Shown here piece by piece: positions 1 to 64,000 of a stretch of 64,000 nt of DNA. Positions within the stretch are counted from its first letter, which is position 1; the number at the start of each line of letters is the position of its first letter. The position numbers and the translations under genes are program-made. The notes beneath the pieces are model-generated. The model was not told the origin of the DNA, did not search any database, and saw only the letters and a program-made list of their open reading frames with translations. This DNA is from Geoglobus acetivorans (GTDB lineage: Archaea > Halobacteriota > Archaeoglobi > Archaeoglobales > Archaeoglobaceae): positions 1,240,001 through 1,304,000 of the forward strand of contig NZ_CP009552.1 in assembly GCF_000789255.1 (NCBI RefSeq), given 5' to 3'.

Positions 1-578
1 TCGGCCACTGCAGACATGGTGATGCAGTTTTTCGCCCCTCTGACGACAATGCCATCGCTTCTCCGCTCAACAACCCTGAGATACATGTCAGGGTCTTCCT
101 GCTCGTGAGGTCTTCTGCTTCTATCACCCTTTACATCAGTCTGGGCGCAGGCAGCAGTCAGGTCCCTGCCCTGAAATTCCTTCAGATATTCAGCGAACCT
201 CCTGCTGTAATCAGTGCCATGCTCCATGTCCGCAGCATACGTTGCGATTGACAGAGCATTTATCGCATCACAGCCCATACAGCGCTGAATGCATCCTCCC
301 ACGAGATGGCAGAGTTTTCTCGTCATCTCCTGCTTTGCAAGCAGGTCTTCAGCAGATTGATTGATATGTGTGAACCTGTTAATCTTCTTCCCGGTCAGAT
401 GAGATCGTGTAGTCAGGAGATCCTTATAATCCGGATGGTCTGCGAGTTCAAACGTTTTCGACATGACATACAACCCGCCTCGAAGTCTGGGGTCGTCTCT
501 TTTCACCCTCTTTCCCCCAACATACACGTTGGGTTTCATGCTGTACAGGTCATTCCGGTATTCCTCAACAGTCCTCAT
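1..578 (-). CDS. 4-hydroxybutyryl-CoA dehydratase-like protein (partial)
   Basis: This is the N-terminal 192 residues of a protein that runs off the left edge of the window. It resembles the 4-hydroxybutyryl-CoA dehydratase / HpaB flavoprotein fold, where [4Fe-4S]- and FAD-dependent enzymes dehydrate 4-hydroxybutyryl-CoA or isomerise vinylacetyl-CoA. I read CIQRC at residues 96-100, matching the spacing of the two N-terminal cluster cysteines of the dehydratases and not expected in HpaB monooxygenases. The conserved CAQTDVKGDRSRRP stretch and DPDMYLRVVERRSDG are also visible. The start ATG (576-578) follows an AT-rich promoter at about 597-612. Archaeoglobi carry several paralogues of this family, so the exact substrate is open; the fatty-acid genes next door suggest a CoA-ester substrate. 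Confidence 0.8.
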   Translation of the reverse strand, partial: MRTVEEYRNDLYSMKPNVYVGGKRVKRDDPRLRGGLYVMSKTFELADHPDYKDLLTTRSHLTGKKINRFTHINQSAEDLLAKQEMTRKLCHLVGGCIQRCMGCDAINALSIATYAADMEHGTDYSRRFAEYLKEFQGRDLTAACAQTDVKGDRSRRPHEQEDPDMYLRVVERRSDGIVVRGAKNCITMSAVA

Positions 579-642
579 AATCTAAACTGACTAATCATTT
601 TATTTAATTTTTTCGTATTCTATTAAAAAAATCAGGTTATTG

Positions 643-662
643 AATCGTCAAATATGAAATAA
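643..662 (+). promoter_or_regulatory. Conserved regulatory element shared with the 4318 acyl-CoA synthetase promoter
   Basis: AATCGTCAAATATGAAATAA here matches, with one base change, AATCGTTAAATATGAAATAA at 4283-4302, which is half of a long inverted repeat in front of the second acyl-CoA synthetase. It is followed by ATTTCGACAT, an imperfect inverted partner. It lies upstream of the partial dehydratase gene. The rest of the 579-780 interval holds an AT-rich promoter and, at 752-759, the A-run that reads as a T-rich terminator of the enoyl-CoA hydratase gene. Confidence 0.5.
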
Positions 663-744
663 CATTTCGACATATTCATCAGGCTACGAACAAAAAACCG
701 GCATCGGGCAGCCCCATGACTCAGAGTTTTAGAGGCAGAACAGA

Positions 745-780
745 CGGCGATAAAAAAAAGAGGATCTCTCCGAGAAAACA
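745..780 (-). terminator. T-rich terminator after the enoyl-CoA hydratase gene
   Basis: Immediately downstream of the stop codon at 781-783, the minus strand runs into an eight-T tract (752-759), the usual archaeal terminator signal. No strong hairpin is needed or seen. Confidence 0.45.
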
Positions 781-1593
781 TTACCTGCCCATGAACTCAG
801 GCTTTCTCCTCTCAAGAAATGCGGAGAATCCCTCCCTGAGATCCTCAGTCTTCAGAGACACCATGAGAGATAGCAGCTCATAATACAGCCCAGACCGCAG
901 ACTGGATTCCATTCCCCGCTCTATCGCAATTTTCGCCATTTTGATTACCAGCGGACTTTTTTCTGCAATCTTTCTGGCGAAATCGACGGTCTTTTGTTCC
1001 AGTTCGCTATCAGTGGTGAGGATATCAACCAGACCAAGCTCTGCTGCCCTCTTTCCGTCCACGACATCTCCGGTGTAGATCAGCATCTTTGCCTTTGATT
1101 CACCCACCCGCTTTGAAAGCCTCTGAGTGCCTCCCCACCCGGGTATGAACCCGATACCTGCTTCAGGGAAGGCAAATAGCGCACTCTCGCATGCAAATAT
1201 GAAATCACAGCACAGCGCCAGCTCCAGTCCCCCTCCCATGCATATTCCGTTGACCATTGCTATTACAGGTTTGGGATAGTCGTCAATGAAATTGAACAGC
1301 CTCATGACGTTATCAACGCTTTTGTGGTACTCTGACAGGACGTCAGGGCTATTGATGTCAAATTCCAGCTCCCTCAAATCGTCACCTGACGAAAAGGCCT
1401 TTCTTTTTCCCTCAACTTCTGCACCGGTGATTATGACCACTCTGATACCATCGTCCTCTGCAAGCTCTTTCAGCACCTCCTCAAGCTCGTGTCTCAGGCT
1501 GGCGTTTATCGCATTCATGACTCTGGGTCTGTTGAGGTAAACTTTCGCAATCCCGCCATCAAGAATTTCAACCCTAATGCATTCCATTTTCAC
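781..1593 (-). CDS. Enoyl-CoA hydratase/isomerase (crotonase family)
   Basis: A crotonase-fold enzyme that hydrates trans-2-enoyl-CoA in beta-oxidation, expected in the cytoplasm. The 270 residues match the usual length. The oxyanion-hole segment is present (AFSSGDDLREL near 66-75), and both catalytic glutamates of true hydratases are kept: Glu124 in GGGLELALCCD and Glu144 in PEAGIGFIPGWGGTQRL. This favours hydratase over the many crotonase paralogues lacking one Glu. It starts 15 nt after the acyl-CoA synthetase at 1609-3399 and is read in the same direction, so the two form an operon that activates and then hydrates an acyl chain. M1 or M3 could be the start. The chain-length range is unknown. 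Confidence 0.88.
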   Translation of the reverse strand: MKMECIRVEILDGGIAKVYLNRPRVMNAINASLRHELEEVLKELAEDDGIRVVIITGAEVEGKRKAFSSGDDLRELEFDINSPDVLSEYHKSVDNVMRLFNFIDDYPKPVIAMVNGICMGGGLELALCCDFIFACESALFAFPEAGIGFIPGWGGTQRLSKRVGESKAKMLIYTGDVVDGKRAAELGLVDILTTDSELEQKTVDFARKIAEKSPLVIKMAKIAIERGMESSLRSGLYYELLSLMVSLKTEDLREGFSAFLERRKPEFMGR

Positions 1594-1608
1594 AACCCCT
1601 CTGAAGGA

Positions 1609-3399
1609 TCAGTCCAGATTGAGCCGTTCAGACTCTTTAATCAGCTCTTCTCTGATGACCTTGCCCGTTGCCGTGAGAGGTAGTTCGTCCCGAATTATTG
1701 CTCTCTTTGGAACATTGTAGGGAGCCATGTTATCCCTGCACCACTTCAGGATATCTTCTTCACTCACCTTTCCAGCGTACTCTCTCTTCAGCTTGACAAA
1801 CGCTACAGGCACCTGCCCTTTCTCCGCATCATCCACGCCCACAACTCCAACCAGCTCGATTGCCGGATGTCTCAGCATTATGAACTCTATCTGAGTGGGA
1901 TAGACGCTTATCCCGGAAACTTTGAGCATGTACTTCTTTCGGGAAAGGTAGTACAGCAGTCCATCCTCGTCATACATCGCAACATCTCCCGTGAACAGCC
2001 AGCCATCCCTGAAGGCCTTTGCGGTTTCTTCAGGCCTTCCAATGTAGCCATCCACCATGGAAGGAGATTTGATGGCAAGTTCACCTTCCTGGCCCAACGG
2101 AACAATATTTCCCTGCTCATCAACGATCTTTATCAGCGTGCCTGGAACGGGTATTCCGCAAAATGTCCCGCTGTACTTCTCCGACCTTTCTATGTCCAGA
2201 TCGTTTACGTGGAACCCGGCGGTAACGGTGTCAAAGGTGTGCGTTTCTGTGAGACCATACGCAGCCTCTCTCAGTATCGCTCCCGTCAGCCCCTTCCATT
2301 TTTCCCTGAGTTCCTTCGTCAGCCCTTTGATAAAGCTCGATCCGGTGCAGTTTCTCAGAGAAGTGAGATCGTATTTTTCAACATCTGGATGGCTCAGAAT
2401 TTCCCAGTAGAGGTCGAAGGGGGCGAATGTTGTGGTAACTCCATATTTCTGAATTGCTTCCATTGCAGCCCTGACATCCCATCTGGTGAGCAGCACAACT
2501 GTGGATCCGGCGAGAGTTGGACTTACAACACCCATGTCGTTTCCCGCAATCCAGAAGACGGGCATTGCAGCCAGTAAAACTTCGCTTTTTGATAACTCAG
2601 ACACAAATTTTTCAAAGTCAACTTCCTGATCAGCGTATTGCTCGACAAGCAGGTGGGCGTTGAAATACGTGTATATGCTGGCCGCAGTGTAAAGAACGTT
2701 GTTATGTCTGTGGTAAACCCCCTTTGGCAGTCCGGTGGTGCCTCCGGTGAAGTTCATGGTCGCATAGTCATCCAGCGTAACCTTTATCCCGGGCCTGTTC
2801 GCAGTTACGCTCTCCAGAACATCCGAAATGTACTGAACACCCTCCAGTCTTTCCGGCGATTCCATAGACGGGTGAACGGGTATCTCGGGATTCTCAGGAA
2901 GGAATTCTCTAAAAGAGGCAGCTATGATGCCAATATCACCGGATACTTTCCTGGCTGCACTCTCAACCACCGGATAAATCACATCGAGAGTCAGTATAAA
3001 TTTCGGTCTGGATTCCTCGAAAAAGTACTCCAGCTCTATTTCCCTGAGCATCGGGTTCAGAAGGACACAGATTCCACCGGCCTTGAGTGTGCCGAAGTAA
3101 CCGATGTAAAACTGAGGCATGTTGGGAAGAACCAATGCCACGCGGTCTCCCTTCTCAAAACCGTTTTCAATGAGGTAGCTGGCAAATCTGTTGCTCAGAT
3201 CGTCCATCTCGCCATACGTTATTCTCCGGCCGTAGTAGATCAGATAGTCTTTCGACGGCGCTTTCTCAGCATGCATTTCCAGATATTCGTGTATGGGCAC
3301 TTTTCCAAGCGGGTATACCGGCTCCTCAGGCAGCGACGGGTGTGGCCAGATTTTGTTCCATTTTTCCCTCAGCAATTCAAAATATTCATTTTCTTTCAT
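1609..3399 (-). CDS. Acyl-CoA synthetase (AMP-forming, FadD-like)
   Basis: An ANL-superfamily ligase that converts a carboxylic acid, ATP and CoA to acyl-CoA, AMP and PPi. The phosphate-binding loop is FTGGTTGLPKGVYH, followed by AYGLTETHTFDT, the ATP-binding GDVAMYDEDG and the C-terminal catalytic lysine in TATGKVIREEL. At 596 residues it is typical of medium/long-chain or aromatic acid ligases. It is first in an operon with the enoyl-CoA hydratase (15-nt gap) and is a paralogue of the synthetase at 4318-5973; both begin with a shared LGKVPIHEYLE / YPKVPLFEFLE type segment and YYGRRI or FYGRRI. The promoter appears to be the ATATTTAAG element near 3427-3436. The substrate cannot be told from sequence. 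Confidence 0.9.
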   Translation of the reverse strand: MKENEYFELLREKWNKIWPHPSLPEEPVYPLGKVPIHEYLEMHAEKAPSKDYLIYYGRRITYGEMDDLSNRFASYLIENGFEKGDRVALVLPNMPQFYIGYFGTLKAGGICVLLNPMLREIELEYFFEESRPKFILTLDVIYPVVESAARKVSGDIGIIAASFREFLPENPEIPVHPSMESPERLEGVQYISDVLESVTANRPGIKVTLDDYATMNFTGGTTGLPKGVYHRHNNVLYTAASIYTYFNAHLLVEQYADQEVDFEKFVSELSKSEVLLAAMPVFWIAGNDMGVVSPTLAGSTVVLLTRWDVRAAMEAIQKYGVTTTFAPFDLYWEILSHPDVEKYDLTSLRNCTGSSFIKGLTKELREKWKGLTGAILREAAYGLTETHTFDTVTAGFHVNDLDIERSEKYSGTFCGIPVPGTLIKIVDEQGNIVPLGQEGELAIKSPSMVDGYIGRPEETAKAFRDGWLFTGDVAMYDEDGLLYYLSRKKYMLKVSGISVYPTQIEFIMLRHPAIELVGVVGVDDAEKGQVPVAFVKLKREYAGKVSEEDILKWCRDNMAPYNVPKRAIIRDELPLTATGKVIREELIKESERLNLD

Positions 3400-3477
3400 A
3401 ACAGATTGTCAGATGGTTGATCATACTTAAATATTTCGGATTTTGTTACTCATTTTACGAAATTAAATTTAATTATT

Positions 3478-3504
3478 GGTGTATTATATGAACATAACTA
3501 CACC
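3478..3504. promoter_or_regulatory. Inverted repeat upstream of the acyl-CoA synthetase promoter
   Basis: GGTGTA (3478-3483) and TACACC (3499-3504) form a perfect 6-bp inverted repeat with a 15-nt AT-rich spacer. It sits about 45 bp upstream of the probable TATA box for the 3399 start and 96 bp downstream of the Lrp gene's stop. The position suits an activator or an Lrp-type dimer site. Its function is inferred. Confidence 0.35.
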
Positions 3505-3599
3505 ATCCGGCAAAAACGGAAAGAAAATGGGTGGTTACGCGGTGGAAAAACACGTGCATGTGCAATATGCAGAATAAATTGAATACTTAAAAATATAAA

Positions 3600-4088
3600 T
3601 CAGACGATAATTGTTCTTCTATGGTCCTTATGAGTTTTGGACGCTATGAACGTCTGAATGTGGTTTATGTTGATTCCGTTTTTCCTGAGCCACTTCAGGA
3701 AAATCCTTTTCTGCTCCCTGTATTCCTCAATGTCCTTGTACCTTACAATAAAACCCAGATCGTATGCAGACCCCATAATCTCAAACACGTTCTCCACAAA
3801 ATCGAGCTTCTTTAAATGCTCGATCAGCACGTCAATTTTATCCTTGGAGTCCATGGCAAGATCCAGAAAGGTAACGTCCAGCAAACTCAGTCCGAGTTTC
3901 TGGTAATCTGCAATCCAGTACCCCTCCTTAAGCTTGATCAGATAACCTTCATCCTCCAAGGCTTTCATCCTGTTCTGCACAGTCCTCAGAGTTATGCCGA
4001 GCATTTTCGCAATATCGCTCTGCGTTTTTCCTTTAAGGATGTATTCTACAATCTTCTTGTCAATCTCATCAAGGCCATTCTTTCGCAT
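3600..4088 (-). CDS. Lrp/AsnC-family transcriptional regulator
   Basis: A 162-residue regulator with the Lrp/AsnC layout. An N-terminal winged helix-turn-helix (about residues 6-55, with KTQSDIAKMLGITLRTVQNR as the HTH core) is followed by a ligand-binding RAM domain (about 70-145). Proteins of this family bind DNA as dimers or octamers and respond to amino acids or related small molecules. It stands between the two acyl-CoA synthetase genes, co-oriented with one and divergent from the other, so it is the natural candidate to read the inverted repeats at 3478-3504 and 4284-4317. The assignment of targets is inference. Confidence 0.88.
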   Translation of the reverse strand: MRKNGLDEIDKKIVEYILKGKTQSDIAKMLGITLRTVQNRMKALEDEGYLIKLKEGYWIADYQKLGLSLLDVTFLDLAMDSKDKIDVLIEHLKKLDFVENVFEIMGSAYDLGFIVRYKDIEEYREQKRIFLKWLRKNGININHIQTFIASKTHKDHRRTIIV

Positions 4089-4283
4089 AATGTGAAAAAA
4101 ATTTCATAAGTTTATCTATTTTTCGGTTACGGCCTCTGACAAACCTTTGGACGAAATAATCACATTATAGGGCCATACACCGCCTTAGAGGATAGATGGT
4201 TGTTTTTTACCCGATAGAATCGTATCGTGTTATTATTTTAAGGTGCAATACTTCGTATTATGATAACGTAACTCCAAATCGAA

Positions 4284-4317
4284 ATCGTTAAATATGAAAT
4301 AATCATGATTTAACGAT
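4284..4317. promoter_or_regulatory. Perfect 10-bp inverted repeat operator abutting the acyl-CoA synthetase start
   Basis: ATCGTTAAAT (4284-4293) and ATTTAACGAT (4308-4317) are perfect inverted repeats separated by 14 nt; the second arm ends directly before the ATG at 4318. The left arm contains the only good TATA-like element (TTAAATAT), which would start transcription at or next to the ATG, so the gene is probably leaderless. A protein on this site would cover both TATA box and start site, which predicts repression. The left arm and spacer recur at 643-662. Confidence 0.65.
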
Positions 4318-5973
4318 ATGGATAGTGAAAAACCCTGGCTGAAATCCTGGCCAAAAATGCTGACGAGAGAGCTGGTTTACCCGAAAGTGCCTCTCTTTGA
4401 GTTTCTCGAAACCTCTGCAAGGAGATACCCGGACAAGGATGCCATAATCTTCTACGGAAGGCGAATCAGCTATTCAGAGCTGTGGGATGCGGTGGAGAGA
4501 TTCAGCACCCATCTTGCGTTAAAGGGAGTCCAGAAAGGAGACAGAGTGGCGGTGTACATGCAGAACTCGCCCCACTATGTGATCTCCTACTTTGGAATTC
4601 TCAGAGGAAACGCGGTTGTTGTCCCCGTGAACCCGATGCTGGTTGAAAGAGAGCTGGAATATATCCTGTCTGACTCGGGCTGTAAAATCGCCGTAACCAC
4701 ATCCGAGCTGTACCAGAGAATTGCCCCAATCGCAGAAAAGCTCGGCATAGAGGTTATCTGCGGTCACCATTCTGACTACCTGCCCGATGAACCAGAACTG
4801 CCAGTTCCGGAATTTGCCCAAACCAGGTTCGATACGGGGAATGCAATAGCATGGAACGAAGCGCTGAAAGAAAGAAACCCTCCAGAGGTTGAGGTTGGCA
4901 GTGATGACCTCGCCCTGATACCGTACACCGCGGGCACAACCGGAATGCCCAAGGGCTGCATGCACACCCATTCCACGGCAATTGCCAACACGCTAAGCTC
5001 GGTTCACTGGTGGAACATGTCTCCGGCAGCAATTTCTCTCGCCACCCTGCCTTACTTCCACGTTACGGGTATGATTCACTCCATGCTCGCCCCGATTTAC
5101 GCCGGAGCAACGATAGTGCTGCTGTCAAGATGGGACAGGGACACTGCCATACAGGCGATAGAGAGGTATCGCTGCACACACTGGATGAACATAACCACGA
5201 TGGTTGTTGATCTGCTTTCAGATCCAGAGATTTCAAATCGAGACCTGAGTTCTCTTCTGGCTGTGGGGGGTGGAGGTGCCCCAATGCCCGAAGCCGTTGC
5301 TGAAAAGCTCTTTCAGCTAACCGGGCTGAGATACGTGGAAGGATACGGTCTGACCGAGACTATTTCCCAGACGCACATGAATCCGCCTGACAGCCCCAAA
5401 CTTCAGTGCCTCGGAATTCCGGACTTCGGTGTTGATGCTCTGATAATCGATGCAGAAACTGGCGAGGTTCTTCCACCGAAAGAAGTTGGAGAGCTGGTTA
5501 TAAGCGGTCCGGAAGTCTTCAAGGGATACTGGAACAAACCTGAGGAGACAGAAAAGGCATTCATAGAAATTGAAGGTAAAAGGTACTTCAGAACAGGCGA
5601 CATAGCGTACATGGACGAAGATGGCTACTTCTTCATAGTTGACAGAATCAAGAGGATGATCAACCGGGCAGGATTCAAGGTCTGGCCAGCAGAGGTTGAA
5701 AGCGTGATGTACAGGCATCCTGCAATAAAGGAAGTCTGTGTCATAGGAGTCCCTGACAGCAGGGTTGTTGAGGAAGTGAAGGCGTTTGTTGTTCTGAAGC
5801 CCGGGTATGAAGGCAGGGTTACCGAGGATGAGATAATTTCCTGGGCCAAGGGACAGATGGCTGCCTACAAGTACCCCCGCATAGTCGAGTTCGTAAAGGA
5901 GCTTCCGAAGAGCGGGGCAGGTAAGATTCTCTGGAGAGTTCTCCAGGAAAGAGAAAAGCAGAAAGGAGGGTGA
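4318..5973 (+). CDS. Acyl-CoA synthetase (AMP-forming)
   Basis: A second ANL-family acid-CoA ligase of 551 residues. It shows the P-loop PYTAGTTGMPKGCMHTH, the motif EGYGLTETISQTHMN, the hinge/ATP motif RTGDIAYMDEDGYFFIVDR and the C-terminal lysine in PKSGAGKILWRVL. It is probably leaderless: the operator at 4284-4317 ends at its ATG. The next gene, a metallo-hydrolase, begins at the stop codon, and an LLM oxidoreductase follows, so the three could process one kind of acid. It diverges from the Lrp gene. Substrate unknown; short branched, aromatic or fatty acids are all possible. Confidence 0.9.
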   Translation: MDSEKPWLKSWPKMLTRELVYPKVPLFEFLETSARRYPDKDAIIFYGRRISYSELWDAVERFSTHLALKGVQKGDRVAVYMQNSPHYVISYFGILRGNAVVVPVNPMLVERELEYILSDSGCKIAVTTSELYQRIAPIAEKLGIEVICGHHSDYLPDEPELPVPEFAQTRFDTGNAIAWNEALKERNPPEVEVGSDDLALIPYTAGTTGMPKGCMHTHSTAIANTLSSVHWWNMSPAAISLATLPYFHVTGMIHSMLAPIYAGATIVLLSRWDRDTAIQAIERYRCTHWMNITTMVVDLLSDPEISNRDLSSLLAVGGGGAPMPEAVAEKLFQLTGLRYVEGYGLTETISQTHMNPPDSPKLQCLGIPDFGVDALIIDAETGEVLPPKEVGELVISGPEVFKGYWNKPEETEKAFIEIEGKRYFRTGDIAYMDEDGYFFIVDRIKRMINRAGFKVWPAEVESVMYRHPAIKEVCVIGVPDSRVVEEVKAFVVLKPGYEGRVTEDEIISWAKGQMAAYKYPRIVEFVKELPKSGAGKILWRVLQEREKQKGG

Positions 5974-5978
5974 ACGAA

Positions 5979-6764
5979 ATGTATGTGATCAAGCCATTAA
6001 AACAGGCCGAGATTATGGCCCCGTTGGGAGTAATTCAGATGCTCGGAGACATGACGAAGTTCATCAACGGGCCGGTGTATGTGTGGTATCTGGACGGAGA
6101 AAGGAAGATTCTCATAGATGCAGGAATTGAGGAGCCAGTCAACGGAATGGTTCACGGTTTTCCGGTATCAGGGGGAGGAGAAAAAGGTCTCAGAGAAGCG
6201 CTCAGCCAGGTGAATGTTACGCCGGAGGAGATAGACGTCCTGATCCTCACGCATCTGCACTTCGACCATGTGGCAAACGCCCAGCTATTCCACAACGCCA
6301 GAATTTATGTCCAGAAGAGGGAATGGGAGAGCGCATTCAATCCACCGCTGCATTACAGACTGACCTATGACCAGAAGCTCTTCCAGCCTCTCGAGGACAT
6401 GGATCTCTGCTTGGTTGATGGAGATAAAAGAATCGCTGACGGAATCGAGCTTGTTTCCCTTCCGGGCCACACAAAGGGTCTGCAGGGCGTCGCTGTTGAG
6501 ACAGAGGAGGGAACATATCTTGTCGCAGGAGACCACTTTTACACATACCTCAACCTGAATCCACCGAAAGAGGCAGTCGAGATAGATGATGCAACAGGGG
6601 GCAAGATTCAGGTTGGTCCAGTGCCTCTTCCATTCGCTCCGGTCGGTCTGCATGTTGATTTAAGCGAGTGGTACGATAGCTGCTACAAGGCTCTGTCGGT
6701 AACGAGAAGGGCAAACATTCTGCCAGGGCATGAACCTTCCCTCGCAGGGATGAGCTTTCCGTGA
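5979..6764 (+). CDS. Metallo-beta-lactamase fold hydrolase
   Basis: A 261-residue MBL-fold protein with the zinc-binding HLHFDH motif (about residues 92-97), a further His in LPGHTKG, the bridging Asp in VAGDHF and a final His in LPGHEP, so the two-metal site looks complete. The pattern is closest to the N-acyl homoserine lactonase / AttM-like branch, whose members hydrolyse lactones or thioesters. I place the start at ATG 5979, because GGAGGG (5965-5970) lies 8 nt before it. The upstream GTG at 5970 overlaps that Shine-Dalgarno site. Being translationally coupled to an acyl-CoA synthetase, it may act on a CoA ester or lactone; this is inference. Confidence 0.82.
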   Translation: MYVIKPLKQAEIMAPLGVIQMLGDMTKFINGPVYVWYLDGERKILIDAGIEEPVNGMVHGFPVSGGGEKGLREALSQVNVTPEEIDVLILTHLHFDHVANAQLFHNARIYVQKREWESAFNPPLHYRLTYDQKLFQPLEDMDLCLVDGDKRIADGIELVSLPGHTKGLQGVAVETEEGTYLVAGDHFYTYLNLNPPKEAVEIDDATGGKIQVGPVPLPFAPVGLHVDLSEWYDSCYKALSVTRRANILPGHEPSLAGMSFP

Positions 6765-6866
6765 AAACGGAGAGATTAATTTTATATTTTTTGAGGTTTG
6801 ATCTCAATAAGCATACGATTTAAAATGATATTTTGCAGAGTCCTGAACGTGTCATGAGGTGATAGA

Positions 6867-7970
6867 GTGGAATTCGGAACGGTAGCACCAACATTTCCTC
6901 CGATAGAGGAGGCGAGAAAGACCGTCAATAGGCTTGAAGGTAAGGGATACTCTTCGCTCTGGTTTGCGGACCATCTTATGGGCTGGTACCCGCACGAGCT
7001 GTGGAAGGAGACACCCTTCGCAGTGAAGTATCCATCATGTCACATGTTCTTCGACCCGTTCTGCGAGATATGTTATGCTGCAGGATCAGCAGAAAAAATG
7101 CAGTTTGGCGTCAGCGTTACCGAGGTGTTCCGCAGACACCCTGCCGTTCTTCTCCAGCAGGCAGTCACTGCAAACCACGCCACCAACGGCAGATTCATTC
7201 TGGGCATTGGAGCTGGAGAGGCTGAAAACATCGTACCGTACGGCATTGAATTTGAAAAACCTGCTGCAAGGCTCGAAGAGGCGTTAAAGCTGATGAAAAT
7301 AATGCTGGAAAGCGATTATGGAGAGAAGATAAATTTTGAAGGAAGGTTCTTCAGGCTTGAGGATGCGGTGTTCGACCTCAAGCCCGTCGGCAAGATGCCA
7401 ATATGGGTCGGGGCTCATGGGGACAGAATGCTGAAGCTTACCGCTGAACATGCAGACGGGTGGCTGCCGGTATCAACCACCCCTCAGGACTACGCGGAGA
7501 GAGCTGAGAAACTTGAAAAATATGCGAAAAACGCAGGCAGAGAGCCTGAAGAAATTACCAAGGCTCTGTTCGCAAGCATCGTCATAGATGAAAATCCAAA
7601 AGAGGTTGAAAAACTCCTCAAAATTCCAATACTCAGAATCCATGCACTTCTGCTTCACCACGAGGTTTACGAGAAAATGGGCCTCAGGCACCCGCTCGGA
7701 AGGTACTATGGCCTGCTGGACTACATCCCGACGAAGTTCACCAAGGATGACATCCTTGAGGCGGTCAGCAGGATTCCGGACGAGGTTGCCAGAGCAGCGT
7801 TCATCTGCGGTACGCCAGAAGAGATAATCCAGACCTTTGATGAATACAGGAAACTCGGAGTGGAACACGTGGTTGTGTGGAACCTGACCTACTTTGGAGA
7901 CGTCAGCAAGGTGAAAAGCTCCTATGCGCTAATAGACGAAGTCATAGGACACTTTGAGCGCAAAGGCTGA
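6867..7970 (+). CDS. LLM-class (F420-type) oxidoreductase
   Basis: A 367-residue TIM-barrel protein of the luciferase-like / F420-dependent family. Members move hydride between F420 or FMN and substrates such as methylenetetrahydromethanopterin or secondary alcohols. The N-terminal strand-loop (GYSSLWFADHLMGW), LGIGAGEAENI and the phosphate-binding PIWVGAHGDRMLKLTAEHADGW are characteristic; the AGEAEN segment is typical of the Mer-like and glucose-6-phosphate dehydrogenase-like branch. It starts with GTG at 6867 behind GAGGTG (6856-6861). It follows the hydrolase gene by 102 nt and may have its own promoter. It is too divergent to name as Mer itself. Confidence 0.8.
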   Translation: MEFGTVAPTFPPIEEARKTVNRLEGKGYSSLWFADHLMGWYPHELWKETPFAVKYPSCHMFFDPFCEICYAAGSAEKMQFGVSVTEVFRRHPAVLLQQAVTANHATNGRFILGIGAGEAENIVPYGIEFEKPAARLEEALKLMKIMLESDYGEKINFEGRFFRLEDAVFDLKPVGKMPIWVGAHGDRMLKLTAEHADGWLPVSTTPQDYAERAEKLEKYAKNAGREPEEITKALFASIVIDENPKEVEKLLKIPILRIHALLLHHEVYEKMGLRHPLGRYYGLLDYIPTKFTKDDILEAVSRIPDEVARAAFICGTPEEIIQTFDEYRKLGVEHVVVWNLTYFGDVSKVKSSYALIDEVIGHFERKG

Positions 7971-8008
7971 ATAACCGCAGTTGTTCCTGGAATTCTCAGG
8001 TCTGAGGA

Positions 8009-8046
8009 TTTTTTACAAAATTTATTTTCAGATTTTTATTTTTTAA
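8009..8046 (+). terminator. T-rich terminator after the LLM oxidoreductase
   Basis: Several T-tracts occur in a row (8009-8014, 8021-8028, 8032-8044) shortly after the stop at 7970. This is the usual archaeal termination signal, and it separates the acid-CoA operon from the transporter operon. Confidence 0.5.
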
Positions 8047-8089
8047 TGCCTTTTCTGACCCCCCGAACATCCACAATCTTTAAAAATTG

Positions 8090-8127
8090 CACCATTTTCA
8101 GGTGGTGAACACCATTAAAAAGTGGTG
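8090..8127. promoter_or_regulatory. Tandem palindromic operator CACCA-N8-TGGTG x2
   Basis: CACCA-N8-TGGTG occurs twice, at 8090-8107 and 8110-8127, repeating with a 20-bp period (about two DNA turns). A further TGGTG half-site follows at 8133-8137. The TATA-like CTTTAAAAAT (8079-8088) lies directly upstream, so the sites cover the expected transcription start near 8108, a repressor geometry. The TrmB-type regulator encoded at the end of the same operon is the obvious candidate. The site is seen directly; the regulator is inferred. Confidence 0.65.
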
Positions 8128-8142
8128 CTAAATGGTGATGGT

Positions 8143-9144
8143 ATGGGTGAGGTCAGGAACTTGGCATTAAGGATTGCACCGGGGCTTGCCTACTCTGGTG
8201 CACTCGCTGTAATGGCAATACTTCTCGCAGGAGTGATGAACAAGCATGTGGCAATCTCACCACTAATTCTCGCCATAGTGATTGGCATGGTATTTAGAAA
8301 TGTCACGGGCCTTCCGGAAAGATTCAGAGCAGGTGCAGAGTTCTCCCTGAAAAGAATACTGAGGCTGGCGATAATACTGCTCGGGCTGAAGCTCAGCATC
8401 TCCGAAATAGCCCACATAGGTGGCAGGGGGTTGATTGTGGTCATTGCAAGCGTTGTGCTGACGTTAATGTTTTCCATCTGGCTTGGAAGAAGGGCTGGTG
8501 TCTCAGAGGAGCTTGCAGCGCTGATCGGTACTGGGGTAAGCATTTGCGGAGCGTCAGCAGTTATAGCAGTTGGCGGAGTTATAAACGCCAGAGATCGCAA
8601 TATTGCCTTCGCAATCGCCACGGTCACCCTTTTCGGCACGGTGGCCATGTTCACATATCCCGTGATGGCAAAAATACTGGGTCTGTCAAACCTGCTTTAC
8701 GGGGTATGGGCGGGGGCAAGCATTCATGAAGTTGCGCAGGTTGTGGCTGCAGGATATGCTGTGAGTGACGCAAGCGGTAATGTGGCAACAGTCATAAAGC
8801 TCTCAAGGGTCGTTCTGCTTGCTCCGGTGGCGATGATTCTCGGAATTCTGTTTGCGAGAAAAGAGGCGGAGGGTGTGAGCTTCCGTTCAGTTCCAATCCC
8901 GTACTTTGTGCTTGGATTTGTGGCCATGATTTTCATAAACTCCATCGGCATATTACCGGGAAGTATCTCGAAAATGCTGGTCAGAATCGACGACATCCTG
9001 CTGGCGGTGGCTATGGCTGCAATGGGCCTGAACACGAGCTTTAAAGATCTGAAAGATGTGGGTATGCTGCCATTCTATGTCGGACTGGCAGCCTGGATGT
9101 TCATAGCCGGCCTTTCCTACGCGATGGCCACATTGCTGTACTGA
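8143..9144 (+). CDS. YeiH-family (putative sulfate exporter) membrane protein
   Basis: A strongly hydrophobic 333-residue protein with about ten predicted membrane helices, recognised as the YeiH / UPF0324 family, often annotated as putative sulfate exporters. Signature stretches are IVIGMVFRNVTGLP near the N-terminus, GVSICGASAVIAVGGV in the middle and GVWAGASIHEVAQVVAAGYA. I prefer ATG 8143 over the GTG at 8122, because the upstream codons lie inside the operator and GGTGAT (8134-8139) can serve as ribosome site. It is followed 18 nt later by a universal stress protein and then a regulator. The transported ion is not established; sulfite or another sulfur oxyanion is plausible in an archaeon of this kind. 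Confidence 0.85.
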   Translation: MGEVRNLALRIAPGLAYSGALAVMAILLAGVMNKHVAISPLILAIVIGMVFRNVTGLPERFRAGAEFSLKRILRLAIILLGLKLSISEIAHIGGRGLIVVIASVVLTLMFSIWLGRRAGVSEELAALIGTGVSICGASAVIAVGGVINARDRNIAFAIATVTLFGTVAMFTYPVMAKILGLSNLLYGVWAGASIHEVAQVVAAGYAVSDASGNVATVIKLSRVVLLAPVAMILGILFARKEAEGVSFRSVPIPYFVLGFVAMIFINSIGILPGSISKMLVRIDDILLAVAMAAMGLNTSFKDLKDVGMLPFYVGLAAWMFIAGLSYAMATLLY

Positions 9145-9162
9145 AAAAACCGGGTGAGAGTT

Positions 9163-9978
9163 ATGGAAGCAGGTAAGATTTGCGGTGGAGAAAAACCCAG
9201 AATTCTTGTGGCGACAGATGGTTCACTCGCCTCTGAAAAAGCTGTCACTCTTGCGGTGAATCTCGCCAGGGTTCTCGGAGGAGAGCTGCATGCAGTTTCG
9301 GTTATCTGCGACCAGCTGAAAAGAGATGAAGCGCATGATGCAATCGAAAGGGTGAAAGAGCTGTTTCCGGATGTGCATGCAGTCATCAGAGAGGGACATC
9401 CCGCGAGCGAGATCATAGAGTGCGCAGGCGAGGTCGATGCAGACCTGATAGTAACCGGATCCCATAACCGCTCTGGACTTGAAAGAGTTTTTATCGGAAG
9501 CGTTTCCGAAAAAATCGTTCGTCATGCAGGGACTTCTGTGCTTGTGGCCAGATCATCAGAAATCCCGAAAAGGGTTCTGATTGCCACCGATGGTTCCGAG
9601 CATTCCCGGCTGGCAATGGAACTGATACGGCATGTCAGAGAAAAGATACCCCTCAAGGTGACCGCTGTCCACGTAATGGACACCTCCGATCCGGTATCCT
9701 CCCAGCTCTTCTTCGAGGAGCTGCAGCAGCGCAGAGACCATGCCCTAAGCATGGCCAGGAAAATCCTGGGGGATTCCGCAGAGTGCATTTCAGTGAAAGG
9801 GCATCCTGTCTCCGTAATCGCAGAAATCTCTGCGAGATACGACATGGTGGTTCTCGGATCTCACGGGAGGAGCGGAATAGACCATCTGCTTCTCGGAAGT
9901 GTTGCTGAACGTGTGGCGAGATTTTCAAAATCGAGCACACTGATTGTCAGAGGCAAAAGGCTAAATACATCCCCATAG
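9163..9978 (+). CDS. Tandem universal stress protein (two UspA domains)
   Basis: Two Usp domains in one chain (about residues 10-130 and 132-265 of 271). Each carries the VATDGS / IATDGS start and the ATP-binding signature: GSHNRSGLERVFIGS in the first and GSHGRSGIDHLLLGS in the second, so both halves look able to bind ATP. Usp proteins often sit next to anion or cation transporters and regulate them. GTG 9154 and ATG 9163 are both possible starts; GGTGAG at 9153-9158 favours the ATG. It lies 18 nt after the YeiH gene and 16 nt before the TrmB-type gene, so the three form one operon. Confidence 0.9.
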   Translation: MEAGKICGGEKPRILVATDGSLASEKAVTLAVNLARVLGGELHAVSVICDQLKRDEAHDAIERVKELFPDVHAVIREGHPASEIIECAGEVDADLIVTGSHNRSGLERVFIGSVSEKIVRHAGTSVLVARSSEIPKRVLIATDGSEHSRLAMELIRHVREKIPLKVTAVHVMDTSDPVSSQLFFEELQQRRDHALSMARKILGDSAECISVKGHPVSVIAEISARYDMVVLGSHGRSGIDHLLLGSVAERVARFSKSSTLIVRGKRLNTSP

Positions 9979-9994
9979 TGAAAAATGGTTCGAG

Positions 9995-10750
9995 ATGGAG
10001 ATAACAATTGATGAGGTCTTCGTTAACGCACTGAGAGACTACGGACTCACGACATACGAGGCGAGAGCATACTATGTGCTTCTCTCCGTTGGCGAGGCGA
10101 GTGCGGGAACGGTGGCAAAGCTGTCCGCAATCCCCCAGCAGCGCATTTACGATACGCTTTCATCACTCGAACGAAAGGGATTCATACAGGTAAGACACAC
10201 CAATCCCAAGAAGTATGCACCACTCAACGTTCGCAGGGCGCTTGTTAATCGTATCAGACAGCTCAGTGCAGAGTTCAGCGCCAGAATGGAGGAGCTGAGG
10301 GACCGAATCAGCGAGATTGAAGAGCTTGCTCCAAAAGTTCAGAGTGATTCAGGCGGCTCCCACGTGTGGGTGGTTGAGGGTGAGGAGGCGATTGTTGCCA
10401 GAATTCTCGAAATGATTCAGAGTGCAGAAAAATGTGTAAAACTTGTGGGCGAAAGACCCCTATTCACGCTGAAGTGCCGGGAGATACTGAAGAGATACCT
10501 CCCGGAGGGTGTGAAACTCTACGCACTCGGAACGTTCGAGCAGGTCTGCAGGGAGGAGATTCTTGCTCTTGGCGGAGAAATCAGGGAAATCGAATCATAC
10601 AGCAACTACACGCTTATAGTCGACGACTCAAAACTGCTGATGGTCTATTTTGATGATGGGGGAGTTCCCCATGGGCTGTATACTGAGAACGAGGGCATAG
10701 TTCATCCGCACATCCACCTCTTCAACCTGCTCTGGGAACACACCGGATGA
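9995..10750 (+). CDS. TrmB-family transcriptional regulator
   Basis: A 251-residue TrmB-type regulator. The N-terminal winged helix (YGLTTYEARAYYVLLSVGEA, then IPQQRIYDTLSSLERKGFI) is followed by a coiled-coil helix (about 85-110) and a C-terminal sensor domain resembling the phospholipase-D-like TrmB effector domain. The long sugar-binding extension of TrmB proper is absent. It ends the YeiH-Usp operon and is the likely reader of the tandem CACCA-N8-TGGTG operator at 8090-8127, giving an autoregulated transport unit. The effector is unknown. Confidence 0.85.
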   Translation: MEITIDEVFVNALRDYGLTTYEARAYYVLLSVGEASAGTVAKLSAIPQQRIYDTLSSLERKGFIQVRHTNPKKYAPLNVRRALVNRIRQLSAEFSARMEELRDRISEIEELAPKVQSDSGGSHVWVVEGEEAIVARILEMIQSAEKCVKLVGERPLFTLKCREILKRYLPEGVKLYALGTFEQVCREEILALGGEIREIESYSNYTLIVDDSKLLMVYFDDGGVPHGLYTENEGIVHPHIHLFNLLWEHTG

Positions 10751-10840
10751 AGCCCCTTCAGCAAACTCAAATTTTCCGGCTCCATTGTGGAAAAGTCTGT
10801 ATTGTTTTCCGGACGGGCGGCATAACGGCAAGAAATGAGC

Positions 10841-10864
10841 CATAACTAAACAAAGTTCAGTAAT
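10841..10864 (+). promoter_or_regulatory. Surface-island promoter motif, copy 1
   Basis: CATAACTAAA (10841-10850) followed by GTTCAGTAAT (10855-10864). Both decamers recur in the island: the first at 12153-12162, the second at 19411-19420 and inverted (TTACTGAAC) at 13466-13474. It lies about 65-90 nt upstream of the ATG at 10930, ahead of an AT-rich TATA-like stretch (AAATATAAACC, 10883-10893). The remaining 10751-10840 spacer shows nothing else I recognise. Confidence 0.45.
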
Positions 10865-10929
10865 AAAATTTCTTACATTTTCAAATATAAACCGTTTCAA
10901 TTCTATATTTATCCTTGAGGGGTGATTGT

Positions 10930-12147
10930 ATGGGAAAAACATACGTAAAAATCTTGTTTTCAGCAGTGCTGGTACTGGCACTCGTTTATGGTGCAGAAGC
11001 GATAAGCATAGGAATCTCTCCGTCATTCATTGACTTTAAAGACCTTCTTCGAGGGCAGGTTGTGGAGGGCAGGGCGAGGATATACAACACACAGGACAGC
11101 CCCGCTCACTTCAAAATAGAAACAGGTGAGTTTTCGGAATGGGTGGAGGTTCTGAACACAGCAGGAGAAGTGATTAATGAGATCGAGGTCCCACCCAGCG
11201 GATACCACGAGATAATCGTGAGATTGAAAATACCTGAAGATGCTTCCAACGGAAATTACAAAATCCCGGTGTTCTTCGTCTCCTCTTCTGAAGGCGGTAA
11301 AGTGGGTGTTGGGATGAAGGCTCCCCTTAATCTGGTATTCACAGTCACAGGAGAACAGAAAAAATCCGTGAAGCTTATGCTCTTCACGATAGAGGATACT
11401 GAAGTCGGAATTCCTGCAAGAATGGAGGTGGACATACTCAATAATGGAAACGTTGTTGCTGACCCTACTGTCGAGATAACAGTCTTCAATCCAGATGGCA
11501 TTGAGGTGTGGAGGAACCAGACGGCTGTGAAAATAAAACCCCAGGAAATAAAAGCTGCGAAAATAAGCTGGGACACTTCGAAGATTGCTGAGGGAACATA
11601 CACAGGCAGACTCAGATTGCTGATGGACGGGAAAGAAATCCTTACCGAGGAACTCAAGTTCAATGTTTTTGAAAAAGGAACACTTACGGCAAGAATGGAG
11701 ATTCTGAACATTTCCGTCGAGAAAGTAATCCAGCCAGGAAAAATGTCGAAAGTTGAACTGGGAGTGAAAAACACCGGCCAGATAGATACGGAAGTCAGAA
11801 TGAGGATCGAGATCTACAACGGTTCCGAGTTCATTGACCTGTCTGAAAGCGACCCGCTGTGGCTTGAAAAAGGACAAACCGGAATCCTGACAGCATATCT
11901 GAAAATAAGTGAACCGGGAAACTACACTCTCAAACCAGTCCTGTCATACGGGGGCAGAATAGCAAAACTGAGCGGCATAACTGTGGAAGTTACCAGTCAA
12001 ATGGTCAGACAGGAGAGTGCATCGAACAGCAGCGCTGGAAATGACGAAAACTCCAGAATTCCAGGGTTTGGCATCTATTCAGCAATGCTGATTGCTGGAA
12101 CCGTCCTTTTGCTTATGAAACTCAGGATGAAAGGAAAGAAACGATGA
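10930..12147 (+). CDS. Secreted Ig-like repeat protein with PGF-CTERM anchor
   Basis: A 405-residue exported protein. The N-terminal signal peptide (about residues 1-26, ending near AEA) is followed by three or four beta-sandwich segments of the NEW3/Ig-like kind. The C-terminus is a PGF-CTERM tripartite signal: Ser/Asn-rich stretch, IPGFGIYSAMLIAGTVLLL, then a basic tail, the mark of archaeosortase A processing and lipid anchoring. The start is ATG 10930, not the upstream TTG, because GAGGGGTGAT (10917-10926) is the ribosome site. It opens the surface island and shares the island promoter motif. It could be an anchor or chaperone-like partner for filament subunits; no enzymatic motif is seen. 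Confidence 0.75.
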   Translation: MGKTYVKILFSAVLVLALVYGAEAISIGISPSFIDFKDLLRGQVVEGRARIYNTQDSPAHFKIETGEFSEWVEVLNTAGEVINEIEVPPSGYHEIIVRLKIPEDASNGNYKIPVFFVSSSEGGKVGVGMKAPLNLVFTVTGEQKKSVKLMLFTIEDTEVGIPARMEVDILNNGNVVADPTVEITVFNPDGIEVWRNQTAVKIKPQEIKAAKISWDTSKIAEGTYTGRLRLLMDGKEILTEELKFNVFEKGTLTARMEILNISVEKVIQPGKMSKVELGVKNTGQIDTEVRMRIEIYNGSEFIDLSESDPLWLEKGQTGILTAYLKISEPGNYTLKPVLSYGGRIAKLSGITVEVTSQMVRQESASNSSAGNDENSRIPGFGIYSAMLIAGTVLLLMKLRMKGKKR

Positions 12148-12152
12148 GTTGT

Positions 12153-12254
12153 CATAACTAAATCCCTAATTTATCTTTATTAACCGGTGGCTTTAAACGC
12201 TTAATCTGCCAATAACCGATTTTCTAACGGCTTTATTCGGAAATTAACTAAGTA
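12153..12254 (+). promoter_or_regulatory. Surface-island promoter motifs, copies 2 and 3
   Basis: CATAACTAAA at 12153-12162 repeats the decamer at 10841-10850. AATTAACTAAGTA at 12242-12254 is identical over 13 nt to 14051-14063. Between them are TTTAAACGCTTAAT, which could be a TATA element, and two TAACCG-type words. The gene downstream (12299) has a strong AAAGGAGGTGA ribosome site. Confidence 0.5.
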
Positions 12255-12298
12255 TGATGAATTATCATTACAGATATGTGAAAAGGAGGTGAAAAAGC

Positions 12299-13423
12299 AT
12301 GAAAAAAAATATTTTGTTGCTTGCAGTGCTGGCAGTGAGCCTGATTGGCATTGGAACAGCAAACGCTATAGATGGATATTCCAGCCAGGAGAAAATAAGC
12401 GTTACAGTGGAAACAGATCCCCTTGGATCCCCGCCATGGATTAAGGCGAAGTGGGAACTCTGGCTTGATCCAAACACAGACGATGAGTTCATACTCACTG
12501 ACGCCGATCCAGCAAGGCTCGGCACCCAGGGAGACATCGTTCCAGGAGACGGCGCCACATTCTATTCGTTCGTAATAGTATCTGACCCCAACGGAATCGA
12601 GGACATATCGGATGGAAACGTGTATGTTGATGTGTACCACCCAACATGCGGATATGGAGATGGCAGCTTCAAATACCAGGTCCACGCAACTGAAATTAAG
12701 CTTGTTAGAGACCAGCTGGGAATTCCCGATCTGGACGCCCCTGTTTTCAAGGGATATTCAGTCAGAGAGCTTGTTGAATTAGGCGTTGCCACCGGATACT
12801 TCTCGTCTGAGGATGCAAGCGAATTGCTGGAAGAACTCCACCAGAATGAGGCAAGAATCTACGCCGCCGAGCTTTTCATCGATTACCATCAGGCCTACGG
12901 ATGGTACATGGTCAAGGCATGGGCAACAGACAACAACGGTGCCACATCTGAAAAGTTCACCAACTACTTTGAAGTTAGGCCAATGCTTGCCTATGAAACC
13001 GACTTCAACTCAGTCCACTTCACGAACGTGAAAGTGGGTTACAGAGCACAGGTCAGCGGAGACTACGACATGAACACATCTGACAGGCCCACAATAAGGA
13101 ATATCGGTAACACCCCGATAGCAGTATCTGCGTATGCATCTGACGCGACAAGCGCTACTGACCCGCCAAAGAAGTTCGAAGACGTCTTCGACATGAGGTT
13201 CCTTGATGAGGACCTGATGCTCCCATCATGGGAGTGGACCAAGTTCAGCAACCTGCTGTGGCCGTGCAACACAACAAAGATAGACTTCAGCCTGCACCTG
13301 CCCAACGGTGCTCCGGCTACCGACTATACGGGATACATACTGCTCGAATACCAGGCAGTCATAGTGCCTTGTGAGCCACTGGATGTCGTGAGCGATCCCG
13401 TGCAGGTTGTGCCACCTACGTGA
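12299..13423 (+). CDS. Secreted protein of unknown family (island structural candidate)
   Basis: A 374-residue exported protein that I do not recognise. The signal peptide is about residues 1-23 (MKKN, hydrophobic core, ending TANA). The mature part is beta-rich and acidic, contains four cysteines and a short helical insert (VRELVELGVATGYFSSEDAS), and has no C-terminal membrane anchor or sortase signal. It has the strongest ribosome site of the island (AAAGGAGGTGA, 8-9 nt before the ATG), its own promoter motif and a T-rich terminator after it. This looks like a separately transcribed, abundant product. I infer a structural or substrate-coating role beside the DUF1102 proteins; a binding protein is also possible. 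Confidence 0.65.
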   Translation: MKKNILLLAVLAVSLIGIGTANAIDGYSSQEKISVTVETDPLGSPPWIKAKWELWLDPNTDDEFILTDADPARLGTQGDIVPGDGATFYSFVIVSDPNGIEDISDGNVYVDVYHPTCGYGDGSFKYQVHATEIKLVRDQLGIPDLDAPVFKGYSVRELVELGVATGYFSSEDASELLEELHQNEARIYAAELFIDYHQAYGWYMVKAWATDNNGATSEKFTNYFEVRPMLAYETDFNSVHFTNVKVGYRAQVSGDYDMNTSDRPTIRNIGNTPIAVSAYASDATSATDPPKKFEDVFDMRFLDEDLMLPSWEWTKFSNLLWPCNTTKIDFSLHLPNGAPATDYTGYILLEYQAVIVPCEPLDVVSDPVQVVPPT

Positions 13424-13436
13424 TATTATAAGCCAT

Positions 13437-13468
13437 TAAAATTTTTTATTTTTGTTAATTTTTTGTTA
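13437..13468 (+). terminator. T-rich terminator after the 12299 gene
   Basis: Consecutive T-tracts (13442-13446, 13449-13453, 13459-13464) lie 14 nt after the stop. They insulate the large secreted protein from the next gene. Confidence 0.55.
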
Positions 13469-13487
13469 CTGAACATAGTTAAGTAAC
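13465..13487. promoter_or_regulatory. Inverted repeat GTTACT-N11-AGTAAC with island motif
   Basis: GTTACT (13465-13470) and AGTAAC (13482-13487) are perfect inverted repeats. The element contains TTACTGAAC, the reverse complement of the GTTCAGTAA seen at 10855, and TAGTTAAGTA, an 8-of-10 match to the TAACTAAGTA core at 12245 and 14054. It lies upstream of the membrane-bound HTH gene at 13540, so it may be its autoregulatory site. Confidence 0.45.
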
Positions 13488-13539
13488 AATAAAATAGTAT
13501 TAAATATGATAAATACCATAACCTATTCTGGTGGGGACT

Positions 13540-13983
13540 ATGAACAGTCTTACTTCGATAATATCCAATGAAAGGAGGAAACTCCTCCTGAGGTATCTCC
13601 TGCACAACAACGGTCGGGCAACCCTTGAAGATGTTATCACATATATCTGTGAAAAAGAAGGAGATCCCCAGAAAAGAAACAGAAAAAGCGTCTATATCAG
13701 CCTGAAGCAAACCCACATACCCAAGCTCGAAAGAGCCAGAATTGTATACTACGATAGATCAAGCAACATGCTGCACCTCGAAGAGAGGTATCTCAACGAC
13801 GTGAGGATGTACATCGAATTTGTTGAAGGTGGAGATATAAGCTGGAGCAGGTATTATCTCGTTCTCGGCAGCATATCTGCTCTGGGAAGCCTGCTGGTTA
13901 TGGATACTCTCGCAATTGTCATATCGATTGCTCTGGTAACAAGTTCTTTACTTCAGACAATGAAGGTCAGAAAAGTTTTCTAA
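13540..13983 (+). CDS. HTH protein with C-terminal membrane helices
   Basis: A 147-residue protein. The first ~90 residues are basic and predicted helical, with a winged-helix look (SIISNERRKLLLRYLLHNNG, then EDVITYICEKEG and KSVYISLKQTHIPKLERARI), similar to the DUF7344-type HTH found in archaeal surface-gene clusters. The C-terminus has two hydrophobic helices (about 103-120 and 121-140), so it should be a membrane-tethered DNA-binding protein. The start is ATG 13540 behind GGTGGGG (13530-13536). Its place between the large secreted protein and the DUF1102 genes suggests it senses envelope state and regulates the island. Function inferred. Confidence 0.65.
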   Translation: MNSLTSIISNERRKLLLRYLLHNNGRATLEDVITYICEKEGDPQKRNRKSVYISLKQTHIPKLERARIVYYDRSSNMLHLEERYLNDVRMYIEFVEGGDISWSRYYLVLGSISALGSLLVMDTLAIVISIALVTSSLLQTMKVRKVF

Positions 13984-14003
13984 TCACAGTTCAGAAACTT
14001 AAT

Positions 14004-14063
14004 CGGCGATTATCGTCGAATTAACCGGAAAGAAGGGAGGAGAATTCAGGAATTAACTAAGTA
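14004..14063 (+). promoter_or_regulatory. Promoter region of the DUF1102 operon with island motif, copy 4
   Basis: CGGCGATTATCGTCG (14004-14018) is a near-perfect 15-bp palindrome. Downstream, AATTAACTAAGTA (14051-14063) is identical to 12242-12254. The DUF1102 gene starts at 14111 behind GAGGTGA. These are the only recognisable elements in the 13984-14110 spacer. Confidence 0.45.
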
Positions 14064-14110
14064 ATTGTTCATCACAATTAATTCTAACAAAATGGTTGAG
14101 GTGAAGCAAA

Positions 14111-14626
14111 ATGTTCGAAAGGCTTGTGGGAGTCGTGCTCCTGATCGGAGCACTTGTGTTTGCCTTAGGGATTGGGGCAGATTTTGCCAGCTATGATGCC
14201 GACAGAAGCGTGCATGTTGCGGTCGTGGCTGACGATCAGGAACTAATCGATCTGGATCCCGGGCAGCCGTATGCGTACATAGGTAATGACGGAAAGCTGT
14301 ACATCGATATAAGCGACAACAACGAGAATTACCCTGACGGCGGGGGTCTTGGAATCAGTCCGGATGCAAAGTATTCGTTTGACTGCATGTTCAACGTTTC
14401 AAACCACCTGTGGGAGGAGAATGTAACAATAAACGTAACGATCACATCCAATAACGATCTGGTCAAGCTGTACACAAATGATCCGGATGAAGCAAGCACC
14501 TCCATCAACTTCAACGTTCCCCAGGGAGAAGAAGTCTGCGTTGGAATGAGCTTTGATGGAGACGGAAAATCACCAGGAGATAGCATAGAGGGGCAGCTCA
14601 CAATACATGCTGAACCTGCCGAGTAA
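14111..14626 (+). CDS. DUF1102-family secreted protein, paralogue 1
   Basis: A 171-residue protein with an N-terminal hydrophobic segment (about residues 4-22) followed by the block shared by all paralogues here: FASYDADR, VVADDQELIDL, QPYAYIGNDGKLYIDIS, then SNHLWEENVTINVT. It fits DUF1102, a family of small archaeal secreted proteins of unknown function. The mature chain is acidic and beta-rich, with two or three N-glycosylation sequons and no C-terminal anchor. It is the first gene of a run of five, followed after 14 nt by the next paralogue. I infer that it is a SipW-processed fibre subunit comparable to TasA or the archaeal bundling pilin AbpA. The homology to those is structural expectation, not shown here. 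Confidence 0.8.
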   Translation: MFERLVGVVLLIGALVFALGIGADFASYDADRSVHVAVVADDQELIDLDPGQPYAYIGNDGKLYIDISDNNENYPDGGGLGISPDAKYSFDCMFNVSNHLWEENVTINVTITSNNDLVKLYTNDPDEASTSINFNVPQGEEVCVGMSFDGDGKSPGDSIEGQLTIHAEPAE

Positions 14627-14640
14627 CGGGGTGCTGACCT

Positions 14641-15183
14641 ATGAACAAAATAATATACCTGGTGATGTTCTCCATCGCAATAGCACTTGTCTCAGGGCTG
14701 AGCGCAGATTTCAGAATGTACCATGCTGAAAGGAATTTCACAATAGCAATTGTAACAGATGACCAGGAACTCATCGACCTGACACCAAACCAGCCATACG
14801 CATTCATTGACAGCGACAATGGAGAACTCATAGTCAGGTTCGACGCAGAGAACGAGAATTACCCTGGGTACGGGAAGGGTGTAAGCCCTGACTCAAGATA
14901 CGTGTTTGACGATGTCTTCTGCGTCTCAAACGACCTGTGGGAAGAAAACATGACAATAGGCATGGATATTGATCTGTCCAGTGAACTTCAGGGAATCGTG
15001 AAGATATACTCGGATAAAAGTGACGAGGGCAACACTGATCCCGCCAACGCAACATCCAACCTCCACGTTGTGATAGAGAATGGAGATAAGGCGTGCATTG
15101 GGTTCGTCATAGATACCACCGGCATAAAAACGGGCGACTACACCGGAGAAATGACCATGCATGCGTATCCATATCAGGAATAA
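14641..15183 (+). CDS. DUF1102-family secreted protein, paralogue 2
   Basis: A 180-residue paralogue of the preceding gene: hydrophobic signal (about 3-20), then ADFRMYHAERNF, IVTDDQELIDL, NQPYAFIDSDNGELIVRFD and SNDLWEENMT. It diverges mainly after residue 110, where it has its own loop (KSDEGNTDPANATSN), and ends in a strand (GDYTGEMTMHAYPYQE) that mirrors the EGQLTIHAEPAE end of paralogue 1. The cysteine pair (VFCVSN and KACIGF) is at the same places as in paralogue 1 (DCMFNV and EVCVGM), so an internal disulfide is likely. It starts 14 nt after paralogue 1, within the same transcript. Confidence 0.8.
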   Translation: MNKIIYLVMFSIAIALVSGLSADFRMYHAERNFTIAIVTDDQELIDLTPNQPYAFIDSDNGELIVRFDAENENYPGYGKGVSPDSRYVFDDVFCVSNDLWEENMTIGMDIDLSSELQGIVKIYSDKSDEGNTDPANATSNLHVVIENGDKACIGFVIDTTGIKTGDYTGEMTMHAYPYQE

Positions 15184-15206
15184 CTTAATTTTTTGAGGTG
15201 TTTTCA

Positions 15207-15707
15207 ATGAAAACAGCGATAACAGTGGTCCTAATAATTTCATTTTTATTAATAACCGGGGTCAGCAGTCATTTCAAGGACTATACCGCAAACAGGGGTT
15301 TTCATGTCCAGGTTGTTGCGGATGATCAGGAGCTGCTCAGACTTGTTCCCAACCAGCCCTATGCATACATTGGGCAGGATGGGAAGCTGTACATAGATAT
15401 TTCACCGTCCCATCCCGAATATCCCGGATACGGGGCTGGATTGAGTCCTGACACGCTGTACGCATTTGATTGCATGTTCTACGTGAAGAACACACTGTGG
15501 GAGAACCAGACAGTTACATTCGTCGTGAATTCATCATCTCCCAGCGTGATGATGTACACCCCAACATCAGCAACAGCATATTCTCCAGAAACTGCCACGC
15601 AACACCTGATATTCCAGCTTGGATGGATGGAAGAGACCTGTGTCGGTTTTGTATTCGACATGAGGAACGGACAGATGGTGGGGGTGTCTCTCAATGCCAC
15701 AATCTAA
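15207..15707 (+). CDS. DUF1102-family secreted protein, paralogue 3
   Basis: A 166-residue paralogue: signal segment, SSHFKDYTANRGF, VVADDQELLRL, NQPYAYIGQDGKLYIDIS, GLSPDTLYAFDCMF. It shares the cysteine pair (DCMF and EETCVGF). The C-terminal strand is shortened (ends SLNATI), lacking the HAEP end of paralogues 1, 2 and 4. The start is ATG 15207, since GAGGTG (15195-15200) sits 6 nt before it; the GTG at 15198 is inside that site. Its last 14 nt overlap the start of paralogue 4, implying coupled translation. The DNA encoding QPYAYIGQDGKLYID is nearly identical to that in paralogue 4, so recent duplication or conversion is likely. Confidence 0.8.
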   Translation: MKTAITVVLIISFLLITGVSSHFKDYTANRGFHVQVVADDQELLRLVPNQPYAYIGQDGKLYIDISPSHPEYPGYGAGLSPDTLYAFDCMFYVKNTLWENQTVTFVVNSSSPSVMMYTPTSATAYSPETATQHLIFQLGWMEETCVGFVFDMRNGQMVGVSLNATI

Positions 15708-17262
15708 CCCTAAAAAGATCTGGACATTTGCAGGACTGCTGGTAACGCTCCTCATAGCATCAGCATACGTTATTGGTATAACGGCAACATTCACAGAATA
15801 CACTGCAAAGAGAAACTACAGCATTGCTGTTGTTTCTGATGATCAGGAACTGATAGACCTCAAACCCCTCCAGCCCTATGCATACATTGGGCAGGATGGG
15901 AAGCTGTACATAGACTTCAGCACGAACAACCCAAAATGGAATGAGGGAAAGGGAGAAGGTCTCAGTCCGGATAGCAAATACGCTTTTGACAGAGTATTTG
16001 AAATTTCAAACGACCTGTGGGATGGTGTCTGTATAAACGTAACCGTAACCTCAGAACCTGAAGAGATTAAAACATATATTGAGAATTATCTGAACGCATC
16101 TCAGAAAACCGTTTTGCAGATACTTCCCGGAGAGAGAAAGGAGGTCGGTCTCCTTATTGAATCAGAAGAGCTTGGAAGTATAGATGGCAGACTCAGAATC
16201 CATGCAGAACCGTGCAACGGTGCTGTGCCGACCCCAACGCCGTCTCCATCACCAACACCGGAAGAGACTCCTACCCCAACTCCAACACCGGTACCGCAGA
16301 ACTTTGAATGGAGGGTTGAACTTCCAGAAAGGGCTCCCAAGGGCGACATAGTGTTCATGTTCGACGTAACAGGCAGCATGCTGGAAGAGCTGAATCAGGC
16401 AAAGGTCAGTGCGATAGACCTCATGACAGACATACGACTTCTGATTCAGGATTCACGATTCGGTGTTGCGAGTCTTGCAGATTATCCGAAACTGTACCTC
16501 TACTCAGAAAACTACGGCTACGGATGGCCATACGGTAAAAATTACGGAGCACCCGGAGACTATCCGTGGAGAATGGATTCAGACCTGACCTACGACATAA
16601 ACGCTGCTGCAGGTGCAATTAACAATCTCGAGATCAAAAATGGCCTTGACGAACCTGAGCCGTACGCCTATGCTGTCCACAAGGCGATGAGTGAGATGAG
16701 CTGGAGAGATGACGCAAGGAAAATTCTGGTCATACTCGGAGATGCTCCGCCCCACAACATGCCAAACGGCCTGAGCGTTTTCGAAAACAACTATGGTGGG
16801 GATCCCGGGGACGACTGGCTCATGAACACTTCAGATGATGTTGACTATGTGAATGCAATTAACTCTGCAGACGCCTTCGGATTAACGATAATATCAATCT
16901 ACGCAGGCAGAGATGACGAGTTCAGCAACGATGCAAGAACGAACTTCATGTACATGGCCGACATGACCGACGGCGCATATGCTGAGCTGCAGGGAGACCT
17001 GAGCGCTTTACCGACAATTATTGAAAACAAGATAAAGGAAGTTGCGGAGCAGCCGATAGGTAACCTGACCCTAAGGGCCAGCGCTCCGCCGGGGTGGACT
17101 GTCACATGGACTCCTGACAAGTACACGAATGTGGCGTGGGGCAGCCAGGTTACGTTTTCAATTCAGATAACACCACCTGAGCCACACACTCCGCAAACAG
17201 TAACCATAGAACTGCTTGCAGATGACATTGTGATTGATACCATAGACATTCTGGTGTCATGA
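15694..17262 (+). CDS. DUF1102 - Pro/Thr linker - vWA fusion protein
   Basis: A 522-residue exported protein. Residues ~10-30 are a hydrophobic signal and ~35-172 a DUF1102 domain (DDQELIDLKPLQPYAYIGQD, SNDLWD). Residues ~178-201 are a Pro/Thr linker (repeated PTPTP and PSPSP), ~218-440 a von Willebrand A domain, and ~445-522 a beta-sandwich with no anchor. The vWA MIDAS is visible: DVTGSM (Asp224, Thr226, Ser228) and the later LGDAPPH aspartate, so metal-dependent ligand binding is plausible. It overlaps paralogue 3 by 14 nt. The fusion ties the filament-type domain to an adhesive module, suggesting a tip or cross-linking subunit. That role is inference. Confidence 0.82.
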   Translation: MPQSNPKKIWTFAGLLVTLLIASAYVIGITATFTEYTAKRNYSIAVVSDDQELIDLKPLQPYAYIGQDGKLYIDFSTNNPKWNEGKGEGLSPDSKYAFDRVFEISNDLWDGVCINVTVTSEPEEIKTYIENYLNASQKTVLQILPGERKEVGLLIESEELGSIDGRLRIHAEPCNGAVPTPTPSPSPTPEETPTPTPTPVPQNFEWRVELPERAPKGDIVFMFDVTGSMLEELNQAKVSAIDLMTDIRLLIQDSRFGVASLADYPKLYLYSENYGYGWPYGKNYGAPGDYPWRMDSDLTYDINAAAGAINNLEIKNGLDEPEPYAYAVHKAMSEMSWRDDARKILVILGDAPPHNMPNGLSVFENNYGGDPGDDWLMNTSDDVDYVNAINSADAFGLTIISIYAGRDDEFSNDARTNFMYMADMTDGAYAELQGDLSALPTIIENKIKEVAEQPIGNLTLRASAPPGWTVTWTPDKYTNVAWGSQVTFSIQITPPEPHTPQTVTIELLADDIVIDTIDILVS

Positions 17263-17306
17263 GGCGATCAAAATGCATTCCCATATTTTTTTGAAGGGTG
17301 AGTGAA

Positions 17307-18338
17307 ATGAAAACATACATTAATCTGCTGATACTCCTGACCCTCAGTTTCGGACTTCTTGTCGGGTCATCCAGTCATTTTAAAGAATTCGGTGCTGAAA
17401 GAAACTTTTCTGCAAATGTTACCGAATTGAATGAATCCCTGATCTCATGCCTGTGTCCCGAAAATAAAACCCGTTATCTGAAGTCAGGCGATACGTTCAC
17501 GCTCCTCAACATCACAAACAGGCTTGGAGAGGAAGCCACTTTTTATGTATATACTGACTCATCAAGTATCAATCACGAAAGTGAGTTTTTCCTCTCACCA
17601 AACGAGAGTGTGGAGGTTAAAGCAACATTTTACGGGCTGCCCGGTTTTTATTCGATAACAGCCAGGGTATCCGCAGACTGGGCGAACGGGTCCGCAGAGC
17701 TTTATGCATGCACGATCAACATTTCCAGTCCGAGACTCGAAATCGAAAAGCACCTTATGAGTGGAAAGGAGTCCGTAAAGGTTGGAGAAAAGGAATACTG
17801 GACTTTCAGAATCCTGGTGAAAAATCCAGGAACCTCAGACGATTTTGTGATAAAGGATACAGTACCTGCCGAACTCGAAATTCTTGAAATTAGCCCGTCA
17901 TCTGGCAGTTATGAAATACTGAGCAATGGCATGGGCAATTCCGGCTCTTCCACAATCACGTGGTATGTGCATCTGGAGAACGGAGATGTTGAGTGGCTCG
18001 ACGTAAACGTTACTACCAAGCAAAACCCAGCGTGCAGGCAGGAGTTCACATCTCCGGGAGCATACTGCCTGAATGACGGTGCAGAAGTTGTCGGATATGA
18101 TATCAGGAGCAATCCGATATGCATAACCGTGTACTCAGACTGTGATTCGGGGAAATGCGATGAGAAATGCTGTGATTCAGACGGGTGCTGCGATGAAGAC
18201 TGTGATGGTTACGATGGCTGCAATGACTCACACAACTGCCACAATGAAAGCTGCGATTCGGATGGATGCTGCTATGAAAATCACGAGTGTCAGGACGGGA
18301 ATGGCAGTAAAGAAAAACGCAGAGGGCATCGCTCATGA
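17307..18338 (+). CDS. DUF1102-like N-terminus, DUF11-like domain and Cys-rich tail
   Basis: A 343-residue exported protein. The signal and first mature residues (GSSSHFKEFGAERNFSANV) copy paralogues 1-4, but the DDQEL block is lost and replaced by an Ig-like domain. Residues ~145-270 form a DUF11-type repeat domain (IEKHLMSGKESVKVGEKEYW, VKNPGTSDDFVIKDTVP). The last ~70 residues hold about 14 cysteines with many Asp, Gly and His, including the word CDSDGCC twice, then a basic end (KEKRRGHRS). The tail could be disulfide-knotted or bind metal. The start is ATG 17307 behind AGGGTGAG. Its stop overlaps the signal peptidase ATG (ATGA), so the two are co-translated. Confidence 0.75.
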   Translation: MKTYINLLILLTLSFGLLVGSSSHFKEFGAERNFSANVTELNESLISCLCPENKTRYLKSGDTFTLLNITNRLGEEATFYVYTDSSSINHESEFFLSPNESVEVKATFYGLPGFYSITARVSADWANGSAELYACTINISSPRLEIEKHLMSGKESVKVGEKEYWTFRILVKNPGTSDDFVIKDTVPAELEILEISPSSGSYEILSNGMGNSGSSTITWYVHLENGDVEWLDVNVTTKQNPACRQEFTSPGAYCLNDGAEVVGYDIRSNPICITVYSDCDSGKCDEKCCDSDGCCDEDCDGYDGCNDSHNCHNESCDSDGCCYENHECQDGNGSKEKRRGHRS

Positions 18339-19399
18339 GGAGGGGCTTTGCACTCATAATAAGCATTTCAATCCTGATTTTTTCATTTTCCACTGTTCTC
18401 GGGGCCCTTATGAACAGACCGGTTTTCGTATCATACATAACCTCAAACAGCATGGAGCCAACACTGAGCAAAGGGGATCTGATTTTCATGACTCCCGTAT
18501 TTTTCAGCCTTGAGAAAGGAGACATAATCGTATTTTACTCGAATGGAGAATGGGTCTGTCACAGAATTTTTTCAGAGATTTCAGGAGGGTACATAACCAA
18601 AGGAGATAACAATATCGCCACCGATCAGCAGAGCGGAAAGGACCTCGTAAAAAAAGAGTTTATAGCAGGTAAGGTGATAACATTCCTCGACAGACCTGTT
18701 AAGATTCCTCAGGTTGGTAATTATGTGAGCGAGGTTTCCGAATTCGCATGGAAACACAAAATGCTGATGCTGACGCTGTTCTTCCTGGCAGGTTTGGCAG
18801 AAATTATGCTGGGAGGGGATAAAAAGCGCAGAAAAAAGAGGAGATCGAGAAAATCACTCAGGCTTCATTCAGACCAGGTTTTCCTGATCCTCACATTCAG
18901 CCTTCTTCTTCTGGCAACCTTCTCGGGAACAATATGGATTGGAAGTGAGAAGATACAGTACGGCGTAACATCAGCAGGCGGTTTGAGAGAGGAATGGGTG
19001 CTTCCCGGGCAGGTATTCCAGAGAAATCTGACGATCTCCAACAACCTGCATTATCCAATGATTTACGCTGTAAAGGGTGGAGAAAATTCCGCCATAGATG
19101 GGTATTTTGTCCTGTGGCCAGGGGAGTCAAAAACACTCACAGTAACCATAAAAGCTCCGATAGAGACGAGACTGTATGAGGAGAAAATAATTGTTGCAAA
19201 GTATTTTCCATTGCTGCCCCCTGAGATTGCCTACAGACTGTTCTCGATAAATGAGTATATCCCAGTACTCATGATTGATCTGGAAATACTCGCCTTACTG
19301 GCAGTTATCCACATGTTCGGTGGGGAGAAAAAGTATTACAGAATAAGGATCCAGCCAGGGTCCTTCAAACGAAAAATGAGGAACTTCCAGTTGAAATGA
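18335..19399 (+). CDS. SipW-like signal peptidase I with extra beta domain
   Basis: A 354-residue membrane peptidase. After an N-terminal helix (about 5-25) comes the catalytic Ser39 in TSNSMEPTLSKGD and His76 in EWVCHRI. The Ser-His pair is that of ER/archaeal and SipW-type enzymes, unlike the Ser-Lys of bacterial LepB. YITKGDNN supplies the conserved Asp. A second helix (about 143-160) and a very basic loop (KKRRKKRRSRK) precede a third helix, an extracytoplasmic beta-sandwich (about 205-300) and a final helix, an addition not found in plain signal peptidases. It directly follows the five DUF1102-type genes, so it most likely cleaves their signals. Confidence 0.87.
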   Translation: MRRGFALIISISILIFSFSTVLGALMNRPVFVSYITSNSMEPTLSKGDLIFMTPVFFSLEKGDIIVFYSNGEWVCHRIFSEISGGYITKGDNNIATDQQSGKDLVKKEFIAGKVITFLDRPVKIPQVGNYVSEVSEFAWKHKMLMLTLFFLAGLAEIMLGGDKKRRKKRRSRKSLRLHSDQVFLILTFSLLLLATFSGTIWIGSEKIQYGVTSAGGLREEWVLPGQVFQRNLTISNNLHYPMIYAVKGGENSAIDGYFVLWPGESKTLTVTIKAPIETRLYEEKIIVAKYFPLLPPEIAYRLFSINEYIPVLMIDLEILALLAVIHMFGGEKKYYRIRIQPGSFKRKMRNFQLK

Positions 19400-19410
19400 A
19401 ACTGAATTTT

Positions 19411-19453
19411 GTTCAGTAATTCAGTTTATTCATCATTAATAACGTTTCGAAAC
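19411..19453 (+). promoter_or_regulatory. Promoter region with GTTCAGTAAT and palindrome GTTTCGAAAC
   Basis: GTTCAGTAAT (19411-19420) repeats 10855-10864. GTTTCGAAAC (19444-19453) is a perfect 10-bp palindrome 20 nt before the ATG at 19474; nine of its bases recur at 20812-20820 before the second small winged-helix gene. TTTCGAAA also occurs inside unrelated genes, so the evidence is moderate. Confidence 0.35.
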
Positions 19454-19473
19454 AAGATGATGGGGGGAGGAGG

Positions 19474-20487
19474 ATGAAATACGCAAAAATTGTAACCGGA
19501 ATGTTTCTGGTTCTTGCAGTATTATCGGCCTACTTTCTGATAACGTACTGGGACATACCTGACGAGGAGAAAATGAAAAAGAAGGTGGGATCATTCGGGA
19601 TTGAAATCAGATTCGTTCCAGTTGCTGAGATAAACTCTCCAACCATAATATTCGGAGACAGAGATACAGTCAGAGGAGGAGATATATTCTTCGCAAACCT
19701 CGTTAAAAGATTCTGGTTCGAATACGAAATTAAAGCATCCCCAGGCATCACAGGAGACTATTCAATCAAAACATACCTGAAACCTTCAGAAAGCAAGGTA
19801 CTCCCCGAATGGAAAAGGGAATTACCCTACAGCTATGAGGGTGTGATCGAGAGCCAGCAGGCCGGAAAGCTCACCATAGACATTTTCTATGTCAGACAGC
19901 TCTGGGATAGAATCCAAAAGGAAACCGGACTCAACTACAACACTCCGATTGTCGAAATCGAAACCACAGTCAGCATAATAGGCGACATCAACGGGGAGAA
20001 AATCAAGAGAGAGTACAGGCACGTTTCCTCGATGACGGTGGGAAAGACGCTGAAGTTCGGCAATCTTGAGTTCAGCAAAAGCGAGAATATCGAAAGGGAT
20101 ATCGTCGTTCAGAATTACATTTCCACCCCATTCGGCAATGCAAAGCCATCCACCATCAAGACGGTGCTTGCGGCTGTTCTCATCACAAGCATATCGGCAA
20201 TAATTGTCCTGAACAGAAAATTACTGGCTAGGGGAATAAACTCGAAGATAAACAATGGCAGACTCGACAGGAGGTTCAGAAAGAAGTACGACTCTCTGAT
20301 AGTTCAGGCGAGAAAGATATCTCCGGCTGCAGGAAACACAGTGTTTCTCAGGAGCCTTGAAGACGTTGGAAAGATTGCCTACGAGCTTGAGTCCCCGATT
20401 ATAGAGACCGATGAGTACCTGGCCGTGATGTCGAACGGGAATGCATACATTTACAGAAAGGGTGACGGATATGAAAAAAAGAAGTGA
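19474..20487 (+). CDS. DUF5305-like membrane protein
   Basis: A 337-residue protein with an N-terminal membrane helix (about 5-25), a large extracytoplasmic beta-rich domain (~30-225), a second helix (~230-247, TVLAAVLITSISAIIVL) and a cytoplasmic tail of ~85 basic residues. The pattern and motifs such as FWFEYEIKASPGITGDYSI and YNTPIVEIETTVSIIGDI match DUF5305, a family I know beside SipW-type peptidases and DUF1102-like proteins in archaea. It starts behind a GGGGGGAGGAGG ribosome site. Its last 17 nt overlap the first small winged-helix gene. Likely an envelope-side assembly or sensing partner of the peptidase; no catalytic motif is seen. Confidence 0.7.
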   Translation: MKYAKIVTGMFLVLAVLSAYFLITYWDIPDEEKMKKKVGSFGIEIRFVPVAEINSPTIIFGDRDTVRGGDIFFANLVKRFWFEYEIKASPGITGDYSIKTYLKPSESKVLPEWKRELPYSYEGVIESQQAGKLTIDIFYVRQLWDRIQKETGLNYNTPIVEIETTVSIIGDINGEKIKREYRHVSSMTVGKTLKFGNLEFSKSENIERDIVVQNYISTPFGNAKPSTIKTVLAAVLITSISAIIVLNRKLLARGINSKINNGRLDRRFRKKYDSLIVQARKISPAAGNTVFLRSLEDVGKIAYELESPIIETDEYLAVMSNGNAYIYRKGDGYEKKK

Positions 20488-20707
20488 ACTTGAAATAATG
20501 ATCAGCATACTCGAAATTGCACGGGATGAAGTTCTGAAAACCAGAATAGTTTACGGTTCAAACCTCAATTTCAAGATCGCAACAAGATACATTGACCGTC
20601 TTTCGGAAATGGAGCTCATAATGAAATACCGGAAGGAAGGAAAGACATACTACAAAACCACTGAGAAAGGTTTGAAATTCATAAGAAAATACAAGGAAAT
20701 GTTCTGA
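20471..20707 (+). CDS. Small winged-helix DNA-binding protein
   Basis: A 78-residue basic protein of the archaeal HTH_45-like winged-helix type. KTRIVYGSNLNFKIATRYI forms the helix-turn-helix, followed by a wing and TYYKTTEKGLKFIRKYKEM. I start it at ATG 20471, behind GGTGA (20461-20465), instead of the upstream in-frame codon, which lies inside the preceding gene. It overlaps the DUF5305-like gene by 17 nt, so it is co-expressed with it. It has a close relative 145 nt downstream. The pair may regulate the surface island; this is inferred from position only. Confidence 0.8.
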   Translation: MKKRSELEIMISILEIARDEVLKTRIVYGSNLNFKIATRYIDRLSEMELIMKYRKEGKTYYKTTEKGLKFIRKYKEMF

Positions 20708-20811
20708 ATTCGAATAAAAGGTATTTCACGGGTTTTTCACTTATTGCGGTAATTATGATGAGTTAGCAAAATTATTAATCATAGTAAAATGAAAAGAAAA
20801 TTATCGAAGAT

Positions 20812-20820
20812 GTTTCGAAA
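20812..20820. promoter_or_regulatory. GTTTCGAAA half of the 19444 palindrome
   Basis: GTTTCGAAA lies 32 nt before the ATG at 20853 and matches the left nine bases of GTTTCGAAAC at 19444-19453. An AT-rich TATA-like stretch (TATATC, AATAATAT) follows. It may be an autoregulatory site; low certainty. Confidence 0.3.
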
Positions 20821-20852
20821 TATATCTTCTAAAATAATATAAGGTGAATACA

Positions 20853-21128
20853 ATGCGCCGTACGAGATTCGACATAGTGGTGGATATAATCTGCACGTTA
20901 ATGAATGGAGGTGCAAACAAGACCAGGATAGTGTATAATGCCAACCTGAACTTCCATCTCGTCGAGAAATATCTGAAATACCTGAAAGATAAAGGATTAA
21001 TTTCAGAAAAGCAGGTTAACGGAAAAACACTCTATTTTCCCACAGAAAAGGGTGTTGAACTCGTCCAGATATACCGAAGGCTTTCAGAAGAAGATTTTAT
21101 AGATGGAAAAATATCGACATTCAGGTAA
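20853..21128 (+). CDS. Small winged-helix DNA-binding protein, paralogue
   Basis: A 91-residue relative of the 20471 gene: NKTRIVYNANLNFHLVEKYL is the HTH, followed by KDKGLISEKQVNGKTLYFPTEKGVELVQIY. ATG 20853 is preceded by AAGGTGA (20841-20847), preferred over GTG 20844. It has its own promoter and ends three nt before the convergent deacylase gene. Two near-identical HTH cores (TRIVYxxNLNF) in adjacent genes suggest recognition of related sites, perhaps as heterodimers. Confidence 0.8.
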   Translation: MRRTRFDIVVDIICTLMNGGANKTRIVYNANLNFHLVEKYLKYLKDKGLISEKQVNGKTLYFPTEKGVELVQIYRRLSEEDFIDGKISTFR

Positions 21129-21130
21129 CG

Positions 21131-21583
21131 CTACTTCCTGATTCTCGCAACTGCCGTGCATTCCCGAACAATGTCCCGGGGGCGAATATGGAGCAAATGT
21201 CTTTCGTCGCCTCCCCCGCCATATACGCGCTCCATCTCCAGAACCCCCTCATCAAGGAGAATTCTGCAGTTATGTCCAATAGGAGGTACTCCGCCAGCCC
21301 GAAATCCGGTTAGCCTTGGGACCTCATCTTTACCCGCAATCCTGACCGGGACTCCAAGGATCCGATGCACGCGCTCAAGGTCCACCGACGAGACGCCATC
21401 AACAACTGCCACAACAGGTTCATCTCCAGCAACAAGCACAATGGACTTTACAATCTGCCTCCTGCTGCACCCAAGCGCCTCTGCAGCCTCTTTTACGGTT
21501 GAAGCTTTTCCCACCTCAACTATCTCTGCATCAATGCCCTTACTCATGACGTATTCTCTGAGCCAGTCCGATGAGGGAGGCAT
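21131..21583 (-). CDS. YbaK/ProX-type aminoacyl-tRNA deacylase
   Basis: A 150-residue YbaK-fold protein that in this family removes mischarged amino acids from tRNA (Cys-tRNA(Pro) by YbaK, Ala-tRNA(Pro) by ProX). The conserved lysine in RRQIVKSIVL (about residue 46), the GGVPPIGH motif (about 96-103) and the Asp-rich VVDGVSSVDLERV stretch are present. Full length for the family. It stands convergent to the winged-helix gene and upstream of no obvious partner. The exact misacylated substrate cannot be told from sequence. Confidence 0.88.
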   Translation of the reverse strand: MPPSSDWLREYVMSKGIDAEIVEVGKASTVKEAAEALGCSRRQIVKSIVLVAGDEPVVAVVDGVSSVDLERVHRILGVPVRIAGKDEVPRLTGFRAGGVPPIGHNCRILLDEGVLEMERVYGGGGDERHLLHIRPRDIVRECTAVARIRK

Positions 21584-21633
21584 GGCATAAACCCTGTTTT
21601 GCTATACCGTAAGGATACGGCCAAAAATTAAAA

Positions 21634-22638
21634 TTATTCGGTGTTTATTCCCCTGAGCCACGGCATCATTTTCCTGAGTTCCTTCCCAACCTCCTCAATG
21701 GGGTGGTTCTTTTCCATTTCAAGGAGTCTGGAATAGCTCGGTCTTCCTGCCATGTTCTCGAGAATCCATTCCCTTGCGAACTCACCACTCTGAATCTCCC
21801 TGAGGATCTTTCTCATTTCTTCCTTCACGGATTCGTTAATTATTCTCCTGCCCCTCGTCATACCTCCGTACTTTGCCGTATCGCTGACGGAATACCACAT
21901 TGCATATATTCCACCCTCATAGATCAGGTCCACAATAAGCTTCAGCTCGTGGAGGGCTTCAAAATAAGCCACCTCAGGCTGATATCCTGCCTCAACCATC
22001 GTTTCCCAGGTCGCCTTGATCAGCTCTGCAACACCACCACACAGATCCACCTGCTCTCCAAAGAGATCAGTCTCTGTCTCCTCCCTGAAGGTTGTCTCAA
22101 TCACCCCGGCCCTCGTGCACCCAATGGCCTTCGCATAAGCTAAAGCGAGATCAAGCGCCTTTCCGCTGTAATCCTGGTGAACAGCAACGAGCGCCGGAAC
22201 TCCCTTGCCCTCCTGATACATCCTTCTCACAATATGCCCGGGGCTTTTCGGAGCAACCATTGTGACATCAACATAGCTTGGCGGGATTATCTGCTGGTAG
22301 TGAATGTTGAAGCCGTGTGCAAACATGAGCATGTTTCCCTCCTCGAGCGCCTCATGGACATATTTTTTGTAAACAGCAGGCTGTACGGTATCGGGGATGA
22401 GCATCATGATAACGTCTGCTTCTTCGCTGGCTTTTTCAACTGTCTTAACCACAAGGCCATCTTTCTCTGCCACTTTCCAGCTTTTACTTCCCTCATAAAG
22501 CCCTACCACAACATCCACGCCGCTCTCTTTCAGGTTTAAAGCATGGGCATGCCCCTGGCTGCCATAACCGATAACTGCCACCTTCTTTCCCTTCAAAAGC
22601 TCCAGATCTGCATCTCCATCATAGTAAATCTTTGCCAT
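21634..22638 (-). CDS. ilvC: Ketol-acid reductoisomerase
   Basis: Converts acetolactate or acetohydroxybutyrate to dihydroxy-isovalerate or -methylvalerate with NAD(P)H and Mg2+, in valine and isoleucine synthesis. The Rossmann motif [19 protein letters not shown] is near residue 21. The catalytic, Mg-binding residues lie in [15 protein letters not shown] and the [17 protein letters not shown] helix. A class I, 334-residue enzyme. The frame remains open upstream, but I start at ATG 22638 ([11 protein letters not shown], the usual family N-terminus). An earlier start would overlap moaC. It follows moaC by 28 nt on the same strand. No other ilv or leu genes are nearby, so it stands alone. Confidence 0.95.
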
Positions 22639-22666
22639 GCTCTGAAGTAACATACCTAAATTTAAA

Positions 22667-23131
22667 TTACTTTTCCTTAATTTTCTCAACGACCCGAACA
22701 TCAGTTATCCTTGTAAACGGATACTGGCCTTTTTCGTCCTTTTCAAGAGATTTGACCATATCCCAGACTGTGAGAAGAGCATTCGTAACACCAACAAGCG
22801 CTTCCATCTCTACTCCAGTTTTTCCCACATATTTCACCTCACAGACTGCCTTTATCCGGTCCTCGTGAACCTCAAAGTCTATGGACACCGAGGTTATCTG
22901 AAGGGGATGACACAGGGGTATCAGCTCCGAAGTTTTCTTGACTGCAATTGTGCCGGCAACGATTGCCGTGTTCAGCACATTCCCCTTTGCAACCCTGTTT
23001 TCGAGAATTGCCCTGATGGTTTCCTTTCTGAGCAGAATGTACCCCTCCGCTCTCGCAACTCTCAGAACATCCTCCTTTTTGCTGACATCAACCATTCTCG
23101 CCTTACCCTCGCTGTCAATATGACTGAACAT
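22667..23131 (-). CDS. moaC: Cyclic pyranopterin monophosphate synthase
   Basis: Second step of molybdenum/tungsten cofactor synthesis: MoaC rearranges 3',8-cyclo-GTP to cyclic pyranopterin monophosphate. The 154 residues cover the whole family. [26 protein letters not shown] and [14 protein letters not shown] carry the conserved His, Glu, Asp and Lys residues. It reads in front of ilvC (28 nt) and divergently from the nucleotidyltransferase at 23204; both probably use the AT-rich 23132-23203 spacer. Archaeoglobi need tungsto- or molybdopterin for formate/aldehyde enzymes, consistent with its presence. Confidence 0.94.
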
Positions 23132-23203
23132 GGCTGAAATAATGAGAAAAACAATATATGTGTTTCCGATATTTTTTTAATTCATCATGTCAAAACAGAC
23201 ACA

Positions 23204-24202
23204 ATGAAGGCAGTGATAATGGCAGGTGGATACGCAACGAGACTGTGGCCCATAACTAAGACCAAGGCCAAACCGCTTCTTCCCCTCGGGAAAAAAACCA
23301 TAATTGATCACATTTACGAGAAAATAAAACCGTTCGGTTTTGACATAATCGTCTCGACAAATCTCAGATTCAGGGAGGATTTCGAGCGATGGGCAGAGGA
23401 CAAGGATGTTGAGCTCGTGATAGAGAACACAACAAAAGAAGAGGAAAAACTCGGAGCTGTCAGAGCGCTGCATGAGGTTACAAGCACATTTGATGATGAG
23501 GTTCTGGTTATTGCCGGAGACAACATATTCTCTTTCGGGCTTGACGATTTCGTAAACAGGTACGAAGAGATAAAAAAACCGCTCATAGCCCTGTATGACG
23601 TGGGAGACTACGATCTTGCCAGAAGGTATGGTATAGCCATTCTTAACGGAGAAAAAATTGTTTCGTTTGAGGAGAAACCGGAGAAACCGAAAAGCACGCT
23701 TGCGGGCATAGGAATCTATGCGCTCGACAGAGAGACCAAGGACATGCTCGGAGATTACGTCAGGGGAGAGAGAAAGGACAACCTGGGAGACTTCATTTCA
23801 TGGCTGATTGACAGGAGAGAGGTTTACGGGTTCGTTTTCGACAACGGTAACTGGTATGATGTCGGAAACCCGGACAGCTATCTCGGAGCGATGAAGGTGT
23901 ACCTCACACACAGCGTCAGCGAGGATGTTGAGATTGACAGAACATCCAAGATCATCGAACCGGTTGTGATAGAGGGGGGCGTGAAGATAAAGAGAAGAAG
24001 CATAATCGGCCCCTATGCGTACATTGGCAGAAACTGCGAGATTGAGGCGAGCGATATCAGCGATTCGGTTATCTTCGATGAAGTCATACTGAGGAAAACG
24101 AAGGTCTGGAGGAGTATAATTGACGAGAAGTGCGAAATCAGAAACCTCGAGCTCAGCGGTTCAATCATAGGGGGACATGCGAAAATCCAGAGGGGAGAAT
24201 GA
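23204..24202 (+). CDS. Sugar-1-phosphate nucleotidyltransferase
   Basis: A two-domain 332-residue enzyme. Residues 1-~230 are a nucleotidyltransferase (GGYATRLWPITKTKAKPLLPLG, the signature loop; AGDNIFSF with the metal-binding Asp; FEEKPEKPKS). Residues ~245-332 are a left-handed beta-helix of hexapeptide repeats (IIEPVVIEGGVKIKRRSIIG). It would make NDP-sugars (glucose, mannose or GlcNAc type) for glycans or N-glycosylation. It resembles RmlA/GlmU-like archaeal enzymes, but the sugar and nucleotide are not determined. It overlaps the following radical SAM gene by four nt (ATGA). Confidence 0.88.
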   Translation: MKAVIMAGGYATRLWPITKTKAKPLLPLGKKTIIDHIYEKIKPFGFDIIVSTNLRFREDFERWAEDKDVELVIENTTKEEEKLGAVRALHEVTSTFDDEVLVIAGDNIFSFGLDDFVNRYEEIKKPLIALYDVGDYDLARRYGIAILNGEKIVSFEEKPEKPKSTLAGIGIYALDRETKDMLGDYVRGERKDNLGDFISWLIDRREVYGFVFDNGNWYDVGNPDSYLGAMKVYLTHSVSEDVEIDRTSKIIEPVVIEGGVKIKRRSIIGPYAYIGRNCEIEASDISDSVIFDEVILRKTKVWRSIIDEKCEIRNLELSGSIIGGHAKIQRGE

Positions 24203-25794
24203 TAGGGATACTCGACGGCTACGTGGACGAGCCGTCATGCTTGGGTGTACCTCCCTACATATCACCCTACCCGAGGTACATCGCAGGAATGCTCGAAAAA
24301 CTCGGGCTGAGCTGGAAATATGCCACAGTAGATGAGTACAGAAAAAACCCATCAATCTTCGAAAAAGCAGATAAAATAATCGTCATTGCTGGAATAGCCG
24401 TCCCGGGAAAATATCTCGGTGGCAAACCACTATCCCTGCGAGAGCTACCTGCAGTTTATCCTGAAAAGGAGAAAATCCTGGTGGGACCCATCACACTTGA
24501 ACTTGACGAAGAGATTGACGGCTATGAAATTCTGCAGTTCCCCTTCGAGCATGCTCTGTACGAAAGACTTGGGGGAGAAGTCAGAGACTTGAGCAGAAAT
24601 TTCGTTAACGAGTTTGCAGTTCTCGGAGCAAGGGTTGTCAGACAGCATCCGGATTACCCCCATGTGGTGTGTGAGATAGAGACGTACAAGGGCTGTTACT
24701 GGAAGAAATGCAGCTTCTGCATAGAAAGAATCCACAGAGTGTCTATGAGATCTCCGCACATGGTCATAGCAGAGATGAAAGCCCTTTACAATCAGGGAGT
24801 CAGGCACTTCAGGCTTGGAAACCAGACAGATTTCTTCACATACATGGGTGATTTCTCCAAGGAGTTTCCCAGACCTGACCCGGAATTCATGAAAAATTTC
24901 CACCGGGCAATATGGAAGGAATGTCCCAAGATAAAAACACTCCACCTCGACAACGTGAATCCAAAAACGATTGCGGAGTATCCTGAGGAGAGCCGGGAGA
25001 TTATCAAGACGATTGTGATGTACCAGACGCCCGGCAATATAGCCGCAATGGGTATGGAAAGTGCCGATGAAGCGGTCATAGAAAAGAATAACCTGCTCGC
25101 AACACCCGACGATGTTCTCTTCGCAGTGGAGCTTATCAACAGATACGGAAAAAATGTGGGGTACAACGGCCTTCCCTACTTCCTCCCGGGATTGAATTTC
25201 GTTTTCGGCCTTAAAGGTGAGACGAAAAAAACATTCGAGAAAAACTACGAATTTCTGATGGACCTGCTCGAAAGAGATCTGCTCGTCAGAAGGGTTAACC
25301 TGAGACAGGTAAAGGTTTTTCCGTCAACGCCAATGGCTGAAACCGGTGACAGGAACGTGAGAAAGCATAAGAAATATTTCAAAATTTACAAGGAGAGGAT
25401 AAGAAGAGACTTTGACAGAGTCATGCTCGAGAAGATCGTCCCAAAAGGCAGACTGCTTACAGACCTCAGAGTTGAGACAGTGGAGGGAAAAATCAGTTAC
25501 GCAAGACAGGCAGGAACATACCCGCTGCTCGTCGGTCTCGTTGGAGTCTTCGAAAGAAACACGATTCTGGATGCCAGAGTGATAGATTACGGGAGGAGGA
25601 GTGTAACGGCTCTGCCGAAAATAGACATAAACAGCGCCACATTGCTGCAGATCGAATCTGTACCGGGTATAGGAAAGGGGACAGTTTCAAAAATAGCCCT
25701 GAGCAGACCTGTAAAAGACATATCTGATCTCGAAAAGATTATTGAGGATAAAGCCAGGATTCTTGAAAAATATTTTCACATACCCAGCAGCTGA
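24199..25794 (+). CDS. Radical SAM protein with C-terminal helix-hairpin-helix (COG1031)
   Basis: A 531-residue enzyme of the archaeal COG1031 group. The cluster motif reads [10 protein letters not shown], a C-x4-C-x2-C spacing instead of the usual C-x3-C-x2-[16 protein letters not shown] and [15 protein letters not shown] are typical AdoMet-barrel strands. The last ~60 residues form a helix-hairpin-helix ([23 protein letters not shown]), a nucleic-acid-binding unit. Its substrate is unknown; the HhH makes RNA or DNA modification plausible. It starts at ATG 24199, overlapping the nucleotidyltransferase stop. Its 3' end overlaps the convergent oadB by 19 nt. Confidence 0.85.
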
Positions 25795-26848
25795 ATGAAC
25801 GCTCCGGCTACAACCGCAGTCCCTATGACTCCGGCAACATTCGGCCCCATCGCATGCATCAGGATGAAGTTGTCTGGGTCTTCTTCAGCGGCAAGCCTCT
25901 GAACAACCCTCGCAGACATCGGAACGGCTGAAACTCCAGCAGCACCGATCATGGGGTTTAGTTTCTCACTCAAAAACAGATTCATCAGCTTCGCGAGGAG
26001 CACACCGCCAGCTGTTGCTGAAGCGAACGCAGCAACACCGAGGGTCAAAACGAAGAGTGTGTCAAGCCGGAGGAACGAGGAAGCTGCATTGTCGAGCCTA
26101 TGCTCAGCCCGAGGATTATGGTCATTATGTTCAGCAGTTCCTCGCTTGCACCTTTTGCGAGTCTGTCTGTAACACCACTCTCCCTGAAAAGATTCCCTGC
26201 CATCAGCATGCCCACAAGAGGTAAAGCTGAAGGAACAAGGAAGCCCGTTACGAGAGTTACAATGATCGAAAAGGCTATTTTTTCATTTTTTGAGACATCT
26301 CTCAAGGGCTTCATTCTCATCCTCCGCTCTTCCCGGGACGTGAGTGCTTTTATGACAGGGGGCTGAATGAGCGGGACGAGAGACATGTAGCTGTATGTTG
26401 CAACGGCTGTTACAGCGAGAAGGTGAGGGGAAAGGGCAGTGGTGATGTAGATCGTCGTGGGACCATCCGCCCCACCAATGATGCCTATGCTGGCAGCCTC
26501 GGCAGGATTGAACCCGAGCAGCGTTGCAAGCATGAAAGCCACAAAGACGCCAATCTGCGCTGCTGCACCAAGGAGGAAGGTCACCGGGTTTGCAATCAAT
26601 GGTCCAAAATCAATCAGCGCACCGATACCCAGAAATATCAGGAGGGGGACTACTTCAGTTTTTATCAGATATTCAACGAATAGGGCCAAGATGCCGTCTA
26701 CAGCCATGTCCGACGATGGGATGTTGACGAGCATCGCCCCAAACCCTATTGGAACAAGCAAGAGAGGTTCCATTTTCCTGAATATGCCGAGGTAAATCAG
26801 GAGCAGAGCTATGGCAATCATCAGCAGTTCTCCCAGCAATTTCACCAC
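25776..26848 (-). pseudogene. oadB: Na+-translocating decarboxylase beta subunit, interrupted by a frameshift
   Basis: Membrane subunit of oxaloacetate/methylmalonyl-CoA decarboxylase Na+ pumps. Two reading frames together give one full-length (about 357-residue) OadB. The upstream part (26848-~26087) holds SIGIIGGADGPTTIYITTAL with the essential Asp. The downstream part (~26086-25776) holds [20 protein letters not shown] and [20 protein letters not shown] with the conserved Asn/Ser. The break is at ATG|CA|GCT (26089-26082): one base is missing, since inserting one after ATG gives GSTM[14 protein letters not shown] in frame. GTG start 26848 overlaps the gamma gene. Either a recent inactivation, programmed shifting or a sequencing error; no slippery homopolymer is present. 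Confidence 0.85.
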
Positions 26849-27099
26849 CTGTAGGACATTTTCCAGCTGGTCCCCTCTCTTTCTATCTCAGGCACAGTTA
26901 TGCCCTCTTCTTCGAAAGCTTTAACAGCTGAGACCGCAGCGGCAACCAGATTCACGTCTGTTCTGCCAGAAGGGTGCTCTTTTTCTGGTCTTCTTACCCT
27001 CCCGAAAATCAGTGAGAGCGACCATATAGCAAACGTGAGGATAGCGAGCGTAAAAAATACTGTCAGAATCCCATACGCCACAACGTACGCTGGATCCAT
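26842..27099 (-). CDS. oadG: Small decarboxylase gamma-like subunit
   Basis: An 85-residue protein with one membrane helix (about residues 7-30), a basic/charged middle (GRVRRPEKEHPSGRTD) and a soluble tail (LVAAAVSAVKAFEEE). This is the layout of OadG/MmdD gamma subunits that hold the biotin-dependent carboxyltransferase onto the beta subunit. It precedes oadB with a 7-nt overlap. A TATA-like TTTATATG about 25 nt before the ATG implies a leaderless transcript. GGTGA/TCACC arms at 27132-27136 and 27148-27152 form an upstream inverted repeat. The name rests on context plus topology. Confidence 0.72.
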   Translation of the reverse strand: MDPAYVVAYGILTVFFTLAILTFAIWSLSLIFGRVRRPEKEHPSGRTDVNLVAAAVSAVKAFEEEGITVPEIEREGTSWKMSYRW

Positions 27100-27252
27100 G
27101 AATCGAGATCGTGTAAAACATATAAAAAGTTGGTGATTAATTATTATTCACCCAATTAGGATGCATCTCCAGAAATTTGACCGGTAGATGTGCAAATGGG
27201 GGCAGATTTAACCGGAACACGGAACAATTCCCAAAAAATTTTTAATTCCGAA

Positions 27253-27300
27253 TCGGGTAAAAAATATATCATTTTCGAAATGTTTATATATTCGACCCGA
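27253..27300. promoter_or_regulatory. gar1-tfb promoter with flanking inverted repeat
   Basis: TTTATATATT (27283-27292) is a strong TATA box placed so that transcription starts at or beside the GTG at 27315. TCGGGT (27253-27258) and ACCCGA (27295-27300) are perfect inverted arms around it, and TTTCGAAA (27273-27280) lies between. The remainder of 27100-27252 holds the oadG promoter and nothing else recognised. Confidence 0.4.
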
Positions 27301-27314
27301 GAAAAGTAAGACTT

Positions 27315-27641
27315 GTGCTAAAAAAAATAGGAAGGGTTTTGCACATATCAAAAACGGGTAACGTGATACTATCGTCAGTTCCGGATTACCTCCCAAAGGA
27401 GGGTTCTCCAGTATACAACAAGAGAATGGAGAAGATTGGCTTTGTTTACGACATTATCGGCCCGGTGAAGAATCCATTTCTGGTTGTAAAACCCTTCAAG
27501 AGGAGGATTATCGAGGAGGATATTCTTTTCACGGTGGTGGAAGATGGTAGAGGTAGAAAGGGTAAGGGAAAAGGAAATCGAAAGGAAGGAAAGAGAAAAG
27601 GAGCTGGAAAGAAAGGAGGTAGAAAGAGAAGAAACAATTGA
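27315..27641 (+). CDS. gar1: H/ACA RNP protein Gar1
   Basis: A component of the H/ACA pseudouridylation RNP that binds Cbf5. The 108 residues show the Gar1 beta-barrel (about 1-75: [38 protein letters not shown]) and a basic Gly/Lys/Arg tail ([20 protein letters not shown]). It starts with GTG and is probably leaderless. The tail-coding part overlaps the next gene (tfb) by 98 nt in another frame. gar1 next to tfb is a common archaeal order. Its partner Nop10 is at 38422-38610. Confidence 0.9.
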
Positions 27642-28539
27642 AGTCTGTCCCGAATGCGGAAGCCCACGACTCATCAGAGACTACAGAAGGGGCGAATTCC
27701 TCTGTCAGGATTGTGGTTATGTTATTGAGGAGACGTTTATCGACTCCGGTCCGGAGTGGAGAGCCTTTGACAGCGAACAGAAGGAGAAGAGGGCAAGAGT
27801 TGGAGCGCCCATTACATACACCATACACGACAAGGGACTTACAACCATAATAGACTGGGCGAACAAGGATTATTACGGCAAGGCAATTTCGGTCAGAAAC
27901 AGGGCTCAGCTATTCAGGCTGAGAAAGTGGCAGAGAAGAATAAGAATAAGCAACGCTACCGAGAGAAACCTTGCCTTTGCTCTTTCTGAGCTTGACAGGC
28001 TTGCATCAGCTCTCGGTCTGCCGAAAAGTGTGAGAGAGATTGCATCCGTTATCTACCGAAAGGCGGTGGAGAAGAACCTGGTGAGAGGGAGGAGTATCGA
28101 AGGTGTTGTTGCTGCTGCACTCTATGCGGCATGCAGACAGGCTGGCGTTCCGAGGACCCTCGACGAGATAGCGGCATACTCAAGAGTTGACAGAAAGGAG
28201 GTTGGAAGGACATACAGGTTCATCGCGAGAGAGCTGGGACTCAAGCTGATGCCTACAAGTCCGGCAGACTACATACCGAGATTCTGCACGGCCCTTGGAC
28301 TGAGCGGAGAGGTCCAGAAAAAGGCGATTGAGATCATCAAGAAGGCTGAGGAGAAGGAGCTTACGAGTGGTAGAGGGCCTACCGGAGTTGCTGCTGCGGC
28401 AATATACATTGCATCCATACTCAGCGGAGAGAGGAGAACTCAGAGAGAAGTTGCAGAAGTAGCTGGAGTCACAGAAGTTACAATCAGAAACAGGTACAAG
28501 GAGCTGGCCGAAAAACTCGGAATCGAGATAATACTCTGA
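27544..28539 (+). CDS. tfb: Transcription initiation factor B
   Basis: The archaeal TFIIB homologue that bridges TBP/TATA DNA and RNA polymerase. Of 331 residues, ~34-60 form the zinc ribbon ([10 protein letters not shown] and [10 protein letters not shown]), then the B-reader/linker ([13 protein letters not shown]), and two cyclin folds (about 125-215 and 220-315), ending in the [23 protein letters not shown]. The unusual feature is the first ~33 residues, a Glu/Lys/Arg-rich extension ([15 protein letters not shown]) encoded inside gar1 in a different frame. I see no later in-frame start before the zinc ribbon, and GGTGGTGGAAG precedes this ATG, so the overlap looks real. Confidence 0.93.
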
Positions 28540-28608
28540 TTTTTAACTATCAATCGATATAATTTTTCATTCAGTGAAATATTTATAATTCCGCATACAG
28601 TTTCTATT

Positions 28609-29850
28609 GTGCCAGAGACCAAGCTTGAAGAGAAGCTGATCAACATATTTGGTCAGGATGATGTCCTGTTCGGCACTGCAGCTCTCAAAGCGTATTCTAC
28701 CGACGCAAGTCCTTTTACAGGCAATGCTCTGGCGGTTGTAAGGCCAGAAAACCAGTTTGAGGTTTCAGAACTTTTGAAACTGGCAGCTCGTCACACAATA
28801 CGGGTAACACCGAGAGGCAGCGGAACTGGTACTTCGGGTGGCGCGGTTCCCTCGAACTCGATTGTGGTGGATATGAAGAAAATGGACAGAATTGAAGTTC
28901 ACGAGGAAGACATGATTGCATACGTTCAGGCTGGAGTGATCATCCACGATCTGAAAAACGAGCTTGAGAAACATGGGCTATTCATTCCCCCAGAGCCGGG
29001 AAGCGTGAGAATCGCAACCATCGGGGGTTTTGTGGCCAATAACGGTGGAGGAAAGAGGGGACTGAAATATGGTTCAATAAAAAATTTTGTTACGGGAATT
29101 GAGGCTGTGCTGCCAGACGGTGATATCATCAGCACTGGCTCCAGAACCCACCGGAATCCGGAATGCGCTGCAGGTATATTTGCAGGGAGTGAGGGGAGAC
29201 TGGGGATAATAACAGGAATATATCTCAAAACCCTCCCACTCCCGGAATCCAGACACACCGCACTTGTGAGAGTGTCTGAACTCTCAGAATTACCCGTCAT
29301 TCTGAAAAAGATTTTAAAGCTGTTGCCTGACGCCGTGGAGTTCATTGACCGCCGATGTGTTGAATTGCTGGACCTGGGAACCGGAGAACTTATAGCTGTT
29401 GAGTTCTTCACGTCCGAATCAGAGATGGACAAACTGGGCATAAGATACGAAAAGCTTGAGGGTGGAGAAGAACGGAAATTCTGGGAAATGAGAGAGACCC
29501 TCGGTGTCGAGATAGCAAAAAAGGGGACGAGAATATACGCCGCAGAAGATTTCGCTGTTCCATTTTCCAAGCTCGCCGGATTCATCAATGCCGTGTATTC
29601 TCTTGAAGAGAAATACAACGCTGAGATATACATCTACGGCCACCTCGATACAGCAAACATCCATCCCGCAATAGTCTCGGATGACTTCAGGCATTCGCTG
29701 ATGTTTGCGGAAGAACTGTACAGCATTGCAGAGAAATTTGAGGCAACAATTGGAGAGCATGGGACTGGCAGGAGGTGGGATGTGAGAGGAGATGAGCTTT
29801 ACAGGAGGTTGAAAAGGTGCCTCGACACCGGGAACATACTGAATCCGTAA
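28609..29850 (+). CDS. dld: FAD-linked D-lactate dehydrogenase (GlcD/Dld type)
   Basis: A 413-residue flavoprotein of the GlcD/Dld family that oxidises D-lactate or a related 2-hydroxy acid. FAD_binding_4 covers about residues 30-200 (VTPRGSGTGTSGGAVP; PPEPGSVRIATIGGFVANN), and the C-terminal oxidase domain contains YIYGHLDTANIHPAI and GEHGTGRRW. GTG start. It overlaps the Fe-S protein gene by 34 nt; together they resemble D-lactate dehydrogenase modules of lactate-using Archaeoglobi that pass electrons to quinone. Glycolate oxidation is an alternative. Confidence 0.85.
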   Translation: MPETKLEEKLINIFGQDDVLFGTAALKAYSTDASPFTGNALAVVRPENQFEVSELLKLAARHTIRVTPRGSGTGTSGGAVPSNSIVVDMKKMDRIEVHEEDMIAYVQAGVIIHDLKNELEKHGLFIPPEPGSVRIATIGGFVANNGGGKRGLKYGSIKNFVTGIEAVLPDGDIISTGSRTHRNPECAAGIFAGSEGRLGIITGIYLKTLPLPESRHTALVRVSELSELPVILKKILKLLPDAVEFIDRRCVELLDLGTGELIAVEFFTSESEMDKLGIRYEKLEGGEERKFWEMRETLGVEIAKKGTRIYAAEDFAVPFSKLAGFINAVYSLEEKYNAEIYIYGHLDTANIHPAIVSDDFRHSLMFAEELYSIAEKFEATIGEHGTGRRWDVRGDELYRRLKRCLDTGNILNP

Positions 29851-30887
29851 ACATCTGGGCCTTAAGATGTGCAAAATGTGGAAGGTGTATTGTTGACTGC
29901 CCCACATACCTCGCAACAAAGTGGGAGCATTTGAGTCCGAGGGGGAGAATCATCCTTTCGTTTCACGCTGAAAACGACTCCGAGCTGATAAAATCGACGT
30001 TCAGCTGCCTGACATGCGCGATGTGCGAGGTTGTCTGCCCCTCAGGAGTGGAGGTTACAAACCTGCTTGAAACAGCAAGAAAGAGATTCGTTGAAATCGG
30101 TGCTGTGCCTGAGAGACTGTCAGAGTTTTTCGGAAAAATGGACAGATCAGGAAATCCTTATGGAATTGACGTCGAAACCTACGACCCTTCCGGGCAGGTC
30201 GATATCCTGTACTATCCGGGATGCACATCCCTTCTGAGAGAGCGTGAAATTTTCGAAAGCAGCGTGAAAATTCTGAAAAAACTTGGTGTGAGATTTGCGA
30301 TAGAGTTCAAATACTGCTGCGGGTCCACAACACTGAGAACGGGAGGAAGTGAAAAATTTGCGAGAAGAAACTTTGAGAGATTGCGAGAAATCGTTGAAAA
30401 AACAGGGGCAAAAAGGATTATTGTATCGTGTCCGGGTTGCTACAGAACAATTGCAAAGGATTATCGAAAATTCGGTGAAATTGGTGCAGAAGTTCAGCAC
30501 ATGGTGGAATTTCTTGCAGAGAATGCCGCCAAACTTGGTCTGAGAAGGGAGAACATCAGGATTGCTTTCCACGATTCCTGCCATCTGGCCAGGCACATGA
30601 AGGTGGTTGAAGAGCCGAGGGTCGTGCTGAGAAGGATGGGGACGCTGGTGGAGGCAGAACAGCACGGTTTGAGTTCGTTCTGCTGTGGAGGCGGTGGGGG
30701 CGTTAAGCTCTCGTACAGGGACATTTCCAGAGCCGTCAGAGATATGAGAGTTGCCCAGCTCAAAAAAACTGAAGCAGAGGTTATCATAACCTCCTGCCCG
30801 TACTGCTACAGAAACCTGAAAAACAGCGGGGGAGGATTAAATATAAAAGATATCACCATATTCATTGCCGAGAGGTTGAAAGAATGA
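29817..30887 (+). CDS. Fe-S protein with two CCG domains, partner of the D-lactate dehydrogenase
   Basis: A 356-residue electron carrier of the GlpC/GlcF/HdrD kind. Two ferredoxin-type motifs come first (CAKCGRCIVDCP and CLTCAMCEVVCP, about residues 20-75), then two CCG domains (YCCGSTT with CPGCYR; FCCGGGGG with CPYCYR) expected to hold a non-cubane or other Fe-S centre. It starts at GTG 29817 behind AGGAGGT (29803-29809), inside the end of the dehydrogenase gene. It overlaps the next gene by ATGA. It should relay electrons from FAD to the membrane or menaquinone pool. Confidence 0.87.
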   Translation: MPRHREHTESVNIWALRCAKCGRCIVDCPTYLATKWEHLSPRGRIILSFHAENDSELIKSTFSCLTCAMCEVVCPSGVEVTNLLETARKRFVEIGAVPERLSEFFGKMDRSGNPYGIDVETYDPSGQVDILYYPGCTSLLREREIFESSVKILKKLGVRFAIEFKYCCGSTTLRTGGSEKFARRNFERLREIVEKTGAKRIIVSCPGCYRTIAKDYRKFGEIGAEVQHMVEFLAENAAKLGLRRENIRIAFHDSCHLARHMKVVEEPRVVLRRMGTLVEAEQHGLSSFCCGGGGGVKLSYRDISRAVRDMRVAQLKKTEAEVIITSCPYCYRNLKNSGGGLNIKDITIFIAERLKE

Positions 30888-32053
30888 TCGGTCTGAGCAA
30901 GATGGTTGGTGGAGAAATCACTGTCTCGGAAAGGCTCACGTATGGTGGCAGAGAAAAGATTCCGAAAAAACTCGTTGAGGCCAGCAGGAAGCCCATTCCG
31001 GTTACTGTCTGGAACGTCACGGCGAGATGCAACCTTAAGTGCGTTCACTGCTACGCCGATGCTGGAGCGAAGAAAGAAGGAGAGCTTACAACCGAGGAGG
31101 CAAAAGAATTCATCGATGATCTGGCAGAGATGAAGGTCCCGGTTCTGCTTCTCAGCGGTGGAGAGCCGCTGATGAGGGAGGATATCTTCGAATTGATAGA
31201 ACATGCCAAATCAAAGGGCCTTTACGTATCCCTGTCAACAAACGGAACGCTCATAAACGATGACGTTGCCGGAAGGCTGGCCGAACTGAAGGTTGATTAT
31301 GTCGGTATAAGCATAGACGGTCTTCCAGGCACAAACGACAGATTCAGAGGATTGCGGGGCGCATTTGACAGGGCTCTGAACGGAATTCTGAACGCAAAGG
31401 AGGCAGGGCTCCTCACAGGAATAAGGTTTACCGTTACCAGGCTGAACCTCAGGGAGGTTCCGGAAGTAATAGACCTACTGGTAGAACATGAAATTCCGAG
31501 ATTCTGCCTGTATCACCTCGTTCCTTCTGGAAGGGCAGACTTTGAGATAGACATCGATTTCAAAGAGAGAAGAAACCTCATGGAGTGGTTATTCGAGAAA
31601 GCAATAGAGCTGAGGGATTCCAAGGAAAAAACGGAGCTTCTAACAACAGATAATCCGGCAGACGGAGTGTTCTTCTACCTGAAACTGAAGGAAATGGATG
31701 ATAGTCTTGCCGAAGACGCACTCAGATTCCTGAGATACAGGGGAGGGGATAGCTCGGGATTCAGGATAGCTGATGTTGATATGTTCGGAAACGTGCATCC
31801 AAACCAGTTCTGGTTCGACCATACGGTGGGAAACATAAGAGAAAGGAAGTTCAGCGATATCTGGCTTAACCCCGAAGATGAGCTGCTCATAAAGCTAAGG
31901 AAGAAGACGGAATACATCAGAGGAAGGAAATGTGGAAGCTGCAGATTCAAGAGCGTATGTGGAGGTTTCAGACTGAGAGCCATGAGGTTTGGGGACCTGT
32001 GGGGAGACGATCCAAGCTGCTACCTGTACGAGGAGGAGATAGGGTTAGCTTAA
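30884..32053 (+). CDS. ahbC: Radical SAM/SPASM enzyme, probable AhbC
   Basis: A 389-residue radical SAM protein: CNLKCVHC at about residue 45 with the next strand LLLSGGEPLMRED, and a C-terminal SPASM-like cysteine cluster (CGSCRFKSVCGGFR ... CYLYEEE). The N-terminus (MIGLSKMVGGEI) and the VWNVTARCNLKC motif match AhbC / NirJ1-type enzymes, which remove acetate chains from 12,18-didecarboxysiroheme in the archaeal haem pathway. It overlaps the lactate Fe-S gene (ATGA). Haem for cytochromes downstream of lactate oxidation would explain the pairing. AhbD is less likely because its start differs. No other ahb genes are in the window. Confidence 0.72.
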   Translation: MIGLSKMVGGEITVSERLTYGGREKIPKKLVEASRKPIPVTVWNVTARCNLKCVHCYADAGAKKEGELTTEEAKEFIDDLAEMKVPVLLLSGGEPLMREDIFELIEHAKSKGLYVSLSTNGTLINDDVAGRLAELKVDYVGISIDGLPGTNDRFRGLRGAFDRALNGILNAKEAGLLTGIRFTVTRLNLREVPEVIDLLVEHEIPRFCLYHLVPSGRADFEIDIDFKERRNLMEWLFEKAIELRDSKEKTELLTTDNPADGVFFYLKLKEMDDSLAEDALRFLRYRGGDSSGFRIADVDMFGNVHPNQFWFDHTVGNIRERKFSDIWLNPEDELLIKLRKKTEYIRGRKCGSCRFKSVCGGFRLRAMRFGDLWGDDPSCYLYEEEIGLA

Positions 32054-32071
32054 AATAGTTTCAAACCGAGT

Positions 32072-32362
32072 ATGGACATGAACCCTGATGCTACCCTGAA
32101 AGAGTTTCTTGATGAAGTCAGAGAGATATTTGCCTCAAAGAAAGCCGTCAACATTTACGTTTACGATGCACCCCTCGAAAAAATTGAAGAGCTCGTGAGG
32201 AAGGGCTACACGCTCGGAAGTGCAATGAGTTCCAGCAGCGGAATAAGGGCCTATGCAACCAGGAATGTGGTTGCAGGAGAATTTGAGGTTACACTGACCG
32301 TATATTCGGACAGCATGACTCTCGAAAAATACCTTGAGCTGAGAAAAAAGCTCGAACAGTAA
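32072..32362 (+). CDS. Conserved small protein of unknown function
   Basis: A 96-residue soluble alpha/beta protein I do not recognise (LKEFLDEVREIFASKKAVN, YVYDAPLEKIEELVRKGYT, EVTLTVYSDSMTLEKYLEL). No signal peptide, membrane segment or cysteine. It lies 18 nt after ahbC and 33 nt before alaS, all in one direction, so it probably shares the ahbC transcript. Codon use looks like that of its neighbours, which supports it as a real gene. Confidence 0.6.
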   Translation: MDMNPDATLKEFLDEVREIFASKKAVNIYVYDAPLEKIEELVRKGYTLGSAMSSSSGIRAYATRNVVAGEFEVTLTVYSDSMTLEKYLELRKKLEQ

Positions 32363-32395
32363 AGATTATATCCTTCTCCCAACCCTATTTTCCTG

Positions 32396-35107
32396 ATGAG
32401 TCTCGATAAAGAATATCTGGATATCACATACCTGGCAGAGAACGGTTTTGTCAGAAAGAAGTGTCCAAAATGCGGAAAGTACTTCTGGACTGCTGACGAG
32501 AGCAGAGAAGTTTGTGGAGACCCACCATGCGGGACCTACACGTTCATCGACAGTCCGGTTTTCAAGAAGAGGTTCTCCCTCGACGAAATGCGAGAATACT
32601 ATCTTTCCTTCTTCGAAAAAAGAAGCCACACAAGAATAGAGAGATATCCGGTTGTGGCAAGATGGAGGGACGACATATACCTCACGATAGCGAGCATAGC
32701 GGATTTTCAGCCATTTGTAACCTCAGGCGTCGCTCCACCTCCTGCCAACCCGCTCACAATATCCCAGCCGTGCATCAGAACAGATGACCTCGATTCAGTG
32801 GGGAGAACCGGAAGGCACCTCACACTTTTTGAGATGATGGCCCACCATGCATTCAACTATCCCGGTCAGGAGATATACTGGAAGAATGAAACCGTAAAAT
32901 ACTGTACGGAGCTGCTTGGCGAGCTTGGAGTCAGGAAAGAAGACATAGTTTACAAGGAGGAGCCATGGGCAGGTGGTGGCAACGCAGGACCGTGTCTCGA
33001 GGCGATAGTTGGTGGGCTTGAGCTTGCCACGCTGGTTTTCATGAATCTTGAAGAGCATCCCGAAGGAGATATCGAAATAAAGGGCGTGAAATACAGGAAA
33101 ATGGCAAATTACATCGTGGACACCGGTTACGGTCTTGAGAGGTTCGTATGGGCATCCCAGGGAACACCCACGGTCTATGACGCCATATTCGGGAAGGTTG
33201 TCGATTCGATTTTCGAGAACAGCAATATACCATTCTCAAGAGAGGACGAAAAGGTAAAAGAGATTATAGCAGAGAGCTCCAAACTGGCGGGAGTTATGGG
33301 CTCCCTTCGTGGAGAAAAGCTGCTCGAACTCAGAAAGAGCATAGCCGGAAAATTCGGTATTGGAGTGGATGAGCTCGAGAAGATTGTGGTCCCGCTTGAG
33401 AAGGTCTACGCCCTCGCAGACCACACGAGGACGATACTGTTCATGCTCGGAGATGCTCTTGTCCCCTCAAACGCAGGTTCGGGATATATAGCAAGGCTGA
33501 TAATCAGAAGGAGCCTCAGAATGGCTGATGAGCTCGGTCTCAAGCTCAATCTGTTCGACCTTGTAAGCCTCCACAGGGAGATACTGAAGGGCTTTAGCTT
33601 CGATGTACCCATGGAAACAATTCAGGAAATCCTCGAACTTGAAGAAAGGAGATACAGAGACACAGTATCCAAGGGAATCTCTCTTGTGGAGAGGACAATA
33701 GAAAAGAAGAAGACCATCGAAAAGAGGGATCTCGTAGAGTTCTACGATTCACACGGAATTCCGCCGGAAACAGTTGTTGAGATAGCAAAGAGCAGAGGAA
33801 TAGAAATTGAACTTCCCCAGGACTTTTACGCTGAACTTGCAGGAAGACACGCAAAAGGTGAGAAGAAAGAAAAGAAGAAGTTGCTAAGCAAGGAATATCC
33901 TCCGACAGAAAAACTGTATTACAGCTCCAGACTTTTCGAATTTGATGCCAAGGTTATTGGCGTTGAAGGCGAATACGTGATACTGGACAGGACGGCATTC
34001 TACCCGGAGAGCGGTGGGCAGGACAGCGACACGGGATATATTGAATACAACAACACAAAAATCGAGGTTACAGAGGTTGTAGAAGAGAACGGAGTCGTTT
34101 TACACAGGGTGGCTGAAAAGCTCCCCGAAGGGGCAGTGATAAGAGGGGTGATCGATCGGGAGAGACGACTCAGGCACATGAGACACCACTCGGCAACACA
34201 TCTCCTGCTCTACGCACTCCAGAAAAAGCTCGGAAAACACGTCTGGCAGGCGGGAGCCAAGAAAGAATACGGCAAGGCAAGGTTGGACGTGACCCACTAT
34301 AAGAAGCTGACAGACAGAGAGATCAGGGAGATTGAGCTGGAAGTTAACAGAGAGATCATGGCAAACAGAGACGTAACGTGGGAGTTCATGGACAGAATCA
34401 AGGCAGAGCAGACTTATGGCTTCAGACTCTATCAGGGCGGAGTTCCACCCGGAAGAGAAATCAGAGTTGTGAGAGTTGGAGATGACGTTCAGGCCTGTGG
34501 AGGCACCCACGTGGAGAAGACAGGCGAGATTGGAGTGTTCAAAATACTGAGAGTTGAGTCAATACAGGACGGAGTTCTGAGATTTGAATTCGCTGCAGGA
34601 GAGGCTGCGCTGGAACACATAGCAAGAGAAGAGAGTCTTCTCAGGGAATCAAGCAGTATCCTCAGAGTTCAGCCAGAGATACTGCCAAAGACGGTGCAGA
34701 GATTCTTTGACGAATGGAAAGACCAGAAGAAGGAAATCGAGAAGCTGCAGGAGAAGGTTGCTGAGCTTGTTGCAGAAAAACTTGCGTTCAACGCTGAAAG
34801 CTATGAGGACGTGAAGATTGTCGTTGAAAACCTGAACGAGAGGCCCGAACAGCTTGCGAAAACCGGAATAGAGCTTGCAAAAATGGGATACGTAGGAATC
34901 CTCTTCGCAGATTACAACGGGGCAAAGATAGTGGCGTTCAGCGGGGATGACAGGGTTGACGCAAGAGACCTGATGAAAATCGCCGGAAGACTGTCAAAGG
35001 GTGGCGGAGGTGGAAGAAAGGACCTCGCCCAGGGGGCCGGAGAGAGAATTCCGGACAAGGATGAAGTGGTCGCAGAGATAATCACATTCCTGAGAAAGGT
35101 ACTATGA
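32396..35107 (+). CDS. alaS: Alanyl-tRNA synthetase
   Basis: A 903-residue class II synthetase in the archaeal form. A small zinc-binding N-terminal part (CPKCGKYFW and CGDPPCGTYTF, residues ~22-50) precedes the catalytic domain (PVVARWRDDIYLTIASIADF; RHLTLFEMMAHHAF). The editing domain has the HMRHHSATHLLLYAL zinc/hydrolysis motif and CGGTHVEKTGEIG. The C-Ala end has the Gly-rich KGGGGGRKDLAQGAG. Start ATG 32396, likely leaderless or with a very short leader. It overlaps cofE by four nt. Confidence 0.96.
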   Translation: MSLDKEYLDITYLAENGFVRKKCPKCGKYFWTADESREVCGDPPCGTYTFIDSPVFKKRFSLDEMREYYLSFFEKRSHTRIERYPVVARWRDDIYLTIASIADFQPFVTSGVAPPPANPLTISQPCIRTDDLDSVGRTGRHLTLFEMMAHHAFNYPGQEIYWKNETVKYCTELLGELGVRKEDIVYKEEPWAGGGNAGPCLEAIVGGLELATLVFMNLEEHPEGDIEIKGVKYRKMANYIVDTGYGLERFVWASQGTPTVYDAIFGKVVDSIFENSNIPFSREDEKVKEIIAESSKLAGVMGSLRGEKLLELRKSIAGKFGIGVDELEKIVVPLEKVYALADHTRTILFMLGDALVPSNAGSGYIARLIIRRSLRMADELGLKLNLFDLVSLHREILKGFSFDVPMETIQEILELEERRYRDTVSKGISLVERTIEKKKTIEKRDLVEFYDSHGIPPETVVEIAKSRGIEIELPQDFYAELAGRHAKGEKKEKKKLLSKEYPPTEKLYYSSRLFEFDAKVIGVEGEYVILDRTAFYPESGGQDSDTGYIEYNNTKIEVTEVVEENGVVLHRVAEKLPEGAVIRGVIDRERRLRHMRHHSATHLLLYALQKKLGKHVWQAGAKKEYGKARLDVTHYKKLTDREIREIELEVNREIMANRDVTWEFMDRIKAEQTYGFRLYQGGVPPGREIRVVRVGDDVQACGGTHVEKTGEIGVFKILRVESIQDGVLRFEFAAGEAALEHIAREESLLRESSSILRVQPEILPKTVQRFFDEWKDQKKEIEKLQEKVAELVAEKLAFNAESYEDVKIVVENLNERPEQLAKTGIELAKMGYVGILFADYNGAKIVAFSGDDRVDARDLMKIAGRLSKGGGGGRKDLAQGAGERIPDKDEVVAEIITFLRKVL

Positions 35108-35862
35108 TCCGGGTGTTCAGGTTAGAGGGTGTTCCAAGAATCAGAAAAGGGGACAATCTGGCAGAGATTTTTTCCTCTCTTTTTGAATTTCAGGATGGAG
35201 ATGTCCTTGCGGTATGTTCCACAGTGATTTCAAAGGCAGAGGGTAGAGTTGTCAGGCTTGAGGACATCGTTCCGGGCGAGCGTGCAGTAAAACTGGCTGA
35301 GAAACTCGAAAAAGACGAGAGGTTCGTTCAGGCAGTAATTGATGAAAGCAGGGAGATACTCATTGAGCACCCTTTCATACTCACACATGCATGGTTCGGA
35401 AACATCTGCGTCAACGCAGGGATAGACAATTCCAATGTTGAGGAGGGTTACCTGCTCCTCCCGCCAGAGAATCCAGATGAGTCAGCAGAGAGGCTGAAAA
35501 ACGAGATTGAAAGGATAACCGGAAGGAATGTTGGCGTGGTGATAACCGACACCAACGGCAGATGTTTCAGGAAAGGTGTTGTTGGCGTGGCAGTAGGCAT
35601 CTCCGGTGTAAAGGCTCTTGAGGACTGGAGGGGGAAAAAAGATCTCTACGGACGGGAGCTTGAAGTTACTGTGGAGTGCATCGCAGACGAGATCGCAGCA
35701 TTTGCCAACATGCTGATGGGGGAGGGGGACGACGGTGTCCCGGCAGTTGTTTTCAGAGGACTGGATGCTCTCGGAAACGGAAGCATGAAAGAGATTTACA
35801 GGAGAGAAGAAGAGGACATTATACGGAGGATAATAAAAGAATGGAAGACAGAAAATTCCTGA
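35104..35862 (+). CDS. cofE: Coenzyme F420:L-glutamate ligase
   Basis: CofE adds glutamates to F420-0 with GTP, giving the polyglutamyl tail of the deazaflavin cofactor. The 252 residues are the short archaeal form without the bacterial nitroreductase-like extension. Conserved blocks seen are GDVLAVCSTVISKAEGR, NVGVVITDTNGRCFRKG and GVPAVVFRGLDALGNG. ATGA overlap with alaS and a 22-nt overlap with the ATP-grasp gene indicate one operon. F420 use is supported by the LLM enzyme at 6867. Confidence 0.94.
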   Translation: MIRVFRLEGVPRIRKGDNLAEIFSSLFEFQDGDVLAVCSTVISKAEGRVVRLEDIVPGERAVKLAEKLEKDERFVQAVIDESREILIEHPFILTHAWFGNICVNAGIDNSNVEEGYLLLPPENPDESAERLKNEIERITGRNVGVVITDTNGRCFRKGVVGVAVGISGVKALEDWRGKKDLYGRELEVTVECIADEIAAFANMLMGEGDDGVPAVVFRGLDALGNGSMKEIYRREEEDIIRRIIKEWKTENS

Positions 35863-36854
35863 TAGTTGGGAGCAATGTAAGAAACGTAGCCGAATCTGCC
35901 AGAAAAGCTGGTTTTGAAGTATTTGCGCTTACGAAACATGTGGATGCGGATCTGAAACTCTATGCAAAAAAAATCTTCAGAATTGACGATGAATCCCCGG
36001 AATGGGTGAAAGATAAGGCCCTGACCATTTCGGAAGAGCTGGACGCAGAGATCGTCTGGCACTCAGGCTACGAAGTCCTCGGAGACAGAAGGCTCAAAAA
36101 AATCGTGAACAAGAGAAAGTTTTACAGCGAGCTTGAGAGGGCAGGTTTCGACTTTCCTGAGATTCTTGACGACGGAGAGTCAGGAATACTGAAACCCGTA
36201 ACGGGGGGAGGAGGTGAAGGAATAAGGCTCTCCAGCAGAGAAGAGGATGGCCATATCCTCCAGAGATATGTAGAGGGGATACCCTGCTCGGCGTCGGTGA
36301 TCTCAACAGGAAAGAAAGCACTGGCCATCTCATTCAACAGGATTCTCGTCGGGGATGTGAATTTCGGTGCAGGGGAATTCAGATACTGTGGAAACATAAC
36401 CCCGTTCAAACACGAGTTTGAAGACAGGGCAAAAAGGCTTGCAGAGGAACTTGCCACCTATTTTGAGCTTGAAGGAAATATTGGAGTTGATTTTATTATC
36501 GGAGACAGAGTATACGTCCTTGAGATAAACCCGAGGTTTCAGGGGAGTCTCGATGCAATTGAGTGGGCATACGACATAAACCTGTTCAGGATGCATCTGA
36601 ACGCAAAGGCGGGAAAGCTTGAAAGCTGCAGACCCAGAAGGTTTGCGGGGAGAGCCGTGGTGTTTGCAGAGCGGGAGATTAAGATAAAGAATTCTCCCAC
36701 TGGAAACCCATTCTTTGCAGACGTGCCTGAGAAGAACCAGATTTACAGGAAAGATGATCCGCTCGTCAGCGTTCTCGCCTCAGGAGTGAGTGAGCATGAT
36801 GTTTACAGAAAGCTTTATGAGAGAAAAGAAATCTACAGGGAGATAGCATGCTGA
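35841..36854 (+). CDS. ATP-grasp family ligase (COG2232-like)
   Basis: A 337-residue ATP-grasp enzyme related to carbamoyl-phosphate synthase/biotin carboxylase-type ligases and close to COG2232, whose function is not settled. KPVTGGGGEGIRLSS is the ATP loop; GVDFIIGDRVYVLEINPRFQG carries the metal-binding Glu and Asn. I start it at ATG 35841 (MEDRKFLIVG) inside the last codons of cofE, with GGAGG at 35825-35829. It overlaps the next gene by 7 nt. Given cofE upstream, it may ligate an amino acid or carboxylate in cofactor synthesis; inference only. Confidence 0.8.
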   Translation: MEDRKFLIVGSNVRNVAESARKAGFEVFALTKHVDADLKLYAKKIFRIDDESPEWVKDKALTISEELDAEIVWHSGYEVLGDRRLKKIVNKRKFYSELERAGFDFPEILDDGESGILKPVTGGGGEGIRLSSREEDGHILQRYVEGIPCSASVISTGKKALAISFNRILVGDVNFGAGEFRYCGNITPFKHEFEDRAKRLAEELATYFELEGNIGVDFIIGDRVYVLEINPRFQGSLDAIEWAYDINLFRMHLNAKAGKLESCRPRRFAGRAVVFAEREIKIKNSPTGNPFFADVPEKNQIYRKDDPLVSVLASGVSEHDVYRKLYERKEIYREIAC

Positions 36855-37630
36855 TCCAGTTTTCCTCCATGTTTCTGTATGAATACAGCCTTGAAAGGTT
36901 AGCAGAAGCCTGCAAAAAGGCAGGGTACGACGGAATTGAGTTCTGGATCGAGACTCCACACTACTGGATAGATAGAGATTTCAAAAAGATAGAGGCGATT
37001 TCAGACTCAATAACGTCCCTCCACTGTGCAATTTTTGACCTGAACCCGTGCAGCGTCAATCAGGAGGTTGCAGAGGCGACACTGAAAAGCAACCTGCATG
37101 CAGTAAACGTGGCGTCAAAGCTCGGGGTGGGGATGACCGTGCATGCGGGAAAAAGGAGTGCCAGCAGGGAACCGGTGATTGAAGATATCATCGCAAACGA
37201 AAAATACTTCAGGGTGCTTTCAAAATACGCCAGAATAAAGGATGTAGAACTTTTTCTCGAAAACAGCGAGCCTCGCATAAACTATCTTTGCAGAAACTAC
37301 GAGGATGTCGTCGAGTGTGCAGAAAGGTTTGGTTTCAGACTGACATTCGACATAAACCACGCGATGAAAAACGGAGACGCTGAAAAATACCTTGAGTCAG
37401 TGGAAAGAATCAGAAATGTGCACATCAGCGGGAATTCAGGCGGACTGCATTCCGCATCGAGACACGATGAGAACATCAGGAACATCCTGCAGGAACTTGC
37501 AGATCTGGGATACAGCAGCATGATTACCGTTGAACTGGATGACCTTGCGTACGGTCAGCTCAGCTTCGAAAAAAAGGTTGAAGAGCTTGCAAAGGAAAGG
37601 GACTTCATCGAAAGCGTGTTCAAAAGGTAA
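36848..37630 (+). CDS. TIM-barrel sugar phosphate isomerase/epimerase-like protein
   Basis: A 260-residue AP-endonuclease-2-fold (xylose isomerase-like) TIM barrel. Metal-ligand-type residues are visible in GYDGIEFWIE, TVHAGKRSAS, ELFLENSE, FRLTFDINHAM and RNVHISGNSGG with later VELDD. These proteins isomerise or epimerise sugars or act on abasic DNA; sequence alone does not decide. It is the last gene of the alaS-cofE-ATP-grasp operon and is convergent with the PAC2 gene after a 19-nt gap. Confidence 0.8.
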   Translation: MLIQFSSMFLYEYSLERLAEACKKAGYDGIEFWIETPHYWIDRDFKKIEAISDSITSLHCAIFDLNPCSVNQEVAEATLKSNLHAVNVASKLGVGMTVHAGKRSASREPVIEDIIANEKYFRVLSKYARIKDVELFLENSEPRINYLCRNYEDVVECAERFGFRLTFDINHAMKNGDAEKYLESVERIRNVHISGNSGGLHSASRHDENIRNILQELADLGYSSMITVELDDLAYGQLSFEKKVEELAKERDFIESVFKR

Positions 37631-37649
37631 AAAATCAGGAAAAGTGATT

Positions 37650-38429
37650 TTATCTGAAATACCTCAGATCCTCGTCACTCTTGAACTGTACAGTCTGGGC
37701 TTCCTGCATCTCCTTTATCTGTGCTATCAGCTTTTCCATTTCCTTGGCTCTCTCTTCGAGATCCTCCACACTAACACTCAGGTTAAGCAGCTTCATGAGC
37801 GTTTCAAGAACGACCTTTGCGCTTTTTGGATCAACCATGTAGCCCGAAGTCGTTCCCATCAGGCATGCGGCGGGAATGTTCTCAAGCATCGCCAGACCAA
37901 TTATAAGCCCTGCAGCACCAATGATCCCGCCTGCGGGCTCTCCATTCTCAAATTTAACCCCTACATTTGAAAGTTCGCCTATCAGCGATTCACTGTTCAC
38001 CGCTCCAATGACGTAAGGCTCATCTATCAGCTTTCCGACTCCATAGCCACCGAGGGTGTAAATCCTGCTCACCCCGAATTCCTTCGCAATCATTATGTAG
38101 GCATTTGCAAGCTCGAAGTGCCCTTCATTGCTTATACTCTGGTAGTCACCAACCAGAATGAGCAGATCGGGTGTGTTTCCATCACCCCTGTAGGCATAAA
38201 CCTCATTGTTCGGAATTTTGATGACGCCCTTCTCATCGACCATTACCTGGGGTGGAAAATGATGAGAATATATCTCAACCACCTTTTCCACTTCGAGAAC
38301 CTTCACAAGGTGATCGGCAACGAGCTTTCCAACATGTCCTATACCGGGCAGTCCCTCAATCATCACCGGATTTCTCAGCCCGACCTCTTCAGGTTTTTTC
38401 AGAAATCTCACATCAACCCTATCAATCAT
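37650..38429 (-). CDS. PAC2-family proteasome assembly chaperone (PbaB-like)
   Basis: A 259-residue PAC2-fold protein of COG2047. Archaeal relatives (PbaA/PbaB) help assemble or cap the 20S proteasome. IEGLPGIGHVGKLVADHLV is the family's N-terminal motif; GGYGVGKLIDEPYVIGAVN and GAAGLIIGLAMLENIPAACLMG are conserved. A C-terminal coiled coil (EDLEERAKEMEKLIAQIKEM) ends in YFR, resembling the HbYX tail that docks on proteasome alpha rings. It overlaps nop10 by 8 nt in the classical archaeal order aif2a-nop10-PAC2. Confidence 0.88.
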   Translation of the reverse strand: MIDRVDVRFLKKPEEVGLRNPVMIEGLPGIGHVGKLVADHLVKVLEVEKVVEIYSHHFPPQVMVDEKGVIKIPNNEVYAYRGDGNTPDLLILVGDYQSISNEGHFELANAYIMIAKEFGVSRIYTLGGYGVGKLIDEPYVIGAVNSESLIGELSNVGVKFENGEPAGGIIGAAGLIIGLAMLENIPAACLMGTTSGYMVDPKSAKVVLETLMKLLNLSVSVEDLEERAKEMEKLIAQIKEMQEAQTVQFKSDEDLRYFR

Positions 38430-38610
38430 TTATACACCTCCTGATCCAGAAACCTCTCTGTTTCCTGAGCATCCTTCTGTATTTCCCGTACGGATCCTCA
38501 GGAGAGAACCTCGGGGGAATCGGCATGTACGTTCTGCCCCTGCACAGAGGGCATGATTCACTCAGAGTGTACCTGCCGCATTCGCAGCATTTTCTAATCC
38601 GGGATTTCAT
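38422..38610 (-). CDS. nop10: H/ACA RNP protein Nop10
   Basis: A 62-residue Nop10: zinc ribbon (CCECGRYTLSESCPLC) followed by the Cbf5-binding segment PPRFSPEDPYGKYRR, the family's hallmark. It stabilises the Cbf5 active site in H/ACA pseudouridylation RNPs and works with Gar1 (27315). It starts one nt after the aIF2-alpha stop and overlaps the PAC2 gene by 8 nt. Confidence 0.93.
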   Translation of the reverse strand: MKSRIRKCCECGRYTLSESCPLCRGRTYMPIPPRFSPEDPYGKYRRMLRKQRGFWIRRCIND

Positions 38611-38611
38611 A

Positions 38612-39415
38612 TCAGATTGCCTCTCTTACGAAGTTTGCCTCACCGCCGAGTTTTTTCATTGCCTTTGTGACATCGTCAATAACCTTTTTGAGCAGGGTTT
38701 CAGCTGCCTTGTAGTCCTCAGTCCTGATAACTATTCTGTATTTCGGAGCACCGACATATTCAACTTCTATCTCAGCACCATCGCTGCGATATTTCTTCAC
38801 AACAGACAGAGCCTTTTTTATTCTTTCTATTCCGTCAGGTGCGAAGGATTTCAGCTCAAAGTAGCCCCTAACGCTGACAGTCGAGGGCTTAATATGTTCT
38901 CTCGCAAGCTCGGCTATTTCTTTCGCAAGCTCCTCCCCTGCAATCTTGGCTATAACCTCGTAGCCCTCATACGCCACCTCTTCAAAAGCAGCATATATGC
39001 TGTCAAATTTTCTCAGCAGCTTTTTCCCTATCTTCTCAAGCTCCTTTCTGTCGACACCAACCTTTTCCCCGGCAATTTCGAGCCATTTAAAAGCCCTCTG
39101 CTCGCTCTTCCACTCCTGAAGCTTTTCCCTTCTCTGTCTTTCATTGACGTCTTTTATGCTCAGATCTATGTGACCCCTCTTGGGATTGGTATCGAGAACC
39201 TTGCACACCACCTTCTGCCCTTTTTTGACATGGTCTCTTATATCCTTGATCCAGCCCGGAGCCACCTCGCTGATATGCACAAGTCCCTCCCTGCCCTCAT
39301 ACTCATCGAGACTCACGAACGCTCCAAAATCCATTACTCTCGTAACCGTGCCAATAACAATTTCCCCTTTTGATGGAAATCCTGATCTCCTGATAACAAG
39401 CCTTTCCTCACTCAT
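38612..39415 (-). CDS. eif2a: Translation initiation factor aIF2 alpha subunit
   Basis: A 267-residue alpha subunit of aIF2, which delivers initiator Met-tRNA to the ribosome. An N-terminal S1/OB domain (GEIVIGTVTRVMDFGAFVSL ... GLVHISEVAPGWI) is followed by a helical domain and a C-terminal alpha/beta domain. The Ser51 loop region of eukaryotes corresponds here to the stretch around EYEGREGLVH. A TATA-like CCTTAAAATA (about 39442-39451) drives the aif2a-nop10-PAC2 operon. The L44e and S27e genes that often precede it in archaea are not next to it. Confidence 0.94.
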   Translation of the reverse strand: MSEERLVIRRSGFPSKGEIVIGTVTRVMDFGAFVSLDEYEGREGLVHISEVAPGWIKDIRDHVKKGQKVVCKVLDTNPKRGHIDLSIKDVNERQRREKLQEWKSEQRAFKWLEIAGEKVGVDRKELEKIGKKLLRKFDSIYAAFEEVAYEGYEVIAKIAGEELAKEIAELAREHIKPSTVSVRGYFELKSFAPDGIERIKKALSVVKKYRSDGAEIEVEYVGAPKYRIVIRTEDYKAAETLLKKVIDDVTKAMKKLGGEANFVREAI

Positions 39416-39503
39416 CAGTCAAAGAATCTGCTTTGCAGTATTTTAAGGTTTGGTGAACTGAATTCACAAAAATCGTTTTACCGAACTTTTCAGAGATCAG
39501 CAC

Positions 39504-39623
39504 ATGCGTGATACATATCACAGAGAAGGCTTGGATGTGATTCACATTCAGCAGGGGGACATAGTTCTGATTGAGATAAAAGACGATGAACTGATAATCC
39601 ACAAAAAAGACCATTATGGATAG
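39504..39623 (+). CDS. Possible AbrB-like mini-protein
   Basis: A 39-codon frame in an otherwise empty 416-nt gap. The segment IHIQQGDIVLIEIKDDELII resembles the C-terminal two strands of a SpoVT/AbrB swapped-hairpin domain (GDxVxIExxDxxIxI), but the N-terminal half of that fold is missing. An overlapping 22-codon frame follows (39616-39684). It could be a truncated antitoxin or regulator remnant. The rest of 39424-39839 shows the aIF2-alpha promoter, the S-layer terminator and nothing else I recognise. Confidence 0.3.
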   Translation: MRDTYHREGLDVIHIQQGDIVLIEIKDDELIIHKKDHYG

Positions 39624-39810
39624 TCTCGAAGAAGAACCCGTTCCGGAGAGGGTCAAAAAATCCACATCAGCGAAATTTCACATTTAGAGGCAAATAGCCA
39701 CTTACATACATAAAACCCTTGAAAGAGTTATGCCCACACAATACAGACCTAAAAGCGCATTGAGAATGAACGTACCGCAGAACAAAACCTGTTTGATAAT
39801 TCAGGTCTCA

Positions 39811-39836
39811 AAATAAAAGAAAAAATTGAAAGATTG
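39811..39836 (-). terminator. T-rich terminator of the S-layer-like gene
   Basis: Just past the stop at 39840 the minus strand reads CAATTTTTTCTTTTATTTTG, three T-tracts in a row, as expected at the end of a highly expressed archaeal gene. Confidence 0.6.
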
Positions 39837-39839
39837 GGT

Positions 39840-42425
39840 TTACTGTCTTCTCCTCAGCAGGTATGCCACTGCGAGCAGACCTGCAACGGCGAAGACTGCC
39901 TCAAAGCCTGGTCCCTGCTTCTTCTCTTCGGTTGGTGTTGGTTTCGGAGTTTCTTCCTTGGTCGGTGTCTCTACAGGTGTTGGGGTCTTCTCAGGTGTTG
40001 GTGTCTTGGTTGGTGTTGGTGTTGCAGTTGGTGTAGGCGTTGCGGTTGGTGTCGGGGTTGGTGTCGGGGTTTCTTCCGGTGTCGGGGTTGGCGTTGGTGT
40101 GAGCTCCTTCACGACCTTGACTTCATATGGTCCGAAGAGGAGGTCATCTGCGAAGCCGATCTGCTTGGCAGTTGAGTCTGTTGGATCAAGGCTGTAGAAC
40201 TTCTGCAGGTTATCTGCAGAGTTGTTTCCGGTAGTCATCGTATCTCTCACGTAGACAGTGTAGGTTCCAAAGTCAAGCCCGTATGTCTGGAAGATTGCCA
40301 CAGCAGTTCCGTTCTCATCCACGATTGGATTCTGAGAGTAGACCTGGTTCGGAGTTTCGAGGAACACCCAGATTCCATCATAGTCCTCTGCTCTGTTTGT
40401 AGAGATTGTCACAACAATCTCATCGCCCTTGAGAACTTCACCAGGAATGGAGACATCAATTTCTGGGTTGACGACATTGACAACGATGGATCTCGTCTCC
40501 ACTACTGTGCTTCCCCTAAGGAGCGACACAGTCAGTGTGTATGTTCCGGTAGCAAGCATCTTGTCGCCATTTGAGTCCATCTCAAGAGTGGCGCTGTTTA
40601 TCTTACCGTAGAGAGTTATTTCGTAAACTCCAGCCTCACCAGTTGTTTCATCTTCATCAACATAACCATTGGCACTAAGATCGGTTGACACTCCGTTGCC
40701 TGAGAAGGTTACACTGAGGTTGCCGAAGTCAGTACCCGGAACATTCGCCTTTACGGTGACAGTGGTACTGCCGCCCCTAACAAGCGAAACTTCAGTTGGA
40801 ACGTCAGTGAAGGATATGTCGATGATTGTAACATACAGGACATCCTGTGGGTCTTTCACTGGATCGATCTCAGATGTGTTGGCAGGTGCGAAGAAGTACA
40901 CAGTGTATGTGCCGAGCTGAGCGTTTGGCTCAACATCAAGAGTTACCGAGTCATCGGTTGTGTTCAGAGTGGCAGTATCTGTGAACTTTGTTGTAAGGCT
41001 CGGGATCTTCTTAACACCCTTGAAAACGCCGTCCTTTGAAGCATAGATGAACACCTTAGCATTTGCAGTCTTGGTGATGTTAACGTCAAGCGAGTCACCA
41101 ATGAGGACAGTAGCAGAGCTTACTGAGACTGAAACACCCTGTCTTACGACTTTCAGGGAGAAGCTGCTTGAAACGTCGTAGCCAACTGCAGTTACCGTGA
41201 TTGTGTACGTTCTCAGATCAGCAGTCGTTGGAATGTCGAAGGAGAAGCTGAACTTACCTTCGGCGTCAACATAAGCGGTCTGGTCTGATGTCAGTCCGCT
41301 TGTGTTGAGTCTTACCTCAACACCTTCTGGGAGGTTGGTCGACCCATCAATGGAGACAGAATCTCCTCTTGGCGCAGTTGTCTTGTCAGGCGTGATTGTC
41401 AGGCTTGGATCGACAACATCAATGCTTACTTCAACCGTCTTATTGATTGTGCCAGTGGTGTTCACAGTCACACTCAATGTGTAGGTACCAGTTACCCATG
41501 CAAGGCCTGGGCTAAGAGTTATCGTGGCACCACCATCTGAAACATCAACAGTTCCTGAAGTTGAATTTGTACCCGAGAATGTGTAGCTAATCTTGTTATC
41601 TCCGTTAATGTCTGCAGCAGTGCCGGTGTCTGCAGCATTTGTTTTGATTGTAACATCAATGCTTGCACCTCTTGCAACCTCACTCGCCTCAGGTGTGACC
41701 TCAAGGGTCAGCGAGGCGATTCTGAACACATAGTTCACAGTCTTGGTAGAACCATCAGATGCATTTACCCTAACATGCAGGGTGTAAGATGCATCAAGCG
41801 TCTTGTTGGGGAACACAGACGTGTTAATGGCAATATCACTGAACTTGACAGCATAGTTATTCGGCTCGCTTGCATAGGCGTTGTTGCTGAGGTTGAAGTA
41901 GATAATACTGTCACTGTAAGTGGTATCATTGAAGTAGATACCATTGGTGCCATTCGTAAATGGACCGGTAACCCATGCAGTTATGTCCGAGACGTCATAA
42001 TGGTAGTACGTTGCCAGATCGAATGTGAGTGCATCACCGTCGGCAACCTCCGTGCTGCCAAGCGTTACAACAACGTATGGTTCGCCCATTGTAACGTTGA
42101 CGGTAACATTCGCCACTTCAACATCAGTTTCGTTTGTAAGCCTGAAGAGATACTTTCCAGGATACCAGCCTTTCGCATCAGTATCATAAGACCTCACATA
42201 GGTCCCAGTCGTGCTGAAAACCTCGAGCGTCTCTGATGTACCTGTTCCGAGGTTTTTAACAGTCAAGGTATAAATGCCTGTCTGATTGATGACGATGTTG
42301 AGTTCCACTGGGTCTCCATAGAGAACATCCTTGTTTGTTGCATCAACGGAAACTGCACTCGCTGTAGCCATTGCCATCAGTAGAACCGCTAATACCGCTA
42401 TTCCTATTTTCCATACCTTACTCAT
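39840..42425 (-). CDS. S-layer-like surface protein with PGF-CTERM anchor
   Basis: An 861-residue exported protein. It has a signal peptide (about 1-24, ending ATASA) and a mature part of about seven Ig-like beta-sandwich segments rich in Thr/Val/Asp with many N-glycosylation sequons. A Pro/Thr linker follows (repeats of PTPT and TPTATPTP, about residues 770-830). The end is a PGF-CTERM signal ([24 protein letters not shown]) for archaeosortase. AAAGGAGG in front of the ATG, a strong TATA box and a GC-rich 5' hairpin suggest very high expression. It is the best candidate in this window for the S-layer protein; a major adhesin would be the alternative. Confidence 0.8.
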
Positions 42426-42490
42426 ACTTTCTCTACCTCCTTTTTACAAACCTGCTTTTCCTTTCAGGTATATATAGTCTGCTATCGACT

Positions 42491-42528
42491 GGCGGCGAAG
42501 CTAAGCTCGACATCACCGCTCCGCCGCC
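42491..42528 (-). promoter_or_regulatory. GC-rich hairpin at the 5' end of the S-layer mRNA
   Basis: On the minus strand GGCGGCGGAGC (42528-42518) pairs with GCTTCGCCGCC (42501-42491), an 11-bp stem with one G-U pair and a 16-nt loop. The probable TATA box TTTAAATAT (42561-42553) puts the transcript start near 42531, so the stem would begin within a few nt of the mRNA 5' end, about 66 nt before the start codon. Such a hairpin could protect the message. The rest of 42562-42796 shows no gene. Confidence 0.55.
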
Positions 42529-42552
42529 ACCTTTTTTTATTACACCATTTCC

Positions 42553-42561
42553 ATATTTAAA
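42553..42561 (-). promoter_or_regulatory. TATA box of the S-layer-like gene
   Basis: TTTAAATAT on the minus strand, preceded by purine-rich AAAAGG as a BRE. It lies about 130 nt upstream of the ATG and about 25 nt before the GC-rich hairpin. Confidence 0.5.
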
Positions 42562-42796
42562 CCTTTTGCTATTTTTTTACAGGAAAAGGGTTAAAACTTG
42601 TAATCAGTTATGGCCATGGATTGGTGGCCGGGTTGTGATGATGGATTGGAAGTTGCACAATCACCGCCGCACACAACATCCATCCACAGTGTCCCGGAAC
42701 CATGTGCAATGTTCCGTGTGCTTGGGACAGAGAGAAGATATATATTACATTATAGTCCATTAAAAATTAAAGACCGGGAGAAAATGACATGACAGG

Positions 42797-43219
42797 TCAC
42801 GTTTCCTTGGCAACAACATAAACCGTGTATTTACCAGGCTGAGCATCATCGTCCATACTTATGTGAATGTTGATCTCCACCTCTGCTGGACTGTTCTCAC
42901 TCCCCGCTGGAATCACAAGCCTGTTGGAAGAGGTGATTGCATTTCCATAGATGTCGTGAACACTGACATCCACCGCTTTCGGGTCGGGACCTTCTACAAC
43001 GAAATCAAAGTAAATGCTCTTCTCATCGCCGTAATTCTTTATCTTAAGATTTTTCACGTATCTGGCTCCACCACATATCTCCGCCGAAAAGGACTGCTGC
43101 GACAGCTCTATCTGACTCTCCTGGACTTCAATATTCCCCTCCACGGTGAAGTAATAGATGGATGCGGCCGTTACTCCGAGCAACAATACCAGCAGTGCAG
43201 GTAACAAAATCTTCTTCAT
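42797..43219 (-). CDS. Small exported protein, unknown
   Basis: A 140-residue protein with an N-terminal hydrophobic segment (about 3-24) and one Ig-like beta domain (YVKNLKIKNYGDEKSIYFDF ... GKYTVYVVAKE), reminiscent of NEW3/fn3-type domains. A single cysteine (EICGG). It sits between the S-layer-like gene and the coiled-coil membrane protein, each separately spaced, so it probably has its own promoter. A perfect palindrome AAATTTCGAAATTT lies 30 nt upstream. Function unknown; an envelope accessory is the simplest guess. Confidence 0.65.
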   Translation of the reverse strand: MKKILLPALLVLLLGVTAASIYYFTVEGNIEVQESQIELSQQSFSAEICGGARYVKNLKIKNYGDEKSIYFDFVVEGPDPKAVDVSVHDIYGNAITSSNRLVIPAGSENSPAEVEINIHISMDDDAQPGKYTVYVVAKET

Positions 43220-43248
43220 GCACGCTCAGGAAATGCTAATAAATAAAA

Positions 43249-43262
43249 AAATTTCGAAATTT
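43249..43262. promoter_or_regulatory. 14-bp perfect palindrome upstream of the 42797 gene
   Basis: AAATTTCGAAATTT reads the same on both strands and abuts the TATA-like ATTTATTTATTAG before the ATG at 43219, so a bound protein would block TFB access. The rest of the 43220-43475 gap holds a T-rich terminator for the next gene (around 43450-43470) and nothing else recognised. Confidence 0.35.
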
Positions 43263-43475
43263 AGTTTTTGTTAAAACATCAATCGATAGGATACCTGTAA
43301 ACACGCAAAACCGAAAGAACTGAAAAACTCTCACAATCGTTTTGGATTGCAGAACAACCGGCTCTTCATGGAAAAAGGCCTCTGCAGAAAAACGTGGAAG
43401 CCGGGAGCGAAATTGCCGGGATCAGACCAGCTCCACCATAATAGCTGTGGAAAAAGTGAAAAAACTGGAACGAAA

Positions 43476-44732
43476 CTATTTCAGCTCGTCCCACTTTCTT
43501 TTTTTCATGTACTTTTTAAAGCCTTTATAACCGGCAAAGCCAGCAGCGATTAGGACTACTGCACCCCCTCCATACATCAGAATTCTCCCGCTGTTCTCGC
43601 TGAGCCATCCAGAGATACCTGAAAACCACTCACCAATCTGCTCCGAAATCGATGGGCCTTCTGGCTGAGGTGTGGGCGTTGCAGCTGGGGTTGAGGTGGG
43701 CGTCTCCTCTACGGGAAGCTGAGAAATCAGAGAGTTGATTGCATCAATCTCCATGTCTACGTCGGTCTTTACCTTCTCGAGGGTTGTTTCAGCGTCATCG
43801 TAAAGGTTGTTGCTGAGATAATCATCAGCCTGTGAGAGCCTGGCCTTCAGGTCAGAATAGCTCCTCTTGAATTCCTCCAGCTTTATCTCGTAATCAAGGG
43901 TTTGCTCTCCCCTGGATTTCAACTGCTGAATCCTTATCTCAAGTCCAGTCATTTTCTCAAGCATGATATCGAGCTTCTGAGACACCACATCTCTCAAAAG
44001 CTCCACTTCAACTTTTCTAAGCATATTCTGGGCTTCATTTAGGAGGTTTTCCGCCTCTCCGAGAGTTGTATTCGCATCACCGTACTTTCCATTGCTGAAA
44101 TAATCCTTACCCTCGTCCAGCTTGGCCTTTGCGGAGTTCAGTTTTGATTTTATTTCTCCCACCTTCGCACCTCTGTCCTCGAGACTTGACGCCTTGCCCT
44201 CAAGCTCCGAATACCTGTTTTCAAGCTGCTGGATGTAGGAATTAAAAAGCCCCTTGTTAACGACCTTTATCACAACCGGTGGAACGGCATTACTCTCAGC
44301 ATCCTGGATGTCAATACCAAGCACAACCACGTTCTGAATTCTCGAATTCACCTCCGGAACAGTACCGGAGACCTCAACCTTTATTCTGTCCAGCCCGAAA
44401 TCCCAGTCACCCACATCCGCTTTGACATAACTCCCTCCCTGCTGAGTTATCGCCCCACCGTCCTTGTACTCGACCATCACCCTAATCAGAGAATTTTCAA
44501 GAGAGGTGTTAAACTCGTAAATCCTGCCATCAATCAGCTCCGCATCATCACTGGTTTTCGGTTCGATTGTTAAATTGAAAGAGATTGCATCGCCGGGAAA
44601 ATAATAATCTTTCAGCTTCGGCTCTATTACCGGTTCGGCAAAATTGTCCTTGGTTATTGTCTCAGCAGCCAGTACCGGGGTTACAGTAATCAGTACTGCC
44701 AGCAATAACATGACAATCAACGCTGACCTCAT
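43476..44732 (-). CDS. Membrane-anchored coiled-coil surface protein
   Basis: A 418-residue exported protein. It has a signal peptide (about 1-22, PVLAAE), a beta-rich domain (~25-150), and long coiled-coil helices (~155-340, with repeated units such as YFSNGKYGDANTTLGEAENLL and YLSNNLYDDAETTLEKVKTDV). A Pro/Thr linker (~350-365), one membrane helix (~385-405) and a Lys-rich cytoplasmic end (KKYMKKRKWDELK) follow. The start is ATG 44732 behind GGGAGGT, not the longer frame. The helical repeats resemble stalk proteins; a spacer between membrane and S-layer is plausible. No PGF motif, so anchoring is by the helix itself. Confidence 0.75.
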   Translation of the reverse strand: MRSALIVMLLLAVLITVTPVLAAETITKDNFAEPVIEPKLKDYYFPGDAISFNLTIEPKTSDDAELIDGRIYEFNTSLENSLIRVMVEYKDGGAITQQGGSYVKADVGDWDFGLDRIKVEVSGTVPEVNSRIQNVVVLGIDIQDAESNAVPPVVIKVVNKGLFNSYIQQLENRYSELEGKASSLEDRGAKVGEIKSKLNSAKAKLDEGKDYFSNGKYGDANTTLGEAENLLNEAQNMLRKVEVELLRDVVSQKLDIMLEKMTGLEIRIQQLKSRGEQTLDYEIKLEEFKRSYSDLKARLSQADDYLSNNLYDDAETTLEKVKTDVDMEIDAINSLISQLPVEETPTSTPAATPTPQPEGPSISEQIGEWFSGISGWLSENSGRILMYGGGAVVLIAAGFAGYKGFKKYMKKRKWDELK

Positions 44733-44849
44733 TGCATTTACCTCCCTGCCTTCAAACAGCAGGGCATTAAATAAATTTTTCCGGTTAAAATTTAACACAG
44801 AAAACGCATGAAGTAACCAGCAGGAATTCAAAAATATGGGAAAAGGGTA

Positions 44850-46286
44850 TTACTCTCCGATTTTCACCCTGTACTTCCTTCCCTCAATCTCGACCTCGTA
44901 CTCACCCCTAACCTCGCCTGCCGGAGCCGGGAATGCCTCCTCGCTGACCTCCCCTTTCAGGAACTTCAGTCCCGTTACAGGGAAAAGTGTGTAGATCAGC
45001 ACATCCTCGTCGCTCGGATTCTCCACCCCGGCCTCGATCAGCTCCTGCCTCCTCTTTTCAAACTCGGGTTCAAGTAAATCGGCCGGCCTTGAGGTGATGG
45101 GTTTCTCATCCCCGAGTATCAGTTTGATTATCTCCTCACTTATCGGTGCGGGTGTCCTTCCGTACATTCCCCTTACGAGGTCCTTGGTTTCCTTGGTAAC
45201 CATCTTGTACCTGCCGAACAGAACATTCAGCACTGCCTGCACACCAACTATCTGGCTCGTTGGGGTTACAAGGGGCGGATAGCCGAGGTCGGCCTGAACC
45301 CTCGGCACCTCCTCAAGAACCTCCTCAAGCCTGTCGAGAGCATTCTGCTCCTCGAGCTGGGAGAGCATGTTCGAAAACATCCCTCCCGGAATCTGATATT
45401 TCAGCACCCTCGTGTCCGGAACCGTTGAAAGCATCTTTATATATCCTGCATACTTTTCCCTCAGCTCGAGCAGGTGTTTTCTCATCTCCATGAGAACGTC
45501 CATGTTGACTCCCGTTTTGAAACCAAGCTCCTCGAGGGCGTAAACAAGAGATTCCGTAGGGGGATGTGATGTCCCGCAGGCCCATGGAGACATGGCTGTG
45601 TCGATCATGTCCGCTCCAGCCTCAGCAGCCTTCAGCATGGTCATCGTCCCCATCCCGCTCGTGTAATGTGAGTGCACGTTAACAGGCAGGCCAACCTCCT
45701 TCTTCAAAGCCTTCACGAGATCGTAAATCGCTTTCGGAGAGAGCATTCCAGCCATGTCCTTTATCACTATTGAATCAACCTCAAGCTCAGCAAGCTCTTT
45801 GGCAGTCTCAACATATTTTTCGAGAGTGTGGACAGGTGAAATCACGTAGCAGATCGATCCCTGGATGTGCTCCGCCCCGTACTTTCTGGCGGCTTTTATT
45901 GAGGTTTCAAGGTTTCTGACATCGTTCAGGGCATCGAATATCCTGAAGAACGAAATTCCATTCTCAACCGCCTTCTGAACGAATTTATCAACAACATCGT
46001 CAGAATAATGTCTGTAACCAACGAGATTCTGCCCTCTCAGAAGCATCTGACAGTGTGTGTCCTTAACGTATTTCCTGACCGTCCTGATCCTCTCCCAGGG
46101 ATTCTCGTTCAGAAATCGATGCATCACATCAAACGTGGCTCCTCCCCACATCTCTATGCTGTAAAAGCCCGCTTCATCAACAAGCTCGAGAATCGGGATC
46201 ATATCTCTTGTTCTCATCCTTGTTGCCGCAAGCGACTGGTGTCCGTCTCTCAGAGACAGATCGATAATCTTAACTTCCTGCACCAT
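44850..46286 (-). CDS. oadA: Oxaloacetate decarboxylase / pyruvate carboxylase carboxyltransferase subunit
   Basis: A 478-residue carboxyltransferase. The TIM barrel shows LRDGHQSLAATRMRT (metal-binding Asp), VIKDMAGMLSP (carbamylated Lys) and VHSHYTSGMGTM (His pair); a helical conserved carboxylase domain follows. The chain stops at YEVEIEGRKYRVKIGE, where a biotin-carrier domain normally begins, so the biotinyl AMKM motif is absent. The start is ATG 46286 behind GGAGGT (46294-46299). It could serve the OadBG pump (25776-27099) or a pyruvate carboxylase; a separate biotin protein would be needed. A TnpB element lies directly upstream. Confidence 0.88.
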   Translation of the reverse strand: MVQEVKIIDLSLRDGHQSLAATRMRTRDMIPILELVDEAGFYSIEMWGGATFDVMHRFLNENPWERIRTVRKYVKDTHCQMLLRGQNLVGYRHYSDDVVDKFVQKAVENGISFFRIFDALNDVRNLETSIKAARKYGAEHIQGSICYVISPVHTLEKYVETAKELAELEVDSIVIKDMAGMLSPKAIYDLVKALKKEVGLPVNVHSHYTSGMGTMTMLKAAEAGADMIDTAMSPWACGTSHPPTESLVYALEELGFKTGVNMDVLMEMRKHLLELREKYAGYIKMLSTVPDTRVLKYQIPGGMFSNMLSQLEEQNALDRLEEVLEEVPRVQADLGYPPLVTPTSQIVGVQAVLNVLFGRYKMVTKETKDLVRGMYGRTPAPISEEIIKLILGDEKPITSRPADLLEPEFEKRRQELIEAGVENPSDEDVLIYTLFPVTGLKFLKGEVSEEAFPAPAGEVRGEYEVEIEGRKYRVKIGE

Positions 46287-46318
46287 ATTCCTTACCTCCA
46301 CGTGAGTTTCGCAGAGCG

Positions 46319-46328
46319 TAATTATTAA
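46319..46328 (-). promoter_or_regulatory. TATA box of oadA
   Basis: TTAATAATTA on the minus strand, about 33 nt before the ATG at 46286. It overlaps the stop codon of the TnpB frame (46325-46327), so the end of tnpB and the promoter of oadA share DNA. Confidence 0.4.
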
Positions 46329-47611
46329 CCTTTACGATTTGTTACAGTGAACTGCCTCGCCCTAACGGACAGGGCTTCGTGAGGAGTTTGGTTGCCAAAA
46401 CTGGCAACCCTTATCCTCACTGGCGGGTTCACGCCGCCACTACTCCCTATCCTTACGGATTCGGGAGCTACTTTTTTTAGTATGTTTAGAGCACCGTTAA
46501 CGTCAGCATTCAAGACGCTACCACATTCTCCGCAAACGTATAATCCTCTATGCTTTCTGTTGTTTCTGTTTATGTCTCCGCAGACTGAACAGGTTTGTGA
46601 TGTGTAGGCTTCATTTACCTCGATATAGTTTATCCCGTAATACTCGCACTTTGTCTTAAGCTTCTGCTTGAACAATCCATAAGGGATGTATTGAAAGTTT
46701 TGATTGTTTATTCTGCCGAGATTAATGTTCTGCTTAATGTCCTTAAGCTCTCCTATCACTACATTCCCGATTCTGTTGCTTAGACAGTATTTGACGATGT
46801 GGCTTACAGCCTGATTCATGAAGTTGTTTATCACATTCTTTCTTTTCCTCAGCAACCACGCAATCTTCCTTCCCATTTTAATTCCCTGCTTGTCGTAAAT
46901 AGACTGCAACTTAGCATTCTCCCTGTTCCACCAGCGGTTGAAAGATTTCAAACCCCTCCCTTCAATGATGAAGGGGGTCCCGCCGGTGGAGATACAGGTG
47001 GCGAAGTTACCCAATCCAAGGTCAATCGCTAAATACTGACCGTAGTCCAAATCCACCCTCTCAGGTTCTACATCATACACATACTCAATCTCAAACCACA
47101 AGGCTTTGTAACGAGGAAGTATTCTCACTTCCTTAATCTTTTTACCAACAACAGTTGAGGGAAGCTTAAACTCCAAATACCGAATGCCAAACTCCTTAGC
47201 AAAGTTTCTGCCAAGGGAGAGTCTAATCTTGTTTCCAATAACCTTGAACATATCCTTCTGAAAAATGCAGACAAAATATCCATCCTTGGGTAAGTATCCC
47301 GGCATCGATACTGGACGATTGAAATTTCCCTTTTTCCTCTCGTTGAGAACATGAAAGAATGAACGCATATTTCTGTCGACGACTTTCATTGTCTGCTGTG
47401 CCACTTGCGATGGGAGTAGCTGATAGTTCTCATTGTGCTTGACCAAGTGGTAAGCTTGCTCGTACGGAAGGTATTTTCCATTGTTGAAGTAGTACTGTCT
47501 CACCGTGTAAAGAGTGAAGTTGTAGAGGTTTTTGGAGAGTCGGGTGAGTATTCTGAGAATTTTGTAGGTTCTCCTGTCGCATCTGATGTGGTTCTTCTGG
47601 GTTAGATACAT
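46325..47611 (-). CDS. tnpB: TnpB-family RNA-guided nuclease (IS200/IS605 OrfB)
   Basis: A 428-residue TnpB. The RuvC residues are intact: Asp197 in AIDLGLGN, Glu288 in VIGELKD and Asp370 in ADVNGA, with the zinc ribbon CSVC...CGEC (341-363). TnpB cuts DNA guided by a right-end RNA and acts with TnpA in IS605 elements; no tnpA is here, so the element is solitary and cannot move by itself. The C-terminal ~45 residues run through the right-end hairpin (46359-46375) and ~22 nt beyond the likely element border. TATA-like elements (TTTATATAGAAAT) precede the start. Confidence 0.92.
   Translation of the reverse strand: MYLTQKNHIRCDRRTYKILRILTRLSKNLYNFTLYTVRQYYFNNGKYLPYEQAYHLVKHNENYQLLPSQVAQQTMKVVDRNMRSFFHVLNERKKGNFNRPVSMPGYLPKDGYFVCIFQKDMFKVIGNKIRLSLGRNFAKEFGIRYLEFKLPSTVVGKKIKEVRILPRYKALWFEIEYVYDVEPERVDLDYGQYLAIDLGLGNFATCISTGGTPFIIEGRGLKSFNRWWNRENAKLQSIYDKQGIKMGRKIAWLLRKRKNVINNFMNQAVSHIVKYCLSNRIGNVVIGELKDIKQNINLGRINNQNFQYIPYGLFKQKLKTKCEYYGINYIEVNEAYTSQTCSVCGDINRNNRKHRGLYVCGECGSVLNADVNGALNILKKVAPESVRIGSSGGVNPPVRIRVASFGNQTPHEALSVRARQFTVTNRKG
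46347..46375 (-). mobile_element. Right end / omega-RNA 3' scaffold of the TnpB element
   Basis: On the minus strand GCCCT-N7-AGGGC (46375-46359) forms a 5-bp hairpin, followed by GAGGCAGTTCAC (46358-46347). This is the usual layout of archaeal IS605-type right ends, a hairpin and then a short TTCAC-like end where the guide begins. The following bases, TGTAACAAATCGTAAAGG, would be the guide and belong to the oadA upstream region. The left end (near 47640-47700) could not be fixed. Confidence 0.55.
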
Positions 47612-47753
47612 CTTATTATCTTTTATATAGAAATAGGTTTAAATGATTTACCCACCGCCTCCCCTTGCGTATCCCCATCATTTGCGGAAAGATCTTGCAA
47701 GCAATGAGAGGATAAATTTTTGGATAACAAAGAGTATTAAACATTAATACGGC

Positions 47754-49106
47754 TTAATACCCCTCCAGAATTGCCTCAAGCATCTCAACAAGCTCTACGG
47801 GGCTTTTTGCAAAAATCAGAATCATCGGTTCTTTTCCGAAATCTCCGAGATGGTATATCACATCGGGCCTTCTGCCTGATTTCTCGATTGCGGTTTGTAT
47901 TCCCCATGGAATGGTCGCACCTTCTCTCCGCTTTACATCCTCTGGCTCATCTCTCCGATCATAGCTGGCCAGCTTTAGGCCTGCGTTCCTGAGTCTCTCC
48001 ATCAGCCTTTCATCATATCTCACATTTATCACAGCCCTGTATTCGGGAAAATGCTGCATGTAGGCAATCAAAGCTCTCGAAAGATGCCTTGAAGCTCCGA
48101 ACTCAAAGCCTGCCGGAATTGCAAGCCTGTTCTTGCCCCTGACAATTCTTCCATCCAGAGAGAGAACATCATCCACGCTTTTGAGATACCTGAAGGGCAT
48201 CGCATACGCAATGTTCATCCCGACCTCGGGGACGATTTTGGTGGCGTTTTCAATCCTTGAGAGCCTTTCAACAGCCTGCCTCATCTCACCGAGCATCTCG
48301 AAGGCCAGTGATTTCCTCTCCATAATCGCCACGGGATTGACTGAATCGCATCCCCTTCCCGCTTTTGCAGAGTATCTTATGCCGAAATCAAGCATCTCCT
48401 TTGCTCTCTCAACCGCCTTAACCAGACCTAGGCCAAGAGCCAAGCCCGCTGCAATGCCAGCCGAGAGCGAACATCCGGTGCCGTGATAGCAGCCTTCAAC
48501 CCTCTGGCTCTCGAACTCGTAAATTTTTCCTCTGTAATAGAGAACGTCTTTTGCCACGGGAGAATTCAGATGCCCTCCCTTGACCAGCACAGCCTCACAC
48601 CCAAATTCACCGCTGATGAATTCTGCAGCATCCATCATCTCCTCCACATTCCTGACCTCTCTTTCAGCAAGAACTCTCACCTCATCGAGATTGGGAGTCA
48701 CGCACATGCTTTCGGGAATGAGCTTTCTCTTCAGCGCCTCTATCGCACCCTTCTCGAGCAAACTCGCCCCGCTCTTTGCAATCATCACCGGATCCAGGAC
48801 AAGCGGGAACCCGTATTCCTTCACAGCCCCGGTCACGCTCTGGATAACCTCCACATTTCCCAGCATCCCTGTTTTTCCGGCATCGATGCCTGAATCCTCA
48901 GCCACAGCCCGAATCTGATCGTAAACAAGCTTTCCTGGAAGTACAAGCGAGTTGCTAACTCCAAAAGTGTTCTGAGCAGTTACTGCAGTTATCGCAGTCG
49001 TTCCATACACACCAAAAGCGGAAAAGGTTTTCAGATCAGCCTGAATTCCCGCCCCCCCAATCGAATCACTTCCCGCAATTGATATCGCCACCCTGACATT
49101 TCTCAT
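47754..49106 (-). CDS. thiDN: Bifunctional HMP-phosphate kinase / thiamine-phosphate synthase
   Basis: A 450-residue ThiD-ThiN fusion. ThiD (about 1-265; AGSDSIGGAGIQADLKTFSA, VLDPVMIAKSG, GCYHGTGCSLSAGIAAGLA) phosphorylates HMP and HMP-P. ThiN (about 275-450; NIAYAMPFRYLKSVDDV, IPAGFEFGASRHLSRA, HLGDFGKEPMILIFA) joins HMP-PP to thiazole phosphate. This fusion is common in archaea lacking ThiE. I start at ATG 49106 (MRNVRVAISIAGSD), which probably is leaderless; the longer start would overlap the divergent mptD gene. No TPP riboswitch is seen. Confidence 0.93.
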   Translation of the reverse strand: MRNVRVAISIAGSDSIGGAGIQADLKTFSAFGVYGTTAITAVTAQNTFGVSNSLVLPGKLVYDQIRAVAEDSGIDAGKTGMLGNVEVIQSVTGAVKEYGFPLVLDPVMIAKSGASLLEKGAIEALKRKLIPESMCVTPNLDEVRVLAEREVRNVEEMMDAAEFISGEFGCEAVLVKGGHLNSPVAKDVLYYRGKIYEFESQRVEGCYHGTGCSLSAGIAAGLALGLGLVKAVERAKEMLDFGIRYSAKAGRGCDSVNPVAIMERKSLAFEMLGEMRQAVERLSRIENATKIVPEVGMNIAYAMPFRYLKSVDDVLSLDGRIVRGKNRLAIPAGFEFGASRHLSRALIAYMQHFPEYRAVINVRYDERLMERLRNAGLKLASYDRRDEPEDVKRREGATIPWGIQTAIEKSGRRPDVIYHLGDFGKEPMILIFAKSPVELVEMLEAILEGY

Positions 49107-49146
49107 ACAGCGAAAATGTGAAAAGGAGAAGATAACATTTTCCTGC

Positions 49147-49473
49147 ATGAAAGAGATTGCTGCATTCGAGGCGGGAATAAAGCTTGGTGCCCTTTTCCAT
49201 CAGTTCATTGGCGCTCCGGTTAGCCACGACAACGCTGAAATTCTTGCAAGAGCTATGGAAAGCTGCATGAAGCTTCAGCCCTACGTCGCTGAGGCGGAGG
49301 TCAGCATAGACAGGGAAAAGCTTGAAGCTGAACTTTCGGGTTTCGGTTACTGCTCGCTGAGCCCCGAAATGCTGAGGGCGAGGGTAAAAGTCAGAATCAG
49401 CGAAGTGGAGGTTGAGGCGGTACTGGAATGGGATGAAGAAAAAAACTACCCGCTCATGAAGCTGGTTCGCTGA
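49147..49473 (+). CDS. mptD: Archaeal dihydroneopterin aldolase
   Basis: A 108-residue member of the archaeal MptD family, which splits 7,8-dihydroneopterin to hydroxymethyl-dihydropterin in tetrahydromethanopterin synthesis. FEAGIKLGALFHQFIGAPVS near the N-terminus carries the conserved Glu and His expected for catalysis. Length matches. Divergent from thiDN, with only 40 nt between starts, and convergent (20-nt overlap) with the small gene at 49454. It supports an H4MPT-based C1 metabolism. Confidence 0.85.
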   Translation: MKEIAAFEAGIKLGALFHQFIGAPVSHDNAEILARAMESCMKLQPYVAEAEVSIDREKLEAELSGFGYCSLSPEMLRARVKVRISEVEVEAVLEWDEEKNYPLMKLVR

Positions 49474-49735
49474 ACTCTATTTCCATGTAGTCCTTCTCGA
49501 GAAATATGGCATTTATTCTCCTGGCCAGCTCAAACCTTATTCTTTCATTCACCCTCTCTGACTCGAAGCCGAGATTTGAGTATATGAAGGCATAGAGAAG
49601 CTGGGAGTTGCTGAAAAAGAGTGCCGGAAACCCGGACTCGAGATATGCATTCAGACCACCGTCTCCCAGCCTCTGCCTGTAACCCCTCTCCTCGAGCCAT
49701 TTTCTGAAGTCGTCGATGCTTGCCTTCAGCCTCAT
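49454..49735 (-). CDS. Small conserved protein of unknown function, coupled to metG
   Basis: A 93-residue soluble protein, mixed helix/strand (IDDFRKWLEERGYRQRLG, FPALFFSNSQLLYAFIYSN, NERIRFELARRINAIFLE). I do not recognise it. Its ATG overlaps the metG stop (ATGA), so it is translated with methionyl-tRNA synthetase. It overlaps the convergent mptD end by 20 nt. No catalytic motif or metal site is evident. Confidence 0.65.
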   Translation of the reverse strand: MRLKASIDDFRKWLEERGYRQRLGDGGLNAYLESGFPALFFSNSQLLYAFIYSNLGFESERVNERIRFELARRINAIFLEKDYMEIEFSEPAS

Positions 49736-51720
49736 TTCACCTTCGCCCCCGGTTTCACTGGCTTTTCCGGCTCAAGCAGCACGGCTTTTCCGTTCACGTC
49801 TGCTGCAAGGACCATGCCGTTGCTCTCGACACCCATGAGCTTTGCTGGCTTTATGTTGACAAGCACCACCACAGGCCTGTCCTTCAGCTCGTCCTCACTG
49901 TAGCTTTCAGCGATTCCCGCAACAATCTGCCTGACCTCGCTGCCTATATCGACCTCGAGCCTCATCAGCTTTTTGCTGCCCTTGATTCTCTCGGCCTTCA
50001 GGATTCTGCCCACCCTTATGTCCAGTTTTGCAAACTCTTCAATGCCCACTCTCTCTACATCTGGCTCTTTCTTTTCTTCACCGCCTTTACCGCTGATCCT
50101 TTCGAGCATCCTGTGTTCAAGCTCCTCGATCATCCTGTCATCAATTTTGGTAAACGGTGCTCTGGGTTTATTCACCTTTATCACCTCAGGAATCTCGAGA
50201 ACCGAGTCAATCCTGACATTATTGAGATCCAGCCCGATGCTTTCAGCGACCTTGCCCATTGCTCTCGGCAGGACAGGATATGCAAGAACTGCCAGAGCCC
50301 TCACTATTGCGAGTGAGGAGGCAATGACTCTCTCGGCCTCATCTTTATTCTCTTTAACAAGTTCCCAGGGCTTTGAAGTCTGGAAGTAAACGTTGCCAAA
50401 CCCTGCAAGCTCCATAAAAGCGTCGCTTGCCTCTTTGAACTCCCACTCATCAATGGCTTTCCGTATTTTCTCCGTAGCGAGCCTTATCTGCTCCAGAACG
50501 TCCCCATCCAGCTCGTTCATCCTCACTTCGCCGAAGTTCTTCCAGGCAAAGTGGAGAACCCTGTAGATGAAGTTGCCGAGAGTTGCGATCAGCTCGTTGT
50601 TCACCTTGTCCCTGAAAACATGCCAGGAGAAATTCAGGTCTTTCTGATGAGAGGTGTAATTAACGATATAGTACCTCAGATAATCGGGACTCAGGCCTGA
50701 GGCGAGGTAATCCTCCTCAACCCAGACCACATACCCTCTGCTCTTAGAGAACTTCTTACCCTCAACCTTGACCATCCCGCTGGCGATGACTGCACTGGGC
50801 AGAGCGTAGCCAGCACCTTTCAGCATCGCAGGCCAGAATATGCAGTGGTGGTAAACGATGTCCAGCCCGATGAAATGCACTATTTCAGCTTTCCCGTCAA
50901 GCCAGATCTCCTTCCAGTCCTTTCCGAGTTTCTCGCATGCCTTTTCAGTGAAGCTTATGTAGCCTATCGGGGCATCAACCCACACGTAAACAACCAGATT
51001 CTCGTCGCCCGGAAATCTCACACCCCATTCCAGGTTCCTCGTTATGCACCAGTCCTTCAGTTCCTTGTTGATCCACTCTCTCGCATAGTTCAGGGCGTTT
51101 TCTGTACCTCTGAGATTCACAATGAAATCCTTCAGAAAGTCTGAGAAGGCTGTGAGCCTGAAATAATAGTGCTTCTGCTTTTTGAAAATCGCCGGTGTGC
51201 CGCAAATCTTGCATTTCGGCTGGAGGATTTCTCCAGGCTCAAGGTGTCTGCCGCATCCCTGGTCGCACTCATCTCCCCTTGCAACAGCCCCGCAGTAGGG
51301 ACACACTCCCTCCACATACCTGTCAGGCAGAAATCTGTCGCATTTCGGGCAGTATGCCAGCTCAATTTCTCTGGGATAGATATAACCGTTATCCAGGAGC
51401 GTTCTCACAATCTCTCTCGTTCTCTCGTGGTGGTAATCGCTGTCAGTCCTCCCATAATAATCGAACTCCACATCAAGAGCCTCGAAGATTTTCTGAAAGT
51501 GTTCGTGATAAACATCGACAAGCTCTCCCGGACTCAATCCCTGCTGTTCAGCATTGACAACAATCGGAGTGCCATGACTGTCGCTCCCGCAAACAAAGAC
51601 AACATCCTCCCCTTTAAGCCTCTGATACCTCACATACACATCAGCAGGAATATAAGTCCTCAGATGACCTATGTGGGCTTTTCCGTTAGCGTAAGGCAGA
51701 CCACATGTCACAAGTTTCAT
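49732..51720 (-). CDS. metG: Methionyl-tRNA synthetase
   Basis: A 662-residue class I synthetase. The HIGH-type motif is YANGKAHIGHLRTYI near the N-terminus. Zinc knuckles follow (CPKCDRFLPDRYVEGVCPYC and CDQGCG...CKIC), and KMSKS is written KFSKSRGYV. The anticodon helical domain follows, with a C-terminal EMAP/tRNA-binding OB domain (about 560-662; FAKLDIRVGRILKAERI), giving the long form with an appended tRNA-binding domain. The promoter is AT-rich (near 51740). It is followed by the small gene at 49454. Confidence 0.96.
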   Translation of the reverse strand: MKLVTCGLPYANGKAHIGHLRTYIPADVYVRYQRLKGEDVVFVCGSDSHGTPIVVNAEQQGLSPGELVDVYHEHFQKIFEALDVEFDYYGRTDSDYHHERTREIVRTLLDNGYIYPREIELAYCPKCDRFLPDRYVEGVCPYCGAVARGDECDQGCGRHLEPGEILQPKCKICGTPAIFKKQKHYYFRLTAFSDFLKDFIVNLRGTENALNYAREWINKELKDWCITRNLEWGVRFPGDENLVVYVWVDAPIGYISFTEKACEKLGKDWKEIWLDGKAEIVHFIGLDIVYHHCIFWPAMLKGAGYALPSAVIASGMVKVEGKKFSKSRGYVVWVEEDYLASGLSPDYLRYYIVNYTSHQKDLNFSWHVFRDKVNNELIATLGNFIYRVLHFAWKNFGEVRMNELDGDVLEQIRLATEKIRKAIDEWEFKEASDAFMELAGFGNVYFQTSKPWELVKENKDEAERVIASSLAIVRALAVLAYPVLPRAMGKVAESIGLDLNNVRIDSVLEIPEVIKVNKPRAPFTKIDDRMIEELEHRMLERISGKGGEEKKEPDVERVGIEEFAKLDIRVGRILKAERIKGSKKLMRLEVDIGSEVRQIVAGIAESYSEDELKDRPVVVLVNIKPAKLMGVESNGMVLAADVNGKAVLLEPEKPVKPGAKVK

Positions 51721-51896
51721 GGTTGTGGAAAGATTTGAGGGGTTTAATTTACTTTTTCATTTTCAGAACTCCAGCCACTTCCCCATTTCCAACTCAATTA
51801 TTCTTGGATAATACTCCATAAATTATAGAGTTATTCTGGGACATCTATGCATTTCCAACTGCAATTCAGCACTGTAAAAAACTCCTAAGGAACTCT

Positions 51897-51914
51897 CAAA
51901 AATTGTTAAAAAAC
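51897..51914 (-). terminator. T-rich terminator of rpiA
   Basis: Fifteen nt past the rpiA stop, the minus strand has GTTTTTTAACAATTTTT. The rest of 51721-51929 holds the metG promoter and an inverted AACTCTATAATTTATGGAGT-like element, with no gene. Confidence 0.45.
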
Positions 51915-51929
51915 AGAAAAGCCGGAAAA

Positions 51930-52598
51930 CTACCTCTTTAGCACTTCTGCACCATTGCTCCTCCCGACGATCACTCCATCCACCATTTCAGCCAAAAATA
52001 TCCCGTTCTCAACAATTCCCGGAATTCTCAGTAACCTCTCGAGCTCTCCCGGATTCTCGATTACTCCGGCATCAACATCAGCGATTATATTGCCGTTGTC
52101 AGATATTACGGGTCTGAGCTTGCCTTTACCCTCTCTAAGTTTGAGCAAACATCCCATTTCACCGATCTTCCGCTTAACAAACCCGTAGGCAAATTCCAGA
52201 ATCTCGACCGGTACCGGCATGTTCAACCTTTCAGCCATCTTGGACTCGTCAACAATCACGTAGAACTTCCTTGATGCTGAAGCCACAATCTTTTCTCTTG
52301 TCAATGCTCCACCACCGCCTTTTATAAGGTTGAAATCCCTGTCAACCTGATCTGCCCCATCTATGCAGATGTCCGGCTCAGGGTATTCGAGCAGGCTCGC
52401 AGTCCTTATTCCGTGTTCCACGGCAAGCACGTGGGAGTCAATTGACGACGGTACCACAACAACATCCAGCCCTTCCCCCACCTTTTCAGCCAGCATCTCC
52501 ACAAAAACCCTGACTGTCGTTCCACTGCCCAGGCCGATCACCATCCCGTCCTCAACAAACTCAATCGCCTTTTTAGCGCAGTTAACCTTCTCAATCAT
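51930..52598 (-). CDS. rpiA: Ribose-5-phosphate isomerase A
   Basis: Interconverts ribose-5-phosphate and ribulose-5-phosphate. The 222 residues match RpiA: GLGSGTTVRVFVEML, DGADQVDRDFNLIKGGGGALTREK (catalytic Asp and Lys/Glu) and the C-terminal PGIVENGIFLAEMVDGVIVG. I start at ATG 52598 (MIEKVNCAKKAI) instead of the longer frame, giving an 8-nt overlap with surE upstream. The pair is co-transcribed. Confidence 0.95.
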   Translation of the reverse strand: MIEKVNCAKKAIEFVEDGMVIGLGSGTTVRVFVEMLAEKVGEGLDVVVVPSSIDSHVLAVEHGIRTASLLEYPEPDICIDGADQVDRDFNLIKGGGGALTREKIVASASRKFYVIVDESKMAERLNMPVPVEILEFAYGFVKRKIGEMGCLLKLREGKGKLRPVISDNGNIIADVDAGVIENPGELERLLRIPGIVENGIFLAEMVDGVIVGRSNGAEVLKR

Positions 52599-53364
52599 CG
52601 AACCACCTCTCAAGTTCGCCAAAATCAATTTTCGAGGTCATGTCAAGGGTCAGGGGAGTTATCGAAACGTAACCCTTCCTGATTGCATTAAGGTCCGTTC
52701 CATCCTCCGCATCTTCCTCCTCCTCACCATCAATCCAGAAGTATTTCCTGCCCCTTGGGTCAAACCTGACGTCAATTCTTGTCCGGTAAAGCCTTCTTGC
52801 GAGCTTTGTAAACCTGTATCTGCCGTTCCACCTTTCAGGCACGTTCACGTTCAGCAGATCCACGCCCTCGGGCAAACCCTTCTCCAGCACCATCTTCGCA
52901 AGCTTCTCAAGCACCATGCTGGCGTTCGAGAAATCCACAGGAGCGAAAAATGATTCGAATTTGAAGGCGTCTCTCATCTCCAAACTTACTGCCATCGCCT
53001 TGCTTCCCTGAGTGGCGGCCTCCAGAGCAGCCCCAACAGTCCCGGAAGTTGTGACAGCCTCGGTCGAAAGATTTTCTCCAAGATTTATACCAGAGACGGT
53101 TAGATCCGGAACATCTCCAATGATTTCATGAATGCCGATTATGACAGCGTCTGTTGGTGTGCCGTCAACGGCATAAATCTTAATGCCATCAATTCTCACC
53201 TCGCTCACCCTTATGGGTTCCATTATGGAGATGCTCCTGCCAACTCCACTTTTCTGAACAGCAGGAGTTACAGCATAGACTTCCCCGAATTTACTCAACG
53301 CCCGGTAACTCGCTTTTAGCCCGGGAGAGTAAAGTCCATCGTCGTTGGTTAGAAGAATTTTCAT
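52591..53364 (-). CDS. surE: 5'/3'-nucleotidase SurE
   Basis: A 257-residue SurE, a metal-dependent phosphatase acting on nucleoside monophosphates and other small phosphates. The N-terminal ILLTNDDGLYSPGL supplies the metal-binding Asp pair, GTPTDAVIIGIHE and VSGINLGENLS the active-site Ser/Asn, and YTSGTVGAALEAA-type ATTSGTVGAALEAATQGSKA is conserved. It overlaps rpiA by 8 nt. Nucleotide salvage plus ribose phosphate isomerisation is a reasonable functional link. Confidence 0.94.
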   Translation of the reverse strand: MKILLTNDDGLYSPGLKASYRALSKFGEVYAVTPAVQKSGVGRSISIMEPIRVSEVRIDGIKIYAVDGTPTDAVIIGIHEIIGDVPDLTVSGINLGENLSTEAVTTSGTVGAALEAATQGSKAMAVSLEMRDAFKFESFFAPVDFSNASMVLEKLAKMVLEKGLPEGVDLLNVNVPERWNGRYRFTKLARRLYRTRIDVRFDPRGRKYFWIDGEEEEDAEDGTDLNAIRKGYVSITPLTLDMTSKIDFGELERWFDD

Positions 53365-53477
53365 TGAGTTTGGGTATTTCAGCAGCTATATATTATTATC
53401 TCCCGGCGCACGACCAATTATATCGATAAAATTTTATTTTCTACGGTAGATTAAACAACGTTGACAAAAAAATTATA

Positions 53478-53505
53478 TTCAATTCTCGCATAGATAATAA
53501 TTGAA
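53478..53505. promoter_or_regulatory. Inverted repeat TTCAATT-N14-AATTGAA upstream of the histidine kinase
   Basis: TTCAATT (53478-53484) and AATTGAA (53499-53505) are perfect 7-bp inverted arms with a 14-nt spacer, the same spacer length as the operator at 4284-4317. It lies about 80 nt before the kinase ATG and about 114 nt before the surE ATG, in a divergent promoter region. Confidence 0.4.
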
Positions 53506-53539
53506 GTCCGGCAAATGATGAGTATAATAATATCAGCGA

Positions 53540-53561
53540 GTACGGGACGGCGCACCCGTAC
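53540..53561 (+). promoter_or_regulatory. GC-rich hairpin in the histidine kinase leader
   Basis: GTACGGG (53540-53546) and CCCGTAC (53555-53561) are perfectly complementary around the 8-nt loop ACGGCGCA. It ends 21 nt before the preferred ATG (53583). In a thermophile such a GC stem stands out from the AT-rich spacer; it may be an mRNA structure or a protein site. Confidence 0.45.
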
Positions 53562-53582
53562 ATGACAGATTCGGTGAAAGGT

Positions 53583-55115
53583 ATGAAAATAAAAACCAGA
53601 CTCAGCGTCATAATTGCTGTCGCGTTCCTGATCTATTTCATACTCATAGCCTCTCTTGTCGCATACCTCCTCAAGTCAAATTCTGATGAATTCTACACCA
53701 GGTGGCTGGAAAACGACAGAAAGTCACTTGAAACCATTTTTGACCGGGAGTTCAAAGACCTCGCCGAGGTATACTACCATGCAATCAACCAGAATGCCGA
53801 CCTCTCAGAGATTGCAAGAAGCCATGAATACTCGTACATAATCTTCTTCGACAGAAACGGGAATATTCTGAGAGTCGCGGGCAATCCGCTATTTTCAGAC
53901 AGCATACCCGACAGCACCTTCAGGGACATCGCATCCCTGGCAAAGGCATATACCATCCCTCTGAAGGGGTTTTTCTATGATAACGGCCTCTACATGCTGT
54001 ATTCAGTCCCGGTTTATGAGAATGGAAGCTACAAGGGCTACACAACCGTTCTCAGAAAATTTACCGATGACGACATGGAGTACACAAAATCGGTCCTCGA
54101 CGTGGACATTCTGGAATTCCAGCAGGAAAAGGTCGAAAAAAATGGTGAGGTGAGCGTATTTTACCCCGTCTACGATCCGAAGAACAACCTGATCGGCTAT
54201 TTCAGGCTGGCTTACATAAACGACATCGATCCGCTGATCGTCCAGAGCTACCAGTACGGTCTCTTAGCTTCGGGGACAATACTTCTCGTGACCATAGTTG
54301 CCCTGACCCAGATTATAGACAGGACATTCCTGAAGAGGCTTGAGGTCCTCAAGAACTTCATGGAGAACATAAGCAGGAGGGGCTTCAAAACGGGAGAGAG
54401 GGTGAAGCTTTCCGGAGATGATGAAATCCGAATACTTGCAGACTCCATAAACAGCGCCCTCAACGTCATAGAGCACAACAACAAAAGGATAGAGGGTCTG
54501 AGTGAGAACCTCCGCATCGTGAATAAAGCCCTCAGGCATGATCTGATAAACGATCTCTCAGTGATAAGAGGTTTTGCAGAGCTTGCAATGGAAAACCAGG
54601 GCTGCGATTACTGTCCCCGTATAGTCGAAAGAGTCGATAAGGCCGTGAACATGATACGAAAAATGAAAGAGGTCGAAAAGACGATATCCAGCAGAGATTT
54701 CTCAACATTCCGGATTTCGGAAGTTATCGCATCGGTTATGCAGAACTACGATATAAAGTGGAGCATATACGGTGACGCACGGGTAATGGCAGACTTCGGA
54801 ATTTATTCCGTCTTCGAGAATCTCATAAGCAATGCCGTAAAGCACGGCAAAACAGACAGGATGAAGTTCGAGGTTCTGCATGAAAACGGGGAAGTCACCA
54901 TCAGAACCATAGACTACGGAGTGGGAATACCGGAGGAAATAAGAGACAGGATATTTGATGAGGGCTTCACCACCTCATCCGGTCAGGGAATCGGGCTTTT
55001 CATCGTGAAAAAGCTGATTGAGAAGTATGGAGGTTCCGTGTCGGTCCAGAAGAACGAGCCAAGCGGGACGGTCTTCACCATAAAACTGAAAAGTGTTCAG
55101 GACAACAATCAGTAA
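53583..55115 (+). CDS. Sensor histidine kinase (orphan)
   Basis: A 510-residue membrane kinase. It has a first helix (about 8-28), an extracytoplasmic sensor (~30-222, Cache-like), a second helix (~225-245), a HAMP-like linker, a dimerisation helix with the phospho-acceptor His in LRHDLINDLSVIRGF, and an HATPase domain (N-box ENLISNAVKHGK, G1 DYGVGIPEE, G2 GQGIGLFIVKKL). The start is ATG 53583 behind GGTGA; ATG 53562 is an alternative. No response regulator is nearby. It abuts amrS (TAA then ATG), so the two are co-transcribed. Confidence 0.88.
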   Translation: MKIKTRLSVIIAVAFLIYFILIASLVAYLLKSNSDEFYTRWLENDRKSLETIFDREFKDLAEVYYHAINQNADLSEIARSHEYSYIIFFDRNGNILRVAGNPLFSDSIPDSTFRDIASLAKAYTIPLKGFFYDNGLYMLYSVPVYENGSYKGYTTVLRKFTDDDMEYTKSVLDVDILEFQQEKVEKNGEVSVFYPVYDPKNNLIGYFRLAYINDIDPLIVQSYQYGLLASGTILLVTIVALTQIIDRTFLKRLEVLKNFMENISRRGFKTGERVKLSGDDEIRILADSINSALNVIEHNNKRIEGLSENLRIVNKALRHDLINDLSVIRGFAELAMENQGCDYCPRIVERVDKAVNMIRKMKEVEKTISSRDFSTFRISEVIASVMQNYDIKWSIYGDARVMADFGIYSVFENLISNAVKHGKTDRMKFEVLHENGEVTIRTIDYGVGIPEEIRDRIFDEGFTTSSGQGIGLFIVKKLIEKYGGSVSVQKNEPSGTVFTIKLKSVQDNNQ

Positions 55116-56117
55116 ATGATCGTCGAATCATACCTCCACGAAAAACTGAATGGAGATGTGAGATGCAAAACCTGCATGCATTACTGCATCCTGAAAGAGG
55201 GGCAGTGGGGCATCTGCAGGGTAAGGAAAAACAGCTCCGGGAAGCTTGAAGTTCACAACTACGGCCTGATATCTGCTATCCACCTTGATCCCATCGAAAA
55301 AAAACCTTTTCACAACTTCATGCCAGGTTCAAAAGCACTGTCACTTGGCAGTGTGAGCTGCAATTTCAGGTGCAGACACTGCCAGAACTATGAGATCAGC
55401 TTTGCCGATCTCAGCTTTCCATATCTCAGAGAGCTGACGCCTGAAGAGGTTTCAAGACTCGCAGAAAGCTATGGAGCAGACGGCATAAGCTGGACGTACA
55501 ACGAACCGGCCATAATGCACGAGTTCGCCTTGGATGCGAGCAGGATTGCAAAGAAAAAGGGATACTACATCACATACGTCTCAAACGGCTATATGAGCCA
55601 CGAGGCGATTGAGCAGTTCGATGTTCTTGATGCGGTAAACGTGGATGTTAAGGCATTTAACGAGGAGTTTTACAGAAAAATCTGCAAAGCCAGGCTGAGC
55701 AGGGTTACTGAGTGTGTCGAACATCTCAGCGAGAGGGGCATATTCATCGAGATAACCTACCTGATCATTCCCGGGCACAACGATGACGAAAAAGAACTGA
55801 AAAAATTTGCAAGATGGGTTTCCGGCCTGAACCCCAGAATCCCCGTGCACTTCTCCCGATTCCATCCGGATTTTCAGATGCTTGATGTGCCTCCAACACC
55901 TGTTAAAACAATTGAAAGGGCGATCAGCATAGCGAGAGACGAGGGACTGGAATACATATACGCGGGCAACGTCTGGGGGCACAGATACGAGAACACATAC
56001 TGTCCAAGCTGCGGTGAACTGCTCATCGCAAGAGAAGGTTTCCACGTGAGAGAAATAAATCTGAAAGGGGATAAATGTCCGAACTGTGGCTACAGACAGA
56101 ACATTGTTTTGAAATAG
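55116..56117 (+). CDS. amrS: AmmeMemoRadiSam system radical SAM enzyme
   Basis: A 333-residue radical SAM enzyme of the AmrS/PflA-like group. The cluster motif is CNFRCRHCQNYEIS (C-x3-C-x2-C), with an extra N-terminal Cys pair (CKTCMHYC) and a C-terminal zinc-ribbon-like end (CPSCGELL ... CPNCGYRQN). YNEPAIMHEFA, YVSNGYMSHEAIEQ and VNVDVKAFNEEFYRKI are family marks. AmrS normally acts with AMMECR1 and Memo proteins, neither of which is in this window; the substrate remains undefined. It directly follows the histidine kinase and converges on guaAA. Confidence 0.9.
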   Translation: MIVESYLHEKLNGDVRCKTCMHYCILKEGQWGICRVRKNSSGKLEVHNYGLISAIHLDPIEKKPFHNFMPGSKALSLGSVSCNFRCRHCQNYEISFADLSFPYLRELTPEEVSRLAESYGADGISWTYNEPAIMHEFALDASRIAKKKGYYITYVSNGYMSHEAIEQFDVLDAVNVDVKAFNEEFYRKICKARLSRVTECVEHLSERGIFIEITYLIIPGHNDDEKELKKFARWVSGLNPRIPVHFSRFHPDFQMLDVPPTPVKTIERAISIARDEGLEYIYAGNVWGHRYENTYCPSCGELLIAREGFHVREINLKGDKCPNCGYRQNIVLK

Positions 56118-56119
56118 GG

Positions 56120-56674
56120 TTACCTCTTGCAGATTTCAATGAAATTGCTGTAAAGCTCCTCACCGTATTCGCTGTGATAAACTTCAGGATGCCACTGCAC
56201 ACCGTAAACTGGCCTCCTTTTATGCTTCATCGCCTCAATCTCACATATACTGGATGTGGCCAGAAGTTCGAAGTTTTCGGGCAGAACCTTAACCTCATCC
56301 ATGTGGCTCTCCCAGACCCTGATCTTTTCCGGGAATCCAATAAAAAGTTCGTCCTCCTCAATGATGCTTACTTCATTTTCAGCATAGCCCCCAACGTCTC
56401 CTCTGTCAACCCTGCCCCCAAAAACGTTTGCTATTATCTGATGCCCGAGACATATGCCGAGAATGGGGATGTCCAGTTCTCTGACATAATCCGCACTTCT
56501 TCCTGATTTTTCCATGCTCGGTCCGCCACCTATGACGAGCCCGTCAGCGTCTATTTCTTCGGGCGGTGTGCTGTTCTCGATAAGCTTCGTCTCGACCTCC
56601 AGATCCCTCAGCATTCTATAAATCAGATGGTTGTACTGTCCGAGGTTGTAAACCACATAGATTTTCACGGCCAT
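56120..56674 (-). CDS. guaAA: GMP synthase glutaminase subunit
   Basis: A 184-residue class I glutamine amidotransferase, the separate glutaminase subunit of archaeal GMP synthase; in bacteria it is fused to the synthetase. The catalytic Cys is in LGICLGHQI, the His and Glu in YGVQWHPEVYH. It passes ammonia to the GuaAB subunit, which is not in this window. It is preceded by a small gene 15 nt upstream on the same strand. Confidence 0.93.
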   Translation of the reverse strand: MAVKIYVVYNLGQYNHLIYRMLRDLEVETKLIENSTPPEEIDADGLVIGGGPSMEKSGRSADYVRELDIPILGICLGHQIIANVFGGRVDRGDVGGYAENEVSIIEEDELFIGFPEKIRVWESHMDEVKVLPENFELLATSSICEIEAMKHKRRPVYGVQWHPEVYHSEYGEELYSNFIEICKR

Positions 56675-56689
56675 AGTTTGATGGCAGAT

Positions 56690-56908
56690 TTATAAATCTT
56701 CCCTGAATTCCTTCAGCCTCTCCTCGCAGTATCTGAAAAGTTCCCTTGCCTCATCTCTGCTTATGTCTCCGGTGGCAAGAAAATTACCGATGTATGGATA
56801 GATCAGATTGTCCAGCTCCCATTCGATTCTCTTGTAGCTGAAACCCCCTTCCCTGACGTCTTCAAAGTATTTCTCCAGGGATTTTTTCAGATCGTGGTAC
56901 ACGCTCAT
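56690..56908 (-). CDS. Small helical protein of unknown function
   Basis: A 72-residue, highly charged, all-helical protein (YHDLKKSLEKYFEDVREGG, YKRIEWELDNLIYPYIGNF, SRDEARELFRYCEERLKEF). I do not recognise it. It lies 15 nt before guaAA in the same direction and divergent from the acetyl-CoA synthetase. Codon use and the tight spacing to guaAA support a real gene. Confidence 0.6.
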   Translation of the reverse strand: MSVYHDLKKSLEKYFEDVREGGFSYKRIEWELDNLIYPYIGNFLATGDISRDEARELFRYCEERLKEFREDL

Positions 56909-56974
56909 TCCAGCCCACCCTTATCCGGCACAGCTTGATAAACCTTCCCTTAATTTTTCAAATGAAAAATCATA

Positions 56975-56986
56975 AAAGATATATAT
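56975..56986 (+). promoter_or_regulatory. TATA box of the acetyl-CoA synthetase gene
   Basis: AAAGATATATAT, placed about 45-50 nt before the ATG at 57028. With AAAAGGAGGT just before that ATG, it supports the shorter start over the frame that is open from 56935. Confidence 0.45.
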
Positions 56987-57027
56987 CATCAATTTTACCT
57001 TTACCCCGAAAAAAGGAGGTTGAAAAG

Positions 57028-58968
57028 ATGGGGGATGAGGGATTAAAGGAATTCAGGGAGATGTGGAAGCTCGCTCGAGACAATCCTGAAGAATTCTGGA
57101 ATAAAAAGGCTGAAGAGGCCTCTCAGGACATACACTGGTTTAAAAAGTGGGACAGAGTATTTGAATGGGATTATCCAAAATTCAGCTGGTTCGTAGGTGG
57201 AAGGACAAACATAAGCTACAGCTGTCTTGACTACAAGCTGAAAAGGTACGGAAACAAGGTAGCATACATCTACGAAAACCCGGAATTCGGAATCTCGTAC
57301 TCCGTAACCTACAACCAGCTCTATGACCTGGTGAAGAAGTATGCAAAGGCACTCAGAGGGGCTGGAGTGAACAAGGGAGACAGAGTTCTGCTCTACATAC
57401 CCAACTCAATCGAGGGAGCAGCTATGATTCTCGCTGCAGCGAGAATTGGGGCCATATCAGTCACAGTATTCGCAGGATTCTCGCCAAACGCTGTGGCTGA
57501 CAGGATTGAACTCACATCTCCAAAAATAATACTCACGCAGGACTATTCAGTTAGAAGGGGCAAAATCATAAACCTGAAGGAAAACGTTGACGAGGCTCTG
57601 AAAATAGCCCCTGAAGAGGTTAGCAGAGGGGTCGAAAAGGTAGTAATAAAAAGGATGATGCCGGATCAGGAACTCCATCTTGACGATAGCAGAGACATCC
57701 TTCTCGAAGACTTCATGAAGCTTGGTGAGGGTCAGAGTGCGGATTACGTGGAGATGGATGCAACAGACCCCATATTCGTCATGCCCACATCCGGAACAAC
57801 AGCAAAGCCAAAGCCCGTCATTCATGTGCACGGGGGCTACCAGATATGGAACTACTTCGGAGCCAAATGGGTTTACGGATTGCAGCCGGATGACGTAATA
57901 TTCAACACTTCAGACATCGGGTGGATAGTGGGGCAGAGCTATATGGTCTTCGGTCCCCTGCTGGCTGGAGCTTCAGTTATACTCTTCGACGGGACTCCCG
58001 ATTATCCGAAGCCCGGAATCTGGTATGAGGTGATTGAGAGGAACAGGGCAACCCTCATCTGGACGTCCCCAACAGGGGCAAGGTTCCTCAGGAAGCAGGG
58101 AGTTGAGGTTGCAAAAGATTATGATTTGAGCTCGGTTTCGAGAGTAATATGTGCGGGAGAGGTTCTGAACCCGGACGTTTGGGAGTGGCTTTATCGAGAC
58201 CTGTTCGGGGAAAGGATACCGATTATAGACCACATGTGGCAGACAGAAACAGGAGCGCCGATATTCGGTTATCCGTACGGCCTCATGGGTGACAGCGTTA
58301 CAGATGTCATCAAGCCCGGATCTGCAGGATTGCCAATGCCCGGAGTCATTCCACTGATAGTCGACGAGGCTGAAGAGAAAGTGCTGGGTCCAAATGAGAA
58401 AGGTGTCCTTTACCTCGAAAGGCCCTTCCCGGGACTCACGCCAACCCTGTGGGACAGCTTCGAGAGGTATGTCGACTCATACTGGAACGGAGTGATAAAG
58501 GGATACAGAAGTGGTGACGCTGCTTACCTCGACGAGGATGGATACATATGGTTCGCAGGCAGGGCTGATGAGGTCATAAAGATTGCAGGCCACAGAATCG
58601 GAACCATCGAAGTTGAAAATGCACTAATCTCCCATCCAGCAGTCGCTGAGGCGGGAGTTGTTGGTGTGCCGGATGAGGTCAGGGGAGAGGTTGCAGCAGC
58701 ATTTGTCGTGCTTAAACCCGGCTACGAACCGGGAGATGAGCTTAAGAAAGAGCTGATTCAGCATGTAAGAAAGACAATGGGTCCAATTGTCGTTTTCAGG
58801 GACATTCAGTTTGTTAACATGCTTCCAAAGACGAGAAGTGGAAAAATCATGAGGAGAGTTATGAAAAGGTTATTCACAGGAGAGGACCTTGGAGATCTGT
58901 CAACAATAGAAGAGGTTGCATCGGTCGATGAGATCAGAGATGCTGTTGCAAAGTTAACGAAGCTCTGA
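57028..58968 (+). CDS. acs: Acetyl-CoA synthetase (AMP-forming)
   Basis: A 646-residue ACS-type ligase (acetate or propionate + ATP + CoA). It has the N-terminal ACAS domain, the P-loop PTSGTTAKPKPVIHVHGG, the acyl-pocket motif DHMWQTETGAP (the tryptophan that limits the pocket to short acids is kept), GYRSGDAAYLDEDGYIW, the hinge GRADEVIKIAGHRIG and the C-terminal lysine in PKTRSGKIMRR. The start is ATG 57028, because GGAGGT lies 8 nt before it. Monocistronic. It equips the cell to activate acetate for oxidation or assimilation. Confidence 0.9.
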   Translation: MGDEGLKEFREMWKLARDNPEEFWNKKAEEASQDIHWFKKWDRVFEWDYPKFSWFVGGRTNISYSCLDYKLKRYGNKVAYIYENPEFGISYSVTYNQLYDLVKKYAKALRGAGVNKGDRVLLYIPNSIEGAAMILAAARIGAISVTVFAGFSPNAVADRIELTSPKIILTQDYSVRRGKIINLKENVDEALKIAPEEVSRGVEKVVIKRMMPDQELHLDDSRDILLEDFMKLGEGQSADYVEMDATDPIFVMPTSGTTAKPKPVIHVHGGYQIWNYFGAKWVYGLQPDDVIFNTSDIGWIVGQSYMVFGPLLAGASVILFDGTPDYPKPGIWYEVIERNRATLIWTSPTGARFLRKQGVEVAKDYDLSSVSRVICAGEVLNPDVWEWLYRDLFGERIPIIDHMWQTETGAPIFGYPYGLMGDSVTDVIKPGSAGLPMPGVIPLIVDEAEEKVLGPNEKGVLYLERPFPGLTPTLWDSFERYVDSYWNGVIKGYRSGDAAYLDEDGYIWFAGRADEVIKIAGHRIGTIEVENALISHPAVAEAGVVGVPDEVRGEVAAAFVVLKPGYEPGDELKKELIQHVRKTMGPIVVFRDIQFVNMLPKTRSGKIMRRVMKRLFTGEDLGDLSTIEEVASVDEIRDAVAKLTKL

Positions 58969-59096
58969 AGTTTCACCCATTTTTTTATTCATGATGTTCC
59001 TGAATTGAAGAGCGGCACCCTGTGCAAAAAGACCATGCAGTTCTCCACGAGAAAAAACTTGAACTCGGCTGAAATGTGCAAGCCATATTCGTGCCA

Positions 59097-59131
59097 AGGA
59101 TGTGGGACTTACTTACCATCCTGTCCGCAGG
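59097..59131 (+). promoter_or_regulatory. Mutually exclusive small hairpins upstream of the lactate operon
   Basis: AGGATG (59097-59102) pairs with CATCCT (59117-59122), while CCTG (59120-59123) pairs with CAGG (59128-59131); the two share CCT and cannot both form. They lie in the 249-nt gap before the lactate operon, upstream of a TATA-like AATAATTATTTCC. This could be coincidence. Nothing else is recognised in 58969-59217. Confidence 0.25.
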
Positions 59132-59217
59132 AATAATTATTTCCCGAAGTCATCGGATTACACAGGCGCCCCCGTAAGGAGAGAGCCAGTGGGCATTATT
59201 TCCCAAGAGGTGAGATA

Positions 59218-60135
59218 ATGATAAGGCCGAAGTACGTGATTGAATTCCTCTCAGAAAACATGAGAAAAACAGGAAACCCTCTCGGAATAGGGAACGAAAA
59301 AATAAACACATGGTGGAAAGAAGCAGACATCAAAAACGAGGGAGAATGGTTCTTCTTCACGGGAATGCTTTACCAGCTAACACCATACATCGAAACAGTT
59401 ACAGGATACCTGGAAAAGATTGAAAACTCTGGGTTGCAGACGTTGCTTGTCCTTTCCAGATACGTTCCGATTCCATTCAGCATACTCGGCATGATAACTC
59501 CAAAAGACAGCAGGAATGAGGCAGACAGGATTCTCAGGAGCATTCACTCATTGCTCGTAAAATCCGGAATAGATGTTTACTACCTGCCCGAACTTGACTT
59601 TTACAGCGGTATCCTGCTTTACGACTTTGGTGATGATGATGGATTCAGAGAACATGCCAGATTCGTTGCGGAAAAACTCAGCGAGGCCGGAGTTGAGAAA
59701 ATCGTAACTCCAGACCCCCACACCACCTACGCCCTGAGAAAGCTCTACCCCGAATATACCGGGAAGAGGTTCGAGGTTAAAAGCTACATTGAGCTGATTT
59801 ACGGGCTGAAAGGCAGGAACCGTGAGGAATTTGTGATCCACGACCCGTGCTATTACGGAAGATATCTCGAGATATCGGACAGAATAAGAGAGGTGCTCGA
59901 CTCGGCAGGCATAGGTTACAGGGATGTGGAGTATTCCAAAAGAATGACAAACTGCTGCGGTGGGCCAATAGAGGCGCTGTCTCCCAAGATTTCGAAAGAG
60001 ATAGCGAAGCTCAGACTTGAAGAGCTTGGAAATTCCGGGATCATCACCTTCTGTCCGATATGCCTCGCCAACCTGAGAAGAGCGGGAGGAAATGCCGTCG
60101 ATTTCGCCCTGGTGGTCGGAGATGAGAATCGCTGA
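59218..60135 (+). CDS. lutA: LutA/LldE-type CCG-domain protein
   Basis: A 305-residue relative of the CCG-domain subunit of the L-lactate dehydrogenase complex LutABC/LldEFG. The second half has HDPCYYGRYLEISDRI and MTNCCGGPIEALSP with later FCPICLANL, the CCG pattern. The first half has lost most cysteines (TPDPHTTYALRKLYP replaces a CCG site), so it may carry one cluster instead of two. It is first of three overlapping genes (14 nt, then 4 nt). Start ATG 59218 behind GAGGTGA. An HdrB-like role is the alternative. Confidence 0.75.
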   Translation: MIRPKYVIEFLSENMRKTGNPLGIGNEKINTWWKEADIKNEGEWFFFTGMLYQLTPYIETVTGYLEKIENSGLQTLLVLSRYVPIPFSILGMITPKDSRNEADRILRSIHSLLVKSGIDVYYLPELDFYSGILLYDFGDDDGFREHARFVAEKLSEAGVEKIVTPDPHTTYALRKLYPEYTGKRFEVKSYIELIYGLKGRNREEFVIHDPCYYGRYLEISDRIREVLDSAGIGYRDVEYSKRMTNCCGGPIEALSPKISKEIAKLRLEELGNSGIITFCPICLANLRRAGGNAVDFALVVGDENR

Positions 60136-60493
60136 ATCTCTCAGGCACAATGGCGTCGAGGTTATCGTAACGGATAACGCAGAAAAAGAGGTTCAGAAAT
60201 TTGGGAATGCCCATGTCAGCGTCGCTCTGAGTGCTGATGAAAACACGGGAATCATCTTCTTCGGTGGCTTTGAGGAGAAAAGAAAGGCTGGCCTGGCAGA
60301 CCATCATGTCGTCATCCTAAGACCAGATGACGTTAAAAACGACATAATCTCGGCCTACAGGCATGCTCTGAGCAAATCCGGTATGCTCTTCGCCTCAAGC
60401 AGCGCATCAAAGACTGCGGACATCGAGGGAAAGCTGGTCTTCGGGATGCACGGGCCGAGAAAGCTGACCGTGATAATCGAGGTGAGAGAATGA
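60122..60493 (+). CDS. lutC: LutC/LldG-type LUD-domain protein
   Basis: A 123-residue short form of LutC. The LUD-domain end MHGPRKLTVIIEVRE matches the HGPxxL signature; the upstream part (TGIIFFGGFEEKRKAGLADH, MLFASSSASKTADIEG) is shorter than the ~200 residues of bacterial LutC. The start is ATG 60122 inside the end of lutA. Its stop overlaps lutB by ATGA. It serves as the third subunit of the lactate-oxidising complex by context. Confidence 0.78.
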   Translation: MRIAESLRHNGVEVIVTDNAEKEVQKFGNAHVSVALSADENTGIIFFGGFEEKRKAGLADHHVVILRPDDVKNDIISAYRHALSKSGMLFASSSASKTADIEGKLVFGMHGPRKLTVIIEVRE

Positions 60494-61596
60494 ACATATA
60501 TGACGCCATAAACAGACCGTCAATCAGGGAAGGAATTCTGAGATCTCTGAGAAACCTGAGCGATGCTGTGAGGAGAAACATAGAGAACCACCCATACCTG
60601 CTCGACTTTGCTGATGAGGTCAAGAAAGCCAGGCTTGATGTGGCTGAAAATTACGATTACTGGATTGATAAAGCTGCAAGAACTCTTGAAGAGAGGGGCG
60701 TTCAGATACACTACGCAGTAACTGCCGCTGAAGCAAGGAGAATTGCTGGAGAAATTGTTGGAGGAGGAAAAACAGTCGTGAAGGCAAAGTCGATGGTGTC
60801 CGAGGAGATACACCTGAGAGAGCACCTCGAAAAGCTTGAAAACGAGGTGTGGGAGACCGACCTCGGAGAGCTGATTGTTCAGCTTGCCGGGGATAAGCCC
60901 ATGCACATGGTCATCCCTGCTCTGCATTATTCTGAAGAGGAAGTGAGAAGAATTCTCCAGAAAATTGGAATTAAGGGAGAAAATGCTGAGGAAATGGCCA
61001 GAGAGGTTAGAAATTTCATGAGAGAAAAATTTCTGAATGCTGACACCGGCATTTCCGGGTGCAACGCATTTTCGGCAGAAACGGGGAGGATATTTCTGAT
61101 TGAGAACGAGGGAAATATACGACTGTCTACCTCGCTGCCTGAAACCTACATTGCTCTGATAAGCATAGACAAGATCCTCCCGTCCGACGAGCTTGCCCTG
61201 AAATCCGTACTCGTGCAATCCGCATTTTTCGGGACCTTTCCTCCAGCCTACATAAACATCAACGAGAAAGCGGCTGGGCAGAAAATGCACGCAATACTCA
61301 TCGACAATGGCAGAAAAAACACGCCATACAGGGAACAGCTTTCGTGTGTCAAGTGCGGAAGATGTCAGCTTGAATGCCCCGTTTTCCAGCTTGCCGGAAA
61401 CATCTGGGGTGGAGACGTGTACGGAGGACCGATGGGCATGGGCTGGAGTGCCGTGACTGGCGAGGTGGTGGAACTGTGCTTTCTCTCAACGCTGTGCGGA
61501 AAATGCATGGAAGTCTGCCCAATGAACATTGACATGCCCGGCATCATAAGGTCGCTGAGGAAGAGAATCCTTGAGCGAGACATTAGACAACAGTAA
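60490..61596 (+). CDS. lutB: LutB/LldF-type iron-sulfur LUD protein
   Basis: A 368-residue LutB: LUD domain (about 40-265, with KAKSMVSEEIHLREHLE and ISGCNAFSAETGRIFLIENEGN) followed by two [4Fe-4S] motifs (CVKCGRCQLECPVF and CGKCMEVCPMNID). It is shorter than bacterial LutB (~470), lacking the long C-terminus. With lutA and lutC it should oxidise L-lactate to pyruvate and pass electrons to the quinone pool, complementing the D-lactate enzyme at 28609. It ends 25 nt before the ligase start. Confidence 0.88.
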   Translation: MNIYDAINRPSIREGILRSLRNLSDAVRRNIENHPYLLDFADEVKKARLDVAENYDYWIDKAARTLEERGVQIHYAVTAAEARRIAGEIVGGGKTVVKAKSMVSEEIHLREHLEKLENEVWETDLGELIVQLAGDKPMHMVIPALHYSEEEVRRILQKIGIKGENAEEMAREVRNFMREKFLNADTGISGCNAFSAETGRIFLIENEGNIRLSTSLPETYIALISIDKILPSDELALKSVLVQSAFFGTFPPAYININEKAAGQKMHAILIDNGRKNTPYREQLSCVKCGRCQLECPVFQLAGNIWGGDVYGGPMGMGWSAVTGEVVELCFLSTLCGKCMEVCPMNIDMPGIIRSLRKRILERDIRQQ

Positions 61597-61621
61597 TATA
61601 TCTCCCGGCACACCTATTTTT

Positions 61622-63301
61622 ATGCTCACATTTTCGGAATTCGCTGAGCTCTGTCAGACTGTTGAAAAAATATCATCCACCCTTGAAAAAACAGCAAGAA
61701 TTGCTGTTTTCATAAGAGAGATTGAGGATGAAAATGATCTGTACAATGCTGTCCTCTTCCTCCAGGGAAGAATTTACCCGGAATGGAGCGAACGGGATCT
61801 GGGCGTCGGAGTGGGGCTGATTTACGAGGCAATGAGGATTGCAACAGGGATTGACAGAAAGACTATCGAAAATCTGATAAGAGAGAAGGGAGATTTCGGT
61901 CTTGCCGCAGAGGAACTTGTCAAGAAGAAGACCCAAACTCTGCTCTTCACCGAGGAGCTAACAGTAAAGAAATTGAGAGAAATATTTGACGAGATCAGTT
62001 CCCTTGAAGGAGGAGGGAGCCAGAAAAAGAAAATACTGCTGCTCTCTGAGCTGTATTCACTCTGCAGTCCGATTGAAGCCAGATACCTGACCAGACTGAT
62101 ACTCAGGGAAATGAGGCTGGGCATAGGAGAGGGGATAATAAGAGACGCAATAGGAAAGGCGTTTGGAATCGAGTCTGAAATTGTCGAGCGGGCATACATG
62201 ATCACAAACGACTTTGGAAAGGTTGCAGTTGAGGCGAAAAATGGCGGGAAACAGGCGTTGCTGTCCCTTAAAATTACTCCTCACATTCCTGTAAAGATGA
62301 TGCTCGCCCAGGTTGCAGAAAGCCTTGAGGAGGCGACGAGAGAGATAAGGGAGCTTGGAGTCGAGTGGAAGTTTGATGGCTCAAGGGTCCAGATTCATTA
62401 CGCCGATGGTAGGGTTACAATCTACTCAAGGAGACTTGAAAACGTTACAAACGCCCTGCCGGACATCGTCAGTGAGATAAAGAGGTGCGTCAAGGAGAAC
62501 GTCATTCTGGATGGTGAGGTTATTGCCGTCAGGGATGGAAGGCCAATGCCGTTCCAGCACGTGTTGAGGAGGTTCAGAAGAAAGCATGGCGTGTCCAGAA
62601 TGGTGGAGGAGATTCCCCTGAAGGTTTACCTGTACGACATCCTGTACGACGATGGCGAGGTAATAGACCTTCCGCTGAAGGAGAGAAGGGCGAGACTCAT
62701 TTCCGCTGTCGGTGAGAGTGATGCTGTAAAGGTGGCCGAACAGATTGTAACCTCGGACGTGAGGGTAATCCAGCAGGAGTTCGACAGGGCAATTCAGGCA
62801 GGTCACGAGGGGTTGATGCTGAAAAATCTGGAATCTAAATACATCCCAGGTAAAAGAGGGAAGAACTGGCTCAAGCTCAAGGCGACCATGGAAACATTAG
62901 ACCTTGTGGTCGTAGGAGGAGAGTGGGGCGAGGGCAAGAGAAGCAACCTGATAAGCTCATTTGAACTTGCATGCTTAGATGAATACGGGGGGCTGCTCAG
63001 AGTGGGTAAGGTGGCAACGGGGTTTACAGACGAGGATCTTGAAGAGCTGACTGAACTGTTCAAACCAGAGATCGAGTATCAGGAGGGAAAAAGAATAGTG
63101 TTCAATCCAAAATACGTCTTCGAGGTGGCGTATCAGGAGATACAGAAAAGCCCCAAATACGAAAGCGGCTACGCTCTGAGATTTCCGAGATTTGTCAGGC
63201 TCAGAGATGACAAGAGCGTTGAGGAGGCAGACACAGTAGAAAGGGTCGCGAGGCTTTACGAGGTGCAGTTCAGGAGCAAGGGTGGGTCGTGGTCATCATA
63301 A
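61622..63301 (+). CDS. lig: ATP-dependent DNA ligase
   Basis: A 559-residue archaeal/eukaryotic-type DNA ligase that joins Okazaki fragments. It has an N-terminal DNA-binding domain (~1-205), an adenylation domain with the catalytic lysine in EWKFDGSRVQIH, later motifs GEVIAVRDGRPMPFQ, EGLMLKNLESKY and KGRKNWLKLK-type NWLKLKATM, and a C-terminal OB fold. The frame is open to 61571, but ATG 61622 (MLTFSEFAELC) gives the standard N-terminus and a leaderless or very short leader. No partner genes adjoin. Confidence 0.94.
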   Translation: MLTFSEFAELCQTVEKISSTLEKTARIAVFIREIEDENDLYNAVLFLQGRIYPEWSERDLGVGVGLIYEAMRIATGIDRKTIENLIREKGDFGLAAEELVKKKTQTLLFTEELTVKKLREIFDEISSLEGGGSQKKKILLLSELYSLCSPIEARYLTRLILREMRLGIGEGIIRDAIGKAFGIESEIVERAYMITNDFGKVAVEAKNGGKQALLSLKITPHIPVKMMLAQVAESLEEATREIRELGVEWKFDGSRVQIHYADGRVTIYSRRLENVTNALPDIVSEIKRCVKENVILDGEVIAVRDGRPMPFQHVLRRFRRKHGVSRMVEEIPLKVYLYDILYDDGEVIDLPLKERRARLISAVGESDAVKVAEQIVTSDVRVIQQEFDRAIQAGHEGLMLKNLESKYIPGKRGKNWLKLKATMETLDLVVVGGEWGEGKRSNLISSFELACLDEYGGLLRVGKVATGFTDEDLEELTELFKPEIEYQEGKRIVFNPKYVFEVAYQEIQKSPKYESGYALRFPRFVRLRDDKSVEEADTVERVARLYEVQFRSKGGSWSS

Positions 63302-63375
63302 AAACTATAGCGGGCCTGACACCATCCATTTTTGAACGGAAAAGAAATAACGCCAAAGGTTCAGCAAACAGAATG

Positions 63376-64000
63376 TTATCCGAAAATTCTCTCTATCAGC
63401 CAGTCAGCATCAAATTTCACAAGATCCTCATACTCCTGACCGGTGCCTATGAAGAGAATCGGCCTTGAAGTAACGTAGGCTATGGATATGGCTGTTCCGC
63501 CTTTTGGATCTGCATCCAGCTTCGTTAGAATGCTCCCATCTATGCCGACAGCCTCATTGAACATCTCCGCCCTTTCAATCGCATCATTGCCAGCGATGCT
63601 CTCATCGACAAACACGATCAAATCCGGCTTGGTAACCCTTTTTATCTTTTCGAGCTGATCTATAAGATTTTTCTTGGTGTGCATCCTGCCTGCTGTATCT
63701 GCAAGCACGACATCAATTCCCTTGCTCTCAGCATGCTTTATCGCATCGTAAATCACTGCTGCAGGGTCCGAGCCGGCTTTATGTTTTATAATCCTGACAC
63801 CCAGTCTGTTTGCATGTTCCTCAAGCTGTTCTATCGCCCCTGCCCTGAAAGTATCACCGGCAGCAAGAACAACAGAATAGCCGTTATCCATCAGCCTTCT
63901 GGCAACCTTGGCAATGGTCGTTGTCTTTCCGGTACCGTTAACACCAACAAACAGAACTACAGCAGGCTTCTTTTCCTTCAGCCTGTTTTTGACCCATTCA
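63376..64000 (-). CDS. ftsY: Signal recognition particle receptor FtsY (partial)
   Basis: The C-terminal part of the SRP-receptor GTPase, running off the right edge. The G1 P-loop [17 protein letters not shown] lies at about 63900-63950; the chain continues with [49 protein letters not shown] and ends [32 protein letters not shown] and the [14 protein letters not shown] loop separate FtsY from Ffh. The N-terminus is outside the window. Confidence 0.93.

Follow-up and report, generated by a model that had tools for sequence, protein, structure and literature searches.

Donor-strand fibres in bacteria and archaea

In the Bacillus TasA-TapA-SipW system a SipW-type Ser-His signal peptidase is encoded within the operon, and sipW overlaps tapA (PMC10151520). 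SipW processing there occurs with Phe at P2', according to PMC10269814. In archaea, AbpA of Pyrobaculum calidifontis (7ueg) was described as TasA-like (PMC9674648) and as donor-strand-complemented (PMC9715654), while the Sulfolobus threads (Saci_0406, 7pnb) are an archaeal donor-strand fibre whose subunits are processed by signal peptidase I (PMC9715654). The closest system to the locus described here is the Tafi pilus of Natrinema sp. J7-2, represented by 9p0a and the NCBIfam families TafA, TafC, TafE and TafF. The literature searched contained no paper on DUF1102 and none that describes the Tafi system; part of the present account may already be stated in the Tafi publication.

A gene island of Geoglobus acetivorans, known here through its genes and structural models, very probably encodes a Tafi-like, donor-strand-complemented surface fimbria, and the likely product is a surface fibre with adhesin-like minor subunits. 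An earlier note had proposed a candidate filament or biofilm-matrix system comparable to TasA and AbpA. The fibre part of this proposal stands in that AbpA is the best fold match and the peptidase co-occurs, but the closest system is the Tafi pilus rather than TasA, because no TasA sequence relationship was detected beyond the signal peptide.

Organization of the gene cluster

The operon lies at positions 14111-20707 of the window, the whole 64,000-nucleotide stretch that was analysed. It codes for four proteins of the DUF1102 family plus a fifth, related one, for a signal peptidase of the Ser-His type and for a membrane protein with DUF5305; a membrane-tethered DUF7344 regulator flanks it on one side and winged-helix genes on the other (Table 1). 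Every element listed in the earlier note was located in its place. A type IV pilus was rejected, with an assembly ATPase and a class III prepilin signal both absent among the operon genes.

Table 1. Genes and domains of the island, in window positions.
Feature	Position	Strand	Evidence
A, secreted Ig-like/CARDB protein, accessory	10930..12147	+	CARDB 22.7 bits, at cut-off
B, secreted 374-aa protein, accessory	12299..13423	+	no family match; strong Shine-Dalgarno
C, DUF7344 winged-helix regulator, C-terminal TM	13531..13983	+	66.7 bits
D1, DUF1102 fimbrial subunit type 1 (first position), predicted	14111..14626	+	149 bits, AF2, Foldseek, tree
D2, DUF1102 fimbrial subunit type 2, predicted	14641..15183	+	DUF1102, weak NCBIfam TafF, tree
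D3, DUF1102 fimbrial subunit type 3, predicted	15207..15707	+	119 bits, tree
D4, adhesin-like minor subunit, DUF1102 + VWA + NPCBM_assoc	15694..17262	+	domain matches, sequence
D5, TafC-like minor subunit, possible initiator or tip	17307..18338	+	DUF11, paralogue-TafC match, profile comparison
E, SipW/ER-type signal peptidase with ectodomain	18335..19399	+	TIGR02228, invariant residues, TM prediction
Ectodomain of E, residues 201-308, six-stranded beta-sandwich	18935..19258	+	model pLDDT 93.6
F, DUF5305 membrane protein, putative assembly/anchor platform	19474..20487	+	51.7 bits, TM prediction
G, HTH_45 winged-helix regulator	20471..20707	+	69.9 bits; overlaps end of F
H, HTH_45 winged-helix regulator	20844..21128	+	84.2 bits

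Protein A has a signal peptide and a C-terminal TM tail, two TM segments being predicted, and is present solely in those Archaeoglobi loci that also carry B. It had been read as a PGF-CTERM Ig-like protein; a PGF-CTERM-like tail can be seen by eye, but the library models match no tail. B, which matched no family in Pfam and NCBIfam model searches, had been called strongly translated, in agreement with the strong Shine-Dalgarno sequence AAAGGAGGTG before its ATG. The membrane-tethered HTH protein noticed upstream is C. It combines a DUF7344 winged helix with a TM segment near its C terminus (118-136), and its gene is the conserved first one of the module across the compared loci. Likewise, the two small winged-helix proteins seen downstream are G and H, both HTH_45. 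Expression of the operon would be controlled by C and by G and H.

Subunits D1 to D5

Five consecutive exported proteins had been noted in a tandem of DUF1102 proteins. D1 to D4 match PF06510 with 109-149 bits (cut-off 22.2), whereas D5 falls below the model; it shares the N-terminal block and is a remote DUF1102 relative by profile comparison (97.5%). The shared motifs were recovered, with the block x-F-x2-[YF]-x-A-x-R in all five subunits and DDQEL and QPYA[YF]I in four of them. Among family members, which are non-independent, the N-terminal motif occurs in about 105 of 131. The DUF1102 proteins carry signal peptides, and no twin-arginine motif is found in the window subunits, so that export through Sec rather than Tat is likely.

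In the tree D1 clusters with first-position genes from other loci, D2 with second-position and D3 with third-position ones, and D2 weakly matches NCBIfam TafF (E 3.8e-5). D4 consists of DUF1102, a Pro/Thr linker, a VWA domain with a DVTGS MIDAS-like motif, and NPCBM_assoc. In D5 the N-terminal block is followed by DUF11 and a Cys/Asp/His-rich tail of about 60 aa, and its paralogue at a second locus matches TafC (E 1.3e-6). The VWA domain of D4, the DUF11 domain and Cys-rich tail of D5, and the fused ectodomain of E had been overlooked in the earlier note.

Homology to the Tafi pilus

A direct HMM search of DUF1102 against the PDB returned chance matches only and no pilin, so the link to 9p0a required a haloarchaeal Taf intermediate. 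DUF1102 aligned with haloarchaeal Taf over 171 columns (hhalign 99.3%, E 1.1e-20), making the subunits homologous, and the Taf alignment searched against the PDB retrieved 9p0a, 'Pilin' (E 3.7e-32), which Foldseek labels 'Natrinema sp. J7-2 Tafi pilus'. The 9p0a chain has 215 aa in sequence and 188 residues in the Foldseek target, a difference that by arithmetic would fit a mature chain whose first residues are its AFSSVEADR block. The haloarchaeal block [AG]-x-F-x2-[YV]-x-A-x-R is of the same kind as that of the window subunits. The neighbours are also the same, namely DUF7344, a signal peptidase with an extra ectodomain, DUF5305, and TafC-like and other multi-domain minor subunits. Sequence and model evidence make a pilin domain the most likely identity of DUF1102.

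The two systems also differ. The window proteins score far below the NCBIfam Taf equivalog cut-offs (at best 23-28 bits versus 155-420); haloarchaeal Tafi pilins have an invariant RR, and the window subunits have none; and the minor subunits bear VWA and a Cys-rich tail here but LamG in haloarchaea. The presence of several distinct subunits in each operon, and of minor proteins with further domains (VWA in this locus, and LamG, beta-helix and CARDB in the haloarchaeal ones), would also fit short adhesive assemblies, in which donor-strand-linked oligomers form a surface coat, an S-layer-associated layer or a cell-cell linker, with the VWA and Cys-rich proteins as the working parts. Such a reading is rather improbable, since the homologous haloarchaeal system was deposited as a pilus and its members are named fimbrial by NCBI.

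Predicted fold and relationship to TasA

The AF2 model of mature D1 (pLDDT 86.9, pTM 0.81), a monomer prediction, has a pilin-like fold with its N-terminal 7 residues unordered and free. The suggested comparison with the TasA/AbpA jelly roll pointed to AbpA: searched against the PDB, the D1 model matches 7ueg best (E 6.4e-4), the sole match below 0.001, related though not close (TMq 0.50, rmsd 5.4, 8% identity), and a sequence relation is undetectable. FimA is the next PDB match, and 9p0a ranks 22nd among the Foldseek matches (E 0.029). The threads match D1 weakly in fold, and a sequence family common to both was not found. The threads are not known to have a dedicated signal peptidase.

The position of AbpA at the top of the fold matches could indicate a TasA/AbpA locus proper, with the DUF1102 proteins as divergent members of the TasA/camelysin family. 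A true TasA/camelysin locus, matching PF12389 and the model TIGR04088 for SipW-cognate signal peptides, is located elsewhere in the same genome (G000:C1:631007-633007); it has its own SipW-type signal peptidase, DUF5305 and HTH_45, so this partnership too would suit a TasA assignment. The DUF1102 proteins match neither family model, however, and TasA-like proteins from this genome and from related ones gave 16% in the comparison of profiles, as against 99% for Taf. With TasA similarity limited to the signal peptide, the assignment was rejected; as family membership it is largely refuted, and as a reading of the locus it is very unlikely. The locus further differs from Bacillus TasA by the extra beta-sandwich of its peptidase and by its DUF5305 and DUF7344 partners.

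Conservation of the gene set

The same gene set recurs in Archaeoglobi at 20 distinct loci, in Thermococcus at five and in haloarchaea at the seven that were fetched, with the order C-D-D-(D)-E-(D5-like)-F in all three groups. Its conservation in three archaeal classes excludes chance. Because the D4-VWA seed came to match the subunit family during the iterative HMM search, the D labels from that run do not denote subtypes; subunit identity was checked separately with Pfam and hhalign. As the earlier note had anticipated, DUF1102 co-occurs with a SipW-type peptidase, which was present in every fetched DUF1102 locus with enough flank and uncut by a contig end; in haloarchaea this was judged on the seven loci, picked mostly for a nearby DUF5305 gene. 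Without such selection, 36 of 54 haloarchaeal DUF1102 matches have a DUF5305 gene no more than 8 kb away. One locus with TafA, TafC, TafE and TafF (L043) also contains DUF7344, a signal peptidase and DUF5305, and the multi-domain minor proteins of haloarchaea carry LamG, beta-helix and CARDB. A haloarchaeal plasmid record names three genes simply DUF1102, signal peptidase I and DUF5305.

In Archaeoglobi, genomes with DUF1102 have 3.2 signal peptidases each versus 1.6 in those without, the P-values being indicative as they ignore shared ancestry. The peptidase comes on top of the genome's other signal peptidases and always lies next to the subunit genes, and most subunits keep a small residue before x-F, a cleavable site. 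Both observations argue against exported monomers that act as membrane-anchored sensors or adhesins beside a peptidase for general secretion. Certain third-position members without the cleavage motif (L071:9631, and haloarchaeal TafF with a C-terminal TM segment) could indeed remain membrane-anchored, but for the locus as a whole this reading has hardly any likelihood.

Signal peptidase E and DUF5305 protein F

The Ser-His SipW-type peptidase recognized earlier is E (TIGR02228, 70.4 bits, cut-off 51.85), in which Ser39, His76 and Asp91 are invariant among 15 aligned relatives. D5 and E do overlap by the reported ATGA, at 18335-18338, so that a peptidase gene overlaps a minor-subunit gene as sipW does tapA. 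Four TM segments of E are followed by a C-terminal beta-sandwich ectodomain, which is missing from the signal peptidase of the same genome's TasA-type locus. Foldseek returned no PDB match below 0.001 for this ectodomain, with weak Ena2A and MSP-like matches, and hence no chaperone homology is claimed. F was correctly seen as a DUF5305-like membrane protein (51.7 bits, cut-off 29), with two TM segments flanking an ectodomain of roughly 200 aa.

Proposed assembly mechanism

For the Tafi-like fimbria, the subunits would be exported via Sec and then cut by the dedicated peptidase E just before x-F, with Phe at P2' as in the Bacillus system. The cut would expose the conserved strand F-x2-Y-x-A-x-R-x-h-x-V, which may leave its own subunit and fill the groove of a neighbour, so that D1 to D3 polymerise. 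D4 and D5 would be minor subunits at a fibre end, D4 possibly as an adhesin; the analogy with TapA, whose gene likewise overlaps sipW, would make D5 an initiator or tip. The growing fibre may be held, ordered or anchored at the membrane by the beta-sandwich of E and the DUF5305 ectodomain. A tentative extension, which we consider somewhat unlikely, makes E itself the assembly machine: its ectodomain would catch each cut subunit and, with DUF5305, pass the freed strand on to the fibre as it grows, coupling cleavage to strand exchange.

Implications

DUF1102, a widespread family, thereby gains a testable function as a pilin domain, and DUF5305 and DUF7344 gain testable functions as assembly or anchor protein and as regulator, respectively, of donor-strand fimbriae. 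The range of Tafi-type fibres, haloarchaeal so far, would come to include hyperthermophilic Archaeoglobi and Thermococcus, whose subunits probably leave the cell by Sec and not by Tat. Within one cell, a small module of dedicated signal peptidase and DUF5305 would serve both the TasA/AbpA and the Taf/DUF1102 families of subunits. The ectodomain fused to the peptidase is a concrete candidate for fibre assembly across a single membrane; if the peptidase does act as the assembly machine, it would correspond, on one membrane, to the chaperone-usher pathway and be common to Archaeoglobi, Thermococci and haloarchaea.

Layout of the island

The genome of Geoglobus acetivorans is a single contig of 1,860,815 bases; the genes flanking the island on both sides, named by eye, resemble ordinary housekeeping genes, and no tRNA was found within the window. 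The subunits D1-D4 match the DUF1102 profile with scores far over the cut-off. Since the intergenic gaps from D1 through G are only -17 to 74 bases, these genes are judged by spacing to form one operon, while C lies 127 bases before D1. Upstream, the secreted proteins A and B occur as a pair, next to the module, in just some of the Archaeoglobi loci; B is matched by no family and has a strong Shine-Dalgarno sequence.

Features of the island and of the other fimbrial loci of the genome (window genes all on the + strand; L, fetched loci; G000:C1, the genome's contig)
Feature	Position	Content
A and B	10930-13423	A, PGF-CTERM-like Ig protein; B, secreted protein
C	13531-13983	DUF7344 winged helix, one TM segment
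D1	start 14111	DUF1102
D2	start 14641	DUF1102
D3	start 15207	DUF1102
D4	15694-17262	DUF1102, Pro/Thr linker, VWA, NPCBM-associated domain
D5	17307-18338	N-terminal block common to D1-D4, DUF11 domain, tail
D5 tail	18140-18335	
E	18335-19399	archaeal/ER/SipW-kind signal peptidase
F	19474-20487	DUF5305
G	from 20471	HTH_45
H		HTH_45
Second DUF1102 locus	L007:5954-10289	
Its peptidase	L007:7706-8723; G000:C1 about 1813705-1814722, - strand	frameshifted
TasA/camelysin locus	G000:C1:630566-635325 (L078:6067-10825)	
Its peptidase	L078:9051-9893	

Relation to the Tafi pilus

In the haloarchaeal locus L043, DUF7344, a signal peptidase and DUF5305 accompany genes for TafA, TafC, TafE and TafF, which NCBIfam labels 'fimbrial'. 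The alignment of haloarchaeal subunits matches PDB 9p0a, described as the Tafi pilus of Natrinema sp. J7-2, at E 3.7e-32, and profile-profile comparison of DUF1102 with these subunits gave 99.3% over the full length (D1, GADFASYDADRSVHVAVVADDQEL; haloarchaeal subunit, GTGAFTSVSADRSISVQVADDADAF). The signals differ, in that an RR pair is invariant in the haloarchaeal subunits but absent from those of the window, which suggests from sequence that the former are exported by Tat and the latter by Sec.

Mature D1, modeled from 37 sequences (mean pLDDT 86.9), is almost all beta with its first seven residues unordered. The AbpA bundling pilin was its sole PDB match below E 0.001, at a moderate TMq of 0.50, followed by FimA structures and, further down, by Saci_0406 threads and 9p0a. 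Such moderate likeness would be expected, though not proof, if the modeled monomer differs from a strand-complemented fibre form.

The proposal of the earlier note, a surface fibre comparable to TasA and AbpA, is supported in substance by what sequence and model show, namely homology, the order of the genes, the class of fold and a processing site that is conserved, but TasA membership of the window subunits was rejected. The island is supported as a Tafi-like donor-strand fimbria, for which we infer that the subunits polymerise, what each minor protein does and how the fibre is assembled.

Distribution and related loci

In a phylum-wide search, DUF1102 was present in 58 of 394 genomes, including somewhat under half of Archaeoglobi and, at weaker scores, haloarchaea. 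Among fetched loci annotated locally by HMM, the set of C, two or three DUF1102 genes, E, a D5-like gene and F recurs in 20 distinct loci from Archaeoglobi and five from Thermococcus MAGs (L071, L073-L076), some of the latter cut short by contig ends. Variations are small: F is sometimes divergent on the opposite side, and C was not found everywhere. Of the seven genomes in one Thermococcus genus group, six carry exactly three DUF1102 genes apiece. Seven haloarchaeal loci, mostly picked for a nearby DUF5305, hold the same components in varying order, and DUF5305 lies within 8 kb of 36 of the 54 haloarchaeal DUF1102 matches (chance expectation under 1%). A Halocatena plasmid carries a minimal set of DUF1102, signal peptidase and DUF5305.

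In a quick subunit tree, D1, D2 and D3 each cluster, at support 81-98, with the genes that stand first, second and third in other loci of Archaeoglobi, so that each position seems to have retained a role of its own. The genome's second DUF1102 locus nests within a Thermococcus clade (support 99), which suggests lateral transfer. At an A-rich stretch, a frameshift breaks its peptidase into pieces of 221 and 147 aa. The gene is single and undivided in relatives, and sequencing error, decay or slippage could each account for the split. Elsewhere the genome has a genuine TasA/camelysin locus, which carries two SipW-cognate signals together with a signal peptidase of its own, DUF5305 and an HTH_45 regulator.

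Signal peptidase and subunit processing

Each fimbrial locus of the genome, namely the island, the second DUF1102 locus and the TasA-type locus, has its own signal peptidase. In E, Ser39, His76 and Asp91 are invariant among 15 relatives, and the stretch linking TM3 to TM4 contains another extracellular part (residues 201-308), confidently modeled as a six-stranded beta-sandwich (pLDDT 93.6). No PDB fold matched this ectodomain below E 0.001; the nearest, weak, were Ena2A endospore appendage fibres and MSP-like domains. Since the TasA-type peptidase is shorter than E and has no room for it, the ectodomain belongs to the Taf/DUF1102 type, where it may hypothetically receive subunits.

A Phe two residues past the likely cut is kept in 32 of 37 rows of alignment A3, i.e. 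in nearly all subunits. For TasA, one report describes Phe at P2' as making a poor site for ordinary LepB, at which the archaeal-like SipW cuts (PMC10269814). The motif is missing from some members, such as the third subunit in Thermococcus and the haloarchaeal TafF, whose C terminus has a TM segment; these could be membrane-anchored bases, acting as strand acceptors, not donors.

Minor subunits

TapA is the initiator of the TasA fibre, and its gene overlaps sipW by stop and start codons (PMC10151520). Because D5 overlaps E in the same manner, D5 is by analogy a candidate initiator, although a place at the fibre tip is equally possible. Its tail of about 60 residues is extremely dense in Cys, Asp, Asn and His, and may bind metal or form cross-links; relatives have short Cys/His tails in Thermococcus and a Cys/His-rich insert in L069. 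The VWA domain of D4 bears a MIDAS-like FDVTGSM. LamG lectin and beta-helix domains were observed on subunits of haloarchaeal Taf/DUF1102 loci (L043:4983, L046:3526, L046:8932). These domains, like the VWA of the window and the DUF11 domain and Cys-rich tail of D5, resemble adhesive end-pieces, and the haloarchaeal subunits suggest that adhesin ends are exchangeable.

Follow-up and report, generated by a model that had tools for sequence, protein, structure and literature searches.

Modular pilins that carry a von Willebrand A (vWA) domain are already known. The nearest parallel in action that we met is PilB of Streptococcus sanguinis, presented in the available part of its report as a type IV pilin with a C-terminal vWA domain and MIDAS that serves as an adhesin, most probably at the pilus tip (PMC8179133); the binding of PilB to fibronectin and fibrinogen is described there as independent of metal in vitro (PMC8179133). 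TasA, AbpA and Tafi are secreted beta-sandwich subunits (PMC9674648). TasA has a SipW-type signal with Phe at P2' (PMC10269814) and a peptidase gene in its operon (PMC9674648), and the accessible portions of these sources mention no vWA head on any of the three. Integrin-beta-like sequences have also been noted in bacteria: a Trichodesmium sequence is cited as homologous to integrin beta over more than 450 residues, with no filament domain mentioned in the text available (PMC3192720).

Here we describe D4, a gene of Geoglobus acetivorans that lies within a stretch of 64,000 nucleotides (the window; contig NZ_CP009552.1, positions 1,240,001 to 1,304,000) and is a variant of the modular vWA pilins, with a DUF1102 subunit and an integrin-beta-type head. 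As in PilB, a putative filament subunit is joined to a C-terminal vWA module. PilB, however, belongs to the type IV pilins, bears a class III signal and has a vWA domain of the vWF kind, whereas D4 combines a DUF1102 beta-protein with an integrin-beta-like vWA domain and a hybrid-like sandwich; its Pfam matches include DUF1102 and no pilin family. D4 and its three short paralogues (D1-D3) are proposed to be secreted beta-sandwich subunits like TasA, AbpA and Tafi, to which their ties are structural only, and the DUF1102 domain and vWA head would set D4 apart from the Trichodesmium protein and from these three, respectively. On balance, we regard D4 as probably a minor subunit with an adhesin head, built into a DUF1102 filament that is SipW-processed and resembles those of TasA, AbpA and Tafi. 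The papers available to a literature search contained no mention of DUF1102, and no report of a DUF1102-vWA fusion appeared among the entries listed.

The DUF1102 Island and the Fusion Gene

D4 is the fourth DUF1102 gene in a tightly spaced, same-strand row that runs from D1 to a DUF5305 gene and is headed by a DUF7344 gene:

13531..13983, + strand: DUF7344 protein heading the cluster, probably of winged-helix type (PF24035, E 2.4e-18; synteny)
14111..14626, + strand: D1, short DUF1102 paralogue (PF06510, E 1.1e-43)
14641..15183, + strand: D2, short DUF1102 paralogue (PF06510, E 6.7e-43; TafF E 3.8e-5, below cut-off)
15198..15707, + strand: D3, short DUF1102 paralogue, its end overlapping D4 by 14 bases (PF06510, E 2.2e-34)
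15694..17262, + strand: D4, the fusion gene
17298..18338, + strand: DUF11 protein with a SipW-type N-terminus (SSSHFKEFGAERNF) like that of the DUF1102 proteins and a Cys-rich tail (TafC weak, E 0.013)
18335..19399, + strand: signal peptidase I of archaeal/SipW type, candidate processing enzyme (TIGR02228, 70.4 bits against 51.85)
19474..20487, + strand: DUF5305 protein, a neighbour of related DUF1102 clusters (PF17231, E 1e-13; synteny)

The island thus has both marks of a SipW-processed system, namely an archaeal-type signal peptidase in the operon and an aromatic residue at P2'; by the NCBIfam model NF046067, the peptidase is not SipW itself (34.4 bits, cut-off 190). Of the island genes scanned with Pfam, none was recognisable as an integrin alpha subunit, and no RNA family scored above its gathering score at positions 10000-22000 of the window. 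The DUF11 protein (17298-18338) ends in a tail in which Cys, Asp and Gly are very abundant (CDSDGCC-like) and which is possibly metal-binding, and in related islands the peptidase stands ahead of the counterpart of this protein. A further DUF1102 cluster, comprising two short copies, is present in the G. acetivorans genome. Its signal peptidase gene occupies two frames (L072:7709-8747) against one in a second genome of the genus, G025 (L146:8601-9638), and is therefore either frameshifted or misassembled in G. acetivorans.

The preliminary description had placed at 15694-17262 a complete DUF1102 domain fused through a Pro/Thr linker to a vWA domain with a DxTxS motif and a C-terminal beta-sandwich. 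This layout was confirmed, with the vWA domain refined to the integrin-beta type: the reading frame is exact and intact, begins with ATG and encodes 522 residues, arranged as follows:

15694..15786, + strand: signal peptide (residues 1-31) with a SipW-type site, GITA/TF, and Phe at P2' (hydrophobic N-terminus; cleavage predicted)
15787..16215, + strand: DUF1102 filament-type domain (residues 32-174; Pfam match 46-172)
16216..16296, + strand: Pro/Thr/Ser/Glu linker (residues 175-201; sequence, and low pLDDT at 181-195)
16297..16332, + strand: beta-strand preceding the vWA domain (residues 202-213), putative N-terminal half of a hybrid-like sandwich (model strand 202-209)
16333..17055, + strand: integrin-beta-type vWA (I-like) domain (residues 214-454; PF00362, invariance, fold match)
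16483..16569, + strand: Tyr/Gly-rich loop spanning residues 264-292, in the position of the integrin specificity-determining loop (sequence, alignments)
17056..17262, + strand: C-terminal beta-sandwich (residues 455-522) and stop (Pfam NEW3), putative counterpart of the hybrid domain's C-terminal half in integrins

In Pfam, DUF1102 (PF06510) matches residues 46-172 with E 3.7e-31 and 108.6 bits (gathering score 22.2), covering profile positions 1-137 of 141 and placing D4 in the family. The Integrin_beta VWA family (PF00362) matches residues 218-359 with 29.2 bits (cut-off 24.8), and NPCBM_assoc/NEW3 matches residues 451-505 with 30.5 bits (cut-off 24.4). The DxTxS motif is D224-V-T226-G-S228. 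In contrast to integrin beta chains, D4 gave no Pfam match to PSI, EGF, transmembrane or cytoplasmic tail regions, and the protein stops after the sandwich. Since D4 has no clear C-terminal membrane anchor (over a stretch of 19 residues the last strand averages 1.55 in hydropathy, just below the anchor threshold of 1.6), the DUF1102 domain is its likeliest means of attachment.

The fusion is not a product of chance or of assembly joining, because G025 carries a syntenic copy of 522 residues that is 95% identical. The two genes differ by 103.5 synonymous and 24.5 nonsynonymous changes, and dN/dS is low throughout (0.055 for the whole gene, 0.060 for the DUF1102 part, 0.046 for the vWA domain and 0.036 for the sandwich, with 0.010-0.071 in six gap-free comparable neighbours), which argues that purifying selection maintains both halves. 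Import of the vWA part was also considered, and its third-position GC gives no sign of foreign composition (0.55, against 0.44 in the DUF1102 part and 0.49-0.58 in 18 other window genes).

The DUF1102 Domain as a Probable Filament Subunit

The DUF1102 domain of D4 is 48% identical to D1, and in a tree of 28 DUF1102 rows D4 stands alone on a long branch (1.52). Derivation of D4 from one of D1-D3 was considered and set aside, the position of the D4 branch being unsettled in that tree. Cysteines 113 and 174 of D4 have the placement seen in second subunits from several other clusters, which differs from that in D1-D3, and Phe occupies the P2' column in 25 of the 28 rows. D4 retains the N-terminal strand and the SipW-type site, and thus looks able to donate a strand; a FimH-type tip subunit only accepts one. 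Because the strand is kept, D4 could be either a donor cap or a lateral subunit.

The retained strand and complete domain would in fact permit any position in the chain, so that D4 might decorate the filament lengthwise, its head binding the cell's own surface (the S-layer, glycans or filaments nearby). It would then cross-link bundles or matrix, in contrast to a tip adhesin directed at foreign surfaces. We hold this arrangement to be possible though improbable. The bundling of TasA and AbpA filaments, reported in the available part of PMC9674648, would suit a cross-linker, as would the presence of the vWA family in large archaeal proteins that are probably surface-located, but the DUF1102 domain of D4 has diverged far from D1-D3.

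A model of D1 built from the four window paralogues (pLDDT 76.3) best matches Ig-like folds, including an MSP domain, AbpA, FimA and the Natrinema Tafi pilin. These matches are tied at Z 7.2-7.5 (AbpA 7ueg_A, Z 7.4, rmsd 3.2, 111 aligned; Tafi 9p0a_C, Z 7.2, rmsd 3.5, 115 aligned), values that may reflect merely a shared Ig-like arrangement. The NCBIfam Taf cut-offs were not reached (D1 scored 17.9 against 190 for TafA, and D2 scored 23 against 420 for TafF), D4 had no match to NCBIfam TafA, TafC, TafE or TafF at E<=1, and DUF1102 had no significant sequence match to TasA, AbpA or Tafi in the PDB. With the Taf links weak and the folds tied, the filament reading draws mostly on gene context, on the SipW-type signal and peptidase, and on the analogy with TasA. 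Such middling fold matches would also be consistent with a DUF1102 domain that does not polymerise, D4 then being a secreted monomeric binding protein. This we consider very unlikely, as a filament better accounts for four paralogues in tandem beside a SipW-like peptidase and for the weak Taf fimbrial matches.

An Integrin-Beta-Type Head

The vWA half of D4 has matches in 37 of the 392 genomes of the phylum (D4 and the G025 copy included), 12 of them at E <=3.1e-27 and several others in the sandwich only, and at 47 loci in named genomes of archaea and bacteria. The family was examined through two profiles: A2, with 12 vWA rows, 10 of them from other genomes, out of the 37 genomes with matches, and A5, with 30 rows made up of D4 and 29 of the 47 loci. 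The remaining 18 loci were left out of A5, and of the A4 alignment used for modelling, as partial, truncated, weak or near-copies. When the A5 profile was compared with the PDB, all 60 matches listed (of 61 at E<=0.1) were integrin beta chains, one of them integrin-beta-2-like, and the best was beta3 (1tye_B, E 8.1e-15, aligned over 101-420). Within beta3 101-420 lie the I-like domain and the greater part of the hybrid domain's C-terminal half. The 12-row profile likewise gave integrin beta chains in 57 of 57 matches at E<=0.01. A plain vWA/vWF reading was dropped because the matches listed were all integrin beta chains and included no other vWA protein. The best integrin match of the D4 sequence on its own was beta6, at E 0.017 only, so the integrin claim is carried by the family context.

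Among the 30 rows of A5, matches at E<=0.001 were found to Integrin_beta (15 rows), VWA_4 (12), NPCBM_assoc (10), VWA (6) and vWA_SIBA-E (6). The last of these recalls the Dictyostelium Sib proteins; SibA is presented in the available text as a eukaryotic transmembrane receptor (PMC12686525), and D4 itself has no vWA_SIBA-E match at E<=1. In the tree of vWA rows, D4 falls in an archaeal part on a branch of length 2.53, which makes that placement, and with it the source of its vWA domain, unsure.

The structure of D4 was predicted with AlphaFold2 from the A4 alignment of 33 rows (window proteins and named loci), in which the vWA rows begin at D4 residues 53-55 (L122 at 1) and the D2 row ends at 506. 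The model has a mean pLDDT of 81.1 and a pTM of 0.64. In ten-residue blocks, pLDDT is 53-92 over residues 41-180 of the DUF1102 part and 83-98 in the vWA-sandwich half, with dips at 271-280 (52) and 351-370 (62-69). The best 50 Foldseek matches listed were all integrin entries, from E 3.7e-21, with modest scores (TM 0.36-0.45 by model length, rmsd 6.8-9.4). By VIA-align, model residues 197-522 superpose on beta3 93-430 (3ze2_D) with Z 22.6 and rmsd 3.0 over 283 residues, and the I-like domain alone superposes on beta6 (5ffg_B) with Z 21.2 and rmsd 2.6 over 206; most other integrin rows have rmsd values of 5-8. Identity between D4 and the integrins in the structural alignments listed is 16-20%.

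Together, the profile searches and the predicted model support assignment of the vWA half to a prokaryotic integrin-beta-like family. In the model and alignments, the I-like domain appears as an insertion within a hybrid domain; the counterpart of the integrin hybrid domain would be made up of the beta-sandwich and the strand preceding the vWA domain. The aligned range opens upstream of that strand, at model residue 197 and beta3 93, and the family profile aligns from beta3 101. Many relatives have a stretch like SPxxxxATLxPGES ahead of the kept strand (window 16297-16332); in D4 this first strand-like stretch is replaced by the linker, which may leave one edge of the sandwich open.

The angle between the vWA domain and the sandwich in residues 197-522 of the model (m918a8ad4ad50) resembles that of an integrin headpiece entry labelled open (6avu, rmsd 3.8 over 289) more than those of entries labelled closed (3nid, 5.4 over 286; 3nif, 5.5 over 287), although domain angles in a predicted model deserve caution. 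The beta3 structure 3ze2 is, we assume, also an open form.

The Putative Metal Site

Like the integrin beta headpiece, D4 has the MIDAS positions, the PE motif and an Asp at the place of beta3 residue 158. The beta3 MIDAS residues D119, S121, S123, E220 and D251, of which the first four can be counted in the A5 profile-beta3 alignment, correspond to D224, T226, S228, E322 and D350 of D4. All five positions thus appear to be kept with suitable residues, the DxTxS part having been noted in the preliminary description, and would provide for a metal ion and ligand. D224, T226, S228, D263, P321 and D350 do not vary across the 30 rows; position 322 holds Glu in 21 rows and Gln in 9, and position 319 holds Asp in 27 and Asn in 3. 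For the neighbouring second integrin metal site (SyMBS), presumably formed in beta3 by D158, N215, D217, P219 and E220, D4 keeps D263, D319, P321 and E322. A complete SyMBS was not found in D4, the position of N215 being Gly317, which is Gly in all 30 rows. The residues beta3 D126/D127 are replaced by Glu231/Glu232.

Distribution of the Fusion

DUF1102 was found in 25 of 59 Archaeoglobi genomes (69 matches) and in none of 14 control genomes. Two of the 69 matches lie on frames of 532 codons, namely D4 and the G025 copy, and the other 67 on frames of 123-229 codons, the shortest being cut by the end of a contig in G028. Integrin_beta (PF00362) likewise occurs in D4 and the G025 copy only, that is, in 2 of the 59 Archaeoglobi genomes and none of the 14 controls. 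The fusion is therefore rare, with 2 of 59 genomes, both of the same genus, and a wide spread within Archaeoglobi is ruled out. The search for the same fusion in other Archaeoglobi that the preliminary description had suggested thus yielded one further genome, within the genus. In G028, another genome of the genus, the DUF1102 frame at C69 16205-16516 (the end of L076) runs off its contig, and a truncated fusion is possible there.

The preliminary description had also proposed a division of labour in which the short paralogues polymerise and the fusion protein caps the filament or adheres. The preponderance of short frames and the long branch of D4 make such a division plausible; polymerisation of DUF1102 and a tip position for D4 are steps that we infer.

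Outside Archaeoglobi, DUF1102 matches are weak (best E 5.6e-10), bringing the total for the phylum to 58 of 392 genomes. From 12 loci in the genomes outside Archaeoglobi, 16 DUF1102 frames were read, 10 of which were scanned with Pfam. None of the 10 had a vWA domain at E<=0.01, and two, from other families of the phylum, had a right-handed C-terminal beta-helix (L096:4041-6302 and L088:8366-10039, the latter with a DUF1102 score of 21.9, just below the cut-off of 22.2), so that DUF1102-type domains bear C-terminal cargo of other kinds too. Across 146 sources searched with the profiles (the window and 145 loci), only D4 and the G025 copy had both domains on one frame. Outside the phylum, the fusion was sought by a genome-contig scan with the fusion protein and by the vWA-half search that gave the 47 loci. 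The contig scan returned 213 pattern-matching stretches and no confirmed relatives; it also missed known DUF1102 and vWA relatives, and is thus weak evidence on the fusion elsewhere.

A fusion in genomes lacking the rest of the island was also looked for, and in both genomes where it was found it lies within the island, which G025 has entire and in the same order. In G020, G031 and G024, an orthologous island comprises CARDB, o12299, DUF7344, D1, D2, D3, peptidase and DUF5305 genes, with the peptidase directly after D3 and the fusion gene absent. Since three orthologous islands do without it, D4 is not needed for the filament. This bears on the notion of D4 as a nucleator or base anchor, comparable with TapA or Saci_0405, in which D4 would be a donor-only cap and the vWA head would hold the filament in the S-layer. 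Donor-strand cap or nucleating proteins have been proposed for threads and for TasA (PMC9715654; PMC9674648), and TadG-type vWA proteins for pilus anchors (PMC4858521), as far as the available parts of these sources go. The islands without D4 nevertheless keep D1-D3 and the peptidase and would need another nucleator, and we regard such a role as unlikely.

Mineral binding, which the preliminary description had put forward as a test of the vWA domain, is not supported where iron oxides are concerned. Curled appendages of Geoglobus ahangari bind Fe(III) oxides, according to the available part of PMC4600277, yet its genome (G026) has no DUF1102 match, which weakens the case for iron-oxide adhesion through DUF1102 as a general Geoglobus trait.

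Proposed Mechanism and Significance

For D4 as a minor adhesin-bearing subunit, the following sequence of events may be envisaged. D4 would be exported by Sec, and its signal would be removed by the SipW-like peptidase encoded two genes downstream. The DUF1102 domain would then enter the D1-D3 filament, probably through the kind of N-terminal strand exchange that TasA, AbpA and Tafi use, and the Pro/Thr linker would project a head in which a hybrid-like beta-sandwich houses an I-like domain of the integrin-beta type. This head may bind an acidic group of its ligand via Mg2+ or Mn2+ at the MIDAS, possibly with a swing of the sandwich.

A more far-reaching idea, which we regard as doubtful, is that D4 forms part of a donor-strand filament in which the hybrid-like sandwich swings out under pull, so that a metal-dependent bond grows stronger with force and needs no alpha subunit. 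On this view, the pairing of I-like and hybrid domains began as an adhesion device of ancient prokaryotes, and integrins were assembled from it later.

Through D4, a family of archaeal domains that has hardly been studied, and that probably belongs to filaments, is tied genetically to an adhesion head, and the function of DUF1102 thereby becomes testable through one recombinant protein. The coupled I-like/hybrid arrangement, which is the basis of switching in integrin beta, is indicated in diverse archaea and bacteria, and here it is indicated as grafted onto a filament-type subunit. A filament of a hyperthermophilic archaeon may thus carry a metal-dependent sticky head.
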